Source of the DNA: Bdellovibrio sp.
Lineage (GTDB): Bacteria; Bdellovibrionota; Bacteriovoracia; Bacteriovoracales; Bacteriovoracaceae
Direction: 5' to 3'
Length of the DNA stretch: 61,488 nucleotides
NCBI GenBank assembly: GCA_020720455.1
Contig: DYOQ01000010.1
Coordinates: 1-61,488, forward strand
Shown here: positions 1 through 61,488 of the stretch, piece after piece
Numbering within the stretch: the stretch's first letter is position 1
Layout of the letters: each line of letters starts with the position of its first letter
Made by a program: the position numbers and the translations under genes
Notes under the pieces: model-generated
The model's input: the letters and a program-made list of their open reading frames with translations, nothing else
Database searches by the model: none
What the model was told of the DNA's origin: nothing

Positions 1-21
1 ACCAAGGAATATTTATATTTT

Positions 22-1206
22 TCATTGAATGGTGTGAGCGTTATCAATTTTCAGGATAATTTCAACAATTTGTTTTTTTATGAGATCATATTTTTCCATG
101 ACGATGTTATCAATTTTGTCGCTATGAGTATGGTAAAAACTATTATTGCAAAATGTTGTGATACATGGAATCTGCTTCTTATAAAAATGATCAACATCGC
201 TCGGAAAAGTTCTTGTAACTTTATAAACAAGATTAAAAGGTAACGCTAAATAACCAATTTTGAAGGAGCTAAAGAAACTAATACTCTCTTTAATAATTTG
301 GTGGTCAGAATACAAAATTGTGTTGAGTTTATTTCCCTTTGTAGGAACTGGCATTTCTAAATTTATGTAGCTAATATAATTTTCAACTTCGGAATTATGG
401 GCGACATGATATTTTGAACCCTGCATGCCGATTTCTTCTGCGTTCCAAAAAATGAAGCGAAAATTAGTTTTATAAGAGTGAATAGATGATAGCTTCTTAA
501 TTTCTTCCGCAATACTGCACGCCAGTGCCACGGCAACGCAATTATCCTGTGCTCCACAAAACCAAGAATCAAAGTGAGCACCGATTACAATTTTCCTTGG
601 GGTTAACGGATTGGTTGTAAAATCACCAATGATATTGTTCGACTCAAGAAAAATTTCTGTTGCACTATATTTGATGGTCAAGGTTTTTGTCTTTGCGCTT
701 TGTATTTCGGCCCACTGTCTTTTGGTTATTCCAATTGCAGGGATTGGACACATTTCATCTCTTCCATCGACACCAACACCAGCTTGAATCATATCATCAA
801 ATCTAGATACGATGATTACACCGAGCGCACCAGCTGCAAATGAAGATTTTATCTGCTTAACCCGATGAGCAATAATGCTGTAATCAAACACTGCAATTTT
901 ACCAACTACATTTTTTGCTTTTCGGGAAGAAAGTAGCTTGCCGGCGTAATATATTTTTCCAATTACGCAATTATTCTTAATCCCAGTTTGGTCATATAAA
1001 ATACCTTCAATATTATTAGTTCCATACTCAATGATAGGCTTAGAACTAGTCACTGATCTCGCTTGGAATTGTTCTCGTGATATAGAAATTTCAGGAATAT
1101 TTATCCGCAATTGATCTTCTATTATATCCATGGCCATTGAATTATTGTGCGTCCCAACTTTTTTTTCTCCAAGTTCAACTAACTTAGTTAATATAGAATT
1201 TGTCAT
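22..1206 (-). CDS. M28-family zinc aminopeptidase with inserted PA domain
   Basis: This is probably a metal-dependent exopeptidase of family M28. Near residue 210 the motif GAHFDSW supplies the first metal-binding His and a catalytic Asp. QDN near 219 gives the bridging Asp, NAEE near 255 gives the catalytic and metal Glu pair, and HTHSD near 360 gives the last His. The segment between about residues 60 and 190 has the glycine-rich look of a protease-associated (PA) domain (AAGALGVIIVSR). There is no signal peptide, so a cytoplasmic location is predicted, which is unusual because many PA-M28 enzymes are exported. The 394-residue length suits the family. The gene is complete and ends 21 bases from the left edge of the window, so a downstream operon partner cannot be judged. 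The substrate is unknown. Confidence 0.85.
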   Translation of the reverse strand: MTNSILTKLVELGEKKVGTHNNSMAMDIIEDQLRINIPEISISREQFQARSVTSSKPIIEYGTNNIEGILYDQTGIKNNCVIGKIYYAGKLLSSRKAKNVVGKIAVFDYSIIAHRVKQIKSSFAAGALGVIIVSRFDDMIQAGVGVDGRDEMCPIPAIGITKRQWAEIQSAKTKTLTIKYSATEIFLESNNIIGDFTTNPLTPRKIVIGAHFDSWFCGAQDNCVAVALACSIAEEIKKLSSIHSYKTNFRFIFWNAEEIGMQGSKYHVAHNSEVENYISYINLEMPVPTKGNKLNTILYSDHQIIKESISFFSSFKIGYLALPFNLVYKVTRTFPSDVDHFYKKQIPCITTFCNNSFYHTHSDKIDNIVMEKYDLIKKQIVEIILKIDNAHTIQ

Positions 1207-1444
1207 ATAATAAAAGTACCTTTATTGAATCAAAAAAACTTAATACAAAGAACGATAATAACTTTTTTATAACCTGTAATCAATAATACAACGATAACAA
1301 GCATAACAACAAACCAGATTTGTAATAAGGAGTATAGCGTGTTTAATTTATACCCTGTAAAAACTATTAGACATTGATTGTTGCATTGCAATATCTATGT
1401 TGTGGAAGTAATATCGTGTTGCCATCAACGAATTAGGAGTGGTT

Positions 1445-1780
1445 ATGATTAAATATTGTGAAGCTTGTTCTACTTATTTGTCTACTGATAAGAGCTCAAA
1501 ATGCAGAGTGTGCGGTTCGGTAGCACTTATAACTGGTGTGCCAAAATATGAGGCCGTGGCAGGTTCTAGCAGAAAGAGAAGTGGTTCCAAAAAAGGTAGT
1601 GTTGGCCCAATTTTATTTACCTCGATAGTAATTTTAATCGGAGTTTTTGTCTCGTTTAGAGGTGACTTGAATCTTGCTAAACAGACGTTAGGGGATGCTG
1701 TAAAAGCAATAGGTTACACGTCGCTATTAACAGATAATAGTTCTGTAAATCAAGATTCTTCCACTATCGTTTCTGAATAA
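1445..1780 (+). CDS. Small zinc-ribbon membrane protein
   Basis: This 111-residue protein begins with a CxxC-x11-CxxC zinc ribbon (CEAC and CRVC). A basic stretch (RKRSGSKKG) and one hydrophobic segment (about residues 58-75) follow, and the tail of about 40 residues is polar. It is probably anchored in the inner membrane with the ribbon in the cytoplasm under the positive-inside rule. A GTG six bases upstream lies within the AGGAG ribosome-binding sequence, so the ATG at 1445, five bases after AGGAG, is the likely start. It is followed 22 bases later by the LplT-PlsC gene and may share its transcript. No function is recognised; the ribbon suggests protein-protein or nucleic-acid contact. Confidence 0.65.
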   Translation: MIKYCEACSTYLSTDKSSKCRVCGSVALITGVPKYEAVAGSSRKRSGSKKGSVGPILFTSIVILIGVFVSFRGDLNLAKQTLGDAVKAIGYTSLLTDNSSVNQDSSTIVSE

Positions 1781-1802
1781 AAAATAGTATCGTTAATTAC
1801 AT

Positions 1803-3671
1803 ATGAGTAGTTTTCACCTGCTAAAAGATAAATTTTTTGCTCCGTTTTTTGTTGTCCAAGCTCTTGGGGCCTTTAATGACAATCTTTTTAAAAGCGCACT
1901 TGTTATTTTGCTCGCTTATACGGAAAAAGATAAGCAGCTGGCCGATATCTTAATTCAGATTTCGGCAGGCCTTTTTATTGTGCCTTTTTTTATTTTTTCG
2001 GCCATTAGCGGCCAGATTTGCGATAAATACGAAAAAACATCAATTATTAAAAAGGTTAAAATCTTTGAAATATCAATAATGCTTTTTGCATTTATTGGGT
2101 TCGTTACAAATAGCAATATTTTTTTGATGATGATGCTCTTTTTTATGGGTGTTCATTCAACTCTTTTTGGCCCAATAAAATATAGTATTTTGCCTCAAGG
2201 ACTTGCTCCGAAAGATCTTCTGGGGGGGAATGCGTTGGTTGGAATGGGCACGTTCATATCCATACTACTTGGAACGATAATGGGTGGTTTGTTAGTAACT
2301 ACTGAGGTATTGAAATTTTTTGGTGTATATCCTATTAGTCTTGCGGTAGTGGCCGTTGCTGTTATTGGATATCTTGTTGCGAGAAAAATTCCTACACTTC
2401 CTCCAAGTGATCCTACCGTGAAAATTGGCTTCAATCCTATTAAGGAGAGTTATCAAGTTGTTAAGCTCGGTTTAAAAAATAAAAAAGTATTCAAGGGTAT
2501 CATTCTTATTTCTTGGTTTTGGTTTTTTGGGTTCTTTTTTTTAGCGTCACTTCCAAGTTATTGTCGCGATATTTTAATGGGCGATCAGTTAGTGGCGACA
2601 ATGTTGCTTGCTATGTTTTCTGTCGGAATTGGTGCTGGATCGATTGTTTGTGAAAAGGTTACCAAAGGTAGAATTGATTTATCTTTTGTCATTGTCGGCT
2701 CTTTAGCATTAACGATTTTTTCGTTTGATCTTTACCTTGTTGGGAATACCTCTGCGTCTAGTGAGATAATATCACTTGGCATTTTTCTTTCTAGTTTTGT
2801 TAACTGGAGAGTTATGTTTGATTTAGCGATGATCGGTTTTTGGGGTGGTTTTTATATTATTCCGCTTTACTCATTTATTCAGCGTAGCAGTGATGAAGAG
2901 GTAAGGGCAAGAATGATCGCTATCAATAACATTCTAAATGCAATGTTTATGGTTCTAGCGGCGATTCTCTCTATTGTTTTGTTGAAGTTTGGTTTTTCAA
3001 TTGTTCAAATTTTTATGGTTGTTTCTTTGATGAATTTGGTTGTTTTTTTCTATTTGGTTATCTCGTTGTTTGATTACTTTGTGAAATTTCTATGCATCTG
3101 TTTTGCAAAAACATTTTATAAGTTTAAGGTGATAGGAGCTGATAATATCCCATTTAGCGGTCCATTTGTTATTGTTAGTAATCATGTTAGTTTTGTTGAC
3201 TGGTTTTTTATTAGCGGAGTTATGGGATCGCCGCCACGTTTTATTATGGAGCAGGAATATTTTAATATTAAATTTATTTCTTGGTGGTTTAAGTTAGTAA
3301 GAGCTATTCCGATTCCAAATGGACGAATGGATGTTAAGTCGTATCGCTTAGCTTTTGAACAGGCAGATAAAGAGCTTATAGATGGAAATATTGTAGCTAT
3401 TTTTCCAGAAGGATTAATCACTCGCAATGGTAAGCTGTCACCGTTTAGAGGTGGGGTGATAAAAATCGTTTCAAAAAATCCAGTCCATGTGTTACCGGTT
3501 GCTTTGAAAGGGTTGTGGGGGAGCTGGTTTAGTCGTTCAAAAGGAAAAGCTTTCTGTGGATTTCCATCATTAAAAAGAAGAGAGATAGAACTAGTGATTG
3601 GAGAGCTTATTCGGCCTCAAGAATTTACCAGTGAATTTTTACAGAACAAGATTGAGAGTTTGCTTACTTGA
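1803..3671 (+). CDS. Lysophospholipid transporter LplT-like / PlsC acyltransferase fusion
   Basis: The first 430 or so residues form a twelve-helix MFS transporter with the opening typical of LplT (FxxPFFxVQALGAFNDNLFKSA). The last 190 residues are a 1-acylglycerol-3-phosphate acyltransferase of the PlsC family. The catalytic HxxxxD is NHVSFVD near residue 460 and the substrate motif FPEGLITRNG lies near 533-542. In Enterobacteria LplT flips lysophospholipid inward and the separate Aas protein re-acylates it. Related fusions carry transporter, acyltransferase and acyl-ACP synthetase, but here the AMP-forming synthetase domain is absent. The enzyme would therefore have to use acyl-ACP or acyl-CoA made elsewhere. 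The likely role is phospholipid salvage and remodelling at the inner membrane. Confidence 0.88.
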   Translation: MSSFHLLKDKFFAPFFVVQALGAFNDNLFKSALVILLAYTEKDKQLADILIQISAGLFIVPFFIFSAISGQICDKYEKTSIIKKVKIFEISIMLFAFIGFVTNSNIFLMMMLFFMGVHSTLFGPIKYSILPQGLAPKDLLGGNALVGMGTFISILLGTIMGGLLVTTEVLKFFGVYPISLAVVAVAVIGYLVARKIPTLPPSDPTVKIGFNPIKESYQVVKLGLKNKKVFKGIILISWFWFFGFFFLASLPSYCRDILMGDQLVATMLLAMFSVGIGAGSIVCEKVTKGRIDLSFVIVGSLALTIFSFDLYLVGNTSASSEIISLGIFLSSFVNWRVMFDLAMIGFWGGFYIIPLYSFIQRSSDEEVRARMIAINNILNAMFMVLAAILSIVLLKFGFSIVQIFMVVSLMNLVVFFYLVISLFDYFVKFLCICFAKTFYKFKVIGADNIPFSGPFVIVSNHVSFVDWFFISGVMGSPPRFIMEQEYFNIKFISWWFKLVRAIPIPNGRMDVKSYRLAFEQADKELIDGNIVAIFPEGLITRNGKLSPFRGGVIKIVSKNPVHVLPVALKGLWGSWFSRSKGKAFCGFPSLKRREIELVIGELIRPQEFTSEFLQNKIESLLT

Positions 3672-3675
3672 TGAA

Positions 3676-3999
3676 TTATTCAGGGTTAGCTGTTGTAATA
3701 ATTTCCGTTAGTACGTTAAATGCATTTGAATCCATCTCGGTGAACTGAATCCCTATGCCGTTTGGAGCTGTTCTAACAATATGTCCTGCAATAGAGAGTG
3801 GATGTTTATTCTTATCACCAAAATTAATTTGAACTATGCATGCTGTTTTTTTTGTAGGAGGATTTTTTGTCTCAATAAAGATACCACCAAGGCAGAGATC
3901 TCTTGCCATGCATGGCCCAATGATTGCTCCTTCTACGAGAAGATTTATTCTTGTGTAAAAAGGTACTCTTGGGGTCTCTCTTTTTTCACTTTCAACCAC
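3676..3999 (-). CDS. Single-domain PilZ protein (c-di-GMP binding)
   Basis: This 107-residue protein consists of little more than one PilZ domain. The RxxxR motif is RETPR near the N-terminus and the second motif is DLCLGG, with Cys where most PilZ domains have Ser. A later strand reads GIGIQFTEMD, as in other PilZ proteins. It probably binds cyclic di-GMP and passes the signal to a partner protein. The GTG start at 3999 follows GGAG by six bases. It converges with the LplT-PlsC gene with only four bases between the stop codons, and stands alone on this strand. Confidence 0.85.
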   Translation of the reverse strand: MVESEKRETPRVPFYTRINLLVEGAIIGPCMARDLCLGGIFIETKNPPTKKTACIVQINFGDKNKHPLSIAGHIVRTAPNGIGIQFTEMDSNAFNVLTEIITTANPE

Positions 4000-4101
4000 G
4001 ATGTGCTCCTTAAGTAAATTATAAGTGCATTTAGCGAGAACTCAAAATAGTTTGATAAGAATTAAATTGTCTTTTAAAAGGGGAAATTTTATCTTTAGAT
4101 T

Positions 4102-4761
4102 ATGATTAGTTATGTAATAAGCGAAAATCCTGATGATCGAGTAATCGATAGGGCAGTATCAATAATGAGAGGCGGTGGTGTCGTTGCTTTTCCTACTGAC
4201 ACGAATTGGGTTTTGGGTGCTGACATAAATTCCAAAGCTGGTGTTGAGTCTATTTATAAGATAAAAAAAATGGATAGACGAAAGCATTTAAGTTTAATTT
4301 GTGACTCAATATCGATGGCGAATGGTTTTAGTCAGATATCTACTCCTGTCTATAAGAGAATAAGATCGCTTCTTCCTGGCCCATATACGTTTATTCTTCT
4401 GCCCTCAAATTCACTTCCAAGAGTAATTAGAGATTATAAGAAAGAGAGGGAGATTGGGATTAGGATTCCTAGATCTGTAATTTGTGCTAAGTTGGTTTTT
4501 GTGTTGGGCGCTCCAATATTATCTTCGAGTATAACTTGTCAGACGTTAGGTTATGAAGATGAAGGATCATGTAACGATAGTGATAATCAACAAATTTTTA
4601 GTTATCAAATTGATGAACGGCTTGAATATCTTGTCCCACTAATTATTGATCCAGGAGATTTTGTTTTTGAAGGAGAGAGTTCGGTGATTGATTTTTCTAA
4701 AGGTGATGTTCCGATTGTTTTAAGAGAAGGGGCGGGAAGTGTCGCCCCTTTTATTATTTAA
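4102..4761 (+). CDS. YciO-type member of the Sua5/YciO/YrdC family
   Basis: The protein has the Sua5/YrdC fold. Near residue 30 is the nucleotide-binding PTDTNWVLG segment, followed by the KKMDRRKHLSL region, PGPYTFIL, and IGIRIPRS near residue 125. The C-terminus ends in VLREGAGSVAPF. The arrangement (219 residues, no C-terminal Sua5 domain, and KxMDRRKHLSLIC instead of the usual KxRPxxxPLxxL) is closest to YciO rather than to TsaC. YrdC/TsaC makes threonylcarbamoyl-AMP for t6A in tRNA; whether YciO members do the same efficiently is less certain. The gene overlaps a probable terminator at its own 3' end. Confidence 0.8.
   Translation: MISYVISENPDDRVIDRAVSIMRGGGVVAFPTDTNWVLGADINSKAGVESIYKIKKMDRRKHLSLICDSISMANGFSQISTPVYKRIRSLLPGPYTFILLPSNSLPRVIRDYKKEREIGIRIPRSVICAKLVFVLGAPILSSSITCQTLGYEDEGSCNDSDNQQIFSYQIDERLEYLVPLIIDPGDFVFEGESSVIDFSKGDVPIVLREGAGSVAPFII
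4729..4755 (+). terminator. Intrinsic terminator inside the 3' end of the YciO gene
   Basis: A GC-rich stem GGGGCG (4729-4734) pairs with CGCCCC (4743-4748) across an eight-base loop and is followed by TTTTATT. The stem lies within the codons for the conserved C-terminal EGAGSVAPF residues, so the terminator is coded through. The next gene converges three bases after the stop codon, which explains why there is no room for it outside the gene. Confidence 0.75.
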
Positions 4762-4764
4762 AAA

Positions 4765-5103
4765 TTACTGTTCACTTGCAGGATTTTTTTCAAACTTTTT
4801 ATTCTTTTTACCAACCTCCATTGTCGGTATAGATACGCTTTTAATCTCCATTGCGTAGATAACAGCGCCTTTACATGTTTCAACTCGCCCTTCTTCCATG
4901 ATTTGAGCTACCGTCTCTTCATAACCAATAAGTTCATTTTTTGTGACAACGTCTCCATCTGTCGTCATTAGTGCATCAAACTTGGCATCTACGTTGCTCT
5001 CGTTTACTTCCATCCATCTGTTTTTTGGAACGGATGCTCCAGCTATGGATATCAGCAGTTGTGCTGCTACGAGAAGAGGTACCGCTTTTATTAGATAGTT
5101 CAT
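4765..5103 (-). CDS. Small secreted protein of unknown function
   Basis: The reading frame can start earlier, but the ATG at 5103 is preceded by AAGGAAG. It also begins directly with a signal peptide (MNYLIKAVPLLVAAQLLIS, then a cleavage site near IAGA or GAS), so a 112-residue product is chosen. The mature part is short and polar with one Cys and a lysine-rich tail (GKKNKKFEKN). No family is recognised. It is probably periplasmic. The upstream region contains a small inverted repeat (CTTGGAA / TTCCAAG) near 5158-5176. Confidence 0.6.
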   Translation of the reverse strand: MNYLIKAVPLLVAAQLLISIAGASVPKNRWMEVNESNVDAKFDALMTTDGDVVTKNELIGYEETVAQIMEEGRVETCKGAVIYAMEIKSVSIPTMEVGKKNKKFEKNPASEQ

Positions 5104-5289
5104 ATACACTTCCTTTTTGAGAAGATGTTCACTCCTTGAACAGCTTTTCAATTTCAGCTTGGAACTCCTTTCCAAGTTACTTGATCACACTTCTTCAAGA
5201 GGTGTGCCAAACTTATAATCGTAACACCCTGTTTTTGCGTTGTGCGCTCGGTGTTAAAATGGGTTGGGTAGGCCATTTTGGCTTCATTT

Positions 5290-5318
5290 TTTTAGATAAC
5301 TGACCGAAGCGGTATAAT
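5290..5318 (+). promoter_or_regulatory. Probable sigma-70 promoter for the PilZ gene at 5350
   Basis: There is a perfect TATAAT at 5313-5318, about 30 bases before the start codon. The -35 region seventeen bases upstream is a poor match (TTTTAG), so the promoter rests mainly on the -10 element and its position. Confidence 0.5.
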
Positions 5319-5349
5319 ATGTGGTGTCATTTTGACCAAGGGGTTAATA

Positions 5350-6063
5350 ATGGAAAAATTTTTCTTTAATGTTGTTGATAGGACGAAGTTACCAAGGGTT
5401 CTTGAGTTAATTGCAAAAAATAGACAACCTGTTCAGATTTGTGAAAGTGATTATGATAAGGATGAGGTGGAGAGTTTTTTGATAGTTGACGTTGTTCCTA
5501 ATCAGTTAAAGCTAATTTTAAAAAAAGAGAGTGATCATGAATCGATCTATAAAAATAAAGAGATATTTTTTAGAACAACCCTGGGCCAGTATAAATTTTT
5601 TGCTAGCACATGTTTGAGCTACAATGAAAGTGATGGCATTTACTCTGTTGAGATGTTGCATGATTTTTTTAGTTGTCAGCTAAGAAGAGATCGAAGATTG
5701 GTCGCGGATGAATCTAGAAAAATTGAGTATTCGATAGCGGGCCATATTTATAGCTGTAGAGATATTTCATCAGGAGGGGTTAGTATTATAGTGCCAGAAA
5801 ATATGCAGGATGGTTTCACTAAAAATATGGATGTAGGGGTTTGTCAGCTAAGATTGAATAGCGTCACTTATGAGATAATGGAGTCTAAGGTTGTAACCAT
5901 ATTTGATGAAAAAGATGAAAAGGGTGAACCGACAAAAAATATGGTAGTTGGAATCTGTTTTACTAATTTTCCTGTTGAGAGTGAAGATAAATTTTTTAAG
6001 CATATGCATAAAGAGATTTGTGCAGAAGATGTTCGTAAGGCAAAGGATAAAAAATTGGTTTAA
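5350..6063 (+). CDS. Two-domain PilZ protein (YcgR-like layout)
   Basis: This 237-residue protein has an N-terminal beta-rich domain and a C-terminal PilZ domain. The c-di-GMP motifs are RRDRR near residue 112 and DISSGG near residue 141. The segment just before the PilZ domain (FFRTTLGQYKFF) is repeated almost identically in the protein at 35477-36232, so the two are paralogues. An in-frame TTG lies 18 bases upstream, but AAGGGG six bases before the ATG at 5350 supports the shorter start. By analogy with YcgR it may act on motility or envelope machinery when c-di-GMP rises; the target is unknown. It converges with the ABC permease gene with five bases between the stops. Confidence 0.82.
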   Translation: MEKFFFNVVDRTKLPRVLELIAKNRQPVQICESDYDKDEVESFLIVDVVPNQLKLILKKESDHESIYKNKEIFFRTTLGQYKFFASTCLSYNESDGIYSVEMLHDFFSCQLRRDRRLVADESRKIEYSIAGHIYSCRDISSGGVSIIVPENMQDGFTKNMDVGVCQLRLNSVTYEIMESKVVTIFDEKDEKGEPTKNMVVGICFTNFPVESEDKFFKHMHKEICAEDVRKAKDKKLV

Positions 6064-6068
6064 CTAAT

Positions 6069-6893
6069 TTAAGCACCCTGCCTTTTAATAATTTTATAAA
6101 GCAGTAAAACAATTATGGTTAGAGTTAATCCAAAATGAGCTAGCTCGGCAGTGAGATTGTTTGAAAGCTCTCCAGTTAGCATCTGTTTGGAAATTTGAGA
6201 GAGCGTACCAAGTCTAGGAAGTGTGTAGTGCATAATCAGGCCTACTACTTTTGTAGCTGTTATGTTTTTAAATGTCTCCGAGGTGATTGTAAAATTTATA
6301 AAACTGTAGTTCGCAATAGAGATAATTACCGATGTAAAGAAAGTGCAGATAAACGCAAGAGTCTTTGGGACTAATAAAGAATATAGTGCTGAGATGATAA
6401 TCATCGCTAGCATAAAAAGAGAATCGATTGAAAGAGACCGCCAAATGCCAAATGAGATTTGAACCTCTTGCTGGCCAATCTTGAAAATTATGAGTCCAAG
6501 TCCAAGAGAGATAATGAAATAACTTATGACTATAATCCAGCTAGTGATTAGTCTTGTGATGAGATAATCTATTTTTCTAATGGGAAATGACCAGATTTGA
6601 TCAAGAACATTGTAGTCATAATCACTTTTGATGGAGTTAACACCAAAGAACGCTGCTAAAATGCCACTCCAGATACTTATCATGCGGTAAAAAAGCTCCA
6701 TTAAATCAACACCAGGAATTCCTTTGATCATCTCACCAGTTTTGTCCTGAATAAAATTATTTGCAAAATTTGCTCCAGCACTCATCATGATCAAGGTCAC
6801 AACTGTTAAGAGTAACATTACTAAGAATGTTTTACTTCGATACTCTTTTTGAATGCCATTAAAAAATAATGTCAGTAGTTGGTTTTTTCTCAT
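6069..6893 (-). CDS. ABC-2 type transporter permease (NosY-like)
   Basis: This 274-residue integral membrane protein has about six hydrophobic segments and a large soluble loop after the first helix (residues about 45-75). That is the layout of the ABC-2/NosY permease class. Its ATG overlaps the stop of the upstream ATPase gene in an ATGA, so the two are translationally coupled. It would form the membrane channel of an exporter; the substrate cannot be told from sequence. The Nos copper-cluster genes usually found with NosY are not present here. Confidence 0.82.
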   Translation of the reverse strand: MRKNQLLTLFFNGIQKEYRSKTFLVMLLLTVVTLIMMSAGANFANNFIQDKTGEMIKGIPGVDLMELFYRMISIWSGILAAFFGVNSIKSDYDYNVLDQIWSFPIRKIDYLITRLITSWIIVISYFIISLGLGLIIFKIGQQEVQISFGIWRSLSIDSLFMLAMIIISALYSLLVPKTLAFICTFFTSVIISIANYSFINFTITSETFKNITATKVVGLIMHYTLPRLGTLSQISKQMLTGELSNNLTAELAHFGLTLTIIVLLLYKIIKRQGA

Positions 6894-7612
6894 ACTGCTT
6901 CTCCAGACTCTTTGATCACTTTGTAGAAAAAATCCTCTAGGTTATTACCTTTTGCCAACTCCTTGAGGTTCCCTTTTGCTAAGCATTTGCCATTATCAAG
7001 GATCGCAACTTCATTGGTTATTTTTTCAATTTCAGCGAGGATATGGGAGTTGATTAAGACGGTAGATCCTTTGGCACTAATGTTATTTATTACTGTTTTA
7101 ATATCTTTTATTCCAATAGGATCTAGACCCGAAAATGGTTCATCTAAAATTAAAACTTGAGGATTACCAATTACAACGCAACCAATACCAACTCGTTGTA
7201 GTTGGCCTTTTGACAAGGTTTTTACTTTTTGGTTCTCTTGTCCTTTGATATTTAATTCTATTAATGCTTTCTCAATCTCATCTTTAGCAATTTTTTCGCT
7301 AAGTCCTTTCATGGATGCATAGAAATTTAAAACATTTTTAACGGTGTAAAAGGGATAGAATGAAAATTTTTCTGGAAGATAGCTTAACCTTGTTCTTGCT
7401 GCAGGCAGGTGATGTTTGACTCCATTAATTAAAATTTCCCCTTTTGAGATTGGGATTAAATCAAGGATAGATTTAACAAATGTTGTTTTCCCTGCCCCGT
7501 TTGGGCCAAGAATTCCAAATATAGAACCTTGTTCTATATTAAGAGAGAAATCGTCTAAAATCGTTTTTTTTGAATATTTTTTAACAATACCTTTTGCTTC
7601 TATTGCTAGCAT
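6890..7612 (-). CDS. ABC transporter ATP-binding protein
   Basis: This is a 240-residue nucleotide-binding subunit. It has Walker A GPNGAGKTT near residue 37, the signature LSKGQ near residue 133, Walker B VLILDEP near 155 and the switch His in NSHILAE near 190. The short C-terminal part and the partner permease place it with the CcmA/NosF/DrrA-like exporters. AAGGAAAA precedes the ATG. It is the first gene of a two-gene operon with the permease, with a four-base overlap. Confidence 0.92.
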   Translation of the reverse strand: MLAIEAKGIVKKYSKKTILDDFSLNIEQGSIFGILGPNGAGKTTFVKSILDLIPISKGEILINGVKHHLPAARTRLSYLPEKFSFYPFYTVKNVLNFYASMKGLSEKIAKDEIEKALIELNIKGQENQKVKTLSKGQLQRVGIGCVVIGNPQVLILDEPFSGLDPIGIKDIKTVINNISAKGSTVLINSHILAEIEKITNEVAILDNGKCLAKGNLKELAKGNNLEDFFYKVIKESGEAV

Positions 7613-7667
7613 TACGTTTTCCTTTTAAAGACATTAGTATTATGCAATAGAACGGTGTGAATCTCTA

Positions 7668-8510
7668 CTAATTTTCTGAAGATATCGAACGATCAGTGTC
7701 AGTTAAAATTGAGGTGATTAGATTTAGTCCCTTTTTTTCTGCAATGTCGATAGCGCTAAGGCCATTTGGCCCTTTTATCTCTTTGTCTGCCCCATTTTTA
7801 ATCAGGAATTTTACTATTTCAGGTCGATTGTTAGAGGTGGCCGCAATGAGTGGTGTGTTTCCGCTGCCGTCTTGGAAATTAACATCGATTCCTTTTTTTA
7901 AAACTAAATATTTCACACTCTCAATAGAAGCAATCTTAGAGGCTTTGATTAGTGATTTATTGCTAATTATGATCGTGCTGACGGTATGAGGAGGACGCTT
8001 AATTATACTCTGCTTGTCATCCGTTGCTTGTGCTAAAACTTTAACTTGCTTAGTATTGTTTTTCGAAAGAATTTTTTTCTGTAATGATTCGAGTGAACCT
8101 TCATAAAAATCTAGATTTTCACTGTTTAAATCAGAGTCTTTATCGAGATCTTCGTCAATGTTTGCTGTGGTAGCAGCAGTTGTAGCTGTTGTTGCAGTTG
8201 CATCGTTAAAGCTATCTAGTCCTAAATCTTCTTCTTTGTTAAAGCTATCTAGTCCAAGATCGGTTTCTGTCTCATGAATAGAATCTGTGCTGATAGAGTC
8301 TGTATTGCTATAAAAATCATCGCTGAGTATCCCAGACTCTTCAGGTGGAAGTGATAGTGGTTCTTGTTCTAACGCTTGATCTATTTCCTCTTCTTCACTG
8401 ATGGCATCTTTGTTGTACTTGTAGCTGCTACATCCAGCTATTGAAGCAAGGATCAAGACGTTTAGAATTAGTGCTAGAATCTTTTTATTAATGTATTTTG
8501 CACATCTCAT
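7668..8510 (-). CDS. Ankyrin-repeat lipoprotein
   Basis: The chosen start at 8510 gives a 280-residue protein beginning with a signal peptide and the lipobox LASIAGC, so lipid attachment at Cys and export are predicted. A TTG 51 bases upstream is also possible, and neither start has a strong ribosome-binding site. After the Cys comes an acidic, low-complexity region with a duplicated LGLDSFN motif and a Thr/Ala run. The last 110 residues hold about two to three ankyrin repeats (GNTPLIAATSNN, NGLSAIDIAEKKG). A role as a periplasmic or outer-membrane binding protein is likely, with unknown partner. Confidence 0.72.
   Translation of the reverse strand: MRCAKYINKKILALILNVLILASIAGCSSYKYNKDAISEEEEIDQALEQEPLSLPPEESGILSDDFYSNTDSISTDSIHETETDLGLDSFNKEEDLGLDSFNDATATTATTAATTANIDEDLDKDSDLNSENLDFYEGSLESLQKKILSKNNTKQVKVLAQATDDKQSIIKRPPHTVSTIIISNKSLIKASKIASIESVKYLVLKKGIDVNFQDGSGNTPLIAATSNNRPEIVKFLIKNGADKEIKGPNGLSAIDIAEKKGLNLITSILTDTDRSISSEN
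8205..8255 (-). repeat. Short tandem duplication inside the ankyrin lipoprotein gene
   Basis: The 18-base sequence GTTAAAGCTATCTAGTCC occurs at 8205-8222 and again at 8238-8255 with a period of 33 bases. It codes for the repeated LGLDSFN and looks like a recent in-frame duplication. Confidence 0.8.
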
Positions 8511-8593
8511 ACTAAACTGATCGACTTTTTGCGCTAAAAAGTTTAGTAAATTAGTTAACAATTTATTCTTTATCTGATTTCAGAGGGTTATCT

Positions 8594-10291
8594 GTGAATA
8601 TTATTGATTTGTTGATTAAAGAGTCTGAAAGTTATTTAGATGTTAGTGAGATTGGAAAATCTATTCAACCAGATGCCAATGCTCACTCCCTTCCAATACA
8701 ACCGCTTTACCTAGGTCTTAAGCAGAGCTCTTTTGAGGTCGCTGCTAGTTATCTTCCGTATCTATCAAAAGTCCAGAGAGAGGCGATGCTTAATATAGAT
8801 TTGTGGATTAGAGATTCTCTAGACTTGGAGAGTTTTCCTTTTTGGATCAAGGCCTATGCCGCTTGTGGAAATGGAAAAATTAGAACTGAATTTATGTTAA
8901 GTAATCAGTTTGCGCTTTTTTTAAAGGGTAAATTTCATATTAACACTTTCGACTTAGAGGAGCCTTGTTATCCGGAACATGATAACTATTTTTTGACCGA
9001 GGATAATTTATTACTTTTTGAATTTGATCCTGATAATGATGGGGCGTATATCGATGATGTTCAAGAATTAATCAAAGAGCTTTATTCGGAGTTTGGAGTT
9101 GAAAATGCATATGTCTATTTATTTAAGATTGTGGCCGATGGTTTTTTAGATTTTCAAGAAGGAGAGTTCGCTCGCAAGAGTGTTCGGATGAAAGAACTTG
9201 GGTTTGTTAGTTATATGGATGCTCTAGAATTAGACTCTCCGTTTCCTTCTGTTGATGTGATGGTTAGTAGGCTAAAGAAAAGCAACCAGGTAACACCTGT
9301 GGTTACAAATGAACAAGCAATTCAAGTCGTCCATGCCGCTGTTATGTCCTCATATAGTGAGTTTAATCAAACGGTCATGGATGAGTTGTCAAAAATAGAT
9401 GACCCTATTCGCTTAAGTTTTTTAAAATACGATTTCGTGAGATTATTAAATGCTAAGATTGAAAGAGATATGGCGCTAAAGGCTGGAACGGTGGCGCTCG
9501 CCTCTGCGGGAAAAAGCGTTAAGTGGATTTTGGAGCTTGGATTAGATTTTCTAAAATCAGAAATTATAAAAAATCATGAACCTGTCTTTTTTCGGTACGA
9601 CTTTAGAGATGTTTATAGGGCCGGAAATACTTTAATATTATTAAAACAAAAAGAGCTGCGGGTTAAACTTTTTAATTGTGGTTTTTCAGTGATAGAGAAG
9701 TCTCCATTCCTTGGCCAATATTTAAGTACAATAATTGATGATAGCTTTGATTCTCCAATTCGGATTGCTTCTGAAAAGTTGGCGACAAAATCTAAAAAGG
9801 TTGGGACGTATAATGAATTTCTTGAGTGGAGTGCAGTATGTAGTTTCGTGATTAATATTTTGCCATTTGTGCAGAGGTTTCATACTCAGTTTGAACAGAT
9901 GGAGAAGGGCGGATTGCTCCTAGACTCATATTATTTAAACTATACGGTTGATCAGATAGATTTTGAAGCGGTGCTAATGAGTAGTTTTGCTAACCACCTT
10001 CTTGGAAATTATCAAGGAGAGAAGGGGCGTGTAAAAAAAATGGGACTTACTCTTGCTGAGTTTAAAAAGTTTGCGACTACTATTATGGATGATAAAGGTG
10101 AGGTTAGTTCTCTATCTTCAACAGGAGAGATGATAGATAAGTTTATTGCTGATTTTGGATTTAGTGTTATCGAGGGTAGTTGGAAATATATTTTTAATAT
10201 TTTAAGAAGACAGATGGAAGGGTACGATTATGCTAATCTTCCAGATCTTGATTTTAAGCATGTCGGTGGGCCGATTATTTTAGCTTCATAG
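8594..10291 (+). CDS. Large cytoplasmic protein of unknown function (DUF6178-like)
   Basis: This 565-residue protein has no signal peptide or membrane segment. The first 200 residues (YLSKVQREAML, then NIDLWIRDSLD, then LTEDNLLLFEFD) recall proteins annotated as DUF6178 in Deltaproteobacteria. That match is from memory and could be wrong. The remainder is mainly helical. The GTG start follows AGAGGG by six bases. It is divergent from the ankyrin lipoprotein gene, and its end overlaps the convergent gene at 10275 by 17 bases. No catalytic motif is visible. Confidence 0.7.
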   Translation: MNIIDLLIKESESYLDVSEIGKSIQPDANAHSLPIQPLYLGLKQSSFEVAASYLPYLSKVQREAMLNIDLWIRDSLDLESFPFWIKAYAACGNGKIRTEFMLSNQFALFLKGKFHINTFDLEEPCYPEHDNYFLTEDNLLLFEFDPDNDGAYIDDVQELIKELYSEFGVENAYVYLFKIVADGFLDFQEGEFARKSVRMKELGFVSYMDALELDSPFPSVDVMVSRLKKSNQVTPVVTNEQAIQVVHAAVMSSYSEFNQTVMDELSKIDDPIRLSFLKYDFVRLLNAKIERDMALKAGTVALASAGKSVKWILELGLDFLKSEIIKNHEPVFFRYDFRDVYRAGNTLILLKQKELRVKLFNCGFSVIEKSPFLGQYLSTIIDDSFDSPIRIASEKLATKSKKVGTYNEFLEWSAVCSFVINILPFVQRFHTQFEQMEKGGLLLDSYYLNYTVDQIDFEAVLMSSFANHLLGNYQGEKGRVKKMGLTLAEFKKFATTIMDDKGEVSSLSSTGEMIDKFIADFGFSVIEGSWKYIFNILRRQMEGYDYANLPDLDFKHVGGPIILAS

Positions 10292-10616
10292 TTTTGTTGA
10301 AAATATGCTTTAGATGCTGATGTATATTGGCATTTTGATTTAACATATTGTCGATTAATGAATTTTCAAAAGCTTCTAACATCCTCTTTTGATTCTCTAG
10401 AATAGTTGGTGTTTGATCAAAATCTTCAAGCGTTTTTACTTTGTGGCCACAAAATAGTTCTATTTTTCTTAATCTAGACTCTTCTCGTTCAAGAAAGTTA
10501 TAAAGAGAAAATTCAGATTGTCGAGCGAGATTGTCGTGGCCTTTATTGATGGGGGGCCCATATAAATTTTCAATATCTTTAAATGCCCCTAGCTTAGTGT
10601 TTTTGTCATTCCCCAT
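10275..10616 (-). CDS. Small unknown protein, second of a coupled pair
   Basis: This 113-residue hydrophilic protein is charged and mostly helical in appearance, with no signal peptide or recognised motif. It starts only two bases after the stop of the gene at 10619-11107, so the two are probably co-translated. Its 3' end overlaps the convergent gene by 17 bases. Function unknown. Confidence 0.6.
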   Translation of the reverse strand: MGNDKNTKLGAFKDIENLYGPPINKGHDNLARQSEFSLYNFLEREESRLRKIELFCGHKVKTLEDFDQTPTILENQKRMLEAFENSLIDNMLNQNANIHQHLKHIFNKTMKLK

Positions 10617-10618
10617 GA

Positions 10619-11107
10619 TTATAGTCCTAACTTTTGAGTGATTGTCTCATAAAAATCTAGGCGTTTACTCTGCTCTTTTAGAAGTCTGTTGTTTTTTGAT
10701 CTTGTTTTAATTGCTTCCAATATTTTATTTACCGGTATTGCCTCAATCTGCTCTCTTAATATATTAATTCTTTTTAAAATTTGTAACTCTCTTTGGTTTG
10801 GATTTCTACGAGACACTTTGAAATATTTTGGTAGGGATGAGGTAGATTTCTCAATTAAAAGTAGGTGGTTATCATATGCGAGGTTGGTTATTAAATATAA
10901 TGGGAATGGAAGCTTATATCTAGTACCATTTTTACTTAGGTGATTAGCAATACTATGTGACATCTCAACTATTTCAGATTCATCGAAGTTACTATCAAAA
11001 GTGATATATGCTGGGTAGCTGTTAAGGTTTATGCTATCAACCAGTGAGACAAGAGTACTTTGATTGGTTCTTGTAACTGAAACATGTCTAAATAGTGGCA
11101 ATTCCAT
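10619..11107 (-). CDS. Unknown 162-residue protein, first of a coupled pair
   Basis: This is a soluble protein with a mixed first half (SYPAYITFDSNFDESEIVEM) and a helical, basic second half rich in Lys, Arg and Gln. There is no signal peptide and no motif I recognise. The ribosome-binding site is weak (AGAAAG). It is divergent from the gene at 11183, 75 bases away, and sits next to a CpaF-type ATPase gene. A functional link between them is possible but unproven. Confidence 0.6.
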   Translation of the reverse strand: MELPLFRHVSVTRTNQSTLVSLVDSINLNSYPAYITFDSNFDESEIVEMSHSIANHLSKNGTRYKLPFPLYLITNLAYDNHLLLIEKSTSSLPKYFKVSRRNPNQRELQILKRINILREQIEAIPVNKILEAIKTRSKNNRLLKEQSKRLDFYETITQKLGL

Positions 11108-11182
11108 CTTTTACTTTCTTGTTGGTTTTAGAAAACACCTGTAAACTATTATAAGACAGATTTGATGTTTGAGGAACTAATT

Positions 11183-11848
11183 ATGGCGTCACTGAGGATG
11201 CTAAACATATCATTGCCGCAAGATTTTGTAGATCTGCTCAGTATTAATGTTTCGAGTAGTACATTTTCGATGTACGATTTTTTATTGAAACATAAACAGT
11301 TGGCAGATTTAGTCGATTATATTTTTACGGATATTAGTTGGCGTACTGATACTACGTTTTTGAACGCTAAAGGTTTTAATAATTTTAGAAACAAGTTGTG
11401 TGCATTATATCTGCACTATAGTGTATATGGCCATTTTCCTAGGGCGCCAGACGAAACGCTTATTCAAAAAATTATTAAAGTTGAGAATGAGTTAGATGAG
11501 TATCTTGTCTCGGGTTATTCACGGGCGTTTATGTTGTTATTTTATCAAGAACTAATGAGTATAATATCACCAGCAAAAGATCTTTTTGCTATAAATAGTG
11601 AAACGCTTAAAGTGATGAAACTTACGACATCTAAAATTGTAAAGATTGATTGGCTGTTGATACTGTTAGAACACTTTAGAGTTTATCTCGGAAGTGATGA
11701 GTTGAAAAGTTTGATACCGTGTACTGATCCATACGAAATTATTTATGGCGCTTTAACTAAAGATCAACAAAGAGAGTTGATCACAAATCTGCTCCACTAT
11801 GGTAATGCGATAAATTCACCAGAGTTGTTTTATGAGAGTATTGTTTAG
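11183..11848 (+). CDS. Unknown helical protein upstream of the CpaF ATPase
   Basis: This 221-residue protein appears almost entirely alpha-helical, without signal peptide or clear membrane segment. TTG and ATG codons at 11162 and 11165 are in frame. GAGGA seven bases before the ATG at 11183 supports the internal start. The following CpaF-type gene begins 29 bases after its stop, so the two are probably one operon. No family is recognised; a partner or regulator of the ATPase is a reasonable guess. Confidence 0.62.
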   Translation: MASLRMLNISLPQDFVDLLSINVSSSTFSMYDFLLKHKQLADLVDYIFTDISWRTDTTFLNAKGFNNFRNKLCALYLHYSVYGHFPRAPDETLIQKIIKVENELDEYLVSGYSRAFMLLFYQELMSIISPAKDLFAINSETLKVMKLTTSKIVKIDWLLILLEHFRVYLGSDELKSLIPCTDPYEIIYGALTKDQQRELITNLLHYGNAINSPELFYESIV

Positions 11849-11877
11849 AAAATGTATTGGTTATTTGTGAGGTTTTT

Positions 11878-12918
11878 ATGGCAAATGGTGAACACTATTT
11901 ATGGAATATTGTTGAGGAGTTATCAAAGAAAGATGGTGTGACCGAAATTGTCATCAATGGCCCTGGGGATATCTTTGTTGAGAAAAATTGTACATTTTAT
12001 CATGTAAAGAATGAAGCAATGGTGGAAGATATTTCAGCTTTTATAAGAGAAATTGCAACATTTAATGGTAGAGAATGTAACGAGACAATGCCTATCTTGG
12101 ATGGATCTATGCCTGACGGGAGTCGGGTGAATATTATTCACGCTCCATACGCAAATAAATCCTCGGCAGTAACAATTAGGAGATATTCAAAAAATATTAA
12201 GACATTTGATGGCGATGAATCACTTTTTGGCCTTGGTAGCAAGTGGATACTATTCTTTAAGGCCCTCATTGAATCTGAAGTAAATATTGTCGTCTCTGGA
12301 GGGACTGGGGTAGGTAAAACAACTTTCTTAAACCTGCTCATTAAAGAGTTATCGCCACAGGTCAGGCTAATTACAATTGAAGATACAATTGAGTTAGACA
12401 TTGGTCTACCAAACTGTGTAAGGCTTGAAGGATCTTCGTCAAAAGCTTCAAGATTAGGCGATATAACTCATAGAGATTTAGTTAAAAACGCTCTTAGAAT
12501 GAGGCCAGATAGAATTGTTCTTGGTGAAATTAGAGGCGGAGAGCTGTTTGATCTTTTACAAGCGATGAATACTGGCCATAGAGGAGTTTTGACATCAATA
12601 CACTCGAACTCTCCTAATGAAGTGTTTAGTCGAATGGAAAATTTGTACTACTTTGTTGGTAATAATCTTCCGGTAAAAGTTGTACGTGCTCAAATGTCAA
12701 GTGGAATAGATTTTGTTGTTCATCTTACAAAAACGAAAGATGGTGTTCGAGTAGTTTCAGAGATATCAGAAGTAACCGGGATGGAGGGCGATACGATTCT
12801 CACTGGCCCTATTGCTTTATGGGATGGAGAAAAGTTAGCAAGTACTGGACTTGTTCCTCAGTGTTGGAGCAGGGTGGTGGAAAATAGCTCTCTTGTTGCT
12901 CTGGATTTTTTTAATTAG
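11878..12918 (+). CDS. CpaF/TadA-type secretion ATPase, solitary
   Basis: This 346-residue hexameric ATPase belongs to the type II/IV secretion family. Walker A is GGTGVGKTT near residue 143, the Asp box is TIEDTIEL near 171, the Walker B region is RIVLGEIRGGE near 216 and the His box is GVLTSIHSNS near 238. The short N-terminal domain is the CpaF/TadA form. GAGG five bases before the ATG at 11878 decides the start. No pilin, TadB/TadC, secretin or other secretion genes are nearby, so it must serve a machine encoded elsewhere or act alone. Its last eight bases overlap the convergent HAMP remnant. Confidence 0.88.
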   Translation: MANGEHYLWNIVEELSKKDGVTEIVINGPGDIFVEKNCTFYHVKNEAMVEDISAFIREIATFNGRECNETMPILDGSMPDGSRVNIIHAPYANKSSAVTIRRYSKNIKTFDGDESLFGLGSKWILFFKALIESEVNIVVSGGTGVGKTTFLNLLIKELSPQVRLITIEDTIELDIGLPNCVRLEGSSSKASRLGDITHRDLVKNALRMRPDRIVLGEIRGGELFDLLQAMNTGHRGVLTSIHSNSPNEVFSRMENLYYFVGNNLPVKVVRAQMSSGIDFVVHLTKTKDGVRVVSEISEVTGMEGDTILTGPIALWDGEKLASTGLVPQCWSRVVENSSLVALDFFN

Positions 12919-13120
12919 TTTTTTTTACGCTCTCAATTGCTGTATTAAATGATTCAGCAACATCTGCAAAAAAATCTCCGTCTCTAAACTGGATTGTAGA
13001 CAATGCTTTTGTTTCGGTACATTTTTGTAAATATTTTTTTAGTTTTTCCATTGGGCCAGCTATTCGATGAGATAGGACTAGGCCACCAACCAATAAGAAA
13101 AAAATGTAGATTGTTGCAAA
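12911..13120 (-). pseudogene. 5'-truncated remnant of a HAMP-like membrane protein gene
   Basis: Directly after the thiolase stop codon, and in the same frame, the sequence reads as a hydrophobic helix ([15 protein letters not shown]). It continues into SHRIAGPMEKL and ends with FRDGDFFADVAESFN. This is the second helix plus HAMP-like segment of a small two-helix membrane protein that I know from Bdellovibrionota and Myxobacteria. The first helix and periplasmic loop are missing. There is no ATG; the only in-frame start candidate is a TTG inside the helix with no ribosome-binding site. I read it as a gene remnant left by a deletion that placed the fadA end against it. Stop-codon read-through from the thiolase is a less likely alternative. 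Confidence 0.6.
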
Positions 13121-16442
<3,322 letters not shown>

Positions 16443-16466
16443 AAAATACCTCGTGTATAATATTTT

Positions 16467-16522
16467 TTGAAACACTATTAATTATATAGGAAAAAATAAA
16501 AAGGTGGTAGAATAGTGTTCAA
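16467..16522. promoter_or_regulatory. Inverted repeat flanking the fadB promoter (candidate operator)
   Basis: TTGAAACACTATT at 16467-16479 is mirrored by AATAGTGTTCAA at 16511-16522. Between them, on the minus strand, lies a perfect TATAAT (16481-16486 on the opposite strand). The fadB transcript would begin inside the left arm. A repressor bound to both arms would cover the promoter. The site could also affect the divergent aminopeptidase gene at 16549. The cognate regulator is unknown. Confidence 0.5.
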
Positions 16523-16548
16523 AATTATATTTTGAGGAGATGTTAAAT

Positions 16549-17862
16549 ATGGCCGATCAAATGAGTTCTGAATTGCTTGGTTACATTCAAGAGTCACCAA
16601 CATCGTTTCATGCTACTGAGGTTAGTTGCAAACTACTACAGTCAGGAGGTTTTAAATTAATTAGCGAGAGTGCTGATTGGAAAAATTTGCTGCCTGGTAA
16701 GTATGTTGTTAAAAAAGGTGGTTCCGCAATAGTTGCTTTCTCGTTTGAAAATAGAGCAGAAATTATAAAAAATGGCTGGAGGATTATTGGGGCACATACT
16801 GATAGTCCAGGATTAAAAGTTAAACCAAGTTCAGATCTTATATATAAAAGTTATCAACAAGTAGGAGTTGAAATATATGGAGGAATGATTCTTTCGACCT
16901 GGTTTGATCGTGATTTATCGCTGGCCGGTCGGGTAATTTTCAGAAATAGACATGGGAGTTTACAAGCAGTAAATATAGATTTTAAACGTCCTATCGCGTT
17001 TGTTCCAAATGTTGCCGTCCATCTAGAAAAAACACATAATGAAGGACGAACTATTAATAAGCAAAAAGAGATGCCACCGCTTATTGCAACAATTACTGGA
17101 GAAAAATTATCCTTTGAAAAAATTATTTTGGAGCAGATGGAGAAAGAAGGTGTTCGTGATGTAGAAAATTTAATTTCATACGATCTGTTTTTTTACGATT
17201 ATCAACAACCAAGTTTTGTTGGATTGAATGATGAGTTTATAGCTTCAGCTAGACTGGATAATTTAGCTAACTGTTTTTTAGCGACTACTTCTTTACGAGA
17301 TAGTAATTCAGTGTTACCGCAGATGTTGGTGTTAAATGATCATGAAGAGGTCGGCTCTAGTTCGTATGTAGGAGCGGCCGGTACTATGCTTGGATCAATT
17401 ATTAAACGTTTAGGTGAAGGAAACGAGGAAGATTTTGCGAGAACAATTTACAACTCATTTTTAGTGTCTGCTGATAATGCACACGCAGTTCATCCAAATT
17501 ATGTTGAAAAACATGAGCTAAATCACATGCCAGAAGTAAACAGAGGGCCAGTGATTAAAGTAAACGCTAACCAAAGATATTCGTCAACGAGTGAGAGTAT
17601 TGCGATATTTTCATCAATTTGCAAAGAGCAGGGCGTTTCGTACCAGATATTTGTTAACCGTGCTGACATGGGTTGCGGTTCAACAATTGGGCCAATTATT
17701 TCGACGGTGATTGGAGTTAGAAGTGTTGATGTCGGGCTTCCAACTCTTGGTATGCACTCAATTAGAGAGTTAGCTGGAAGCTATGATATAAAACAAATGT
17801 ATAAGGTATTTAGTGGCTTCTTTAACTCTAGTATAGATAAATTAACCGTGGCCACCAGCTAG
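16549..17862 (+). CDS. M18 aspartyl aminopeptidase
   Basis: This 437-residue dinuclear zinc aminopeptidase removes N-terminal acidic residues from peptides in the cytoplasm. The family motifs are all present: GAHTDSPGLKVKP near residue 84, SARLDNLANC near 235, LNDHEEVGSSS near 262, SADNAHAVHPNY near 308 and GMHSIRE near 404. An ATG nine bases earlier touches the GAGGAG sequence directly, so the ATG at 16549 with a nine-base spacer is preferred. It overlaps the convergent dihydrouridine synthase gene by 21 bases. Confidence 0.92.
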   Translation: MADQMSSELLGYIQESPTSFHATEVSCKLLQSGGFKLISESADWKNLLPGKYVVKKGGSAIVAFSFENRAEIIKNGWRIIGAHTDSPGLKVKPSSDLIYKSYQQVGVEIYGGMILSTWFDRDLSLAGRVIFRNRHGSLQAVNIDFKRPIAFVPNVAVHLEKTHNEGRTINKQKEMPPLIATITGEKLSFEKIILEQMEKEGVRDVENLISYDLFFYDYQQPSFVGLNDEFIASARLDNLANCFLATTSLRDSNSVLPQMLVLNDHEEVGSSSYVGAAGTMLGSIIKRLGEGNEEDFARTIYNSFLVSADNAHAVHPNYVEKHELNHMPEVNRGPVIKVNANQRYSSTSESIAIFSSICKEQGVSYQIFVNRADMGCGSTIGPIISTVIGVRSVDVGLPTLGMHSIRELAGSYDIKQMYKVFSGFFNSSIDKLTVATS

Positions 17863-18885
17863 GAATGACTCATCTTCGGTTATTTGTTCGCTATTTTCGT
17901 TGCTAGGAAAAAATGCGAGGGCCAGATTCATTATCTTTGTTAAACTATGTTCAGTAAATACGTTGTATCTAAATTTTGAAGCTCCCGGAAGTCCGCTTGA
18001 TAACCATACTGCATGTTTTTTTATATTGGTAATAATAAGTTTATCGTTATAGTTGGCCGCTACCATTTTAGAGAGTAGGATTTCAATTAGTGATGAGTAA
18101 TCTTTAATTCCAAAGTTATGATCTAGTTCAGCTAGAAAAAGGAACGGGTTTTTAAGTGGGCCTCTTCCTAACATTAGAGCTTTACAGTTGGTTATTTTTA
18201 AACGTGATTTTATCTTCTCACTTGAGAAGAGGTCGCCATTTCCGACTATCGGTATTTGATATTTTGATGCAATATTTTCAATAATATCCCAGTTCGCATT
18301 GCCTCGATAACCTTGGTTGAGTGTTCTTCCGTGGATGGTGACAAATTCTGCTCCTTCTTCTTGGGCGATCTTTACAATCTCTTCAGCATTGATTTTATCT
18401 TCATTCTGACCAAGTCTAATTTTAATTGTAACTGGGATGGAGATCGATTTTTTTACCTGCCTAATCATTTCAGCAGCAATTGCCGGTGTCTTCATGAGTG
18501 CTGCCCCCGCGCCCCTAGACGTTACCTTCTTTACAGGGCAACCCATATTAATGTCGATGTATTTAGCGCCATATTTTGCGGCGATTATCGCAGCGGTTGC
18601 CATCATTTCGGGACTATTTCCAAACAGCTGGATTGCAGGGATCGCTTCATCTCCTAATCGTAACATGTTGAGAGTTTTTTGGTTGGAGTGGGTTATGGCA
18701 TGAGATGAAATTAGTTCTGTGACGACTCCTCCAGCGCCACATGTGCTCATTAGCTCTCTAAAAGGACTTGTCGTAATTCCAGCTAGTGGTGCCATAATAA
18801 GTTTTGATTTGAAGTTGATGGAACCAATCAAACTTGGTTTTAATTGGCCGGTTATATTGGTTAGATCTTCAATAAATTTTTTCAT
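17842..18885 (-). CDS. dusB: tRNA-dihydrouridine synthase (DusB-like)
   Basis: This flavoenzyme reduces specific uridines in tRNA to dihydrouridine. The 347-residue protein has MAPLAGITTSPFREL near residue 31 (FMN pocket), DINMGCPVKKV with the catalytic Cys near residue 107, IKIRLG near 154 and HGRTLNQGYRG near 186. The set of motifs fits DusB, although the subgroup cannot be settled without a tree. It stands alone, and its stop lies inside the 3' end of the aminopeptidase gene. Confidence 0.9.
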   Translation of the reverse strand: MKKFIEDLTNITGQLKPSLIGSINFKSKLIMAPLAGITTSPFRELMSTCGAGGVVTELISSHAITHSNQKTLNMLRLGDEAIPAIQLFGNSPEMMATAAIIAAKYGAKYIDINMGCPVKKVTSRGAGAALMKTPAIAAEMIRQVKKSISIPVTIKIRLGQNEDKINAEEIVKIAQEEGAEFVTIHGRTLNQGYRGNANWDIIENIASKYQIPIVGNGDLFSSEKIKSRLKITNCKALMLGRGPLKNPFLFLAELDHNFGIKDYSSLIEILLSKMVAANYNDKLIITNIKKHAVWLSSGLPGASKFRYNVFTEHSLTKIMNLALAFFPSNENSEQITEDESFLAGGHG

Positions 18886-18981
18886 TGGTGGTTTTTACTT
18901 TTGTTGTGGTTTTACGTCAAGTAACCTTTGGAATTTATTGCCCACGAAATAGTTGTTTTTTATAGATTGCGTATCAGGTGG

Positions 18982-18987
18982 TATAAT
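18982..18987 (+). promoter_or_regulatory. Probable -10 element for the gene at 19028
   Basis: A perfect TATAAT lies about 40 bases before the GTG start. The region seventeen bases upstream is only T-rich (TTTATA), so the -35 match is poor. Confidence 0.4.
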
Positions 18988-19027
18988 TTACAAATAATGA
19001 TGAACGGTTTTGATATTGGGTTAAAAA

Positions 19028-20851
19028 GTGGTCAAACGTCTTGTGACATACATTGGAACTGATCTTAGCTTCTGGGGCGATATAGTTGATAGATCGCAAC
19101 ATCTTTATGATGAAACTGCTGGTATCAAATATGAGCACCTTGGAGATGTAAAAAAAGATGACTATAGAGTGATTTTTTCAAAAATTTTAAAAGCATTGCC
19201 GAATATCATCTATGTTGATTTTTCAGAAGGAACAGCAGATTTATGTGAACTTGTTATTAGGATCAGTGATGAACCCTTATTCAGAAATATTGCTGTTGTT
19301 GGCCTAATCGGAGAAAAGAAGAGTGAGAGGGATAGTAGGTTTGCTCATATTGGTCTGACATCAATTCATGTAAAGTGTGCGGAAATGAATGATTGTTTGT
19401 TTTTGCCATATTCGAAAGTCTTTCCAGGGTTGGTGAAAATTCCTGCATACGCAAGAGCGAGGTTTCAGCAAGATTGTGATGTAGGGATTAATATGAGAAT
19501 TGTTTACATTACTAAAGATCATTTGCACATTGAAAATAACGTTGAATGGAATGAGGGGGATCGAATTGTACTCGAGACAAAGATTCCAGCTAGGATTTTG
19601 CCTTCAAAAAGATTTACAGTAATAAAACGATATATCTCTAATTTACAGTTTAGATATAAATATGCATATGATATAAAACCACAGTTTCTTGACCCACCTG
19701 AGTTTTCAGAAGAGCAAGGTGACTATGATAGGAAGGTTAAGCTGAGTGAATATCAAGCTGACCTCGAAAAGGCCCAGCGTGAGTTTAAAAGCTGGGTGTT
19801 TGATAAATCAGATCTGTATAAAGGTAACCAAACTAAGGTTTTGATTATAGATAGTCGGCAAGATGCGTTCGATGCTGGATTTAAGAAGTTGGTTGATTAT
19901 CCATATACCTTCTATTGTCAGACGCATTTATCTAGAGAGTTAGAAGAGATTCCTCGTCACCGGCCAAATCTAATTGCAGTCCATTTGGATGACGAGTTTA
20001 TTAAGGGTGAAGAAAAAGAGAGTGATAAAGATAGTCTTAAAAAAAACGAACCACATAAAAATAGTAAAAAAGATGATGATGTGATTATAAATGATGTTGA
20101 GTTAGTTACAGAAATAATAAAAAAAATGAAAACACTAACTAGCTACGAACCAGCAGTTGTGCTGTTTAATAGCGCAAAATACTCATCAAAAGCGTGTCAA
20201 GATAACTTTAAATATAATTTTGTCATGTCAAACTCTGGGAAATTAAATTTAGACCTAATTGCTGATTTTGCTGAGATGTATGAGAAAAAGAAAACAAATG
20301 CCTTTAATAAAGCGGTGGATGCTAAAATTCAGCTTCTTAAGAAAAAAGAACCTGGAAAATATCGAAAGTTATCTATGGCCGATTTTATTGAAACAAAATA
20401 TTTTTTACGTCATGATAACCCCTGTAGTAATGCAGTTTGGATGTCTAAAATTACTGTTGAGAGTATGACAGAGTCTGAAGTTGTATTTGTTTCAAAGGTA
20501 CCTCTTGAGGATCGTGTATATTGCATGGATTTTCCACAGAAACTGTTTGTTTCATTGGTTCCTGTTAATAAAGATGGACGCATGTATGAAAAAAGAGGTG
20601 AGCGAGCGATGTACCGTGCGATCACTAGTTATGTAGATGAGGTAGAAAAGAGAAAGCTTCGCCAGTTTGTTAATGGAGTATTCTTCTCGGACTTAAACAG
20701 GAGGAGAGAACAAGAAGACGAGCAATATCGCAAGAGACATGAAGCAGCTGCAGCTGAAAAAAATATAACAAAATCTGAGCAATTAGGTGAAGGCGATCAA
20801 GTTACAGAGGGTGAGTTTGATATCGATAAGATGGAAAAGGGTGGCGAGTAG
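19028..20851 (+). CDS. Large unknown protein, possible receiver-like and PilZ-like folds
   Basis: This 607-residue soluble protein has no signal peptide. Residues about 265-330 (TKVLIIDSRQDAF, then PNLIAVHLDDEF) have the strand-helix pattern of a response-regulator receiver, but I cannot assign the phosphoacceptor. The segments around residues 150-215 and 470-520 are beta-rich and could be PilZ-like, which is only an impression. A lysine-rich acidic linker lies near residues 328-355, and the C-terminal 50 residues are highly charged and probably coiled. The GTG start follows a GGGTT. Possibly a signalling adaptor; function unknown. Confidence 0.6.
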   Translation: MVKRLVTYIGTDLSFWGDIVDRSQHLYDETAGIKYEHLGDVKKDDYRVIFSKILKALPNIIYVDFSEGTADLCELVIRISDEPLFRNIAVVGLIGEKKSERDSRFAHIGLTSIHVKCAEMNDCLFLPYSKVFPGLVKIPAYARARFQQDCDVGINMRIVYITKDHLHIENNVEWNEGDRIVLETKIPARILPSKRFTVIKRYISNLQFRYKYAYDIKPQFLDPPEFSEEQGDYDRKVKLSEYQADLEKAQREFKSWVFDKSDLYKGNQTKVLIIDSRQDAFDAGFKKLVDYPYTFYCQTHLSRELEEIPRHRPNLIAVHLDDEFIKGEEKESDKDSLKKNEPHKNSKKDDDVIINDVELVTEIIKKMKTLTSYEPAVVLFNSAKYSSKACQDNFKYNFVMSNSGKLNLDLIADFAEMYEKKKTNAFNKAVDAKIQLLKKKEPGKYRKLSMADFIETKYFLRHDNPCSNAVWMSKITVESMTESEVVFVSKVPLEDRVYCMDFPQKLFVSLVPVNKDGRMYEKRGERAMYRAITSYVDEVEKRKLRQFVNGVFFSDLNRRREQEDEQYRKRHEAAAAEKNITKSEQLGEGDQVTEGEFDIDKMEKGGE

Positions 20852-20966
20852 CGACCTCAATTTATCAATCAGTATAACATTTTCTTACATATGCTAGACT
20901 GAGTGTTTCTAAATTTGTAGAATCAACCATTAAACGATTTAAGGTTTTTACGCCGAAGGAGTGGCA

Positions 20967-22187
20967 ATGAAATTATTAATTACAGCACTGTTCATTATTT
21001 TTTCACTACAAGCTTTTGCTACAGCTAGCGATGGGTTTAATAAACGGTTCCATTTAGAAAGAAGAGATGGGAAAGTTGTTACCATTAGAGATCTTTCTCT
21101 AGAAGGTGAGGTTGCTCTTAGTTCTTATGTAGCATTTATCAAAAATCTGTTAATAAATGAGCAAACAAAGCTTGTAAATAATTTTGTAAATGGAAATCAA
21201 GGTTATGAACAAGAGGTTGCTAGACTCTTAGGAGAGGATGCAAATTTTTATACTAGAGCGAGTAAAGATGATCGAGTTGGACAGGTTATTGATTCATTAA
21301 AAGAGCTTGCCCGAATTGATGTTGAAGCTGTGTTTAATGATCCTGCATTCCAAGACGTATTAAATAGTTTTGGAGGTAAGCTGCTTGAAGCTTTAGCATT
21401 TCTTGATCCAACAGTACTTGCAAAGTTAGATGGCCCAAGATTTTTTTATAAGAGAAATGTTGTTCATAAGGCCGTTGAGTTTGGACTGAGCTATGCTAAA
21501 AAGAAACTTACGTGGATACCTGTATTAAATACTGCAACTTTTGTTATAGTCCAAGTTGAAAAAATGATCAAAGATAGAAGAGTGTTTCATCAAAACATGC
21601 TTCTTCACTATTTTGAAAATTTTGATCCATCAGAGCTTGGAATGACAAAAGAAGATGTTGATCATGCGTTCTCATCAATTTATGAATCACAAATCCCATG
21701 GTTTAATAAGTGGGAGTCTGATGCAGCAGTAGTTACATGGAATAGTTACGGTACTGATAAATTTTACAAATCAGTAAGATTTGTAAATTCTCAGCTAAGA
21801 GTTAACAAGCATAAATACTCAAGACTAGGAGAGCGTTTCAATTTTGCATTTGTTGAAGGTGAGTTTAATGGTGAGAGAGTTGTTCTGAATCTTTTTAACA
21901 AGGATAATATGTTTAGCAAAGATTTTGCGATAGCTTATTACCAAGATGAACCGCTACGAGTTGCTAGAAAAAGAGCGGTTCTTCAGTTAGCTGAATTGGG
22001 CCTAAGTTTTCTATCTCTTCCAGATTGGATGAAAAGTAGTATGGAGAGTTATATAAAATCTTTTTACTATCAACAACAGTTGATAGAAGGGGCACTCTAT
22101 GGCCACTTTGAATCGATTGGTGATGTGAAAATGATGGAACAGATAAAAATGAATCAGTTAAATCCGTTTGAGTTGTCAGCGATATAA
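20967..22187 (+). CDS. Secreted protein of unknown function
   Basis: This 406-residue protein starts with a clear signal peptide (MKLLITALFIIFSLQAFATA, cleaved after ATA or nearby). GAAGGAG five bases upstream of the ATG at 20967 decides against the GTG at 20961. The mature protein is rich in aromatic residues and charged helices, with no Cys and no recognised domain. It is probably periplasmic. It converges with the 2044-residue protein gene with one base between stop codons. The neighbour at 19028 ends 115 bases upstream and may or may not share a transcript. Confidence 0.68.
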   Translation: MKLLITALFIIFSLQAFATASDGFNKRFHLERRDGKVVTIRDLSLEGEVALSSYVAFIKNLLINEQTKLVNNFVNGNQGYEQEVARLLGEDANFYTRASKDDRVGQVIDSLKELARIDVEAVFNDPAFQDVLNSFGGKLLEALAFLDPTVLAKLDGPRFFYKRNVVHKAVEFGLSYAKKKLTWIPVLNTATFVIVQVEKMIKDRRVFHQNMLLHYFENFDPSELGMTKEDVDHAFSSIYESQIPWFNKWESDAAVVTWNSYGTDKFYKSVRFVNSQLRVNKHKYSRLGERFNFAFVEGEFNGERVVLNLFNKDNMFSKDFAIAYYQDEPLRVARKRAVLQLAELGLSFLSLPDWMKSSMESYIKSFYYQQQLIEGALYGHFESIGDVKMMEQIKMNQLNPFELSAI

Positions 22188-22188
22188 A

Positions 22189-25100
22189 TTATTTTGTAGA
22201 GACTGGACAGTAATAGTGGTGATTCCAGTAGTAACCTTGATCATAGTAGGTAACTCCAGTCTCTGAATCGCTATCATTATCATTTGTTGAATCGATGACA
22301 CTTTTGATTCTAGTATCTTCTTCTTCAGCATCTTCTCCTTCAGGATAAAATTTGCCACTGTTTGGTTGTCCGAAGAATTTACCAAAGCTAGCACCAGTCT
22401 TAATGTCTGAGAGTTTGCCTGTGGTGGCCTTGCCACCTTTGCAGTAGCTTTCACCAAGTTTAACTAGTTTGTTTTTAACTGATGCCTTTAGTTTTGGCTC
22501 ACCTGTTTCAGGAATGAAGTCAGAATCTTCTAATCCGCCACCTGGTTGATCTTCGCCAACACCTTCGCTTGAGATAAACCTATTAAAATAAAGACTCAGG
22601 TCTGTTTTGGCCGGTAGCATACATATTTTTAAAGCAGTTCCAGAAGAGTTTTTCTTGAGCGATGAATCCTCTGCATGGCCGCTACAGCACTTGGCCTTGT
22701 CTGTAGTCTGCTCTCCAAGTTTTAAACAGCAAGTGAATTCGTTTGCCTTCCAAACTTTTGAATATTTTACTTTGTCACTATAGACAACTCGGTTTCCGGG
22801 GTTTGCGGGATCATTGCTCATTGTAAAATCATCATTGTCTGGGTCGTAAATATTACCAAGAGGTTTTCGAAGGTAAATTTCTGAGTTGGCATTAAAATTA
22901 GCAAGAGTATCACTAGTAAGATCAAAAATATCTTCGACAATCTTTGTAGGGTTACTATTACAGGTTAATGGTTCATAAAAAATTTGTGGAACACCAAGAA
23001 GTTCAAACCTGCTTAGTTTTGTAGCGTAGTAAATGGCGTTTCCGGGATATAGTCCTGCCGATGTGCTACTGGTTCCTAAGTAACCTTCTGTACCAAAAGG
23101 CTCATACTTAATAACAACGCCACCGTAACCACCACCATTTGTCCACGCTTTTGCTGTGCCATCATCATCATAAGTAGGGTCGTTCGGGTCAATTTTGACA
23201 TGCATGATAGTACTATTAAGCACCAGAGCGTAGGTATTATTAGCAAGACCACTATATGAAATATTTCCAGATGCATCGGCCGCTATGGTTGTATTGGCAG
23301 CAAGCGCTATCTCTTTGAGGAGATTTCCCTTCGGGTCGTAAATTCTTGCAAAAACGTCACCATTTCCGATTGTTTTTGGATCTATATATATTGGCAGATA
23401 AAAACTAATTGCGCTTATATCATCGAAAAAGAAATTAATGTTTTGTTTTTCGTATAGGTCAGCACCTGTATTGGTTATGAATTTGGAGGAGTTCTCAAAA
23501 ACGATTGGCATGTATGGAGCATGATGGTGCTTACTTCTTGGTGGAGTCGTAGATGTTGGTACCTCGGTAGGGGTAGTATCTAATACTCTGGTTGTAATGG
23601 CCGGTTTATATGGGTACGCTATCTCATACTCTTTTGGAAATTCAATCGGAACTTGAGCACAACCGCCCTCTTTCCAAACTTTTCTAATGCTAGTATCTGT
23701 CCACTCCACAGAAGTAGAGCTAAAACTGCCGCCAATTGCTGGCGTGATTTTATCACTAGGAGCGCGACAAAGTCTGCTTTGTTCGATAGCGAATCTGTCC
23801 TCATATGCATCACTCATGCCTGTTGGCACCTCGAATGTTAATTCATTGCTATAGTTTAAGCATTCAAGTTTTGACCAAATTAACTGAGGTGCCGCTTTTG
23901 TTGACCAGTCATGGTTATTATCTTTAGCAAAATTTCTAATCCAACCACCACCGCAACATGTTTTTGCTCCGGTGTCGTTGATTGTTTTCCATTGGTAAAG
24001 ATGTGGTAGTGTCCCTTTTATTCCTGCCATTGTACCTGTTCCTGTAACCACCTTGGTTACTTGCGGGACAGAAAAATATGGAGTTGAAGTATCTGTTGGA
24101 TCGGCAGTGACTAGCGTTGCAGCGACTGAGCTATATCTTGAATATCTTCCTGCTAATGTTGTATTATCATGAGGAAAGCTGGCGGGATTTAGATTTGGAT
24201 TATCACCGTACTCATCATCAGTTGTAAATCCGCTCAGGGCCGTATACAAAGTAATAGTTTTGCCAACCTCTCTACAACATCTATTTAAGCTCATGTCATA
24301 ATCATCATAAGCGTCATCGTCTAGATCTGGAGCTGGATGTTCTTGACTACATACTAAATACTCTTTCCAGAAGTTATGTTCAGCATCAGTTCCTCCAAAT
24401 TTATCATTATCGTATAAATCAGCTTCTTCCGAGTGTAGCTTATTTGGCCCACAATCGTGATTGGTATGACAGATGCTTCCAGCTTTTCTAATACAGGCAT
24501 CCCTTGTTACCATCTTGCTGGCAATATCGGTAACTTCACCTGCCGGCTTTGCCTCAATATCTTTAAATGGATAATCATCAACGGTTATTCTTGATTCTAT
24601 TCCGCACATATTTTGCAGACCGATTTCATTATAATCAGTTGTTGCTAGAACGCCACTTTTTATAATGTAATTACCAAAGCTGGTTTCATCCTCATCTGTT
24701 TCAAATTGTGGGCATGACATAATCCTTGCGCTTTTTGTTGTAGCTGTAGCATTACATGGTGCGATCTGAGAGATATAATCAGTTCGAGTATCTGATGTTT
24801 GGTGTTGAGTGAGAGCATTATTTGAGGTTACACTTTTTCCTGGCCGACATATTCCAGCATTGGTTGTCGACATTCCTGTTATGGATGTATAGTTGGAAAT
24901 ATTGGCATTAATATTTGTTGTAACGGCGCTTGGAAAATTAGCGTTACCTTTAAAGTAAAATTCTGGCCGGCCAAGAATTGGTGAGAGCTGTCCATATTGA
25001 ATCGCTTCGACGCTATTGATTGAGCGGTTTATGTTGTTGTTAAATTCGCTACTACTTATGCTTTCGCAGTGAAAATTTGGGGCACAGGTAAACATTTTTT

Positions 25101-28100
25101 TGGCAGAGTCAGATAGGTTAGTTAGCGATGAGTAGTTTCTTGCGCACACAGAGCCGGCCCCTCGATAAACACATCTTTTAGTTCCCCCATCTGAATTAAA
25201 AAATTGAGCAAGACTAAATGTTCCTAGCGATTTTGATTGATTGACTTGCTCGTTACCATCAGAATCAAAAACAGGCCAAAGAGTTCTAAATGGTGAAACA
25301 TCAGCACACATATACTCCCAGCCAAGTCTTGAAACGCAGTCATAGTCGGTTTCGCAGATGTGATGGCGTTGGCATGATCCTGCTTTGTTTTGATCGGGCC
25401 GTTTGTAGTCGAGATCAAAATCGTAATCGTATGAGGAAGCGGTGTTGTGGCCATTGTCAAGTACAACACTGGCAGTGATCACAGAGTTTTCGGCAACATC
25501 GGCAAACGGTGAATTGATTGCAAGATATAGTTTAGTACTTGTAGCTGTTACTCTTCTTCCATCTCCAATTGCGAACCATTTTACTCCATCAAAAGATCCA
25601 ATTAAAGCACCTTTATTAAAACCAAACCAGTCACGTTGATATCCGTTCATAAATAGGGCCGCTTGAGTGGTTAAGCGGTTTTGTCTTTGAGTTTTTAACG
25701 TACCATTTGTTTTGTGAGAAAATGGAATCATTGTTGGTGGTATCCAACATGCTCTACCAAAAATTGTATCTTCGTAATTTCCTTTTGAGTAATTAGTAAT
25801 AAATTGATCTCGTGCGGTTGTATGGCCAATAGACATCAGACCATTTCCTCGTTCAGTTTTTGGATGAGATGAAAAAATTCCATCAGACCATTTATCAGGA
25901 GCGCAGTTCAAGCATGGGGTGTAGAACCCTGCCGTTGCAGTAATTATGTATGTTTCATCGTAGTTAACATCAAGTTCTGTTGCAGGAAGCGCGTTAGTAA
26001 AATCTATCGTCATAGATCCAAGAATGGTGTTTATACTAAAATTTGGTGATATTGGATCTAGTCTAGTTCTTCTATCCATGTATTCAAATTTTTCTCCCTC
26101 TTGTTCAACTCCTGTATCAGCAAGTGTCGACATATCATCAACGCTTTCGCCTGTATCTTTTCGGTAGAAGCGGTGAGGGGCGCTTTTTGACGAGACTGAA
26201 ACAACTAGATTTTGAAATGGCGTTGGGTTTGGATCAACTGGAGGAATTTTACACATTACCTTTATAATGTTGTCACCACTATCTTTAGTTACCTTGAGTC
26301 CAAACGCTGGACAGACTGTTGCAGGATCGTATGGTGGGTCTTCAGTTTTTGCAGCTTCACAACCACACTCTTCTAACACGTCATCGCTAATTGCCATATA
26401 ATTACTCTCGGTACAAGAGCTATTCATGGCGCTACAGCAGTGAGTGTAGTCTGGAGTATCGGCGGCCCCTCCCTCCATGCAGTAATACTTATTTTTCTGA
26501 GCTTCAAAGTAAGCATCGGCCGTGGCACTCGCATTTGGTGTTGGCGTTGGAGTCGGTGTAGTATTGGTTACGTTTCCGCATACGTAATACACGTTTGGCC
26601 AATTGATAAAGTTTTGTGGATTAGAAAGAATATCTGCTTGTGCTTGAGCAAGAATTTCTGATGAGAGCAAACTTGATTCAGGTCTAAGTGTTTTATCAAA
26701 AACACACTGTCCATCGACACAACAATCATATCCTAAGTTGGAGCAGTACATATCACTGCACCCAACGGTTGAAGGATTGGTTGTATTTGTTGATGTATTG
26801 ACTCTAAAAACAACTTTGTTTACAGGTACTAACTCTTCACCAATTAAGTTTTCGTCAGAGAGAGAGTTGCTTGGTGATTCATAAAGAGATAAGTGGGTCG
26901 AATCGATGACACCTGAACATGTTTCGCATACTTTATTTAAGTGATAAACAGCGTCCTCAATTGTAATGGAGAGGCCTCCTGTTGTCGCAATGTAGAGATG
27001 TCCAGCACTATCAAGTGCAACATCTTTACAGTAGTTATTTCCAAGTCCTGAGGCGGTGGTTTTAGTTTTTGTAAAACTTACGCCACTATCGTAAGAGATA
27101 GAAAGGCCGCTTGTTGTCGCACCATAGACTATTCCCGCTGTCGTTGCGCTGACACCATAAACTGTATTTGATGCTAAACCATTTAGAGTAGTTCTATTTG
27201 TAAAACTACTTCCACTATTGCTTGAAACAGATAAACCGTTAGCTGTCGCTGCATAAACTTTAGTAGAAACTGCAAAGACTCTATAGACAGTATTTGATCC
27301 AAGTCCACTACCTGTTGTTTTATTGCTAAAGCTAGTTCCACTATTTGTTGATATAGCAAGTCCGCCAGTTGTTGCTGCATAAAGGGTGCTACCATTTAAA
27401 AAAAGTCCATTTATGTAGTTACTTCCAAGGCCATTTGCAGTTGTTTTAGTTGTAAACGTAGTACCCGAATCTGTTGATATAGATAGGCCACTACCTGTTG
27501 CAACAAAGATAGTTGTACCAATACTATTGGTAGCGACATCTTTAACGATGGTACTTGCAAAACCGCTTGTACTGCTTGTTATAGTTTTGGTAAATGATGA
27601 TCCACCACTGTAAGAGATGGCAAGTCCAGAACTGGTTGCAGCATAGACGTTTGAGTTAGAGTCAGCATAAACACCGTAAACGGTATTGCTTGGAAGTCCA
27701 TGACTGGTCGTCTTTTTAGAAAAAGTTGTCCCACCGTTAACGGAAATATATAATCCTTCATTGCTCGCTACATAGATTATTCCTTTGCTATCAACAAATA
27801 GTTTATTTGGAGAGTTTGTAGATAGTCTGTTTGGAGAGGTAAGTGATCCAACGCAGATATCACTATTTCCATTTCCATCTGGAAGATCAATTTTAAACAT
27901 TCTTTCAGTGGTGATTCCATTATTGGTGACGTTATTGATTGCGTTTGCTCGCACTCTGTACTGCTTGGTCCCCCCTGATTGATTAAAGTTCATAACTAAG
28001 CAGTAGTTTTTTTCGTGGTTGTACTTATTTTTTTCATAAAGTGCGCTTAAAAAATTATGAATTGCGCTTCCTCTTAAGTAGACAACACTGGCCGTATTTT

Positions 28101-28323
28101 CAGGTGCAATAATTGAGGTTTGATAAGTGCCACCGCTATACCAGATGGCCTCATAATCAAAGATTGGAGTGGTCGTTGGTTTAGCAGTAGGAACTGTAGA
28201 GCCTGAGCCTGTTGATTTTTTTGTTCTTGTATTTTTTGCTGGCTCGAAGACGCAAGCGATTCCTAACGAGAATATCATTAGTAGAACTGCTGCTTGTTTA
28301 AGTAATTTTAGGACAATTAACAC
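22189..28323 (-). CDS. Giant cysteine-rich surface lipoprotein-like protein with beta-propeller
   Basis: This 2044-residue exported protein has an N-terminal hydrophobic segment followed by LGIAC near residue 24, an imperfect lipobox, so lipid attachment is likely but not certain. Residues about 173-460 form seven repeats of about 42 residues (for example VYAATSSGLAISYSGGSSF). That is the number expected for a closed seven-bladed propeller of the BNR/two-component-propeller kind. A Thr/Pro linker follows near residue 590. The remaining 1400 residues contain many Cys pairs (CCVDGQC, CCGGGW, CCSG), which suggests an extracellular, disulfide-bonded structure. The GTG start is preceded by GAGGTGG. 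It is probably displayed on the outer surface, perhaps for adhesion or prey contact; that role is inference. Confidence 0.75.
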   Translation of the reverse strand: MLIVLKLLKQAAVLLMIFSLGIACVFEPAKNTRTKKSTGSGSTVPTAKPTTTPIFDYEAIWYSGGTYQTSIIAPENTASVVYLRGSAIHNFLSALYEKNKYNHEKNYCLVMNFNQSGGTKQYRVRANAINNVTNNGITTERMFKIDLPDGNGNSDICVGSLTSPNRLSTNSPNKLFVDSKGIIYVASNEGLYISVNGGTTFSKKTTSHGLPSNTVYGVYADSNSNVYAATSSGLAISYSGGSSFTKTITSSTSGFASTIVKDVATNSIGTTIFVATGSGLSISTDSGTTFTTKTTANGLGSNYINGLFLNGSTLYAATTGGLAISTNSGTSFSNKTTGSGLGSNTVYRVFAVSTKVYAATANGLSVSSNSGSSFTNRTTLNGLASNTVYGVSATTAGIVYGATTSGLSISYDSGVSFTKTKTTASGLGNNYCKDVALDSAGHLYIATTGGLSITIEDAVYHLNKVCETCSGVIDSTHLSLYESPSNSLSDENLIGEELVPVNKVVFRVNTSTNTTNPSTVGCSDMYCSNLGYDCCVDGQCVFDKTLRPESSLLSSEILAQAQADILSNPQNFINWPNVYYVCGNVTNTTPTPTPTPNASATADAYFEAQKNKYYCMEGGAADTPDYTHCCSAMNSSCTESNYMAISDDVLEECGCEAAKTEDPPYDPATVCPAFGLKVTKDSGDNIIKVMCKIPPVDPNPTPFQNLVVSVSSKSAPHRFYRKDTGESVDDMSTLADTGVEQEGEKFEYMDRRTRLDPISPNFSINTILGSMTIDFTNALPATELDVNYDETYIITATAGFYTPCLNCAPDKWSDGIFSSHPKTERGNGLMSIGHTTARDQFITNYSKGNYEDTIFGRACWIPPTMIPFSHKTNGTLKTQRQNRLTTQAALFMNGYQRDWFGFNKGALIGSFDGVKWFAIGDGRRVTATSTKLYLAINSPFADVAENSVITASVVLDNGHNTASSYDYDFDLDYKRPDQNKAGSCQRHHICETDYDCVSRLGWEYMCADVSPFRTLWPVFDSDGNEQVNQSKSLGTFSLAQFFNSDGGTKRCVYRGAGSVCARNYSSLTNLSDSAKKMFTCAPNFHCESISSSEFNNNINRSINSVEAIQYGQLSPILGRPEFYFKGNANFPSAVTTNINANISNYTSITGMSTTNAGICRPGKSVTSNNALTQHQTSDTRTDYISQIAPCNATATTKSARIMSCPQFETDEDETSFGNYIIKSGVLATTDYNEIGLQNMCGIESRITVDDYPFKDIEAKPAGEVTDIASKMVTRDACIRKAGSICHTNHDCGPNKLHSEEADLYDNDKFGGTDAEHNFWKEYLVCSQEHPAPDLDDDAYDDYDMSLNRCCREVGKTITLYTALSGFTTDDEYGDNPNLNPASFPHDNTTLAGRYSRYSSVAATLVTADPTDTSTPYFSVPQVTKVVTGTGTMAGIKGTLPHLYQWKTINDTGAKTCCGGGWIRNFAKDNNHDWSTKAAPQLIWSKLECLNYSNELTFEVPTGMSDAYEDRFAIEQSRLCRAPSDKITPAIGGSFSSTSVEWTDTSIRKVWKEGGCAQVPIEFPKEYEIAYPYKPAITTRVLDTTPTEVPTSTTPPRSKHHHAPYMPIVFENSSKFITNTGADLYEKQNINFFFDDISAISFYLPIYIDPKTIGNGDVFARIYDPKGNLLKEIALAANTTIAADASGNISYSGLANNTYALVLNSTIMHVKIDPNDPTYDDDGTAKAWTNGGGYGGVVIKYEPFGTEGYLGTSSTSAGLYPGNAIYYATKLSRFELLGVPQIFYEPLTCNSNPTKIVEDIFDLTSDTLANFNANSEIYLRKPLGNIYDPDNDDFTMSNDPANPGNRVVYSDKVKYSKVWKANEFTCCLKLGEQTTDKAKCCSGHAEDSSLKKNSSGTALKICMLPAKTDLSLYFNRFISSEGVGEDQPGGGLEDSDFIPETGEPKLKASVKNKLVKLGESYCKGGKATTGKLSDIKTGASFGKFFGQPNSGKFYPEGEDAEEEDTRIKSVIDSTNDNDSDSETGVTYYDQGYYWNHHYYCPVSTK
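26930..27805 (-). repeat. Seven propeller repeats inside the giant surface protein gene
   Basis: Seven consecutive units of roughly 120-130 bases each encode a blade ending in a GL-x-I/V-S-x-x-x-G-x-x-F pattern, with a GLGSNxVY-like junction. The DNA copies are diverged but clearly related. The central four are the most alike (NGLGSN, GSGLGSN, NGLASN junctions). Confidence 0.8.
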
Positions 28324-28493
28324 TGTTCACCACCTCAATACCATTTCGGCAAAATCTAAGTAGGATTTACCTGACTTCATTATCTACTAGGCCATAGGCA
28401 AAAGGTGCTGATCCATAACGACTGAAAGTAACAAGTTGAAATCATGTCGAAAATAAAATATGTTTACTGCCCTAAAAAGTCCATAAGATGGTT

Positions 28494-28511
28494 GAGGCAC
28501 GAAATTTGCTA
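28494..28511 (+). promoter_or_regulatory. Sigma-54-type promoter upstream of the marR-family gene
   Basis: GGCACG (28496-28501), four bases, then TTGCT (28506-28510) reproduces the -24/-12 arrangement of RpoN promoters. The base before GGCACG is A instead of the usual T. Transcription would begin near 28521, giving a leader of about 90 bases before the GTG at 28612. Confidence 0.55.
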
Positions 28512-28611
28512 TGATACTAGGAAAATACAGTTCTGTTAACGCTGAGTCTCATATGTGATTCTTGAATAAGTAGTCCTAAACTGGTACAAGGTTCTTTTCG
28601 GAGGGCCTTGC

Positions 28612-29061
28612 GTGCAAAAAGTTGCTTCAATTGGAAGTCTATTAAAAAAAGTTTACAGACTTTACAGCGGCGCTCTATTAGACGATTTAAAAAAACGTGG
28701 CTTTTCCGATCTACGTCCATCTTTTTTAGAAATCTTGTTATATATTTGTGAAAACAATGGCCCTTTGATTAGAGATATTGGCAAAGCTTGTGGATTAAAA
28801 AAACAGACGATGACAGGCCATTTGAATGAGCTTGAGTTAAGAGGTTACATAAGCAGACGACCTTCTTTAAAAGATAAGAGAGGGCAAGAAGTATTTCTTA
28901 CTGAGTACGGTGAAAAATTTAGACTTAACCTGTATGAGAGTATGGAAGAGCTTGAAAAACGATATTTAAATCTACTTGGCTCGCTTGAGATTGAGAGACT
29001 TGAGTTAGCGCTTGAAGTTTTTCACTCACGAATTTCCAGCGAAGAGATTTCTTTTATTTAA
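28612..29061 (+). CDS. MarR-family transcriptional regulator
   Basis: This 149-residue winged-helix repressor-type protein has a recognition region LIRDIGKACGLKKQTMTGHL near residues 48-67. The wing is RRPSLKDKRGQEVFLTEYG near 83-101, which is characteristic of MarR. A long C-terminal helix would serve as the dimer interface. The GTG start follows GGAGGG by six bases. The 3' end overlaps the convergent RelA/SpoT-type gene by 36 bases. The ligand and targets are not known. A sigma-54-type promoter about 100 bases upstream would be unusual for a MarR gene. Confidence 0.88.
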   Translation: MQKVASIGSLLKKVYRLYSGALLDDLKKRGFSDLRPSFLEILLYICENNGPLIRDIGKACGLKKQTMTGHLNELELRGYISRRPSLKDKRGQEVFLTEYGEKFRLNLYESMEELEKRYLNLLGSLEIERLELALEVFHSRISSEEISFI

Positions 29062-30045
29062 CACTATTTCTGAAAGAATTTTTAATAAATTTTTAGTATC
29101 AAGAAAATAATTTGGATATGTCTTTTGAATTTCTTCCACACTCTCGATATTTACAAGAACAATATTTTTGCAATCACTCTCTTTTAAAGAGAGTTCTTTT
29201 TTAGTATACTCTTCGATGGCCTTACTTAATTCACCTTTTGTAAAAATATCAATATTTGTAATATTCTTGTTATAATTTAATTCTAGCAAAGCATATTTGC
29301 CAGTTCTTCCTTTATTTCTCTTGTTTACGATTATCTCGATACTGTTAGTTGCAGCGTTTAATCGTTCAATAGCTTTTAGTTGTTTGATATTTTTTTTTAA
29401 TTTCGAAATGATCTGTTTTTTGCTAAGTTGTTCATGCTCTTTCAGTGGCCGTTTGCCTTCCTCTATTGAAAAAAAGGAGCTTAGTTCTTTAAAGAACTCT
29501 CTCCATTCTTGCTCTCCATCTCCTGTTTTAAATGATACTTTTTGAAGTGTTCCATACACTTCAACGGCAGTGGCCCAAATATGCTCTAACTCAGTTCGGA
29601 ATTGTATTTCTACCATTCTTGAGCTTGGAGTTTGATATACTAGATGAATGCCTCTATACCCATCATCTTTAGGTTGATAATGGTAATCATCGAGTCTTTT
29701 TAGTTTATTTATACTCTCCGCATTTCTAATGCCAATGAACGCTTTTTCAAGTTCTTCTTTATTCTTAAGAATGACTCTTAATCCTGCAATGTCTTGTAAG
29801 GTACTCAGTCGCATTGTTGGAAATCTTTTTAGCTTAACTCTAATTGACTCTATTCGCTTAAGTCTCTTCGCAATGGCCATGATACCATCGGCCTCAATTT
29901 TTTCTTTTAGTCTTTTATGATAGTAATCTAAACTAGTGGAAAATGAATTTCTCCAGCTCAGAAGTTCCTGATATTCATTGTCAGTAAGTTCTATTTCATT
30001 TTTAAGTTTTTCACCTAATTTATCAATCTGTCTATTGCTTAGCAT
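29026..30045 (-). CDS. RelA/SpoT-domain nucleotide pyrophosphokinase, small and solitary
   Basis: This 339-residue protein has one RelA/SpoT synthetase domain and no hydrolase, TGS or ACT domain. The active-site elements appear intact. The ATP-binding SIRVKLKR region lies near residue 66 and the metal Asp is in QDIAGLRV near 85. The G-loop is YQPKDDGYRGIHLVY near 123-137 and the catalytic Glu is in VEIQFRT near 145. A helix-rich region and a C-terminal domain ending YPNYFLDT follow; I remember this ending from uncharacterised RelA/SpoT-domain proteins, some in toxin-antitoxin or defence settings. It may make (p)ppGpp or ppApp, or pyrophosphorylate tRNA as toxSAS enzymes do. The ATG lacks a good ribosome-binding site, so expression may be low. 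Confidence 0.82.
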   Translation of the reverse strand: MLSNRQIDKLGEKLKNEIELTDNEYQELLSWRNSFSTSLDYYHKRLKEKIEADGIMAIAKRLKRIESIRVKLKRFPTMRLSTLQDIAGLRVILKNKEELEKAFIGIRNAESINKLKRLDDYHYQPKDDGYRGIHLVYQTPSSRMVEIQFRTELEHIWATAVEVYGTLQKVSFKTGDGEQEWREFFKELSSFFSIEEGKRPLKEHEQLSKKQIISKLKKNIKQLKAIERLNAATNSIEIIVNKRNKGRTGKYALLELNYNKNITNIDIFTKGELSKAIEEYTKKELSLKESDCKNIVLVNIESVEEIQKTYPNYFLDTKNLLKILSEIVLNKRNLFAGNS

Positions 30046-30063
30046 GGAATAATAATATCACGG

Positions 30064-30093
30064 CTACTTTTTTTATTCGAGAAAAAAAAGTAG
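30064..30093. other. AT-rich hairpin between lysC and the RelA/SpoT-type gene
   Basis: CTACTTTTTTT (30064-30074) pairs with AAAAAAAGTAG (30083-30093) across an eight-base loop. It lies 87 bases downstream of lysC on the minus strand and just upstream of the RelA/SpoT-type start. It may slow or end transcription from lysC, although the stem is AT-rich and no uridine tract follows it. Confidence 0.45.
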
Positions 30094-30179
30094 ATCCCCG
30101 TATATCTTATTGAATTTACGTTCAAGTGTTCCTTGTCGTTGTTTGAGGGCACTATATTATCTGTATATTTTTGGCGCTG

Positions 30180-31202
30180 TTATAAGAAAATTTCTCGGTG
30201 TAGTTTGATTAGAAAAAAATCTAATTCATCTTTTTTAATTTGATACTCTTTTTTTTCTCCGACTACCGATACCTGGTATCCATCCTTAGATTCTTGGTAG
30301 GTGATTGACCTAATAGGAATCTTGCTATTGCTTGTAATTAAAGTTCCAACATCGTTTGCATTTGATGAATTAAGAATACGAATAGGAATGTCTTGCGCTT
30401 TAATTGGCCCCATCGCTTTTGGGTGAATACATTTTGCTCCAAGATTAGAAAGAGTTTCCATCTCAGCATGGGTAATAGTTCGAATGACAGAAGCCTCTTT
30501 AACAATTGTTGGATCAGCAGTCATAATTCCTGGAACTGTTTTCCAAAGTTGGATTTCATTTGCACTAATAGCGCTTCCAATGATTGCTGCTGTATAATCT
30601 GAACCTTCTAGTCCAAGTGTAGTTGTTTCACCATTTAGAGTCGAGCCGAGAAATCCTTGAGTGATAAAGACCCTCTCACTGTCTATTATTTTTTTAACTG
30701 CCTCTTTAATTTGTGGATTGGTCTTTTCAAAGAGTACTGAAGCGTTGGAAAAGTTCTCATCCGTCTTTATCATTGATCTTGCATCAATTAGGATAGACGG
30801 GATTTTTTGATCATTTAAAATTTTTTCCATTATGGTAGAAGATATTAATTCTCCATATGCAATAATTCGGTCCTGTTCTTTTAGTAATAATTGTTTAGGC
30901 CCTTGTGAACAGAGTGATTCGATTTCATGCTTTAGTGATTCTAAGAGCATGTCTAGCTTTTTAAACTGAGCAAGTTTTTGATGGCCGTTTTTTATTTCAC
31001 CATATATCGCCATTGCTTCTTTGTAGTTTTGATTTTTTGCCGCAGTAAAACAGTTGAGTAGTTTTTTTGTTGTCTTTCCTGCAGCAGAGAAAACGAGTAC
31101 TAGTTTTTTTTCATTATTATGGAGGTTGGTAATAATGCTAGATACTCTTTTTATTGCAACACTATCTTCGATTGATGTGCCTCCAAATTTTGCAACGATC
31201 AT
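30180..31202 (-). CDS. lysC: Aspartokinase, short form
   Basis: This enzyme phosphorylates aspartate, the first step to lysine, threonine, methionine and diaminopimelate. KFGGTSIEDS at residue 5 is the catalytic opening. GLEGSDYTAA near 200 and LWKTVPGIMTADP near 222 are the kinase and substrate motifs. The protein has 340 residues, and after the kinase domain (about 295 residues) only about 45 remain. The tandem ACT domains that give feedback inhibition by lysine or threonine in most aspartokinases are therefore mostly missing. GGAG six bases before the ATG at 31202 decides the start over an ATG twelve bases upstream. It is 17 bases downstream of asd, in one operon. Confidence 0.92.
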   Translation of the reverse strand: MIVAKFGGTSIEDSVAIKRVSSIITNLHNNEKKLVLVFSAAGKTTKKLLNCFTAAKNQNYKEAMAIYGEIKNGHQKLAQFKKLDMLLESLKHEIESLCSQGPKQLLLKEQDRIIAYGELISSTIMEKILNDQKIPSILIDARSMIKTDENFSNASVLFEKTNPQIKEAVKKIIDSERVFITQGFLGSTLNGETTTLGLEGSDYTAAIIGSAISANEIQLWKTVPGIMTADPTIVKEASVIRTITHAEMETLSNLGAKCIHPKAMGPIKAQDIPIRILNSSNANDVGTLITSNSKIPIRSITYQESKDGYQVSVVGEKKEYQIKKDELDFFLIKLHREIFL

Positions 31203-31219
31203 GGTATTCTCCATTTGGC

Positions 31220-32251
31220 CTAGATAGATATAATTTTAGTTTTTACACAGTATTCAGCATTAAGGATTGACCCTCCAGCTGCACCTCTTATTGTATTGTG
31301 TCCTAGTGCTACTAGTTTATAATCAAGAATAGAGCATGGCCTTAGACGGCCAATTGAGATGGCCATTGTGTTATCACTGAAGATATCTAATTTTGGTTGT
31401 GGCCTATTGTTTGCGGTAAAAAGATTGTAGAGTTTTTTTGGCGCAAAAGGGAGGCCCATATTTGTTGTTATTGAAGAAAAATCATTATAACAATTTTCAA
31501 TCTCTTGAATTGTCGCTTTCTTTTTTGTTTTTAGGGATACGGTAACAGTATGCCCATCAAATACTGGTACTCTATTACAGTGGGCACTTGCGCAGATCTC
31601 GTCAAAAACGATGGTGCTATTTTTAACTGTCCCCAATATTTTTTTTATTTCAGTTTCAACTTTTTGCTCCTCACCATCAATAAAAGGAATGACATTATTC
31701 ATTATGTCGTTAGCACTAGGGCCAGGATATCCAGCACCGCTAATCGCTTGCATCGAGGTAACGATTAGCTCTGTGATTTGATATTTTTGATGAATAGGGT
31801 ATATTGCAAGGGCCAAAACGGTAGTCGTGCAGTTGGCATTTGTCACAATGAAGTTTTTTGGATCTATTATTTGTAAATGATCAGCGTTAATTTCAGGAAT
31901 CAGAATTGGGGATCGTTCGCTCATTCGGTGATTTTTACTATTGCTAAAAATGTAGTGGCCATTTTTAGCATAGAGTTTTTCAACGTCGCCAGCAACAGAA
32001 GAATCAAGAGCTGAAAAAACAATTTGAGAATTTAATTTTTCATCGCAATTTTTTATGATGATGTTTCGAACTCTTTCTGGGATTGGTGTTATCTCTCTCC
32101 AGTTTGTACAGCTCTCGTATGTTTTACCTGCTGAATTTGATGACGCTGTAATCTCTGATATTTCAAACCATGGGTGGTTATCTAGTAATGCTACAAACTT
32201 TTGGCCTACTGCCCCTGTTCCACCAAGAATTGCCACTTTTATTTTTTTCAA
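31220..32251 (-). CDS. asd: Aspartate-semialdehyde dehydrogenase
   Basis: This enzyme reduces aspartyl phosphate to aspartate semialdehyde with NADPH. Motifs seen are GGTGAVGQKFVALL near residue 10, the active-site Cys in TNANCTTTVLA near 143, and ISGAGYPGP and SAHCNRVPVFDGH near 172 and 228. The ISGAGYPG pattern belongs to the archaeal/fungal branch of the family, not the usual proteobacterial one. The frame is open upstream to an ATG at 32308, but AGAGGG five bases before a TTG at 32251 fits both the family start (KKIKVAILGGTG) and the promoter position. The product is 343 residues. It is first in the asd-lysC operon. Confidence 0.92.
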   Translation of the reverse strand: MKKIKVAILGGTGAVGQKFVALLDNHPWFEISEITASSNSAGKTYESCTNWREITPIPERVRNIIIKNCDEKLNSQIVFSALDSSVAGDVEKLYAKNGHYIFSNSKNHRMSERSPILIPEINADHLQIIDPKNFIVTNANCTTTVLALAIYPIHQKYQITELIVTSMQAISGAGYPGPSANDIMNNVIPFIDGEEQKVETEIKKILGTVKNSTIVFDEICASAHCNRVPVFDGHTVTVSLKTKKKATIQEIENCYNDFSSITTNMGLPFAPKKLYNLFTANNRPQPKLDIFSDNTMAISIGRLRPCSILDYKLVALGHNTIRGAAGGSILNAEYCVKTKIISI

Positions 32252-32279
32252 ATTATCCCTCTCAATATAGGAAGTTAAT

Positions 32280-32308
32280 TTTATATCAACTGTTTGTAAT
32301 TTTGTCAC
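32280..32308 (-). promoter_or_regulatory. Sigma-70 promoter for asd-lysC
   Basis: On the minus strand GTGACA (opposite 32303-32308) and TATAAA (opposite 32280-32285) are separated by seventeen bases. It lies about 30 bases upstream of the TTG start of asd and overlaps the promoter for dapA on the other strand. Confidence 0.6.
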
Positions 32309-32322
32309 GCTAGCTATATAAA
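32294..32322 (+). promoter_or_regulatory. Sigma-70 promoter for the dap operon
   Basis: TTGTAA (32294-32299) and TATAAA (32317-32322) are spaced by seventeen bases, about 58 bases before the dapA start. The -35 element overlaps the spacer of the divergent asd promoter, so the two cannot easily be occupied at once. Confidence 0.6.
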
Positions 32323-32379
32323 TGGAAAGAGTGTACTATTTAAATCGTATTATCGATAACAGAAGTGGAGCTTTTATTT

Positions 32380-33270
32380 ATGAAGAGTTTTTTAGAAGGT
32401 GTCTATACTGCGCTAGTGACTCCTTTTAATGAAGATGGTAGCGTTGATTATGTAAGTTTTCGAAAACTTCTTAAGCAGCAACACGCTTCTAATATATCAG
32501 GAGTGGTAGTTTGTGGAACGACTGGTGAGACATCGACACTAACTGAGTCAGAAAAAAGCGAACTAATTAAGTTAACCATTGATGAATTTAAAGGGGTGGC
32601 CCCAGTTATTGCAGGTGTTGGAAGTAATTCGACTGTTCAGACTATTGAGAATGCAAAACATGCTGCTACGTTTGGTGTAGATGGACTTCTTGTCGTTACT
32701 CCATATTATAATAAACCAACTCCTGCTGGGATGTATCACCATTTTAAAGCAGTAGCAGATGCACTACCTGCTCTGCCAATTGTTCTTTATGATGTGCCAT
32801 CTCGTACCGGAGTTTCCATACCGGTTTCAACTGTAATTGAGCTTGCAACAAGTTGTAAAAATATTATTGGGATTAAAGATGCAACAGGGAATTTAGGTAG
32901 GGTTACAGAGATCGTAGGAGCTCTTCCTGCGTTTAAAGTTACACTTGGTGAAGATGCACTTTTCTTACCATCTTTAGTTGTTGGAGCGTGTGGGGTAATA
33001 AGTGTTGCCTCTAACGTGATCCCAGTAGAGTTTTTAGAGATATATAAAAGTTTAAAAAATGGAAAACTAAAAAGAGCAAAAGAGTTGCATACTAGGCTAT
33101 ATCCATTCCTCGGCGCGCTATTTATTGAGAGCAATCCAATTCCTGTTAAAGTGATGCTTGCTCAACTTGGAGTAATTAAGTCTGATAACGTAAGATTACC
33201 ACTAGTTAAAATTTCGAAATCTAATGCTGAGAAGTTACTGGCAAGCGCACGTGAGATTGGTGTGATATGA
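32380..33270 (+). CDS. dapA: 4-hydroxy-tetrahydrodipicolinate synthase
   Basis: DapA condenses pyruvate with aspartate semialdehyde, the first committed step to diaminopimelate and lysine. The 296-residue barrel shows GVVVCGTTGETSTL near residue 39, the Tyr of LVVTPYYNKP near 107 and the Schiff-base Lys in GIKDATGNL near 162. GGAG precedes the ATG at 32380 by ten bases; an in-frame GTG at 32365 overlaps that sequence and is rejected. It is first of a four-gene operon and overlaps dapB by four bases. Confidence 0.95.
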   Translation: MKSFLEGVYTALVTPFNEDGSVDYVSFRKLLKQQHASNISGVVVCGTTGETSTLTESEKSELIKLTIDEFKGVAPVIAGVGSNSTVQTIENAKHAATFGVDGLLVVTPYYNKPTPAGMYHHFKAVADALPALPIVLYDVPSRTGVSIPVSTVIELATSCKNIIGIKDATGNLGRVTEIVGALPAFKVTLGEDALFLPSLVVGACGVISVASNVIPVEFLEIYKSLKNGKLKRAKELHTRLYPFLGALFIESNPIPVKVMLAQLGVIKSDNVRLPLVKISKSNAEKLLASAREIGVI

Positions 33271-33962
33271 GAGTCGCACTTATTGGATCAAATGGAAAAG
33301 TTGGAAGATTGCTACAATCACTTTTAAGTGGTTCGGAGAATGAGCTATTTGTAAAGATTGAAGCAAATGTTGATTATAACGCTATTGAAGCACGACTAAA
33401 AAAGTGTGATGTAGTAATAGATTTTTCAACACCAACAGGGCTGGAACATTTTTTAGATGAAGCAACCGTGAGAGGTGTCAGAATTCCTCTTGTAACTGGG
33501 ACTACGGGGTTATCTAAATTTATTAAGGATAAGCTAGAAATTTATTCAAAAGAGGCCCCAGTCCTTGTTGAGAGTAATATGAGTATTGGTGCAAATATTC
33601 TTTTTCTCATTACTCAAGAAGTATCAAAAATTTTATCGAAGGATCTAAATTTTGTAGCTAAAATTTTAGATGTTCATCATGTACATAAAAAAGATTCTCC
33701 AAGTGGTACGGCCATTACTCTTTTTGATATTATAAAAAAGCATTCTAATTTAATAAAATCAAAAGAAGAGTCAATTGAATCAAAAAGAGAGGGCGAAGTC
33801 GTTGGTTATCACTCTGTAAAATTTATTTCAAATGGTGAAGAGATTGAGGTGAATCATCTTGCGAAGGATCGGATTATTTTTGCAAAAGGTGCAATCGTCG
33901 CCGCACAAATGATTCAAGGAAGAGGGCCTGGTATTTATGGGATGAAGGATGTCTTATTATGA
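33267..33962 (+). CDS. dapB: 4-hydroxy-tetrahydrodipicolinate reductase
   Basis: DapB reduces the DapA product with NAD(P)H. The 231-residue protein has the nucleotide-binding GSNGKVGRLL near residue 7, DFSTPTGLEHFL near 52, VTGTTGLS near 79 and the catalytic DVHHVHKKDSPSGTA near 133-147. It is slightly shorter than E. coli DapB (273 residues). The start overlaps the dapA stop (ATGA), and its own stop overlaps the next start in the same way. Confidence 0.95.
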   Translation: MRVALIGSNGKVGRLLQSLLSGSENELFVKIEANVDYNAIEARLKKCDVVIDFSTPTGLEHFLDEATVRGVRIPLVTGTTGLSKFIKDKLEIYSKEAPVLVESNMSIGANILFLITQEVSKILSKDLNFVAKILDVHHVHKKDSPSGTAITLFDIIKKHSNLIKSKEESIESKREGEVVGYHSVKFISNGEEIEVNHLAKDRIIFAKGAIVAAQMIQGRGPGIYGMKDVLL

Positions 33963-34648
33963 TAGAGCTGAAGGTTGAAGGGAAATTTTACGACTTAGCA
34001 AAAAGTGTAAATGGTGTTCCTATTAAGGGTGCAAAATTTGGCAAGGGAAAAAGAGTTATCTTTTTGGTCGCAGGTGCTCATGGCGATGAGGTTGAAGGGA
34101 TAAATCTTGTAAATATGCTTGTTGCTAATTACTTAACGAAACAAATTTTGTCCCCAGAAATATCTGTAGTTGTTATTCCAATTATCAATCCAGATGGAAA
34201 TATTGCTAATAAAAGGTGGAATGCTAATGGGATTGACCTAAATCGCAATATGCCAACAGCTGATTGGACTGCTGAAATTTTAAATCCACGTTATCCTCCG
34301 GGCCCAGCTGCTGCTAGCGAGCCAGAGTCAAAATTTATGGTTGAGTTAATAGAAATTTACAAACCGTTTTTTATTTTTAGTATGCATAGTTATAAACTGG
34401 ATATGATTAACACTAATGGTGACTGTTTAGGGGTTGAACATATTCTTCATAAAAAAACAGGACTTAAGATAGAGGCGGATATTGGTTATCCGGTTCCAGG
34501 TTCACTTGGAACTTATGCGGCAATAGATAAAGGAATTCCGACGATTACTTATGAGTTGCTTAGAGATGGTAGTGATCAAAAATATTTAGAAAAAAATAGA
34601 GATGCAATTATCGAATCGTTACATTACTTGGCCACATTGGAGAGATGA
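33959..34648 (+). CDS. M14-type zinc carboxypeptidase/deacylase in the dap operon
   Basis: This 229-residue protein belongs to the M14 carboxypeptidase/succinylglutamate-desuccinylase superfamily. Zinc ligands are His and Glu of AGAHGDEVEG near residue 41 and His of FSMHSYK near 141. NPDGN and GIDLNRN are the substrate-arginine segment, and the catalytic Glu is probably in TYELLRDG near residue 200. It overlaps dapB and dapD by four bases or fewer on each side, so it is made with them. No dapE is present in the window. It could remove succinate from N-succinyl-diaminopimelate or cleave diaminopimelate-containing muropeptides like MpaA; the choice is inference. Confidence 0.82.
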   Translation: MIELKVEGKFYDLAKSVNGVPIKGAKFGKGKRVIFLVAGAHGDEVEGINLVNMLVANYLTKQILSPEISVVVIPIINPDGNIANKRWNANGIDLNRNMPTADWTAEILNPRYPPGPAAASEPESKFMVELIEIYKPFFIFSMHSYKLDMINTNGDCLGVEHILHKKTGLKIEADIGYPVPGSLGTYAAIDKGIPTITYELLRDGSDQKYLEKNRDAIIESLHYLATLER

Positions 34649-35475
34649 TGTTTGAGGTTAACAAAGTTACAGCATGGTTGAATATTATAGAAAAATCTTT
34701 TCAAGATATGCCAATTACTCCTTCGCAAGAACTTGAAGAGGCGTTTAAGGGAATCGTTGATGGCCTTGATAGAGGCAAAATAAGAGTTGCATCGAAAGAT
34801 AGTGGAAAGTGGGTGGTTAATCAGTGGGCCAAAAAAGCGATACTTCTTTATTTTAAATATTCGAAGAATGAATCAAGTAGTGTGGGCCCATTTAATTATT
34901 TTGATAAAATACCTCTGAAAAGAGTTCAGGCAGAGTTTAGGGCCGTACCACCGTCTACTGTTCGTTATGGTGCGTTTGTCGCTCCTGGAGCGATTTTAAT
35001 GCCAAGTTATGTTAATATCGGAGCGTATGTTGATAGCGGAACAATGGTTGATACCTGGGCAACTGTTGGTTCTTGTGCTCAGATTGGAAAAAATGTTCAT
35101 CTTTCGGGCGGAGTGGGAATAGGAGGAGTGCTTGAGCCGTTGCAGAGTTCTCCTGTTATTATTGAAGATGGCGCTTTTATTGGAAGCAGGGCCGTTATTG
35201 TTGAGGGTGCTATTGTGGAAGAAAGGGCGGTGCTTGGTGCAAACGTAGTCATTACAGGAAGTAGTAAAATAATTGATGTAACAGGAAATGAACCAGTTGT
35301 TTATTCAGGTAGAGTTCCCAAAAATTCTGTTGTTATACCTGGAACATACCCTAAAAATTTTAAGGCCGGAGAGTTTGGAGTTCCTTGTGCTTTAATTATA
35401 GGTCAAAGAAGTGCAAAGACAGATTTGAAAACCAGTCTCAATGATGTACTTCGAGATTTTGATATTGTTTGTTAA
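34648..35475 (+). CDS. dapD: Tetrahydrodipicolinate N-succinyltransferase
   Basis: DapD transfers succinyl from succinyl-CoA to tetrahydrodipicolinate. The 275-residue protein has the DapD N-terminal helices, then VPPSTVRYGAFV near residue 103. A left-handed beta-helix of hexapeptide repeats follows (GAYVDSGTMVDTWATVGSCAQIG, in part), with GGVGIGGVLEP near 155. Two ATGs are adjacent; GGAG is five bases before the second (34648), which is preferred. Its presence means the organism uses the succinylase route to diaminopimelate. It is last in the operon and converges with a PilZ gene with one base between stops. Confidence 0.95.
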   Translation: MFEVNKVTAWLNIIEKSFQDMPITPSQELEEAFKGIVDGLDRGKIRVASKDSGKWVVNQWAKKAILLYFKYSKNESSSVGPFNYFDKIPLKRVQAEFRAVPPSTVRYGAFVAPGAILMPSYVNIGAYVDSGTMVDTWATVGSCAQIGKNVHLSGGVGIGGVLEPLQSSPVIIEDGAFIGSRAVIVEGAIVEERAVLGANVVITGSSKIIDVTGNEPVVYSGRVPKNSVVIPGTYPKNFKAGEFGVPCALIIGQRSAKTDLKTSLNDVLRDFDIVC

Positions 35476-35476
35476 C

Positions 35477-36232
35477 TTAAGATTTTTTTTTATATCGCTC
35501 AGCTAAACGTCTATTTCGCTCTTCTATCTCTTTTGATGTTACGTTGATCTGTTTAAAGAGATCTTCTTCCGTCTGTCCCAGAAGATCTATGAAACATACA
35601 CCGACAAAAAGTTTCGAACTATCTTCTTTATCTTGCCACGCGGAGGCAATATTTGCTCTATTAATAAGGTACTCTTTATCATTGAACGTAACTGTGCAGT
35701 TAAAAAAAGTTCGATCTTTTTGAAAACTCTCTTCCATTGCTTTTGGAACGACAAAACAGAGACCGCCACTAGAGAGATCAACGCAAGGATACTCTTTTTT
35801 ATCTATGTTAATTGTTAATTTTACCCATTCGCCTTGTTTTATTCTAAAATCACCACGCTGCTGGCCCTTATATAAAGTATTTTTAACTTCTAAAGAGTAC
35901 TCTTTGCTCTCGCTGTCATATTGTAAAAATGAGGTTGAGAAAAAATAGAATCTTCCAAGTGTTACTCTGAAAAAAATTTCACTATCAACTTTTTTTGATT
36001 TCTTAAAACTTGCCAGAAGTTTACCTTTTGCTTTAAAGTATAATTTTGACGTAGTGACGTCAAAGCTGATTATATCGTACTCTTCTGCAAGGGCCCTTCT
36101 CTCTCTTTGTGTCCATATTAGGATGGTTTTGTCTTCTTGCTTTGTTACTTTGTTGATAATCTCAGTAGTTTCTCCCGGTGAAATCTCTCCAAAATAGTAT
36201 TTCTTATTATCATCTACATTTTCGTTATCCAT
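35477..36232 (-). CDS. Two-domain PilZ protein, paralogue of the one at 5350
   Basis: This 251-residue protein has an N-terminal beta-rich domain and a PilZ domain with RGDFR near residue 134 and DLSSGG near 159. The linker FFRVTLGRFYFF matches FFRTTLGQYKFF of the 5350-6063 protein, which shows duplication. The start at ATG 36232 is preferred over an upstream TTG because the TTG lacks a ribosome-binding sequence; the ATG has only a weak AGG. The C-terminal 25 residues are a charged helix. A c-di-GMP-dependent effector with unknown target. Confidence 0.8.
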   Translation of the reverse strand: MDNENVDDNKKYYFGEISPGETTEIINKVTKQEDKTILIWTQRERRALAEEYDIISFDVTTSKLYFKAKGKLLASFKKSKKVDSEIFFRVTLGRFYFFSTSFLQYDSESKEYSLEVKNTLYKGQQRGDFRIKQGEWVKLTINIDKKEYPCVDLSSGGLCFVVPKAMEESFQKDRTFFNCTVTFNDKEYLINRANIASAWQDKEDSSKLFVGVCFIDLLGQTEEDLFKQINVTSKEIEERNRRLAERYKKKS

Positions 36233-36323
36233 AGGTTGCCTAGAGGTGTAAAAATTAGTAAAAACTAACAACGGTATAGTTTAATATTGCCCGATTTTTT
36301 CTTTTTTTTCAATTGGAGATGTT

Positions 36324-38969
36324 ATGTCAGAGAAACCAGAAACAGTGTATTTGAAAGATTATAAAGCGCCAGCGTATTCAATCTCAGATGTATTTCTTAC
36401 GTTTGATCTAGATGATAATGCGACGCTGGTAACTTCTGAGATGAGAGTTTTTAGAAATAAAAATGTCTCAACCACAGACCTAGAACTTGTTGGTGAGCAG
36501 CTTAAGTTTGTTTCTGCTAAGTTAGATGGTAAAGATCTTGATACCAAAAGATTTCAGGTTAATGATCTTGGGTTTAAGCTTATTGGCCCACCTGAGAGTT
36601 TTACTCTGACAATTCAGAATAAAATTGATCCAGCAAGTAATAAGGCACTTGAGGGGCTTTATAAATCGAGTGGAATTTTTTGTACTCAAAATGAGCCAGA
36701 AGGTTTTAGGAGAATTACATATTTTATTGATCGGCCTGATGTTATGGCAAAATTTAAGACCAAGATTATAGCGAACAAAAAAAATTATCCGGTACTTCTT
36801 TCGAATGGCAACTTAGTTGAAAGCGGAGATCTTGCTGAGGGTAAGCATTTTTGTATGTGGCAAGACCCTTTTGCCAAACCATCTTATCTCTTTGCGCTAG
36901 TAGCTGGCGATTTAGGTGTCGTAAAAGATAAGTTTGTAACTATGAAAAATCGTAAGATTGATCTCTTTATCTACTCTGATAAAGGTAATGAGTCAAAATG
37001 TCTTTATGCTATGGAGGCGCTAAAGAGGTCGATGAAGTGGGATGAGGAGCGCTTTGGTCTAGAGTATGATCTAGACTGTTACATGATCGTTGCAGTTGAT
37101 TCGTTTAATATGGGCGCAATGGAGAATAAAGGGTTAAATGTTTTTAACTCAGCATATGTTTTGGCGGATGCGAAAACGGCAACTGATGACAATTTTATGG
37201 GTGTAGAGGCAGTGATTGGCCATGAGTATTTTCATAACTGGACAGGTAATAGAGTAACTTGTCGAGATTGGTTTCAGTTAACATTAAAAGAGGGGTTAAC
37301 TGTTTTTAGAGATCAAGAGTTTTCATCAGATTTGCACTCTCGTGCCGTTGAAAGAATTGATAATATTGATAAGCTTAAAACGCGGCAGTTTATTGAAGAT
37401 GCAGGCCCAAATGCTCATCCAATTCGTCCGGCATCATACATGGAAATTAACAATTTTTATACGATGACTGTTTATGAAAAAGGGTCTGAAGTAATCAGAA
37501 TGATTCATACAATTTTAGGAGAGACTGGGTTTCAAAAAGGGATGAAAAAATATTTTGAGCTTTTCGATGGTAAAGCAGTAACTACAGATGATTTTCTTTA
37601 TGCTATGTCGAGCGCAAATGGATATGATTTTGAACATTTTATTAATTGGTATAATCAAGCAGGAACTCCCGTTGTCGATGTACAAATGGATTATAACGAA
37701 TCATCTAAAACGATTAAGCTAACTTTAGCGCAGAGTTGTCCAGCAACTCCTGGCCAAGAGACAAAGTTGCCATTTTTTATTCCATTTAAAATAGGGTTGT
37801 TAGATCAAAGTGGAAAAGATATTAAGCTAACATTGAAAGGTGATGTTAATAGTAGAAGATTAAGAAGTAGTGATGGCGTTTTATTTCTTAGAGATCAAAA
37901 GGAGAGTTTTGAGTTTGAGAATATAAAATCGAGACCTGTTTTATCGCTAAATAGAGAGTTTTCTGCACCTGTAATTGTTAAGTATGATTATCTGGATCAA
38001 GAGTTGGCATTTTTAGCGGCCCACGATTCTAATGAGTACACAAGATTCAATGCGATTAGAAATCTTGCAATAAAGGAGATTAATAAAATTATAGATAGTA
38101 CTAATGGGCAAGCGTCATGGCCAATTGATAAGATTTATTTGAAGGCATATAAAGCAGTATTGGAAGATAAGAAAATTGACATGAGTTTTAAAGCAAGAGC
38201 ACTCTCTATTCCAACCGTGGAGGAGTTATTTAATTCTCAAGCTGTACTAAAGGTTGACGAGACGTACAGAGCAAGAAAACTTCTTAAAAATGCTATTGGT
38301 ACGGCATTAAAAGACATTTTGGTAACTATGTATAAACAACTTTCACCACCAACCAAATATCAGTTTTGCAAAGAGCAGGTTGGGAATAGGGAAGTAAAGG
38401 CCCAGGTTCTAAGCTTGATTATTGCTAGTGATGAAGAGTTAGGAATTAATCTTGCGCTAGCGCAGTTTGACTCTGCCAATAATATGACAGATGAAGCTAC
38501 CGCTTTGGCAGAGATTATCTTCTCATCAAGTTCTAAGAAAGATATCCCAATTAAAAAGTTTTATGCAAAGTGGAAGGATAACACTCTGGTTATTCAAAAA
38601 TGGTTGGCACTCCAAGCTTCTGCACCACTTGATACCACTCTTAAAAGAGTGATGGAATTAGAAAAAGATCCAGTTTACGACGCAAAAGTACCCAATCTCC
38701 TTAGGAGTGTTGTTGGCGCTTTTAGTAAGAATGGGTACTGCTTTCATAGGAAAGATGGGTCTGGTTATAAGTTTATCGCAGATAAAATTATTGAGATAGA
38801 TAAGCTTAATCCAAGTATGGGAGCGGCACTTAGTAGTTCTTTTGTTCTTTATAAAAAGTTCCCAGAAAATCTTAAGACGCTAGCAGAAAAAGAGCTAAGA
38901 AGAATTGTAGAGACAGCTGGATTGTCAAAGAATGCTTTTGAGATTGTTTCAAAAACGTTAAATGCGTAA
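36324..38969 (+). CDS. pepN: Aminopeptidase N
   Basis: This 881-residue M1-family aminopeptidase of the E. coli PepN type (870 residues) is a broad-specificity cytoplasmic enzyme that degrades peptides. The exopeptidase motif GAMENKGLNVFN lies near residue 263. The zinc motif HEYFHNW lies near 299, with the third ligand Glu in LKEGLTVFRDQEF. The catalytic Tyr is in MTVYEKGSEVI near 383. GGAGA precedes the ATG. It is divergent from the PilZ gene by about 90 bases and converges with the cyclase operon with five bases between stops. Confidence 0.95.
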   Translation: MSEKPETVYLKDYKAPAYSISDVFLTFDLDDNATLVTSEMRVFRNKNVSTTDLELVGEQLKFVSAKLDGKDLDTKRFQVNDLGFKLIGPPESFTLTIQNKIDPASNKALEGLYKSSGIFCTQNEPEGFRRITYFIDRPDVMAKFKTKIIANKKNYPVLLSNGNLVESGDLAEGKHFCMWQDPFAKPSYLFALVAGDLGVVKDKFVTMKNRKIDLFIYSDKGNESKCLYAMEALKRSMKWDEERFGLEYDLDCYMIVAVDSFNMGAMENKGLNVFNSAYVLADAKTATDDNFMGVEAVIGHEYFHNWTGNRVTCRDWFQLTLKEGLTVFRDQEFSSDLHSRAVERIDNIDKLKTRQFIEDAGPNAHPIRPASYMEINNFYTMTVYEKGSEVIRMIHTILGETGFQKGMKKYFELFDGKAVTTDDFLYAMSSANGYDFEHFINWYNQAGTPVVDVQMDYNESSKTIKLTLAQSCPATPGQETKLPFFIPFKIGLLDQSGKDIKLTLKGDVNSRRLRSSDGVLFLRDQKESFEFENIKSRPVLSLNREFSAPVIVKYDYLDQELAFLAAHDSNEYTRFNAIRNLAIKEINKIIDSTNGQASWPIDKIYLKAYKAVLEDKKIDMSFKARALSIPTVEELFNSQAVLKVDETYRARKLLKNAIGTALKDILVTMYKQLSPPTKYQFCKEQVGNREVKAQVLSLIIASDEELGINLALAQFDSANNMTDEATALAEIIFSSSSKKDIPIKKFYAKWKDNTLVIQKWLALQASAPLDTTLKRVMELEKDPVYDAKVPNLLRSVVGAFSKNGYCFHRKDGSGYKFIADKIIEIDKLNPSMGAALSSSFVLYKKFPENLKTLAEKELRRIVETAGLSKNAFEIVSKTLNA

Positions 38970-38974
38970 TTTGT

Positions 38975-41221
38975 TTACTTGGTCTTGTACACGGTGACGC
39001 CATCCCAACTTTCTGGTGGTGGTGTCACAAGGTATCCTTCGCATACTTCAATAATTCTTGCAGATGATTTGTCCTCAGGATATTTATTGGCAATAGGTTT
39101 TAATATTTTAATCGCTTCAGCAAAATTTTTGTGTGTATAAAGGTCAAATGCTTGTCGGTAAATAGCGAGCGCTTCTTGATCAACTCTAAAGCTGTGAGTG
39201 CTATGAAGGACTTCATATATGGTTACAGCTTTCTCTTTTCCTTTGACCTGAACCCTATCAAGAATTCTAAAGCAGAACTCTTTTTGCAGCTCTTCTGGTA
39301 TCGCGTTTTTTGTGTATTCAGAGATATTGATCTGGACACCATAAAACTTGCATAACCCTTCTAGCCTTGCCCCTAAGTTCATGTTGTCTCCAAGGGCCGT
39401 ATACGCAAAAATTTTATCTGAACCCATGTTTCCTACTGAGCAGTCTCCTGTATTTAGGCCGATTCCAATTTTAAATTCAGGAAAACCTTGTTCAACAAAT
39501 TTTTCATTGATGGTAGGAAGTTCTTCAATCATTTGCAGTGCCCCTCTTACTCCGTGATATGCATGATTTTCTAAACTAAGAGGCGCTCCCCAATACCCAA
39601 CAATTGCATCACCAATATATTTATCAAGTGTTCCGTATGTTTCAAAAAGAATATCGGTCATTCTTCCCATATATTGGTTAAGACAGGTCGATAGTGCCGT
39701 AGGGCTAAGTCGTTCACTAATTGTAGTGAAATCTCTTACGTCAGAGAATAAGACTGTAATGTTTTTTTTCTCTCCACCAACTTTCATTTTGTCAGGATTT
39801 GCTAACATCTCATTAACAATTGCTGGAGCAACATATCTAGCAAAAGCGCCTCTAATCTGTTTTTTATCCCTGAGTGAAGAGTAAAAATTGATGAATGTGC
39901 TCCAAGAGTAACTCGCAACAATGGAAAAAAGAATAAAGAAGAGTTTGATCTCAAATCCGTTTGGTAGGAAGTAGTAATACTCAATGATAATACTGGACGT
40001 TGTTAAAATAACGACAGTTAGTAAATCATAAATTGCATTGTTCAACATTTGAATTAGGATAATAATTGATGTAACGATCAGAAGAAAAATCCACGAGTAC
40101 TTAACGGAATCTTCTTTATCTTTTAAAAAATAGTTGTCAATCAGGGCCTGTGTAATGTTGATGTGTAAGTACACTCCTGGCATGTTGGTACTAATTGGAG
40201 TATGCCTTAAATCGTGGGCGCCTTCAGCTGATGAGCCCACAAATACTATTTTATTCTTAAACATTTTGTTCATCTCTAAAGAGTCATCTGGTGCATCTAA
40301 TATATATGGGATGCTAACTCTGAAAAAATTTTCTTCATCTCCAAACCACCTGATTTTAATCGTCCCTCTTTCGTTAATGGTGATTTGCTTGTCATTGATA
40401 CTAATTGAGTTGTTATTATATGCAATATTTAAAATATCGTTTTTTGATTCAATGTAAGTTGAGTAAGCTTCAAGCGCTAAGGACTTTAAATAGATGTCTG
40501 TGTTGTCACTAAGCTTACCAACATAAGAGATAAGAGTATGATCTCGGAATATTCCATCTGTGTCTGGATCGTTTCCAATATTACCAATAGATACTGTTGT
40601 AATTGATCGTAATTTTTCTATCGGTAGAGTAGTAGAGTTTATGTAACGTTGTTGGATGGGGTTGTAGCGTTGATTATTGTTGTTGTTGTTTGATCTTGTC
40701 GTTAACATAAAATCTTGCAAATAGCTTGGGAGCTCGCCGTTAATGGTGTTAGTTTTGTGTTGGTGTGGTGTTGTGATGAATGGTATAATTACACTGTTAT
40801 TTTCATGTGCTTCTCCAGTGCTAAAATCTTCTACAGCAGCAGCAAAAATGTCGTCAGGATTAACTGCGCCTGGGCATGTTCTCTCTTCTTCTGAAAACAT
40901 AAAATCAAATGCTATTACTTTTGCCCCATACGTTTTCATCTTTTTCATAAACTTGGCCCAGACTGACCTCGACCATGGAAAACGGCCAATTTTGCTAAGA
41001 GCGTAGCTATCAACGTCTGCCAATACGATATGGTTACTTTTTTTTGATTTATCTAGAGTTGTTTTCATTCTCCAGTCATAGAAATTATCATCAATAATTG
41101 AAGAGTAAGCTATAAACAGATTTTCTTCTGCAAGCTCCATTATTAGCGGCATAAAAACACTTACTAACGAGAAAACTATTATAAATGCTAAACCGATAAA
41201 TTTTATATATTTTGCTATCAT
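38975..41221 (-). CDS. CHASE2-domain class III adenylate/guanylate cyclase
   Basis: This 748-residue membrane receptor cyclase has an N-terminal helix followed by a periplasmic CHASE2 domain (VLADVDSYALSKIGRFPWSR, residues about 60-330) that contains a run of Asn. Three helices follow (about 360-440), then a class III cyclase domain. The metal Asps are in LFSDVRDF and KYIGDAIVGYWG, and the transition-state Asn and Arg are in GDNMNLGARLEG. The Lys of LDKYIGD and the Asp of GDNMN are compatible with ATP as substrate. The C-terminus has a TPR-like helix pair. The TTG four codons upstream is less likely than this ATG. It is last in a FecR-TPR-cyclase operon. Confidence 0.9.
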   Translation of the reverse strand: MIAKYIKFIGLAFIIVFSLVSVFMPLIMELAEENLFIAYSSIIDDNFYDWRMKTTLDKSKKSNHIVLADVDSYALSKIGRFPWSRSVWAKFMKKMKTYGAKVIAFDFMFSEEERTCPGAVNPDDIFAAAVEDFSTGEAHENNSVIIPFITTPHQHKTNTINGELPSYLQDFMLTTRSNNNNNNQRYNPIQQRYINSTTLPIEKLRSITTVSIGNIGNDPDTDGIFRDHTLISYVGKLSDNTDIYLKSLALEAYSTYIESKNDILNIAYNNNSISINDKQITINERGTIKIRWFGDEENFFRVSIPYILDAPDDSLEMNKMFKNKIVFVGSSAEGAHDLRHTPISTNMPGVYLHINITQALIDNYFLKDKEDSVKYSWIFLLIVTSIIILIQMLNNAIYDLLTVVILTTSSIIIEYYYFLPNGFEIKLFFILFSIVASYSWSTFINFYSSLRDKKQIRGAFARYVAPAIVNEMLANPDKMKVGGEKKNITVLFSDVRDFTTISERLSPTALSTCLNQYMGRMTDILFETYGTLDKYIGDAIVGYWGAPLSLENHAYHGVRGALQMIEELPTINEKFVEQGFPEFKIGIGLNTGDCSVGNMGSDKIFAYTALGDNMNLGARLEGLCKFYGVQINISEYTKNAIPEELQKEFCFRILDRVQVKGKEKAVTIYEVLHSTHSFRVDQEALAIYRQAFDLYTHKNFAEAIKILKPIANKYPEDKSSARIIEVCEGYLVTPPPESWDGVTVYKTK

Positions 41222-41236
41222 GTCAACATCCAATAT

Positions 41237-42739
41237 CTAAATGTTTAACTCAATGTTGAGTCCGATACTAATTTTATCATAGCTATAATTTATATCGCTA
41301 GATGATTTTTTCTCAAGCGCTACAAACGAACCGATGTGAAAATATTCAGCGATAAGAAAATTTAATGACGTTGTTAATGAAGCCAGTCTCTCTGTGCCTC
41401 TAGTAGATTTTTGCTCGCCAGTATCTATCGCGGCCCCAAAACCTGTAAGTGTCAAGTAGGTTGCTTTAAAAACTTCTGGAATTGTATAAGAATATAGTAC
41501 ACCCATCATTGAGGTAGAGTAGTAGCTATTTTTAGCAATACTATTTTCATACATAAGATATAAAATACTCGTTGAGTGATTTTTAAAACCTATTACCTGA
41601 GCTGCGCTTGCTTCAAATGTGGTGCTAGACAACTCATCTGTTTCAATATTGCTCTCTTTTTTTAATTCTAATGACAGAGTTGTTTCACCAAATTTAAATT
41701 TAGTAAAGCTCTCCCCCAAGGTTAGTGCTTGCTGAGAAGCATAGTGGTTTTTTTTGTGGGTGGCATAATAATCTTTCGTAGTGTATTTATATTCGCCATT
41801 AATAAATGCAGTAGCAGGCCGTGAAAATGCTCTGTGCTCATTGCTGATTTTAACTCCAGAGAGAATTGATAACTCATCTTGAGAGTATATATCAGGGTCT
41901 TGTTGATTTTTATAAGAGGTGTTTTTACCTTGGAGATTAAGGCCGTATAACATTTTTCCTTTTGAAATTGCTCTAGCGCTTATGGAAGCGGTCGTTTCAT
42001 ATATTAGATCATCTTTTTTTGTTTCAGATGTTGTAGCATCATCTGGTGAACTGGTTATATTATTGTCGTAAAGCATCTGGTGCTTAAGTGAGAGGGAGTA
42101 TTTTTTTGACGAAATGATTCTTCCGTTATTTAACCTGGTCTGTCTAAGTATTTTTATCTCATATAGTTTTTCTAACTGATTTTCTATATCCATCGCAAGT
42201 TCAGAGTCTGGTGAAATAGCTGCTGCCCTTTTAAAACTAGGAATGACTCGTTCATGGATAAATTCGTACCGATCGAACATATTTATTTGATATGCTTCAG
42301 CTAGTCTGATCTCTGCAATGTGGTACATGGTAAGTTGCTTCATCTCATCGCTGAGTTCAAGTTTCTTAAGAAGTTTTTCATACGATTCGATAGCGACTCG
42401 ATATTTTTGGAGCAACTGTGAAATATGGCCAATATAGTAGAGCGACTGAATTTCATTGACTTTTTTCTCGTATGATTTTCTAAATGCTTTACTTGCTTGA
42501 GGTAGTTCGTTTAATGCGTATAATGATTGGCCAAGAAGATAAAATGAGTCATCTCGCTTATCATCTTTGTTGTTCTTGATAGCTATCGTAAAAGTTTTTG
42601 CCGCATTTGAAAAATCTCTGTTGTCAAATAACGATTTTGCCTCACTGTAAAGAGTTTGATATTTGGGTGTAGTTGTAGCGTAGCTAGTAGTAAGCAAAAG
42701 AAGTGCAAATGTTATTATTGACAGAGTTGTTAGTTTCAC
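41237..42739 (-). CDS. Exported TPR protein with C-terminal beta-barrel-like region
   Basis: This 500-residue protein starts with a signal peptide (LSIITFALLLLTTSYA) and carries about four tetratricopeptide repeats up to residue 190 (for example FYLLGQSLYALNELPQASKAF). The last 300 residues are made of alternating polar and hydrophobic strands and end LNIELNI. That suggests an outer-membrane barrel with a periplasmic TPR domain. The GTG start has AAGGAGAT twelve bases upstream, which is rather far. It lies between the FecR-domain gene (18 bases away) and the cyclase gene (15 bases), so all three are probably one transcript. Confidence 0.75.
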   Translation of the reverse strand: MKLTTLSIITFALLLLTTSYATTTPKYQTLYSEAKSLFDNRDFSNAAKTFTIAIKNNKDDKRDDSFYLLGQSLYALNELPQASKAFRKSYEKKVNEIQSLYYIGHISQLLQKYRVAIESYEKLLKKLELSDEMKQLTMYHIAEIRLAEAYQINMFDRYEFIHERVIPSFKRAAAISPDSELAMDIENQLEKLYEIKILRQTRLNNGRIISSKKYSLSLKHQMLYDNNITSSPDDATTSETKKDDLIYETTASISARAISKGKMLYGLNLQGKNTSYKNQQDPDIYSQDELSILSGVKISNEHRAFSRPATAFINGEYKYTTKDYYATHKKNHYASQQALTLGESFTKFKFGETTLSLELKKESNIETDELSSTTFEASAAQVIGFKNHSTSILYLMYENSIAKNSYYSTSMMGVLYSYTIPEVFKATYLTLTGFGAAIDTGEQKSTRGTERLASLTTSLNFLIAEYFHIGSFVALEKKSSSDINYSYDKISIGLNIELNI

Positions 42740-42757
42740 AATTTTTACACGATCTCC

Positions 42758-43951
42758 TTAGTGCAATTTAAATAGAACATTGGTTTTAGTATGATCAGTT
42801 TCTAGCGGAGGTTTAACTTGATCTATATAATCTGAAATATCAATTAATGACGGTTGAAATTTCATAGGTGTAATATCGTTTTCTTTTGAGACATTTTTGT
42901 TTTGAAATTTTTCTGTCACTGATGCAGGCCCTCTCGCTCTAGCACTATTGTTTGAATCACTATTTTTATCTTGGTTATTCACTACCATTCCTGTTTTATT
43001 ATCTATTGATTGCTCAATATCTTTTGGCATAATGTAGACTCCGTTTTCCTTATCAAATTTTGCAAAAGAAGGTGGCGCAATTAGCTCCCCAGTGCCAAGA
43101 TTTATAATTGCTCCGTTCTTTCTAGAAACAGTTGGATAGTCTGGGTCTTTTGAGGCCGGTGCTCTTTTAATATCTTGTTCATTGGTAAAAACTTGCTTTG
43201 TAATCATTGGTGGATTTATATCTCTTACTAGCGGTTTTTGAGTAGTTGGAATTAGCCGATCTTTCATGGAGCTATTTTTGAAGATATTTAGCTGATGCTT
43301 GTTGATATAAAAAGGTTTTCCTAGTCGTTCATTAATTGTAACAATAATAGCTTCTCCTTCTGTCATTATTTGAGATTCACCTGAGGATAAAAGGGCGTCG
43401 ATCTGGTCTGTTCTAGCTGGATCAATTTGTTCATTCGCATTTTCATGATCAAATTTAACAACAAGCGCTTCTCCTGAGAATAATAATACAGATGTGTTTC
43501 CAGATTCCTCATTATGTCCCATTTGAATCTCAGTCCCCCTGACTCCCATTGCCGCAGTTTTTGTTTTTATAATAAGTTTGCTTCTATCTTTAGGAATGTT
43601 TACATAATTTTTTGTGATGTGTGCTCTTACCTCTCCCTGAATTAGGTTAATTAGACCGGTTTTTTCACCTGAATAGTTCTTGATAAGAATTCTGCTTGAT
43701 GGAGCAATAGACATAATAGTTTTATCGACAATAAATTCAAGCTTAATGTAACTTCTTTTTTTTGTTTCAACGAAATACCCTTCTTGTAAAAAGTCATCTT
43801 TTTTTATAGAAGAAATCTCTCCCGTTATTGGATTAAGTTTTGCAACATTCCCGCTTGCTTCAACAACTTTAGCGATGCTGTTCTCTGCTGAGCTATAACA
43901 TGTAAATGTGACGACAAGAGAGATAATCACGACAGAAAACTTGATATTCAT
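42758..43951 (-). CDS. FecR-domain periplasmic protein
   Basis: This 397-residue exported protein has a signal peptide (residues 1-22) and a FecR domain over about residues 28-160. It ends in the diagnostic KTAAMGVRGTEIQMG and a following strand LLFSGEALVV. The second half is polar and probably disordered. In iron uptake FecR relays a signal to a sigma factor. In operons with a CHASE2 cyclase, as here, the domain more likely senses the periplasm or peptidoglycan for the cyclase. CCGGAG precedes the ATG at 43951; a TTG two codons earlier is rejected. First gene of the operon. Confidence 0.85.
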   Translation of the reverse strand: MNIKFSVVIISLVVTFTCYSSAENSIAKVVEASGNVAKLNPITGEISSIKKDDFLQEGYFVETKKRSYIKLEFIVDKTIMSIAPSSRILIKNYSGEKTGLINLIQGEVRAHITKNYVNIPKDRSKLIIKTKTAAMGVRGTEIQMGHNEESGNTSVLLFSGEALVVKFDHENANEQIDPARTDQIDALLSSGESQIMTEGEAIIVTINERLGKPFYINKHQLNIFKNSSMKDRLIPTTQKPLVRDINPPMITKQVFTNEQDIKRAPASKDPDYPTVSRKNGAIINLGTGELIAPPSFAKFDKENGVYIMPKDIEQSIDNKTGMVVNNQDKNSDSNNSARARGPASVTEKFQNKNVSKENDITPMKFQPSLIDISDYIDQVKPPLETDHTKTNVLFKLH

Positions 43952-44072
43952 TGTCAACTACTCCGGTTAATAACCAATACTGTTTCGGATTAAATTGTGA
44001 GTTATTAAAATAATTAACGCATTTGATACTCATATTTATGGATTTTATTCGTGATCAAAGTATCATTATTGT

Positions 44073-45410
44073 ATGAAAATAATACTCGTTGATGACGAAG
44101 ATTTAATTAGACAGCTTTGCAATATTTTTTTGGAAAATTCCTTTGAAGATTTAAAAATTTTAGAGGCTTCAAGCGGAAACAGCGCTATCAAGCTACTGAA
44201 AGAGCATAGCGATATAGATCTTGTTGTTTCAGATTTTATCATGCCTGATGGTGATGGTGGAGTATTATACCGTTACATAAGGTCAAATTATGAAAACCTT
44301 CCATTTTTATTAGTTACATCAAATGACATTAATCATCTTACTGGGTTTGAAAAGTTCCAAACAGGTGCTTCTGTTAAGGAACTATACTTAAGAAAGCCTA
44401 TTTCTAAACAATCTTTTGTTAAGGCCGTCTCTTCTTTACTAGAACGAAGTCCTGAATTAAATGAGAGTTATAAGAAAATTAGGATCTATAATTTTTGGAA
44501 ATTCAATTCGGTCGAATGTGATATTTACGTCAGACTTTCTAGCGAAAAATTTGTCAAAATTATTAGTGCTGGAAGTTCTTATACTAGATCAGACATTAAT
44601 AAATATGCTGATCGCCAGCTGGAATATCTTTATATTAAGGAGTGTGACTTTAATGCTTTTTCCGTTAGCATGGCATCGACTCCGTTCTTAAAGCTTAAGT
44701 GTAAAAGGGGTGAGTGTATTGATGTTGAGACAGTTAAAACTACACATGCAATGATTCATGAGTTAGTTTTAAGCGTGGGGCTTAGTAACTCAGTTGTTGA
44801 TACTGCTGAAAAATTATCGGATAGTATTGTAGCGTTTGTAAAAAAGAACTCCGCGGCCGTACGAGATCTTCTTAAAAAAGCTCAAGATGCAAAAGATTAT
44901 ATCTATGATCATAGTTATATGACTTCAATTATTTGTTGTGAGATGGTTTCACAAATGGAATGGAATACTCGAGATATTCAAAACAAACTCTGCATGGCAT
45001 CTCTCTTTCATGATTTAGCAATTAGTGATCCAACGCTTGCAATGAAGGGAGACGTGTACCCAGATTCTATAAATGGCCTTGATGATAAAGAGCGAGATCT
45101 ATTTTTATCACATACACAGGTGATGGCAGAGAAAGTAAGAGAGGTTCCTCCGTTTCCTGCTAACGTTGATACGGTTATTTTGCAACATCATGAAAATGTT
45201 GAAGGAACAGGTTTTCCTCACAAGTTATCAGCACAAAGAGTTTCGCCACTAGTATGCACATTTATTATTGCGCATGATTTTGTAAGCATGATGTATCGTT
45301 TAGATTTTGATAAGGTCAAAATCAAAAATGAATTCCCAGCTTTTTGCGCCAAGTATGATGTTGGAAATTATAAAGCGGTGATAAAGGCCTTAAACCCTAA
45401 ATTTGAGTAG
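44073..45410 (+). CDS. Response regulator with HD-GYP-like output domain
   Basis: This 445-residue protein has a receiver domain at residues 1-120 (acidic pocket VDDED, phospho-acceptor Asp54 in SDFIMPDG, Lys in YLRKPIS). A middle domain is followed by an HD domain at about 280-430. The metal-binding residues of HD-GYP enzymes seem kept: HD in LFHDLAISD, the His of SHTQ, the HH pair and the Asp of AHDFV. The motif itself reads HHENVEGTGFPHKL, so Tyr of GYP is Phe and the usual Gly-Lys after HD is absent. It may hydrolyse c-di-GMP or only bind it. It is divergent from the FecR operon by 121 bases and followed by pncC after 11 bases. Confidence 0.85.
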   Translation: MKIILVDDEDLIRQLCNIFLENSFEDLKILEASSGNSAIKLLKEHSDIDLVVSDFIMPDGDGGVLYRYIRSNYENLPFLLVTSNDINHLTGFEKFQTGASVKELYLRKPISKQSFVKAVSSLLERSPELNESYKKIRIYNFWKFNSVECDIYVRLSSEKFVKIISAGSSYTRSDINKYADRQLEYLYIKECDFNAFSVSMASTPFLKLKCKRGECIDVETVKTTHAMIHELVLSVGLSNSVVDTAEKLSDSIVAFVKKNSAAVRDLLKKAQDAKDYIYDHSYMTSIICCEMVSQMEWNTRDIQNKLCMASLFHDLAISDPTLAMKGDVYPDSINGLDDKERDLFLSHTQVMAEKVREVPPFPANVDTVILQHHENVEGTGFPHKLSAQRVSPLVCTFIIAHDFVSMMYRLDFDKVKIKNEFPAFCAKYDVGNYKAVIKALNPKFE

Positions 45411-45421
45411 GGATCTTTTAA

Positions 45422-45910
45422 ATGGAAAAAACATTAGTCGATTTAGCAAGAATGGTTGTTGAGTTAGCATCTAAAAAAAAGAAAAAGATGGCCTTTGCTG
45501 AATCTTGTACTGGTGGCCTTGTCTCTTCACTGATAACAGATATATCAGGAAGTTCGGACGTGTTCGAAGGTTCCTTTGTTAGTTATTCAAATGATTTTAA
45601 AATATCGTTACTTGAAGTGGATAGAAATATAATTGATGGCCATGGTGCTGTTAGTGAACAAACTGCGATTGCTATGGCGATGCAGGTAAAAAAAATAACA
45701 GATGTAAATATTGCGCTGTCGTTAACCGGAATTGCTGGGCCAAGCGGTGGAACGATTGATAAACCTGTTGGTACTCTCTATCTCTGCTCTGTTTCTGATA
45801 CAGGAAAAGAGGTTCGGGCATTTAGATTTTCAGGTGAAAGAAAAGAGCTCAAAGAATCTTTTGCACGAGTTGCACTTTTATTTTTACTAGAAATTTTAGA
45901 GGTTAATTAG
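45422..45910 (+). CDS. pncC: CinA-type nicotinamide-nucleotide amidohydrolase
   Basis: PncC deamidates nicotinamide mononucleotide to nicotinate mononucleotide in pyridine nucleotide salvage. The 162-residue protein is the single CinA C-terminal domain, with FAESCTGGLVSSLIT near residue 24, SYSNDFK near 56, GAVSEQTA near 76 and LTGIAGPSGGT near 101. The ribosome-binding site is weak. It follows the response-regulator gene by 11 bases and overlaps the convergent unknown gene by 15 bases. Confidence 0.93.
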   Translation: MEKTLVDLARMVVELASKKKKKMAFAESCTGGLVSSLITDISGSSDVFEGSFVSYSNDFKISLLEVDRNIIDGHGAVSEQTAIAMAMQVKKITDVNIALSLTGIAGPSGGTIDKPVGTLYLCSVSDTGKEVRAFRFSGERKELKESFARVALLFLLEILEVN

Positions 45911-46345
45911 CATATCTTCAGATAGCTGAATTCCATCATGAATAACTATTTTGTTAGGTGAAAATGTCCACTCGATATCATCTAAAATCTCTTTGCCATC
46001 TTCGTTGCTCCACCTTTTACTAAAATAATCTATCGCAACTTTTTTTTCTTTCGAATCAAAAATTAACATCATATTAGCATGGACAATTTTGGAAGTTCCT
46101 GCATTCCCTGCGTAATACTCAATAATATGGTACCTTCTATTTTGTTGATAGGTTTTAGCTGAAATAATGTGTGGAGTCCCACCAAGAAATTTAAAGTTAT
46201 ATTTGAATTTTAAACCTCTATTTTCTAAATAGTATTCTCCTTTTTTCGAAACTATACTCCAGTCAAGGTTTAGCTCTTCTCCTGACGCTACTAGTGAACA
46301 TATGATTATCAGGATTAACAGAAGATAGGTTAGCATCTGCCTCAT
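45896..46345 (-). CDS. Secreted protein of unknown function, second of a coupled pair
   Basis: This 149-residue protein begins with a hydrophobic signal peptide (MRQMLTYLLLILIIICSLVAS). GGAG five bases before the ATG at 46345, and overlap with the upstream stop (ATGA), decide the start. The mature part is beta-rich and lacks Cys. No family is recognised. Its coupling to the SleB-like gene suggests they act together in the periplasm. Confidence 0.65.
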   Translation of the reverse strand: MRQMLTYLLLILIIICSLVASGEELNLDWSIVSKKGEYYLENRGLKFKYNFKFLGGTPHIISAKTYQQNRRYHIIEYYAGNAGTSKIVHANMMLIFDSKEKKVAIDYFSKRWSNEDGKEILDDIEWTFSPNKIVIHDGIQLSEDMLINL

Positions 46346-47796
46346 TTTTTCTCCGTACCAACTGTCCATTTATGAAACTTGTTATCGTCAGGATTCCATC
46401 CTACACCATCAAAAAAAAGATGACCTTTTTTGAGCTCTAGCTCGACGCCATCAATTTTTAAATTGTGCTTATTTGTAGAGATTTTTTTACTTGCCCCTGT
46501 AATGTACCACTGAGAAGTATCCGTCTCATTATCGAAAAGTTCTTTTGTGCAGTAGTGGGTAAGTTTTTTTGCAGCTGGTTCATATTTGGTATTTGGATCA
46601 TCATACTGCAAATAAGAATCAATAAGCATTACTTGGTCTTCTGCCACATCTTCTTTATTATCATCTTCTCTAAAAAAAATTAACCACTGGTTGCCTTTTG
46701 TATTGTAAATTGAAAATTGTAAATTTTGAATGGCCATATCCATTAATTCAGCTTGTAAGTATTTTGCCCCTTTTGTTTTTTCTTCCTGATTTTCAGAATT
46801 TACTAATGCTTGGCCACGTTCCATTGTATCAAGAAGTCTTTCGTGCAATACTTTCATAACCGCGGTGAACTCTTCTTTTGGAGGAGTGAGGCTTCTTGAT
46901 TCGCCATGAGCGGTAATAACCATTGCTAAAAAATCTCTCTCTTCATTCGATAGCTTGCTATATATAAAAGTTAAAAGAGTTTTTCGTGGAGTTTTGCTAT
47001 TCTTCATGATTTTTGCTAGACTGCTCTTAAGATTTTTAAGGCAACTTAACATTTTTTCTTTGTTCTCATTTGATTTTAATTCTGATTTAAGTTGTTTGAG
47101 CACCCTGCAACTTGGCTCGTAGACCTCAGATTCACCGGTCTTAGCAACGATATTTAAAATCTTTTTGTTAAAAGTTATGAGCTTGTCGAGAGTTTTTGCA
47201 TCATCACAGTTTCCTTCCTGTGCTTTTTGTTTTCTCATTAATTCTAAATGTGCTTGCATAACTTTGAGTGTGCCGTTTTTAAAATTTGCAAGATCGATGA
47301 GATATATCGGTTTTGAAGTATCTCTTTCATCTCCATGATGATCAATCACTTCCCCTTCTTCATTTACCATCACTACCTCGGCCATATTTGTCGGACTATT
47401 AAAATCGAGCAGCACTATTTTTTTTGTATCAGTTATTTCGACAGTTTGATCTGTCTCTTTGTCCCTCATTATTAGTGGGCCCTTTACCTCTTTAGATATG
47501 GATGTAAAAAGGTCTGATTGCTTAACGATGAATCTATTAACAGATCCATCACTGTTTTTTGTTGAGACCTGCCGACATAGTTTTCCTCTTGCGCATGAGT
47601 AGCTATCTCCAATAATGATCTGTGTTCCTATGTTAATTTTTCCTTGTTTACCAGTAGAAGTCCTAGCAGGGATCTCTTGAGAGGCAGTATATTTAAGAAG
47701 CATATCTTTGATTTCAATAGCTTCAGCATTTGCCCACGTCTGACAAAATGGCAGTAATCCTAAATATAGTAAGATGGTTAAGAAAATTTTCATCAT
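46342..47796 (-). CDS. Secreted protein with a SleB-like cell-wall hydrolase segment
   Basis: This 484-residue protein has a signal peptide ending near TWANA. Residues about 25-95 form an SH3-like beta region, and the middle is helical with four Cys. The C-terminal third contains LAMVITAHGESRSLTPPKEEF, then AVMKVLHERL, then FSIYNTKGNQW. This resembles the SleB/Hydrolase_2 pattern (xExRGExxxGxxAVxxVxxNR, then FS), with the Glu of HGES in the catalytic position. If right, it is a lytic transglycosylase acting on peptidoglycan. The match is by eye and weak. It is first of two coupled genes. Confidence 0.6.
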   Translation of the reverse strand: MMKIFLTILLYLGLLPFCQTWANAEAIEIKDMLLKYTASQEIPARTSTGKQGKINIGTQIIIGDSYSCARGKLCRQVSTKNSDGSVNRFIVKQSDLFTSISKEVKGPLIMRDKETDQTVEITDTKKIVLLDFNSPTNMAEVVMVNEEGEVIDHHGDERDTSKPIYLIDLANFKNGTLKVMQAHLELMRKQKAQEGNCDDAKTLDKLITFNKKILNIVAKTGESEVYEPSCRVLKQLKSELKSNENKEKMLSCLKNLKSSLAKIMKNSKTPRKTLLTFIYSKLSNEERDFLAMVITAHGESRSLTPPKEEFTAVMKVLHERLLDTMERGQALVNSENQEEKTKGAKYLQAELMDMAIQNLQFSIYNTKGNQWLIFFREDDNKEDVAEDQVMLIDSYLQYDDPNTKYEPAAKKLTHYCTKELFDNETDTSQWYITGASKKISTNKHNLKIDGVELELKKGHLFFDGVGWNPDDNKFHKWTVGTEKK

Positions 47797-47853
47797 GGAC
47801 TAATCGACGATTAATAAAAAAACTTGTCTTAATTTAACTTTTTTTTATTATTG

Positions 47854-47896
47854 TTTTTGTCCATTTTTAAGGCCATACTTTAAAAATGGACAAAAA
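47854..47896. other. Perfect 17-base inverted repeat downstream of sdhB
   Basis: TTTTTGTCCATTTTTAA (47854-47870) and its exact complement (47880-47896) flank a nine-base loop. It lies 48 bases after the sdhB stop in the sdhCAB transcription direction. It probably ends or stabilises that transcript, but the stem is AT-rich and no uridine run follows it. Confidence 0.6.
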
Positions 47897-47944
47897 TATA
47901 AATAGACTAAATAAATCAGTAAGTTACATGTTATAGTACAGTGC

Positions 47945-48715
47945 TTATCTTCCTAAGATAAAACTTTTAATATACTCCCTGTTTAGTCGGGCAATATTAG
48001 AAATTTTAATCCCTTTTGGACAGCTAGCTTCACACTCGGCCTCATTTGTACAATTACCGAACCCTAGTTCATCCATTGCATTAACCATGTTTTGAGCACG
48101 TTCTTTTGCTTCTATTTTTCCTTGTGGGAGTAGTGCAAATTGAGAGACTTTCGCAGAAACAAAAAGCATTGCCGAAGCGTTTTTACAGCTAGCAACGCAC
48201 GCCCCACACCCGATACAGGCCGCTGCATCCATCGATAACTCTGCATCTTGTTGTGGAATTAAAATACTGTTTGCATCCTGAGGATTTCCTGTACTGATAT
48301 TAACAAATCCACCTGCTGCAATCAGTTTATCAAATGCACTCCTATCTACTATAAGGTCTTTTAAGACAGGAAATGCACTGCTTCTAAATGGTTCGAGAAC
48401 GATGGTGGCACCGTTTGAAAATTTTCTCATGTGAAGCTGACAAGAGGTTGTTTCAACCTCATGTCCGTGAGGAATTCCATTAATCATAATAGAACACATT
48501 CCACAGATGCCCTCTCTACAGTCGTGATCAAATGCTACTGGGTCTTCACCATTTTTCATGAGTTTTTCATTAAGGATGTCGATCATTTCTAGGAATGACA
48601 TATCAGTTGAAACGCCATCAAGTTTGTAATTAACCATTTTTCCTTTTGAATCACGGTTTAGTTGTCGCCATATTTTTAAGTTAATTGAAATAGTTTCTGT
48701 GCTTGTTCCGCCCAT
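47945..48715 (-). CDS. sdhB: Succinate dehydrogenase/fumarate reductase iron-sulfur subunit
   Basis: This 256-residue subunit carries electrons between the flavoprotein and the membrane cytochrome. The [2Fe-2S] cluster ligands lie in CREGICGMCSI near residue 67. The 4Fe-4S/3Fe-4S ligands lie in CIGCGACVASC near 162 and CEASCPKG near 223. GGAGG precedes the ATG. It is the third gene of sdhCAB, ten bases after sdhA, an order typical of the b558 class. Confidence 0.95.
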   Translation of the reverse strand: MGGTSTETISINLKIWRQLNRDSKGKMVNYKLDGVSTDMSFLEMIDILNEKLMKNGEDPVAFDHDCREGICGMCSIMINGIPHGHEVETTSCQLHMRKFSNGATIVLEPFRSSAFPVLKDLIVDRSAFDKLIAAGGFVNISTGNPQDANSILIPQQDAELSMDAAACIGCGACVASCKNASAMLFVSAKVSQFALLPQGKIEAKERAQNMVNAMDELGFGNCTNEAECEASCPKGIKISNIARLNREYIKSFILGR

Positions 48716-48725
48716 CTCAATCCTC

Positions 48726-50645
48726 CTATTTGTAACTACGTTGAGTTAGTTTAACGTTTTCAAATTTTAGTTCCTCTTTATGTCTGGTTGGAGCCTTGTT
48801 GTCTCCGTTATACTCCCAAGCTGCAACGTGAGTGAAATTTTCATCATCTCTTTTAGCTTCGTTCTCTTCTGTCTGAGACTCAAGTCTGAAATGGCCACCA
48901 CAAGACTCTTTTCTTTCGAGCGCATCTCTGGCCATTAGTTCGCCCATTTCCAAGAAATCAGCAACTCTGTTGGCCCTTTCTAGCTCAAGATTAATCTGGT
49001 CAGCCCCACCTATAATTTTCAGATCTTTCCAAAACTCTTCTCGTAGTTTTGAAATTTCAGCTAGAGCTCTCTTTAAACCTTGCTCATCTCTTGCCATTCC
49101 AACATTGTCCCACATTATTCCACCTAAACGTTTGTGGAAATCACTAACAGTTTTGGTTCCATTGATGGACAGAAGTTTATCAAATCTAGCTTTTGACTCA
49201 GCTTCAGCTTCTGTAAACGCTTTATCGCTTGCATCGACAGCTCCAAGCTTGGTGCTACCAAAATAGTTGCCAATCGTTGTTGGAATTACAAAATATCCAT
49301 CTGCTAGACCTTGCATTAAGGCACTAGCTCCAAGTCTGTTTGCTCCGTGGTCAGAAAAATTTGCTTCTCCAAGAACGAAGAGACCTTCAACTGTACTCAT
49401 TAATTCATAATCAACCCAAATTCCACCCATGGTGTAGTGAACAGCTGGATAGATTCTCATTGGCGATTTATATGGATTTTCATCCGTGATTCTCTCGTAC
49501 ATATCAAATAAATTGCCGTATTTCGCCCTGATACTCTCTTCACCGTCTCTTTTAATTGTAGCGGCAAAGTCTAGATAAACGGCCTCTTTTGTTGGCCCGA
49601 CACCTTTACCGGCATCACACTGAAATTTTGCATTTCTTGAAGCAACATCTCGTGGAACCAAGTTTCCAAAGCTAGGATAGATTCTTTCAAGATAGTAATC
49701 CCTCTCCTCTTCAGGGATATCGTTTGGAGCTCTATTGTCCCCAACTTTTTTTGGAACCCAAACTCTACCATCGTTTCGAAGTGACTCACTCATAAGTGTT
49801 AACTTAGATTGATACTCACCAGAACGAGGAATACAGGTTGGATGAATCTGTGTAAAACATGGGTTAGCAAAAAATGCCCCACGCTTATAAGCTTTCCACA
49901 CAGCAGATCCGTTTGATGCCATTGCATTACTTGAAAGATAGTATGTATTGCCATAACCACCAGTAGCTAAAACTACTGCGTGAGCGACATGACGTTCTAG
50001 TTTACCTGTAATAAGATCTCTCGTGATGATACCTCTTGCCTTACCACCAACGATGACTAAGTCAACCATCTCTTTTCTAACGTGAAGTTTAACTTTCTTT
50101 TTATTAACTTGTCTCATCATTGCAGAGTAAGCACCAAGCAGTAGTTGTTGGCCAGTCTGTCCTCTTGCATAGAATGTTCTCGATACTTGAGCTCCACCAA
50201 AAGATCTATTTGATAAAGTCCCGCCGTAATCACGAGCGAAAGGAACACCTTGACCAACACACTGATCGATGATGCTGTTAGCGACTTGGGCCAGTCGATA
50301 AACATTGGCCTCGCGTGAACGATAATCGCCACCTTTTACGGTATCGTAAAAGAGCCTCCAGACGCTATCTCCGTCTGCTGGATAATTCTTAGCAGCATTG
50401 ATACCACCTTGAGCAGATATTGAGTGCGCTCTTCTTGGAGAGTCTTGAATACAGAACGCTTCTACGTTGTAACCAAGCTCTGCCAAGCTTGCAGCAGCAC
50501 TTGCCCCACCAAGTCCTGTTCCAACAACGATAACATTGAATTTTCTCCTGTTGGCAGGGTTGATTAGTTTAGCGTGAAATTTGTAGTTATCCCATTTTTG
50601 TTGAATTGGGCCTTCTGGAATTTTTGCATCTAGTTTTGTACTCAT
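48726..50645 (-). CDS. sdhA: Succinate dehydrogenase/fumarate reductase flavoprotein subunit
   Basis: This 639-residue catalytic subunit binds FAD covalently and oxidises succinate. The dinucleotide motif is [15 protein letters not shown] near residue 42, and [11 protein letters not shown] near 77 includes the FAD-linking His. HPTCI and HYTMGGI are active-site segments, and the C-terminal part has [23 protein letters not shown] longer frame adds ten residues, but GGGAG upstream and family alignment support ATG 50645. It starts two bases after sdhC. Confidence 0.95.
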
Positions 50646-50647
50646 TA

Positions 50648-51322
50648 CTAACGACTCCCTTGTAAGTATGCCCATATTGGGAACGAGCAGTATCCGACAA
50701 CGATTAGGATTGCGTAAAGTTTTGCAACTATTTTAATAACTGGTGTGTATCGTGGATGGTCGATGCCAAATGTTTGGAACATTGACCAAAAACCGTGTGA
50801 GACGTGAAGAGCAAGGCCAACCATTGCCAAACAGTAGAGCGCAACACTGACCGGTTTAGAGAAGAATTCCATTACCAGTTTGTATAGATCTCGAACCTCT
50901 TCCCCGTTTGCTGAAGTAGTATAGTGTGGTCCAAACTTTAAATTAATTAAGTGAATGATTAAAAAGAGTCCAACGAATAGAATTCCTGTCCAGGGCATCG
51001 TTGATGATGCAAAGGTCGCTCCATTTCCAGTTGTATTTTTGACGTAATAATTAACCGGTCTTGCTTGCATATTTTGAATCGTAACTCTGATTGCAAAAAA
51101 AGCGTGAGCAATAAAAATTGCCGCCAGTACAGCTTCAGCGATGTAAATTAGCGGATTAGACGTTAACTTATGGGCGTACATGTTAAATATGTCTGGCCCA
51201 ATGTAAAGCATGACATTTCCGGCCATGTGGGTTAGTAAAAAGCCACAAAGCATGGCCCCTGTAATGGCCATGAAAACCTTGTTCATAATAGAAGAGGTTA
51301 ACCGAACGCGATTTGCACTCAT
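50648..51322 (-). CDS. sdhC: Succinate dehydrogenase cytochrome b558 subunit
   Basis: This 224-residue five-helix membrane anchor belongs to the type B succinate:quinone oxidoreductases, which bind two hemes. Conserved His residues lie in LLTHMAGN, the AHAF helix, [11 protein letters not shown] and [18 protein letters not shown] just before the ATG at 51322 rules out the fifteen extra residues of the longest frame. First gene of sdhCAB. The type B enzyme normally works with menaquinone. Confidence 0.93.
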
Positions 51323-51399
51323 CGAATCCTCCGTTGTTGCAGTTGCGGTAGTCGTGTTTGTGTGCAAGCACTTTTAATAAAATAAAAAATTATTAGTCA

Positions 51400-51427
51400 T
51401 GATTACAATCAAAAAAGATTACGTCAA
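51400..51427 (-). promoter_or_regulatory. Possible sigma-70 promoter for sdhCAB
   Basis: On the minus strand TTGACG (opposite 51422-51427) and TAATCA (opposite 51400-51405) are separated by sixteen bases, about 80 bases upstream of the sdhC start. The -10 match is weak. Confidence 0.4.
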
Positions 51428-51532
51428 CAACTTAGTGTCATTTTTTTTACGCAAGAGCAACGTGTTAACGTCATCATTTTGACTGTGTAAAGTGGTAATG
51501 CGCTCCTAGTTTGATTCTTAAGTTGAAAAATC

Positions 51533-51549
51533 TTGGCACGATTGTTGCT
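51533..51549 (+). promoter_or_regulatory. Sigma-54 promoter in the sdhC-helicase gap
   Basis: TTGGCACG (51533-51540), four bases, then TTGCT (51545-51549) is an essentially perfect RpoN -24/-12 promoter. Transcription would start near 51560 and run rightward. An intrinsic terminator ends about 118 bases later, before the helicase gene. Confidence 0.8.
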
Positions 51550-51559
51550 CATACAAAGA

Positions 51560-51677
51560 TCAGTGTGTGCCATAGTTTGGAGAAGAAAGGATTTTTTCTC
51601 TTTGTGGCGAAGCTACTCTATTTTTAAAAAGGGTTTGTCGTGACTAAATTGCTTATTCGACAGACCCTTTTTTTTTT
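51560..51677 (+). ncRNA. Putative sigma-54-dependent small RNA
   Basis: The interval between a near-perfect sigma-54 promoter and a strong intrinsic terminator is about 118 bases and contains no convincing open reading frame. A purine-rich stretch (GGAGAAGAAAGG) is followed by a pyrimidine stretch that can partly pair with it. Nothing here matches an RNA family I know. The RNA could be a regulator made under nitrogen, envelope or predation-related control; this is inference from promoter type only. The exact 5' end is an estimate. Confidence 0.6.
51631..51677 (+). terminator. Strong intrinsic terminator
   Basis: GGGTTTGTCG (51631-51640) pairs with CGACAGACCC (51658-51667) with one G-U pair, a seventeen-base loop, and a run of about ten T residues. 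It points rightward and precedes the helicase start by 62 bases. Confidence 0.88.
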
Positions 51678-51739
51678 ATTTTCACCAAGCATCAGTTGTT
51701 GTAGAGTCACGAAAATTTATTTTTATCAAAGAGGCGTAG

Positions 51740-52987
51740 ATGGGTTTTCATTCGTTGGTTGAGTTTCCGGCCGCAATGAGTTTTCTTGCAGAAGAGGGGA
51801 TTCAAAAACCTACAGAGGTTCAGGCCGTAGTTATTCCTAAGCTTATTAGTGGCGAGTCAGTCGATGTCTTGGCACCAACTGGTAGCGGAAAAACTATTTC
51901 ATACCTTATCCCGACAGTTTATCATATAAAAGAACAAGAAAAATCTCGTGGCGGTGTTGTTGATCGTCCATCTGTAATTGTCTTGGCCCCGACGAGAGAG
52001 TTAGTTGGCCAAATAGTTGCTCAGTATAAAAAGTTATCCCATCATGCGAAGGTAAGAGTCAGGCATATTGTTGGTGGGGATCACGATGCTAAAATAAAAT
52101 TATGCGCTAGAACGGATATTTTAATCTCTGCTCCTGGAAAGTTGGCCCAAGCATTAAAGAAAAAACTGATTGATGTTACTGATGTCAAATATTTGATCTT
52201 TGATGAGGCCGATCAACTTTTTGAGAAAGGGTTGCAAAACGAGTTGATTACAATTGTTCAAGCTGTCCCGAAGTCAGTTGTTATTGGGCTTTTTTCAGCA
52301 ACGATGCTTGAAGATATGAGCAGCAGAAAAGAGACGTTGTTTGGTAGTAAGAAGTTTAAAGTTTTAAATCTTCATGGGGCCAACAAGGTTATTCCAACTA
52401 TTGAAACTTATAACATGAGGGTAACTACTAATGAAAAAAATGAGATGCTGGCCCTTTTCTTAAGGAGAGAGCGCAGGCCAGGCGTTGTTTTTGTTAATAG
52501 AAAAGAGGATGCGCAGCGAGTTTTTGATTTTTTAAGAAGAGAGTTTGATAAGAGAAACATCACGCTTCTTCATGGTGGGATGAGTGTTGAACAACGAAGA
52601 GTCTCATATAAACTTTTTTTAAAAGAAATAGGCGTGATGGTGTGTACCGATATAGCAGCAAGAGGAATGGACATAAAAGGGTTAGAGTGGGTACTAAATT
52701 ACGATCTTCCATCTGCTGCCCAATATTATATTCATAGAGCAGGAAGAGTTGGAAGAGGCGAAGGAAACACTGGCGTTGTTTACAACATGGTAACTCCTAG
52801 AGATGGTGAAATCATTAAAGAGATTAATCAACATATAAGGAATCAGACAGCATTTAAACCTAAAGAGATTCCAGCAATGGGCAATCTTAAAACCAAAAAA
52901 GATGGAAAAAAAGATGCTGGTGATGGTGACAAGAAGAAAAAATTTAAAAAAACCCCTAGGTATGTTGTAAGGAGAAGAGATGATTAG
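51740..52987 (+). CDS. DEAD-box ATP-dependent RNA helicase
   Basis: This 415-residue helicase has the full motif set: APTGSGKT near residue 46, PTRELVGQ near 85, FDEADQLF near 154, SATM near 186, HGGMSVEQRR and HRAGRVGRG near 338. The C-terminal 40 residues are very rich in Lys and Asp and probably bind RNA. It acts in ribosome assembly or RNA turnover; the exact subgroup (RhlE/SrmB-like) is not certain. GAGGCG precedes the ATG. Its stop overlaps the lipoprotein gene by eight bases. Confidence 0.92.
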   Translation: MGFHSLVEFPAAMSFLAEEGIQKPTEVQAVVIPKLISGESVDVLAPTGSGKTISYLIPTVYHIKEQEKSRGGVVDRPSVIVLAPTRELVGQIVAQYKKLSHHAKVRVRHIVGGDHDAKIKLCARTDILISAPGKLAQALKKKLIDVTDVKYLIFDEADQLFEKGLQNELITIVQAVPKSVVIGLFSATMLEDMSSRKETLFGSKKFKVLNLHGANKVIPTIETYNMRVTTNEKNEMLALFLRRERRPGVVFVNRKEDAQRVFDFLRREFDKRNITLLHGGMSVEQRRVSYKLFLKEIGVMVCTDIAARGMDIKGLEWVLNYDLPSAAQYYIHRAGRVGRGEGNTGVVYNMVTPRDGEIIKEINQHIRNQTAFKPKEIPAMGNLKTKKDGKKDAGDGDKKKKFKKTPRYVVRRRDD

Positions 52988-53372
52988 ATTTGTCTTATTT
53001 GCTATTTTGCTTTTGAGTTGTTCAAAAGAAGAGAGCTTTTCAAAGTTGGATATGTATAAGCTAGGAGTTGATGTCGAGCCTAAGCTTGAAGTGTTGATGC
53101 CAAGCCATCCAGATGGGAACTGTCCAGAGGGCCATCCGGCCTGCGTTCTTGGAATAAAATGTGAAGATTATGGCCCTGGTTGTGTCGCTGGTTTTAGTGC
53201 TAAAGTCAGGCTAGTGACTCTGATTTTAGTAGAGTTTGATAGTGAAGAGTCCGCTATGGCCGAAGCAAAAAAGTTAAACCAATATTATACTAAAAATTGG
53301 TTGTTTGATGATGTAACTAATGAGCCTGTTTTAGAAGATTTTGTTAAAAAAGCCTATGGTGCTACTAGATAA
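52980..53372 (+). CDS. Small lipoprotein of unknown function
   Basis: This 130-residue protein has a short signal sequence with lipobox LLLSC, so it is probably anchored to a membrane through Cys15. The mature part has five Cys (including CPEGHPAC and CEDYGPGC), which likely form disulfides, and an alpha/beta C-terminal half. The start overlaps the helicase stop by eight bases, which implies coupled translation. Function unknown. Confidence 0.68.
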   Translation: MIRFVLFAILLLSCSKEESFSKLDMYKLGVDVEPKLEVLMPSHPDGNCPEGHPACVLGIKCEDYGPGCVAGFSAKVRLVTLILVEFDSEESAMAEAKKLNQYYTKNWLFDDVTNEPVLEDFVKKAYGATR

Positions 53373-53447
53373 CTGCACTAACGGTACTAACTAGTAGAAA
53401 TGATTGGCGCAGCCCGCGTCTGATTAAATTACTCAAGAATTAAAACG

Positions 53448-53486
53448 TTAACCCGATAAATTCAGTATGACTTTTGTCGGGGTTAA
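53448..53486 (+). promoter_or_regulatory. Leader hairpin covering the ribosome-binding site of the gene at 53490
   Basis: TTAACCCGA-TAAA (53448-53460) can pair with TTTTGTCGGGGTTAA just before the start codon, with one bulged G. The GGGG ribosome-binding sequence (53479-53482) would be buried in the stem. This could control translation or act as a temperature or protein switch. Confidence 0.45.
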
Positions 53487-53489
53487 ATA

Positions 53490-54206
53490 ATGCTTAAAAG
53501 CACGATATCTTTTTATTTGGTCATTCTTTTTTTTATTCCATCTCTTGCAAACGGTGATGATGAGGTCAAGCAGTATAATATGGATACTTACTGGGTCTCG
53601 CAGGGGAAAGATGGGATTGTCAAAATAGCAGCGTTTAATGAGGGTAATACGTATAAGATTGATAGTTACATGCTTCCATCATTTTATGATGAGGTAGTTG
53701 AGTATGTTAAAAATGAGCTTGGGGCCGATGTTGCTGCAGGTGCTATCAATCTATCTCTAAGAATGAGTGTTGCAGATACCAAAATAATGATGAATATAAA
53801 TCAAGATGGGTATGGATTTTGTGCTTGGGGAAATTTAGTAAGAGATGGAATCAAGCTTAACATTGTCACTATTACAGAGAATGAAAAAGGCAACTGTGTT
53901 GGGTATATGCCAGGGATTATTCTTGGAAAATTTGCTAACGATGGAGTTTTACCTGAGGTTAAGCTTGAGCAGTTAATGGCAAAGTATCCTGAAATTTTAG
54001 ATGGTGAGCTGTTTGATTTTTTGCCAGGACGCTTTACTCTTACAATTAAAAAGGAGTTTTATTTTCAAGATAGCAAGCTATATAATGAGCTAAAAAATAG
54101 CAAAGACATTGTCTCATTAGAAAGAGATCATCCAAGAGGGTTTGGTGACATTAGAATTATCCCTCTTGAGTATCTAGGTTTTGATAATTCATATAGTAAT
54201 AATTGA
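53490..54206 (+). CDS. Secreted protein of unknown function
   Basis: This 238-residue protein starts with a signal peptide (TISFYLVILFFIPSLANG, cleavage near ANG-DD). The mature protein is mixed alpha/beta and acidic, with two Cys that could form one disulfide. No domain is recognised. The ATG lies seven bases after GGGG, within a possible leader hairpin. It converges with the DksA-type gene with three bases between stop codons. Confidence 0.68.
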   Translation: MLKSTISFYLVILFFIPSLANGDDEVKQYNMDTYWVSQGKDGIVKIAAFNEGNTYKIDSYMLPSFYDEVVEYVKNELGADVAAGAINLSLRMSVADTKIMMNINQDGYGFCAWGNLVRDGIKLNIVTITENEKGNCVGYMPGIILGKFANDGVLPEVKLEQLMAKYPEILDGELFDFLPGRFTLTIKKEFYFQDSKLYNELKNSKDIVSLERDHPRGFGDIRIIPLEYLGFDNSYSNN

Positions 54207-54209
54207 TAA

Positions 54210-54641
54210 CTAGAGGCTTGCTCCACCAATATCATCGATTGTTTTTCCAATTGATGATGAGCGCTTGATCTTCGAGCTCTCGTTAATCTCTGCTTCTTCT
54301 TTACATTTGATACAGAGTTCAGCGGTTGGCCTTGCCATAAGTCTTTCAAATGATATATCAGAGTCACAATCTTGGCATTTGCCAAACTCATCTCGTTCAA
54401 TACGATCGAGGGCCTGATTGATTTTTTTCAGATAAAAGATCTCTCTATTTCTAAAACGGTGTAGCTGGTTGACTTGGATATTTACGTTTGCCTCGTCGAG
54501 GTAGTCGCTAAGCTCATTTCGATCTATATGAAAAGAGTCAGAATCTTTTGTTGTCATCATTAATTTTTCTTTGACTGCAAGCAGCTCTTTTTTTATAGCT
54601 TCAATTTTTTTTGGAGTAAGCTTACTCGTACTCTGCGCCAT
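54210..54641 (-). CDS. DksA/TraR-family zinc-finger protein
   Basis: This 143-residue protein has a coiled-coil N-terminal half and a C4 zinc finger (CQDC near residue 90, CIKC near 111). It has the family signature ALDRIERDEFGKCQDCDSDI and the RLMARPTAELC segment. DksA-type proteins enter the secondary channel of RNA polymerase and, with ppGpp, reprogram transcription. The acidic tip of the coiled coil seems present (SDYLDEANV), as in DksA. GAGGT before the ATG at 54641 decides the start. It is followed by the convergent secreted-protein gene. Confidence 0.88.
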   Translation of the reverse strand: MAQSTSKLTPKKIEAIKKELLAVKEKLMMTTKDSDSFHIDRNELSDYLDEANVNIQVNQLHRFRNREIFYLKKINQALDRIERDEFGKCQDCDSDISFERLMARPTAELCIKCKEEAEINESSKIKRSSSIGKTIDDIGGASL

Positions 54642-54771
54642 GAAACACCTCATATAAATCCAATTTCATAAACAAATCTAAATTGCTTTTTAACGTTACA
54701 GTAGAGTTGATACATGTGGCAATTACCTGAAGGGTAAAAAAATCTTACAAAAAATAACAAGGTGATAAAAA

Positions 54772-55140
54772 TCAATTTCGCTTGAAGGGGTTTTCTATCT
54801 TTTTGCCAAAATTTTTGTCGATTGCAGAACCACAGTATGGACACTTCAACCAGAATTGAAGATCCATTGAGTTATTGCATTTATAGCAGGTATATTCCAT
54901 TAGCAAGATGTCGACGCTATCTCCGCCTGTAAAGATCTCTCTATTTAAAGCCTCAATAGTTGGCCCATTTGCAAGATAACCACCTGGAATTAGTGGGTCG
55001 GGTTTGAAATTAGCAGGAGAGACTGTATCGTCTCTTCTAATATTAATCATCAAATTTGTTGGAGACGAGGTATCAAACGCTCTCTTGCCATCAAGGCCTT
55101 GTTCGTTTTTAAGATAGGAGATAACTTTATCTTTATCCAT
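54772..55140 (-). CDS. Zinc-ribbon protein of unknown function
   Basis: This 122-residue protein has no signal peptide. Residues about 86-105 hold CYKC and CPYC, a rubredoxin-like zinc ribbon, and the N-terminal 80 residues have no recognised fold. It lies upstream of the DksA-type gene on the same strand, with a 130-base gap, so it may not be co-transcribed with it. Function unknown. Confidence 0.6.
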   Translation of the reverse strand: MDKDKVISYLKNEQGLDGKRAFDTSSPTNLMINIRRDDTVSPANFKPDPLIPGGYLANGPTIEALNREIFTGGDSVDILLMEYTCYKCNNSMDLQFWLKCPYCGSAIDKNFGKKIENPFKRN

Positions 55141-55219
55141 AGATCACCAGCTATTTATCAAATCAATAACCAAAAACAGAGTAAAGCTTACACTAATTAT
55201 GAGTAATTTGTGAACAATC

Positions 55220-55248
55220 TTGACTAAAAACAGGTAAGGGCCTATTAA
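55220..55248 (+). promoter_or_regulatory. Sigma-70 promoter for queE
   Basis: TTGACT (55220-55225) and TATTAA (55243-55248) are separated by exactly seventeen bases. The start codon is only about 14 bases after the expected transcription start, so no riboswitch fits in the leader. Confidence 0.7.
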
Positions 55249-55268
55249 ACGGTGGCGGAGATTGATTT

Positions 55269-55979
55269 GTGAAAGATATAAGATATTTGTCAATAAACGG
55301 TATTTATAAAGCGATTGAAGGCGAGGGTGTAAATCTTGGCCGCCCCCAAATTTTTGTTAGAGTTCAAGGGTGTAATGTTCGCTGCAAAAATTGTGACTCA
55401 TGTAGTACTTGGTCTTTTTCTAGCGGGAGTGTGATGTCATTAGACGAGATCGTTGCTACCGTCGTCAGTTTGGCCGAAGAAAAAATCGGATGGGTTTCGG
55501 TAACAGGTGGTGATCCTCTTGATCATGCTCACGTTGGTTCCGTAGTGCATCTTATCTATCTTTTAAAAGAGCGTGGGTTTAAAATTAATATAGAAGTTAC
55601 TGGACAAGAGATTAACAATGAGATTTTTGATCTTGTTGATTATATCAGTGCTGATTTTAAAACACCATCTAGCGGGGTCGTTTCAAGTTTATCTAATTTA
55701 AAGCAGTTATCAGAAAAATTTCTTGGGAAGTTTCAGATCAAGTCTATTGTAGAAGATAGAGGTGATTTTGATTATCTCGTAAACAGTTATCAGACATTTA
55801 AAAATTCTGGAAAAGATATTCTATTTCAGTGGGTAATAACTCCTGCTTATATGCCAAATGAGGAGTTTCCTAGGGAGCGATTCACTTCAATCGTGGAGTG
55901 GAATTTAGAGGTCGGCTATTTTTTAGTAATTGGGCAGCAACACAAGTGGATCTACGGCCCAAATCGCAGCAATGTTTAA
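55269..55979 (+). CDS. queE: 7-carboxy-7-deazaguanine synthase (radical SAM)
   Basis: QueE makes 7-carboxy-7-deazaguanine, an early step to queuosine in tRNA. The 236-residue protein opens with INGIYKAIEGEGVNLGRP and has the CxxxCxxC [4Fe-4S] motif in VQGCNVRCKNCDSCSTW near residue 35. VTGGDPLDH near 81 is the SAM and substrate region. The GTG start has GGAG eight bases upstream. No other queuosine genes (queC, queD, queF) are in the window. It is followed by fabH after 21 bases, so the two may share a transcript. Confidence 0.9.
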   Translation: MKDIRYLSINGIYKAIEGEGVNLGRPQIFVRVQGCNVRCKNCDSCSTWSFSSGSVMSLDEIVATVVSLAEEKIGWVSVTGGDPLDHAHVGSVVHLIYLLKERGFKINIEVTGQEINNEIFDLVDYISADFKTPSSGVVSSLSNLKQLSEKFLGKFQIKSIVEDRGDFDYLVNSYQTFKNSGKDILFQWVITPAYMPNEEFPRERFTSIVEWNLEVGYFLVIGQQHKWIYGPNRSNV

Positions 55980-56000
55980 GTTGCCTTCAGGGAGTTATTT

Positions 56001-57005
56001 ATGTTTAAGAGTGAAATTATTGGCGTTGGATCATATCTTCCAAGTAAAGTTGTTACGAATCATGATTTAGAAAAACTGATCGATACTAGTGATGAGTGGA
56101 TTGTTAAAAGAACGGGGATAAGTCAGCGGTGCTGGGTAACAGAGAATGATTGCACCTCAAGCATGGCATACGAAGCCTCTTTGAAGGCAATTAAGAATGC
56201 AGGAATTTCTAAAAATGAAATTGATTTGATTATTTTTGCGACAATCAGTCCAGATCATGATTTTCCAGGAGCTGGTTGTTTTTTGCAAAAAAGGTTGGAG
56301 CTTCCTGGCGTTCCAGCTTTAGATATTAGGCAACAGTGTACAGGTTTTATTTACGGACTAAGTATTGCTGATTCATTTATTGCTTGTGGTAAATATCAGA
56401 CGATTCTTTTGGTCGGCGCTGAAGTTCATTCAAAAGGGTTAGATATCTCAACGAAAGGGCGAGATATCGCAGTTTTATTTGGAGACGGTGCCGGCGCAGT
56501 AATTGTTAAGCGAGCAGATAGTAGTAGCAACTCAAAGATCATTGATTCAAAGCTTTATGCAGAAGGTGAGTATGCTAAAGAACTTTGGATGGCCGTACCT
56601 GGAACTGATGTTAATGGTAATAGTAGAATTACGAAAGAGATGATTGATGAAGGATTGCATTTTCCACAGATGAATGGGAAAAAGGTTTATGTTCATGCAG
56701 TTAAGAGAATGTGTGAGGTTATAACCACGATTCTTAAGGATAATGGATTTGGAATTAATGATGTAGACCTCTTCTTATTTCATCAGGCAAATTTAAGAAT
56801 TAATGAAGCAATCGCAGATAGTTTGAACATCGACCGAAACAAGGTTTTTAACACTATTCAAAATTATGGTAATACTACAGCTGCAACGATTCCAATTGGA
56901 ATGAACGACGCTATAGCTGCAGGAAAGTTAAGAAAAGGAATGCTAGTTGCCACTGTTGCGTTTGGTAGTGGTTTTACTTGGGGAGCAAATCTAATTAGAT
57001 TTTAA
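56001..57005 (+). CDS. fabH: 3-oxoacyl-ACP synthase III
   Basis: FabH starts fatty-acid synthesis by condensing acyl-CoA with malonyl-ACP. The 334-residue protein has the catalytic Cys in QQCTGFIYGL near residue 113, His in LFHQANLRI near 256 and Asn in NYGNTTAATIP near 289. GVGSYLPSKVVTN is the usual opening. GGAG lies before the ATG. Only this fab gene is present, so it is not in a fab operon. The acyl specificity cannot be told. It converges with the ankyrin gene with one base between stops, where a 16-base palindrome overlaps the end. Confidence 0.93.
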   Translation: MFKSEIIGVGSYLPSKVVTNHDLEKLIDTSDEWIVKRTGISQRCWVTENDCTSSMAYEASLKAIKNAGISKNEIDLIIFATISPDHDFPGAGCFLQKRLELPGVPALDIRQQCTGFIYGLSIADSFIACGKYQTILLVGAEVHSKGLDISTKGRDIAVLFGDGAGAVIVKRADSSSNSKIIDSKLYAEGEYAKELWMAVPGTDVNGNSRITKEMIDEGLHFPQMNGKKVYVHAVKRMCEVITTILKDNGFGINDVDLFLFHQANLRINEAIADSLNIDRNKVFNTIQNYGNTTAATIPIGMNDAIAAGKLRKGMLVATVAFGSGFTWGANLIRF

Positions 57006-57006
57006 C

Positions 57007-57531
57007 TTATTTGAAATCTTTCAACCGAGTCTGCATTAATAGTTCAACAATTTCGCGGTTGCCTTTGTATTCGATGTCTCCGACTTTGGCCCCTTTGGCC
57101 AGGAGAAGTTTTACACTTGAGATATGATTGTTGGCAGCAGCGAGAGATAGGGCAGTTGATCTGCTATTATCTTGGTCATTAATTTTTGCGCCTTTTTCCA
57201 ATAGGAGTGTTAGAACTTTTTCATGACCTTTATGAGCAGCAAACATTAGGGCCGTACTTCCAAACTTATCTTTTAAGTTTACATCTGCCCCTCTAGAAAT
57301 AAGTTCTTTAACGAGATCGATATGGCCGTTAAATGAAGCAAACATTAGCATGGTCGCTTGAATATTGTTTCGAACATTGATACCAATCCCTTTTTTGAGA
57401 ATGGCCTTAACAAGAGATATATCTCCTTTCCATGTGGCATTGAAGATGGCCTCTTTGTCGTTAGCGCAAAAACAGACAGAAGGGGTAATTATTGATAAAA
57501 GAAGAAATAAACACAAAATGGTTTTTCTCAT
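57007..57531 (-). CDS. Exported ankyrin-repeat protein
   Basis: This 174-residue protein has a signal peptide (MRKTILCLFLLLSIITPSVC) and about four ankyrin repeats (for example ATMLMFASFNGHIDLVKELISRGADVN). That spans nearly the whole mature protein, so it is a small periplasmic binding module. AGGA precedes the ATG. It lies 18 bases after the HExxH protease gene, which suggests one operon; in other bacteria such small ankyrin proteins can protect or assist an enzyme partner. Confidence 0.85.
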   Translation of the reverse strand: MRKTILCLFLLLSIITPSVCFCANDKEAIFNATWKGDISLVKAILKKGIGINVRNNIQATMLMFASFNGHIDLVKELISRGADVNLKDKFGSTALMFAAHKGHEKVLTLLLEKGAKINDQDNSRSTALSLAAANNHISSVKLLLAKGAKVGDIEYKGNREIVELLMQTRLKDFK

Positions 57532-57549
57532 AAAAATCCTGGTCGATAA

Positions 57550-58422
57550 TTATGGTTTGAACCAACAGAGTGGTCGTGCCCCCAAACTATCAACCTTATT
57601 TGAGCAAAATGCTTTTGAAAATGGAGAGTGTTTGCTAATTCTTGAGTTTAAAGGTTTATCACAAAGAGCACCTTGAAAGTAGGTGTCTAATCTACACTGG
57701 ATCGACGGATGATCGTTAAGCGTTTTTGGAACTACTTCTGGATCTGGAGTTGTAGTAGATAGTTCTGGAATTGGCTTTGTCAGTTCTCCCATTAAGTTAG
57801 CAATGGAAAGACCGGCCATAATAATTCGTTTACAAACAGCGGCCCGTTCTTCGTTAACGTAAGTAGCATCACACATGTGCGCAGCTTCTTGATCTATTTC
57901 TGAATTTCTTACGATTGAGACGTTGTCATCTTTTGAAAAAAGTGTCCGAAGGCAACGAACAGAAGCAAAATAGTCAGCTTGTCCTTCAACTGATGCCCAT
58001 CCGTTCAAAAATTTGCTTGAGCGAGGCGCCCCTCCGAGATGGTGTCCAAGCTCATGACAAAGAGCTAGTGCTAGGCCATCTTTGGTCATGTGCTTTGCCC
58101 TTGCTAGACCACCGTGAATAGTGATGGTATAAAGTGGACCAACTCTTTGAGCGTAGGCATTTATTATGTTTGAATCCCACCATGATTGAATAAGTAGTAA
58201 TCCTAATTTTTTTGTTACGACTGGTTTGTAATATGTTTCAACAAGAGCGATTGTTTGAAAAAACTCATCCTTGGTTATATTGCCAGGTTCGTTAGTTCGT
58301 AGAGTAAATGGCCCATCTGTTTCTGGTAAAAAAGAGGCAGATGACTCTGCACCGTGGCCTCTAACCGTTAGATGCAATAAAAAAATTATGATTAATCTAA
58401 AAATGATTTTTTTCGAATCCAC
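57550..58422 (-). CDS. Exported HExxH metalloprotease
   Basis: This 290-residue protein has a signal peptide and the zinc motif HELGHHLGG near residue 124. A second motif EGQADYFA about 22 residues later supplies the third ligand Glu, as in gluzincins of the M48 type. Six or more Cys in the C-terminal half point to disulfides and export. The GTG start follows GGAGG. A sigma-70 promoter sits upstream. First of two genes with the ankyrin protein. Substrate unknown; it could act in the periplasm or outside the cell. Confidence 0.82.
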   Translation of the reverse strand: MDSKKIIFRLIIIFLLHLTVRGHGAESSASFLPETDGPFTLRTNEPGNITKDEFFQTIALVETYYKPVVTKKLGLLLIQSWWDSNIINAYAQRVGPLYTITIHGGLARAKHMTKDGLALALCHELGHHLGGAPRSSKFLNGWASVEGQADYFASVRCLRTLFSKDDNVSIVRNSEIDQEAAHMCDATYVNEERAAVCKRIIMAGLSIANLMGELTKPIPELSTTTPDPEVVPKTLNDHPSIQCRLDTYFQGALCDKPLNSRISKHSPFSKAFCSNKVDSLGARPLCWFKP

Positions 58423-58458
58423 TATTCCTCCATGAATATAAATAAAAAGATTAACATT

Positions 58459-58487
58459 AGAATATCTAAGCTAAACTGTGTTGTCAA
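58459..58487 (-). promoter_or_regulatory. Sigma-70 promoter for the metalloprotease-ankyrin operon
   Basis: On the minus strand a perfect TTGACA (opposite 58482-58487) and TATTCT (opposite 58459-58464) are separated by seventeen bases, about 40 bases before the GTG start. Confidence 0.75.
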
Positions 58488-58625
58488 AGGACTCCGCTGC
58501 TATTGATTTAAAAATAATTTTTCGATTATGGTGATTTGTCCACTAGTAGGTACCGGTAGAAGAATAGATTTTCTTAAGTCCGACAACTTTGATATGGTTT
58601 GTTGGAGTATACATTGGAGGAATCG

Positions 58626-59039
58626 GTGAAAGAGTTTGTCTATAAAACCAAAATTCAAGAGAACCAGTTAGATGTATTTGGGCATGTTAATAATGCACGC
58701 TATTTGGAAATTTTTGAGAGCGCTAGATGGGATATTTTGGAAGATAGTGGAATAGGGTTATCACACATTCAAAAAACTAAAATTGGGCCAGTAATTTTAG
58801 AGGCAAATGTAAAATATAAAAAAGAGCTTAAAGGAAGAGATTTAATTACTATCGTGTCGACATGTAAGATCACAGATAAGCATGCGATACTTAGGATTGA
58901 TCAACAGATAATTAAAGAGGATGGAAAAATTGCAGCTGAGGCAGTTTTTACTCTTGGAATGATGAATCTTGAGAGTAGAAAACTTGTTGCGCCACCAGTT
59001 GAATGGGCCAAAGCGTTTGAACTAGTTCCTAGTCCGTAA
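58626..59039 (+). CDS. Hotdog-fold acyl-CoA thioesterase (YbgC/4HBT type)
   Basis: This 137-residue single hotdog domain hydrolyses acyl-CoA or acyl-ACP. The motif LDVFGHVNNARYLEIFESAR, with the catalytic Asp and the HVNN loop, lies near residue 17. GGAGG five bases before the GTG at 58626 decides against the TTG at 58599. It overlaps the DTW-domain gene by eleven bases at the 3' end. Substrate chain length is unknown. Confidence 0.88.
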   Translation: MKEFVYKTKIQENQLDVFGHVNNARYLEIFESARWDILEDSGIGLSHIQKTKIGPVILEANVKYKKELKGRDLITIVSTCKITDKHAILRIDQQIIKEDGKIAAEAVFTLGMMNLESRKLVAPPVEWAKAFELVPSP

Positions 59040-59799
59040 TTAAATTTCTCTTATCCCATTTTTTTGAGAAGTTTCTTTCTGAAGGTTTTTTGTAACCACT
59101 CTTTTTTCTGTATGATGGTAAAGTTGGATTGCTTGCACAGCTTATTTGAAAATCGTTTAAAGATTTAAATGCTTCGATCATTTGATCATGGGCCTTATCT
59201 AATGTTTCCATTTTGACCCGGTCCATCTCAGAAAGTAGCAAATGAATTGACTCAATTGTAGATAGACAAAATGTATCTGGTTGGTGCTTGATTACAAACG
59301 CAGACTGTTTAGTTGGTGTAAAACAGATTCGAGGCAGGGATCTGACTCTAGTACTTTTCATCATCATTTTACGAGCACAGGGCCAAGTCCCATCAATTAT
59401 AAATACCACAAGTTTTTTATCTTTTTGGAAGTGAAACTCTTCTATTGGAGTAGTGGAGATATTAAAAGCACTCTTTCCGGGATAGAGAACAACACAGAGG
59501 TTACAACTGTCATCTATAATTTGGTTAACTGTTTCATCATCAGTAAAATCAACGCCCATAATTTTTTGAGAGTTCTTTAGAAACGCAAGACTCATTCGCC
59601 CTGTTCCGAGACGCTGTTTTTTTGCTTCCATCGGATGAATTAGAATGACAAATTTTGTTTTTGTGTTGAAAGGTTTTATATGGTGACAAAGGCAAGCGGC
59701 CCTTGGCCTAAAACAGACAAAACATTTTGATCGGTGATTTTTGTCTTCATCTGTTTTTTTTTGTTCTGTTTTTCTTTTTAAGTACTCTTTAACATTCAT
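59029..59799 (-). CDS. DTW-domain tRNA-uridine aminocarboxypropyltransferase (TapT-like)
   Basis: This 256-residue protein of the DTW/YfiP family transfers the aminocarboxypropyl group of SAM to a uridine in tRNA (acp3U). It has a Cys pair and a CLCH zinc site near residues 25-38 (CFVCFRPRAACLCH) and ILIHPMEAKKQRLGTGR near 52. LYPGKSAF near 100 and IDGTWPCARKM near 133 include the Asp-Thr-Trp signature in the form DGTW. The C-terminal 25 residues are very basic, as expected for RNA contact. No good ribosome-binding site was seen. Confidence 0.88.
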   Translation of the reverse strand: MNVKEYLKRKTEQKKTDEDKNHRSKCFVCFRPRAACLCHHIKPFNTKTKFVILIHPMEAKKQRLGTGRMSLAFLKNSQKIMGVDFTDDETVNQIIDDSCNLCVVLYPGKSAFNISTTPIEEFHFQKDKKLVVFIIDGTWPCARKMMMKSTRVRSLPRICFTPTKQSAFVIKHQPDTFCLSTIESIHLLLSEMDRVKMETLDKAHDQMIEAFKSLNDFQISCASNPTLPSYRKKSGYKKPSERNFSKKWDKRNLITD

Positions 59800-60017
59800 A
59801 ATAATATTTCACATTACAGCAGTTTGAGAAGGAAGTATCTGTTGTTGTCCTCTTGCCTCTTTGTAGAGCACAATAATAGTTTAGCTTACTATTTTCGAAG
59901 AGATTTGGACATTATTTTGGTAATTAAAATTAAAATTAAAATTTTCTCTATTCCAGTTTTTACCAATTTAATTTCGCTGGTGACTATCTTGAGTATCTTG
60001 AGTATTACAATTACGAT
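59800..60017. other. Gene-free stretch with AT-rich micro-repeats
   Basis: No convincing gene was found in this gap. A short repeated AAAATT unit lies near 59926-59946. A reading frame on the + strand (59824-60048) lacks a good start and family likeness. No promoter or terminator stands out. Confidence 0.5.
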
Positions 60018-60164
60018 TTACGCAGGCTCATCGAACGGATACGCTTGAGTTGTAATTGTGGCAAGCCCTGAAATGCCCGCTTTATACTCTTTTACCGTCT
60101 CTATATAATTTTTTAAAGTTTCATCGAAAACTTGTTTATCATCATTAAAATTTTTTCTTTGCAC
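60018..60164 (-). CDS. Possible small gene or remnant below the barrel-like protein gene
   Basis: A 48-codon open frame starts at a GTG at 60164, overlapping the end of the gene above by 20 bases. It encodes a hydrophilic helix-like protein (NDDKQVFDETLKNYIETVKE) with a Pro/Phe/acidic tail. GGAGA lies rather far upstream of the GTG. The composition looks coding, but no family is recognised. It may be a real small protein or the tail of a lost gene. Confidence 0.3.
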   Translation of the reverse strand: MQRKNFNDDKQVFDETLKNYIETVKEYKAGISGLATITTQAYPFDEPA

Positions 60165-61275
60165 TTACAGATGCAGAATTCTCCTTCGAACCATCTTCAT
60201 TTCTCTTTATTGTGCATCCAAGTCTAAGCGAGCATTGTTTCGTTATTTGGTATCCAATGGAAACATCTGTAGAGGAGGAGTTAGAATCGTTACCAAGTAT
60301 TTTTTCTGAAAATGAAACGGTTAGGTCTGTGTCGCCAATATAGGAAATGACCGATAATGTGTAACCTCTGTATGCAGGGAAATCACTGTTTGAAGTAGTA
60401 CCACTATTCCATTCTGCCCATCTTTTCGTTGTTTGTTTGGTGCTGTATCCATCAAATTTGACGGCCCATGTATCAACCATTGCATCTTTTTCCCTAGTGT
60501 CAGATGCGCTTATGCCATAAGCAGATGTTATGTCGCCACTTCTGTCATCGGTGTATGATGTGTATATAGCTAACCAAGGTGTTTTTTCATCTGGTTTGAA
60601 CGCGAGTTGGCCAATAGTGCTAAACTCAGAAGCATTTAGTGTAACATTTGTAAGTTCGCCATTAAATTTAAAGTCAGTTCCTATGTTAACTTGTTTATTC
60701 CCCGGTAAAGCTTGAATGCCATCTATCGGATCTAGAGATGTCCCCTCTGCTGGAGCTTCTATCTCAGAATATGAATATGATGATGCTCCGATCCGACGAG
60801 CAAGCATAGATGCGGCCTGATCTAGAGTGACAGTTTGTCCTGTTGGAGAAACCTGTTGCGCATGTTTTTCTATCGATGAATCTGTAGTTGCCATACGGTC
60901 ACCGAACTGGGGCAATATTGGGAGATTCTTAGATGTTCTTAATGTAATTGTGAAATTGTTTTTTTGATTTTGTGTCTCCGTAAGCAAATGGTTAAATCCA
61001 GGCTTACAGTCAGGAGTGTTACACCAGCATTTCATAATCACAGCTAGTTGCTCGATTGTGTAATTACTATAAGAAGATTCAGGACAACCTGTTAAATATT
61101 TCGTTGGATCAAATGTGGTATTTAAACTCTTTATACACGCTTCTAGCTGCTCTCTTCGTTCTTGGGTGATTTTGTCGGGATTGGCCTTTTTGTCTTCACT
61201 AAATGCCAGTTGGCAAAACGAAGAGGTGAGCAACGTTATTAGGAACAATAATTTTACGACATTAAGTTTATTCAT
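60145..61275 (-). CDS. Exported protein with outer-membrane-barrel-like C-terminus
   Basis: This 376-residue protein has a signal peptide (LLFLITLLTSSFCQLAFS). A helical Cys-rich part of about 60 residues (CIKSLN, then CPES, CWC, CKPG) is followed by a long beta-rich region ending in VSAKKKF. Alternating polar and hydrophobic strands with a terminal Phe are the usual sign of an outer-membrane barrel recognised by BamA. GAGGG precedes the ATG by eight bases. No homologue is recognised. It may be a small porin or surface protein. Confidence 0.68.
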   Translation of the reverse strand: MNKLNVVKLLFLITLLTSSFCQLAFSEDKKANPDKITQERREQLEACIKSLNTTFDPTKYLTGCPESSYSNYTIEQLAVIMKCWCNTPDCKPGFNHLLTETQNQKNNFTITLRTSKNLPILPQFGDRMATTDSSIEKHAQQVSPTGQTVTLDQAASMLARRIGASSYSYSEIEAPAEGTSLDPIDGIQALPGNKQVNIGTDFKFNGELTNVTLNASEFSTIGQLAFKPDEKTPWLAIYTSYTDDRSGDITSAYGISASDTREKDAMVDTWAVKFDGYSTKQTTKRWAEWNSGTTSNSDFPAYRGYTLSVISYIGDTDLTVSFSEKILGNDSNSSSTDVSIGYQITKQCSLRLGCTIKRNEDGSKENSASVSAKKKF

Positions 61276-61409
61276 AAAAAATACCCTCGACCTCTTTCTT
61301 ATCGTCTGTGCGTTGTTTTATTTTAACCTGATCTGGCAAACGTGCTTAGTGTCTATTTAATCCTTACTAATATTAATATTTTGTTTAGAATGAGGGATAG
61401 GAATAGATC

Positions 61410-61488
61410 TTGAAAACAGATCATTTTATGAGAATTAAAGTTGGCACTGGCCGTAATATTAAGGAATTATTTGCCCCCAATTATTTGC
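61410..61488 (+). CDS. Start of a gene cut by the right edge
   Basis: From a TTG at 61410 (AGGA seven bases upstream) or the ATG at 61428, an open frame runs to the end of the window. It reads KTDHFMRIKVGTGRNIKEL and onward. Only 26 residues are visible, and the product cannot be identified. Confidence 0.5.
   Translation, partial: MKTDHFMRIKVGTGRNIKELFAPNYL

Follow-up and report, generated by a model that had tools for sequence, protein, structure and literature searches.

A predicted sigma-54-driven small RNA family of the Bacteriovoracaceae with complementarity to leaders of replication genes

Introduction

Sigma-54 together with an enhancer-binding protein drives several small RNA genes, including GlmY/GlmZ and CrcZ, which, like the Qrr RNAs, act with Hfq or RapZ. 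The Qrr small RNAs of Vibrio are also driven by sigma-54 and an enhancer-binding protein (PMC10162802). GcvB of enterobacteria has a conserved, unstructured GU-rich segment, R1, which is complementary to CA-rich elements within or directly before the ribosome binding sites of many mRNAs. It silences translation-enhancing CA-rich/ACA elements at the ribosome binding site and, in a single instance, 45 nt ahead of the start codon (PMC3879156). RsmY, RsmZ and CsrB, as well as McaS, carry GGA motifs of the ANGGAN type in hairpin loops; CsrA/RsmE sites are defined by such a loop and by the SELEX consensus RUACARGGAUGU (PMC7652899). CsrA also chaperones small RNA-mRNA pairing, as described for SR1 in Bacillus subtilis (PMC8501984). 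EcpR1 of Sinorhizobium meliloti is a trans-acting small RNA that modulates cell-cycle regulation (PMC4414408).

Among predatory bacteria, Bdellovibrio bacteriovorus has attack-phase small RNAs that were reported to lack homology outside B. bacteriovorus, three of them with FliA promoters, and merRNA, which is 445 nt long and contains a c-di-GMP riboswitch (PMC3627812). Here we analysed a stretch of 61,488 nucleotides (the window) from a genome deposited as Bdellovibrio sp. (GCA_020720455.1, contig DYOQ01000010.1). A region of this window is predicted to encode a member of a new Bacteriovoracaceae small RNA family; all of the evidence is computational, without transcript, RNA-seq or binding data.

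Results

A perfect sigma-54 promoter precedes a predicted terminated RNA unit

The intergenic region between sdhC (PF01127) and a DEAD-box helicase gene (PF00270) had been proposed, in a sequence-only reading, to contain a near-perfect -24/-12 promoter followed by a strong terminator. Both flanking genes were verified, the terminator is present, and the promoter proved to be without mismatch (TGGCACG-N4-TTGCT; + strand, TTGGCACGATTGTTGCT). The window observation, a promoter with a terminated RNA unit, is thus confirmed (Table 1). Our automated terminator scan had missed the hairpin because its loop limit was 8 nt. The 2.70-Mb assembly contains two perfect -24/-12 sites, one of which is this promoter; with at most one mismatch there are 18 sites genome-wide versus 4 for a reversed control pattern. 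The RpoN gene is present in this genome. A separate one-mismatch site, AGGCACGAAATTTGCT, lies at 28495-28510 (+) of the window, about 100 bp before a 149-aa ORF (28612-29061).

The RNA from 51560 to 51681 (122 nt) is predicted to form a two-hairpin fold, about 4.9 SD better than dinucleotide shuffles (z = -4.85); the terminator is the second of the two hairpins. Searching the window against Rfam 15 gave no match at gathering thresholds and chance-level matches only at permissive E-values up to 10. The earlier claim that no ORF lies between promoter and terminator has to be qualified: short mechanical ORFs do span the small RNA region, but no reading frame across it is conserved among relatives. 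The claim that only a small RNA explains the arrangement exceeded what the sequence alone allowed, and expression is unproven; nevertheless, the comparative evidence speaks strongly for a sigma-54 small RNA that has a terminator of its own.

The enhancer upstream of the promoter had been overlooked. GTCA-N6-TGAC occurs in 58 of 78 distinct upstream regions, compared with at most 11 for the commonest dyad in shuffled sets. Dyad centres lie approximately 58, 70, 82, 93, 103, 114 and 126 bp before TGGCAC, in steps of about 11 bp or roughly one helical turn, and dyads of relatives are often paired about 32 bp apart. Such a layout would be expected of a site for an enhancer-binding protein; the activator protein is unidentified. 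The locus therefore has both features of a small RNA gene of the sigma-54/bEBP type, a promoter in register and a phased upstream activator site, and its start is unmapped. The same enhancer and promoter type is also found at a small lipoprotein-like gene in five g15 genomes (L227-L231), and the same activator may control this gene and the small RNA.

Table 1. Coordinates of predicted features at the small RNA locus (window positions)
Feature	Position	Strand	Remarks
sdhC (Sdh_cyt)	50648..51367	-	divergent neighbour, also beside the RNA in g14, g18 and g48; true start probably an internal ATG near 51322
Second, imperfect enhancer dyad GTCATTTTTTTTAC	51437..51450		7/8 consensus bases; 33 bp upstream of the first dyad
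Perfect enhancer (upstream activator) dyad GTCATCATTTTGAC, GTCA-N6-TGAC	51470..51483		centre 57 bp before TGGCAC
Sigma-54 promoter (-24/-12)	51534..51549	+	no mismatch
Predicted small RNA	51560..51677	+	start put 12 nt downstream of the -12 C, 3' end taken at the T run; ends not mapped experimentally
Shortened 5' GU repeat, GUGUGUG	51563..51569	+	partly paired here
Hairpin 1	51569..51608	+	apical AAAGGAUUUUUU at 51586-51597, GGA at 51589-51591; candidate CsrA site
Linker	51609..51625	+	GCUACUCUAUUUUU in place of canonical AUGUCUCUC
Intrinsic terminator	51626..51677	+	15-pair stem, 17-nt loop, T10
DEAD-box helicase	51740..52987	+	downstream, outside the RNA unit

The predicted RNA appears to belong to a family with conserved architecture

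BLAST comparison of 166 bases with 129 genomes from the window's GTDB family returned several weak collinear matches starting at the promoter. The relatives inspected share the sigma-54 site, GTGTGTGTG, a varying GGAG...AARAAAGGATTTTTT...CTCC, ATGTCTCTC and a terminator of variable sequence. A covariance model built from nine relatives' sequences detected the RNA in 96/129 family genomes and 32/48 genera, as a single copy in all but two. A strict RNA pattern that is blind to the promoter was run on one genome per species (84,980 species) and gave 67 matches, 65 in Bacteriovoracales, as assigned from record titles and RNA similarity, and two in planctomycete records. All 65 possess a sigma-54 site (at least 8/11 consensus bases) whose -12 C precedes the GU repeat by 10-13 nt, which places the GU run at the predicted 5' end of the RNA. 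The two planctomycete matches have no sigma-54 site and look like chance.

These results answer the question, raised by the sequence-only reading, of whether promoter and terminator are conserved together: the sigma-54 site stays in register in every Bacteriovoracales match, and a terminator hairpin follows the RNA. The suggestion that the RNA family may be new is also borne out as far as Rfam 15 and the papers searched go.

The family unit comprises, in order, phased enhancers, the sigma-54 promoter, a 5' GU repeat, a GGA-loop hairpin, a CU-rich linker and the terminator, with an RNA of about 90-120 nt. Canonical members have a GU repeat of 8-11 nt and two unpaired segments, GUGUGUGUG and, in the linker, AUGUCUCUC. 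In 57 members, 91.9% of the pair cells of the hairpin are paired, a value that leans upward because the alignment was fitted to the model structure, and 11/14 pairs show changes on both sides. All covariation measures beat 500/500 shuffles, and sliding the register abolishes the signal. Peptide coding was considered and rejected, since frames are not conserved. An enhancer and promoter search yielded candidates from the genera g27 and g33 that have diverged even further: they keep GGA-loop hairpins and lack the GU repeat and linker.

Unpaired segments match leaders of replication genes

The unpaired segments of canonical members are complementary to leaders and start sites of dnaA, dnaE, nrdA, thyA, tdk, recA, mutS, scpA/B and xer. 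In the 129 genomes, the strict pattern CACACAC-N3..33-GAGAGAC-N0..12-ATG occurs at 34 distinct sites in 26 genomes, and the reversed pattern at 0. Most of these sites fall at plausible start codons, and 22 of the 34 belong to replication, nucleotide or chromosome genes: thyA (3), dnaA (2), dnaE (2), nrdA (2), class II ribonucleotide reductase (1), tdk (2), recA (2), mutS (1), scpB (2), scpA (1) and xer-type recombinases (4). Each assignment rests on Pfam or on a clear resemblance to a copy tested with Pfam. The other sites belong to an HNH endonuclease (2), a 114-aa protein without Pfam match (5), short peptides (3) and an unassigned protein (1), and the remaining one is a probable chance match in a genome without detected RNA.

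GGAGAGAC-N0..6-ATG alone was rejected as a target mark: it is about twofold over control with or without the RNA, its positions are mostly random, and no recognised replication gene is among its matches. The twofold excess is explained by Shine-Dalgarno content, and because this motif by itself is unselective for replication genes, most of the signal comes from the CA-run. On mRNAs with the strict pattern the CA-run precedes GAGAGAC, so that simultaneous pairing of both with one RNA molecule would be sterically awkward.

Some leaders outside the recognised replication genes bear the same motifs. The HNH endonuclease gene of g16 (L234, L261, L262) has CACACAC...GAGAGAC in its leader, and in G051 (L234/L261) it has the full enhancer and sigma-54 promoter too, suggesting a feed-forward arrangement; the L234 leader, which was found before the strict pattern was searched, holds CACACACACAACACACAC and GGAGAGAGACUAUG, and between them these can pair with each of the RNA's two unpaired parts. 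CACACAC and GAGAGAC are also found in the leaders of the conserved 114-aa protein (L269-L273) and of a 24-aa hydrophobic peptide (MYVRILSQFILVMFLVVVAGQAFY type; L287/L291), both of which are possible unrecognised members of a replication-linked regulon.

The thyA leader mark co-occurs with the canonical RNA

We chose thyA since three genomes had shown the strict motif there; the remaining genomes are new data. Among thyA leaders from 88 genomes, a CA-run (length 6 or more, no further than 80 nt from the start) was present in 41/70 genomes with canonical RNA versus 0/18 without (P = 2e-6), and at the genus level in 15/24 versus 0/12 (P = 2.6e-4), compared with 3/250 background genes of the same clade. 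The genomes are phylogenetically dependent, and counting genera removes this dependence only partly. GAGAC at the thyA start codon was found in 14/70 canonical-RNA genomes, 0/18 others and 4/250 background genes. As controls, a GU-run showed no link to the RNA and an ACA variant a weak one. Predicted duplex energies with the GU segment and linker are better only in canonical-RNA genomes. The CA-run leaves thyA unmarked in 29/70 canonical-RNA genomes.

The window copy appears to be a divergent ortholog

We interpret the window copy as a divergent ortholog of the family RNA, on the basis of sdhC synteny as in three other genera, the perfect promoter and enhancer, and the AAAGGAUUUUUU hairpin. 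In the window, as in L193/L123/L211 (g14), L194 (g48) and L196 (g18), a divergent sdhC is located 195-372 bp upstream. The copy retains the enhancer, promoter, short GU run, AAAGGAUUUUUU hairpin and terminator and has lost the antisense linker; the covariance model scores it at 21.7 bits (E 0.16 in 544 kb) and misses it under stricter filters.

No CA-run is present at the window genome's own thyA, and duplexes predicted between the window RNA and this thyA barely outscore shuffled sequences (z -0.8 with each of the two segments). A search of this genome for CACACAC, GGA and ATG gave 3 matches versus 1 for the control, none at a recognised replication gene. Since no target was found in this genome, the window locus may use other pairings or CsrA alone.

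The downstream neighbour varies in relatives and is convergent in 78/117 loci. In 78 of these 117 loci the gene facing the small RNA convergently resembles, judging by its sequence, members of the ureohydrolase (arginase/formimidoylglutamase) family; sucC-like genes occur further downstream at 27 of the loci, and sdhC occurs upstream at 20.

csrA is widespread in the family and Hfq was not detected

We found csrA in 117/129 family genomes, including that of the window. Hfq was detected at E 0.001 in 0/129 genomes, with control genomes positive, and an Hfq-dependent small RNA was rejected on this ground. The apical AAAGGAUUU is invariant, and its loop AAGGAU fits ANGGAN and the core of RUACARGGAUGU; some g27 versions have loops ACGGAA and ACGGAU. 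Canonical members and the window copy have one invariant loop GGA, whereas in g27/g33 versions the GGA hairpins number two or three and their flanks are changed. RNAs that sequester CsrA/RsmA bear several GGA motifs in hairpin loops, which canonical members and the window copy do not. CsrA binding at the GGA loop is inferred, without binding data.

Discussion

By computation we established the promoter, the enhancer, the RNA family, its complementarity to leaders and the co-occurrence with thyA. We consider it probable, with moderate confidence and without expression or binding data, that the family consists of GcvB-like antisense RNAs directed at replication genes, perhaps with CsrA as a helper, and that the window copy is a divergent ortholog whose own targets are unknown. 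The canonical GU repeat and AUGUCUCUC linker would pair with CA-runs and GAGAGAC(AU) at leaders and starts of replication and nucleotide genes, and this pairing would block translation, as GcvB does at ACA/CA enhancers; transcription and pairing in the cell are both inferred. An unknown signal acting via RpoN would hold replication down, with RpoN and the activator setting the timing. Given the GcvB-like anatomy, repression of replication genes is the most likely outcome, although the sign of regulation is likewise an inference. CsrA on the ANGGAN loop would be the likely helper because Hfq is undetected, again by inference. In the window copy, which is without the antisense linker, the GGA hairpin is possibly the main active part.

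The kind of regulator is already known, both as a sigma-54 small RNA and as an antisense RNA to leaders; the family itself is new to Rfam 15 and to the papers searched, in which no description of the RNA was found. Its closest counterpart in mechanism is GcvB. An unpaired GU-rich segment facing CA-rich leaders is found in canonical members only and is unsupported in the window's genome; there is no match to the Rfam model of GcvB, and homology is not shown. Unlike GcvB, the family RNA has a sigma-54 promoter, a GU repeat at its extreme 5' end and no detected Hfq, and its proposed targets are replication genes rather than amino-acid uptake genes. It resembles the Qrr RNAs in its sigma-54 and enhancer type of control, but has no Rfam match to Qrr, GlmY/GlmZ or CrcZ, and its enhancer is GTCA-N6-TGAC. 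With RsmY/RsmZ/CsrB it shares a GGA in a hairpin loop, but canonical members have one invariant GGA hairpin, and the Rfam RsmY and McaS models gave only chance-level scores. The dnaA mRNA is reportedly discussed as a target of EcpR1, which differs in being alphaproteobacterial, in showing no sequence relation and in having a much narrower replication target set. SR1 is the model that we propose for the role of CsrA in a family without detected Hfq; it is unrelated in sequence and also encodes a small protein. The attack-phase small RNAs and merRNA are comparable in being small RNAs from a predatory relative. None of the papers searched describes a dedicated RNA whose complementarity covers so large a part of the replication programme.

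Several other explanations have to be weighed. It is possible, although we think it rather unlikely, that the RNA is of the CsrA/Rsm type and titrates CsrA through its GGA hairpin loop, with base-pairing secondary or absent. The invariant apical AAAGGAUUU fits the known CsrA sites (PMC7652899), the g27/g33 versions bear several GGA hairpins, and csrA is common in a family in which Hfq is undetected. However, each canonical RNA offers a single invariant GGA, the other (GGAG) lying in a stem and often being GGGG, while sponges usually have several sites, and very stable stems are possibly disadvantageous for CsrA binding (PMC7652899). Titration would also leave unexplained the conserved GU repeat and linker and the complementarity to leaders of thyA and other genes. 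It may nevertheless be how the RNA really works in the window's genus and in g27/g33, where GGA loops are kept without the antisense segments.

The RNA could instead activate replication genes, for example by opening leader structure or protecting mRNA 5' ends, which we regard as unlikely. Some sites lie upstream of the Shine-Dalgarno sequence (median distance to the start, 23 nt), and pairing there would not necessarily block ribosomes; but in strict targets the second site overlaps the start region, and the GcvB precedent is silencing.

Less probable still, the CA-run/GAGAGAC leaders may be a separate mark of replication genes, such as a transcription-start or translation-enhancer element, to which the RNA is complementary by coincidence. 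Several genera have a TATAAT-like box shortly before the CA-run, which places the run near the likely mRNA 5' end, and CA/ACA elements alone can enhance translation (PMC3879156). Against such coincidence, thyA CA-runs are missing in 12/12 sampled genera without canonical RNA, a second, independent complementarity (GAGAC at the start codon) is distributed alike, and the motif pair matches exactly the two conserved unpaired segments.

Finally, the reading without a free RNA, as a sigma-54 leader or attenuator of the helicase gene or as a short peptide gene, can hardly be maintained: in the window the helicase has the same orientation and lies 63 bp beyond the terminator, but the downstream gene differs in relatives and is usually convergent, the phase between conserved blocks varies with no ORF common to relatives, and covariation favours RNA structure.

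Returning to the GcvB-like antisense RNA, we hypothesize, tentatively and with more doubt than conviction, that one sigma-54 small RNA, assisted by CsrA and not by Hfq, coordinately switches the Bacteriovoracaceae replication programme (initiator, polymerase, dNTP supply, chromosome segregation and recombination) and holds replication off in the non-growing attack phase of the predators among them, a phase to which its link is inferred. Some lineages, including that of the window, would have rewired it, with the seeds changed or lost and the promoter and hairpin kept.

It is an open question how bacterial predators suppress DNA replication during the hunt and initiate it once inside prey. A conserved small RNA with leader complementarity to dnaA, dnaE, nrdA, thyA, tdk, recA and condensin genes is a directly testable candidate regulator, and it comes with a defined promoter, an enhancer and predicted pairing sites. 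If true, it would be a multi-target antisense RNA where Hfq is undetected, and a suitable case in which to ask if CsrA has assumed the role of Hfq.
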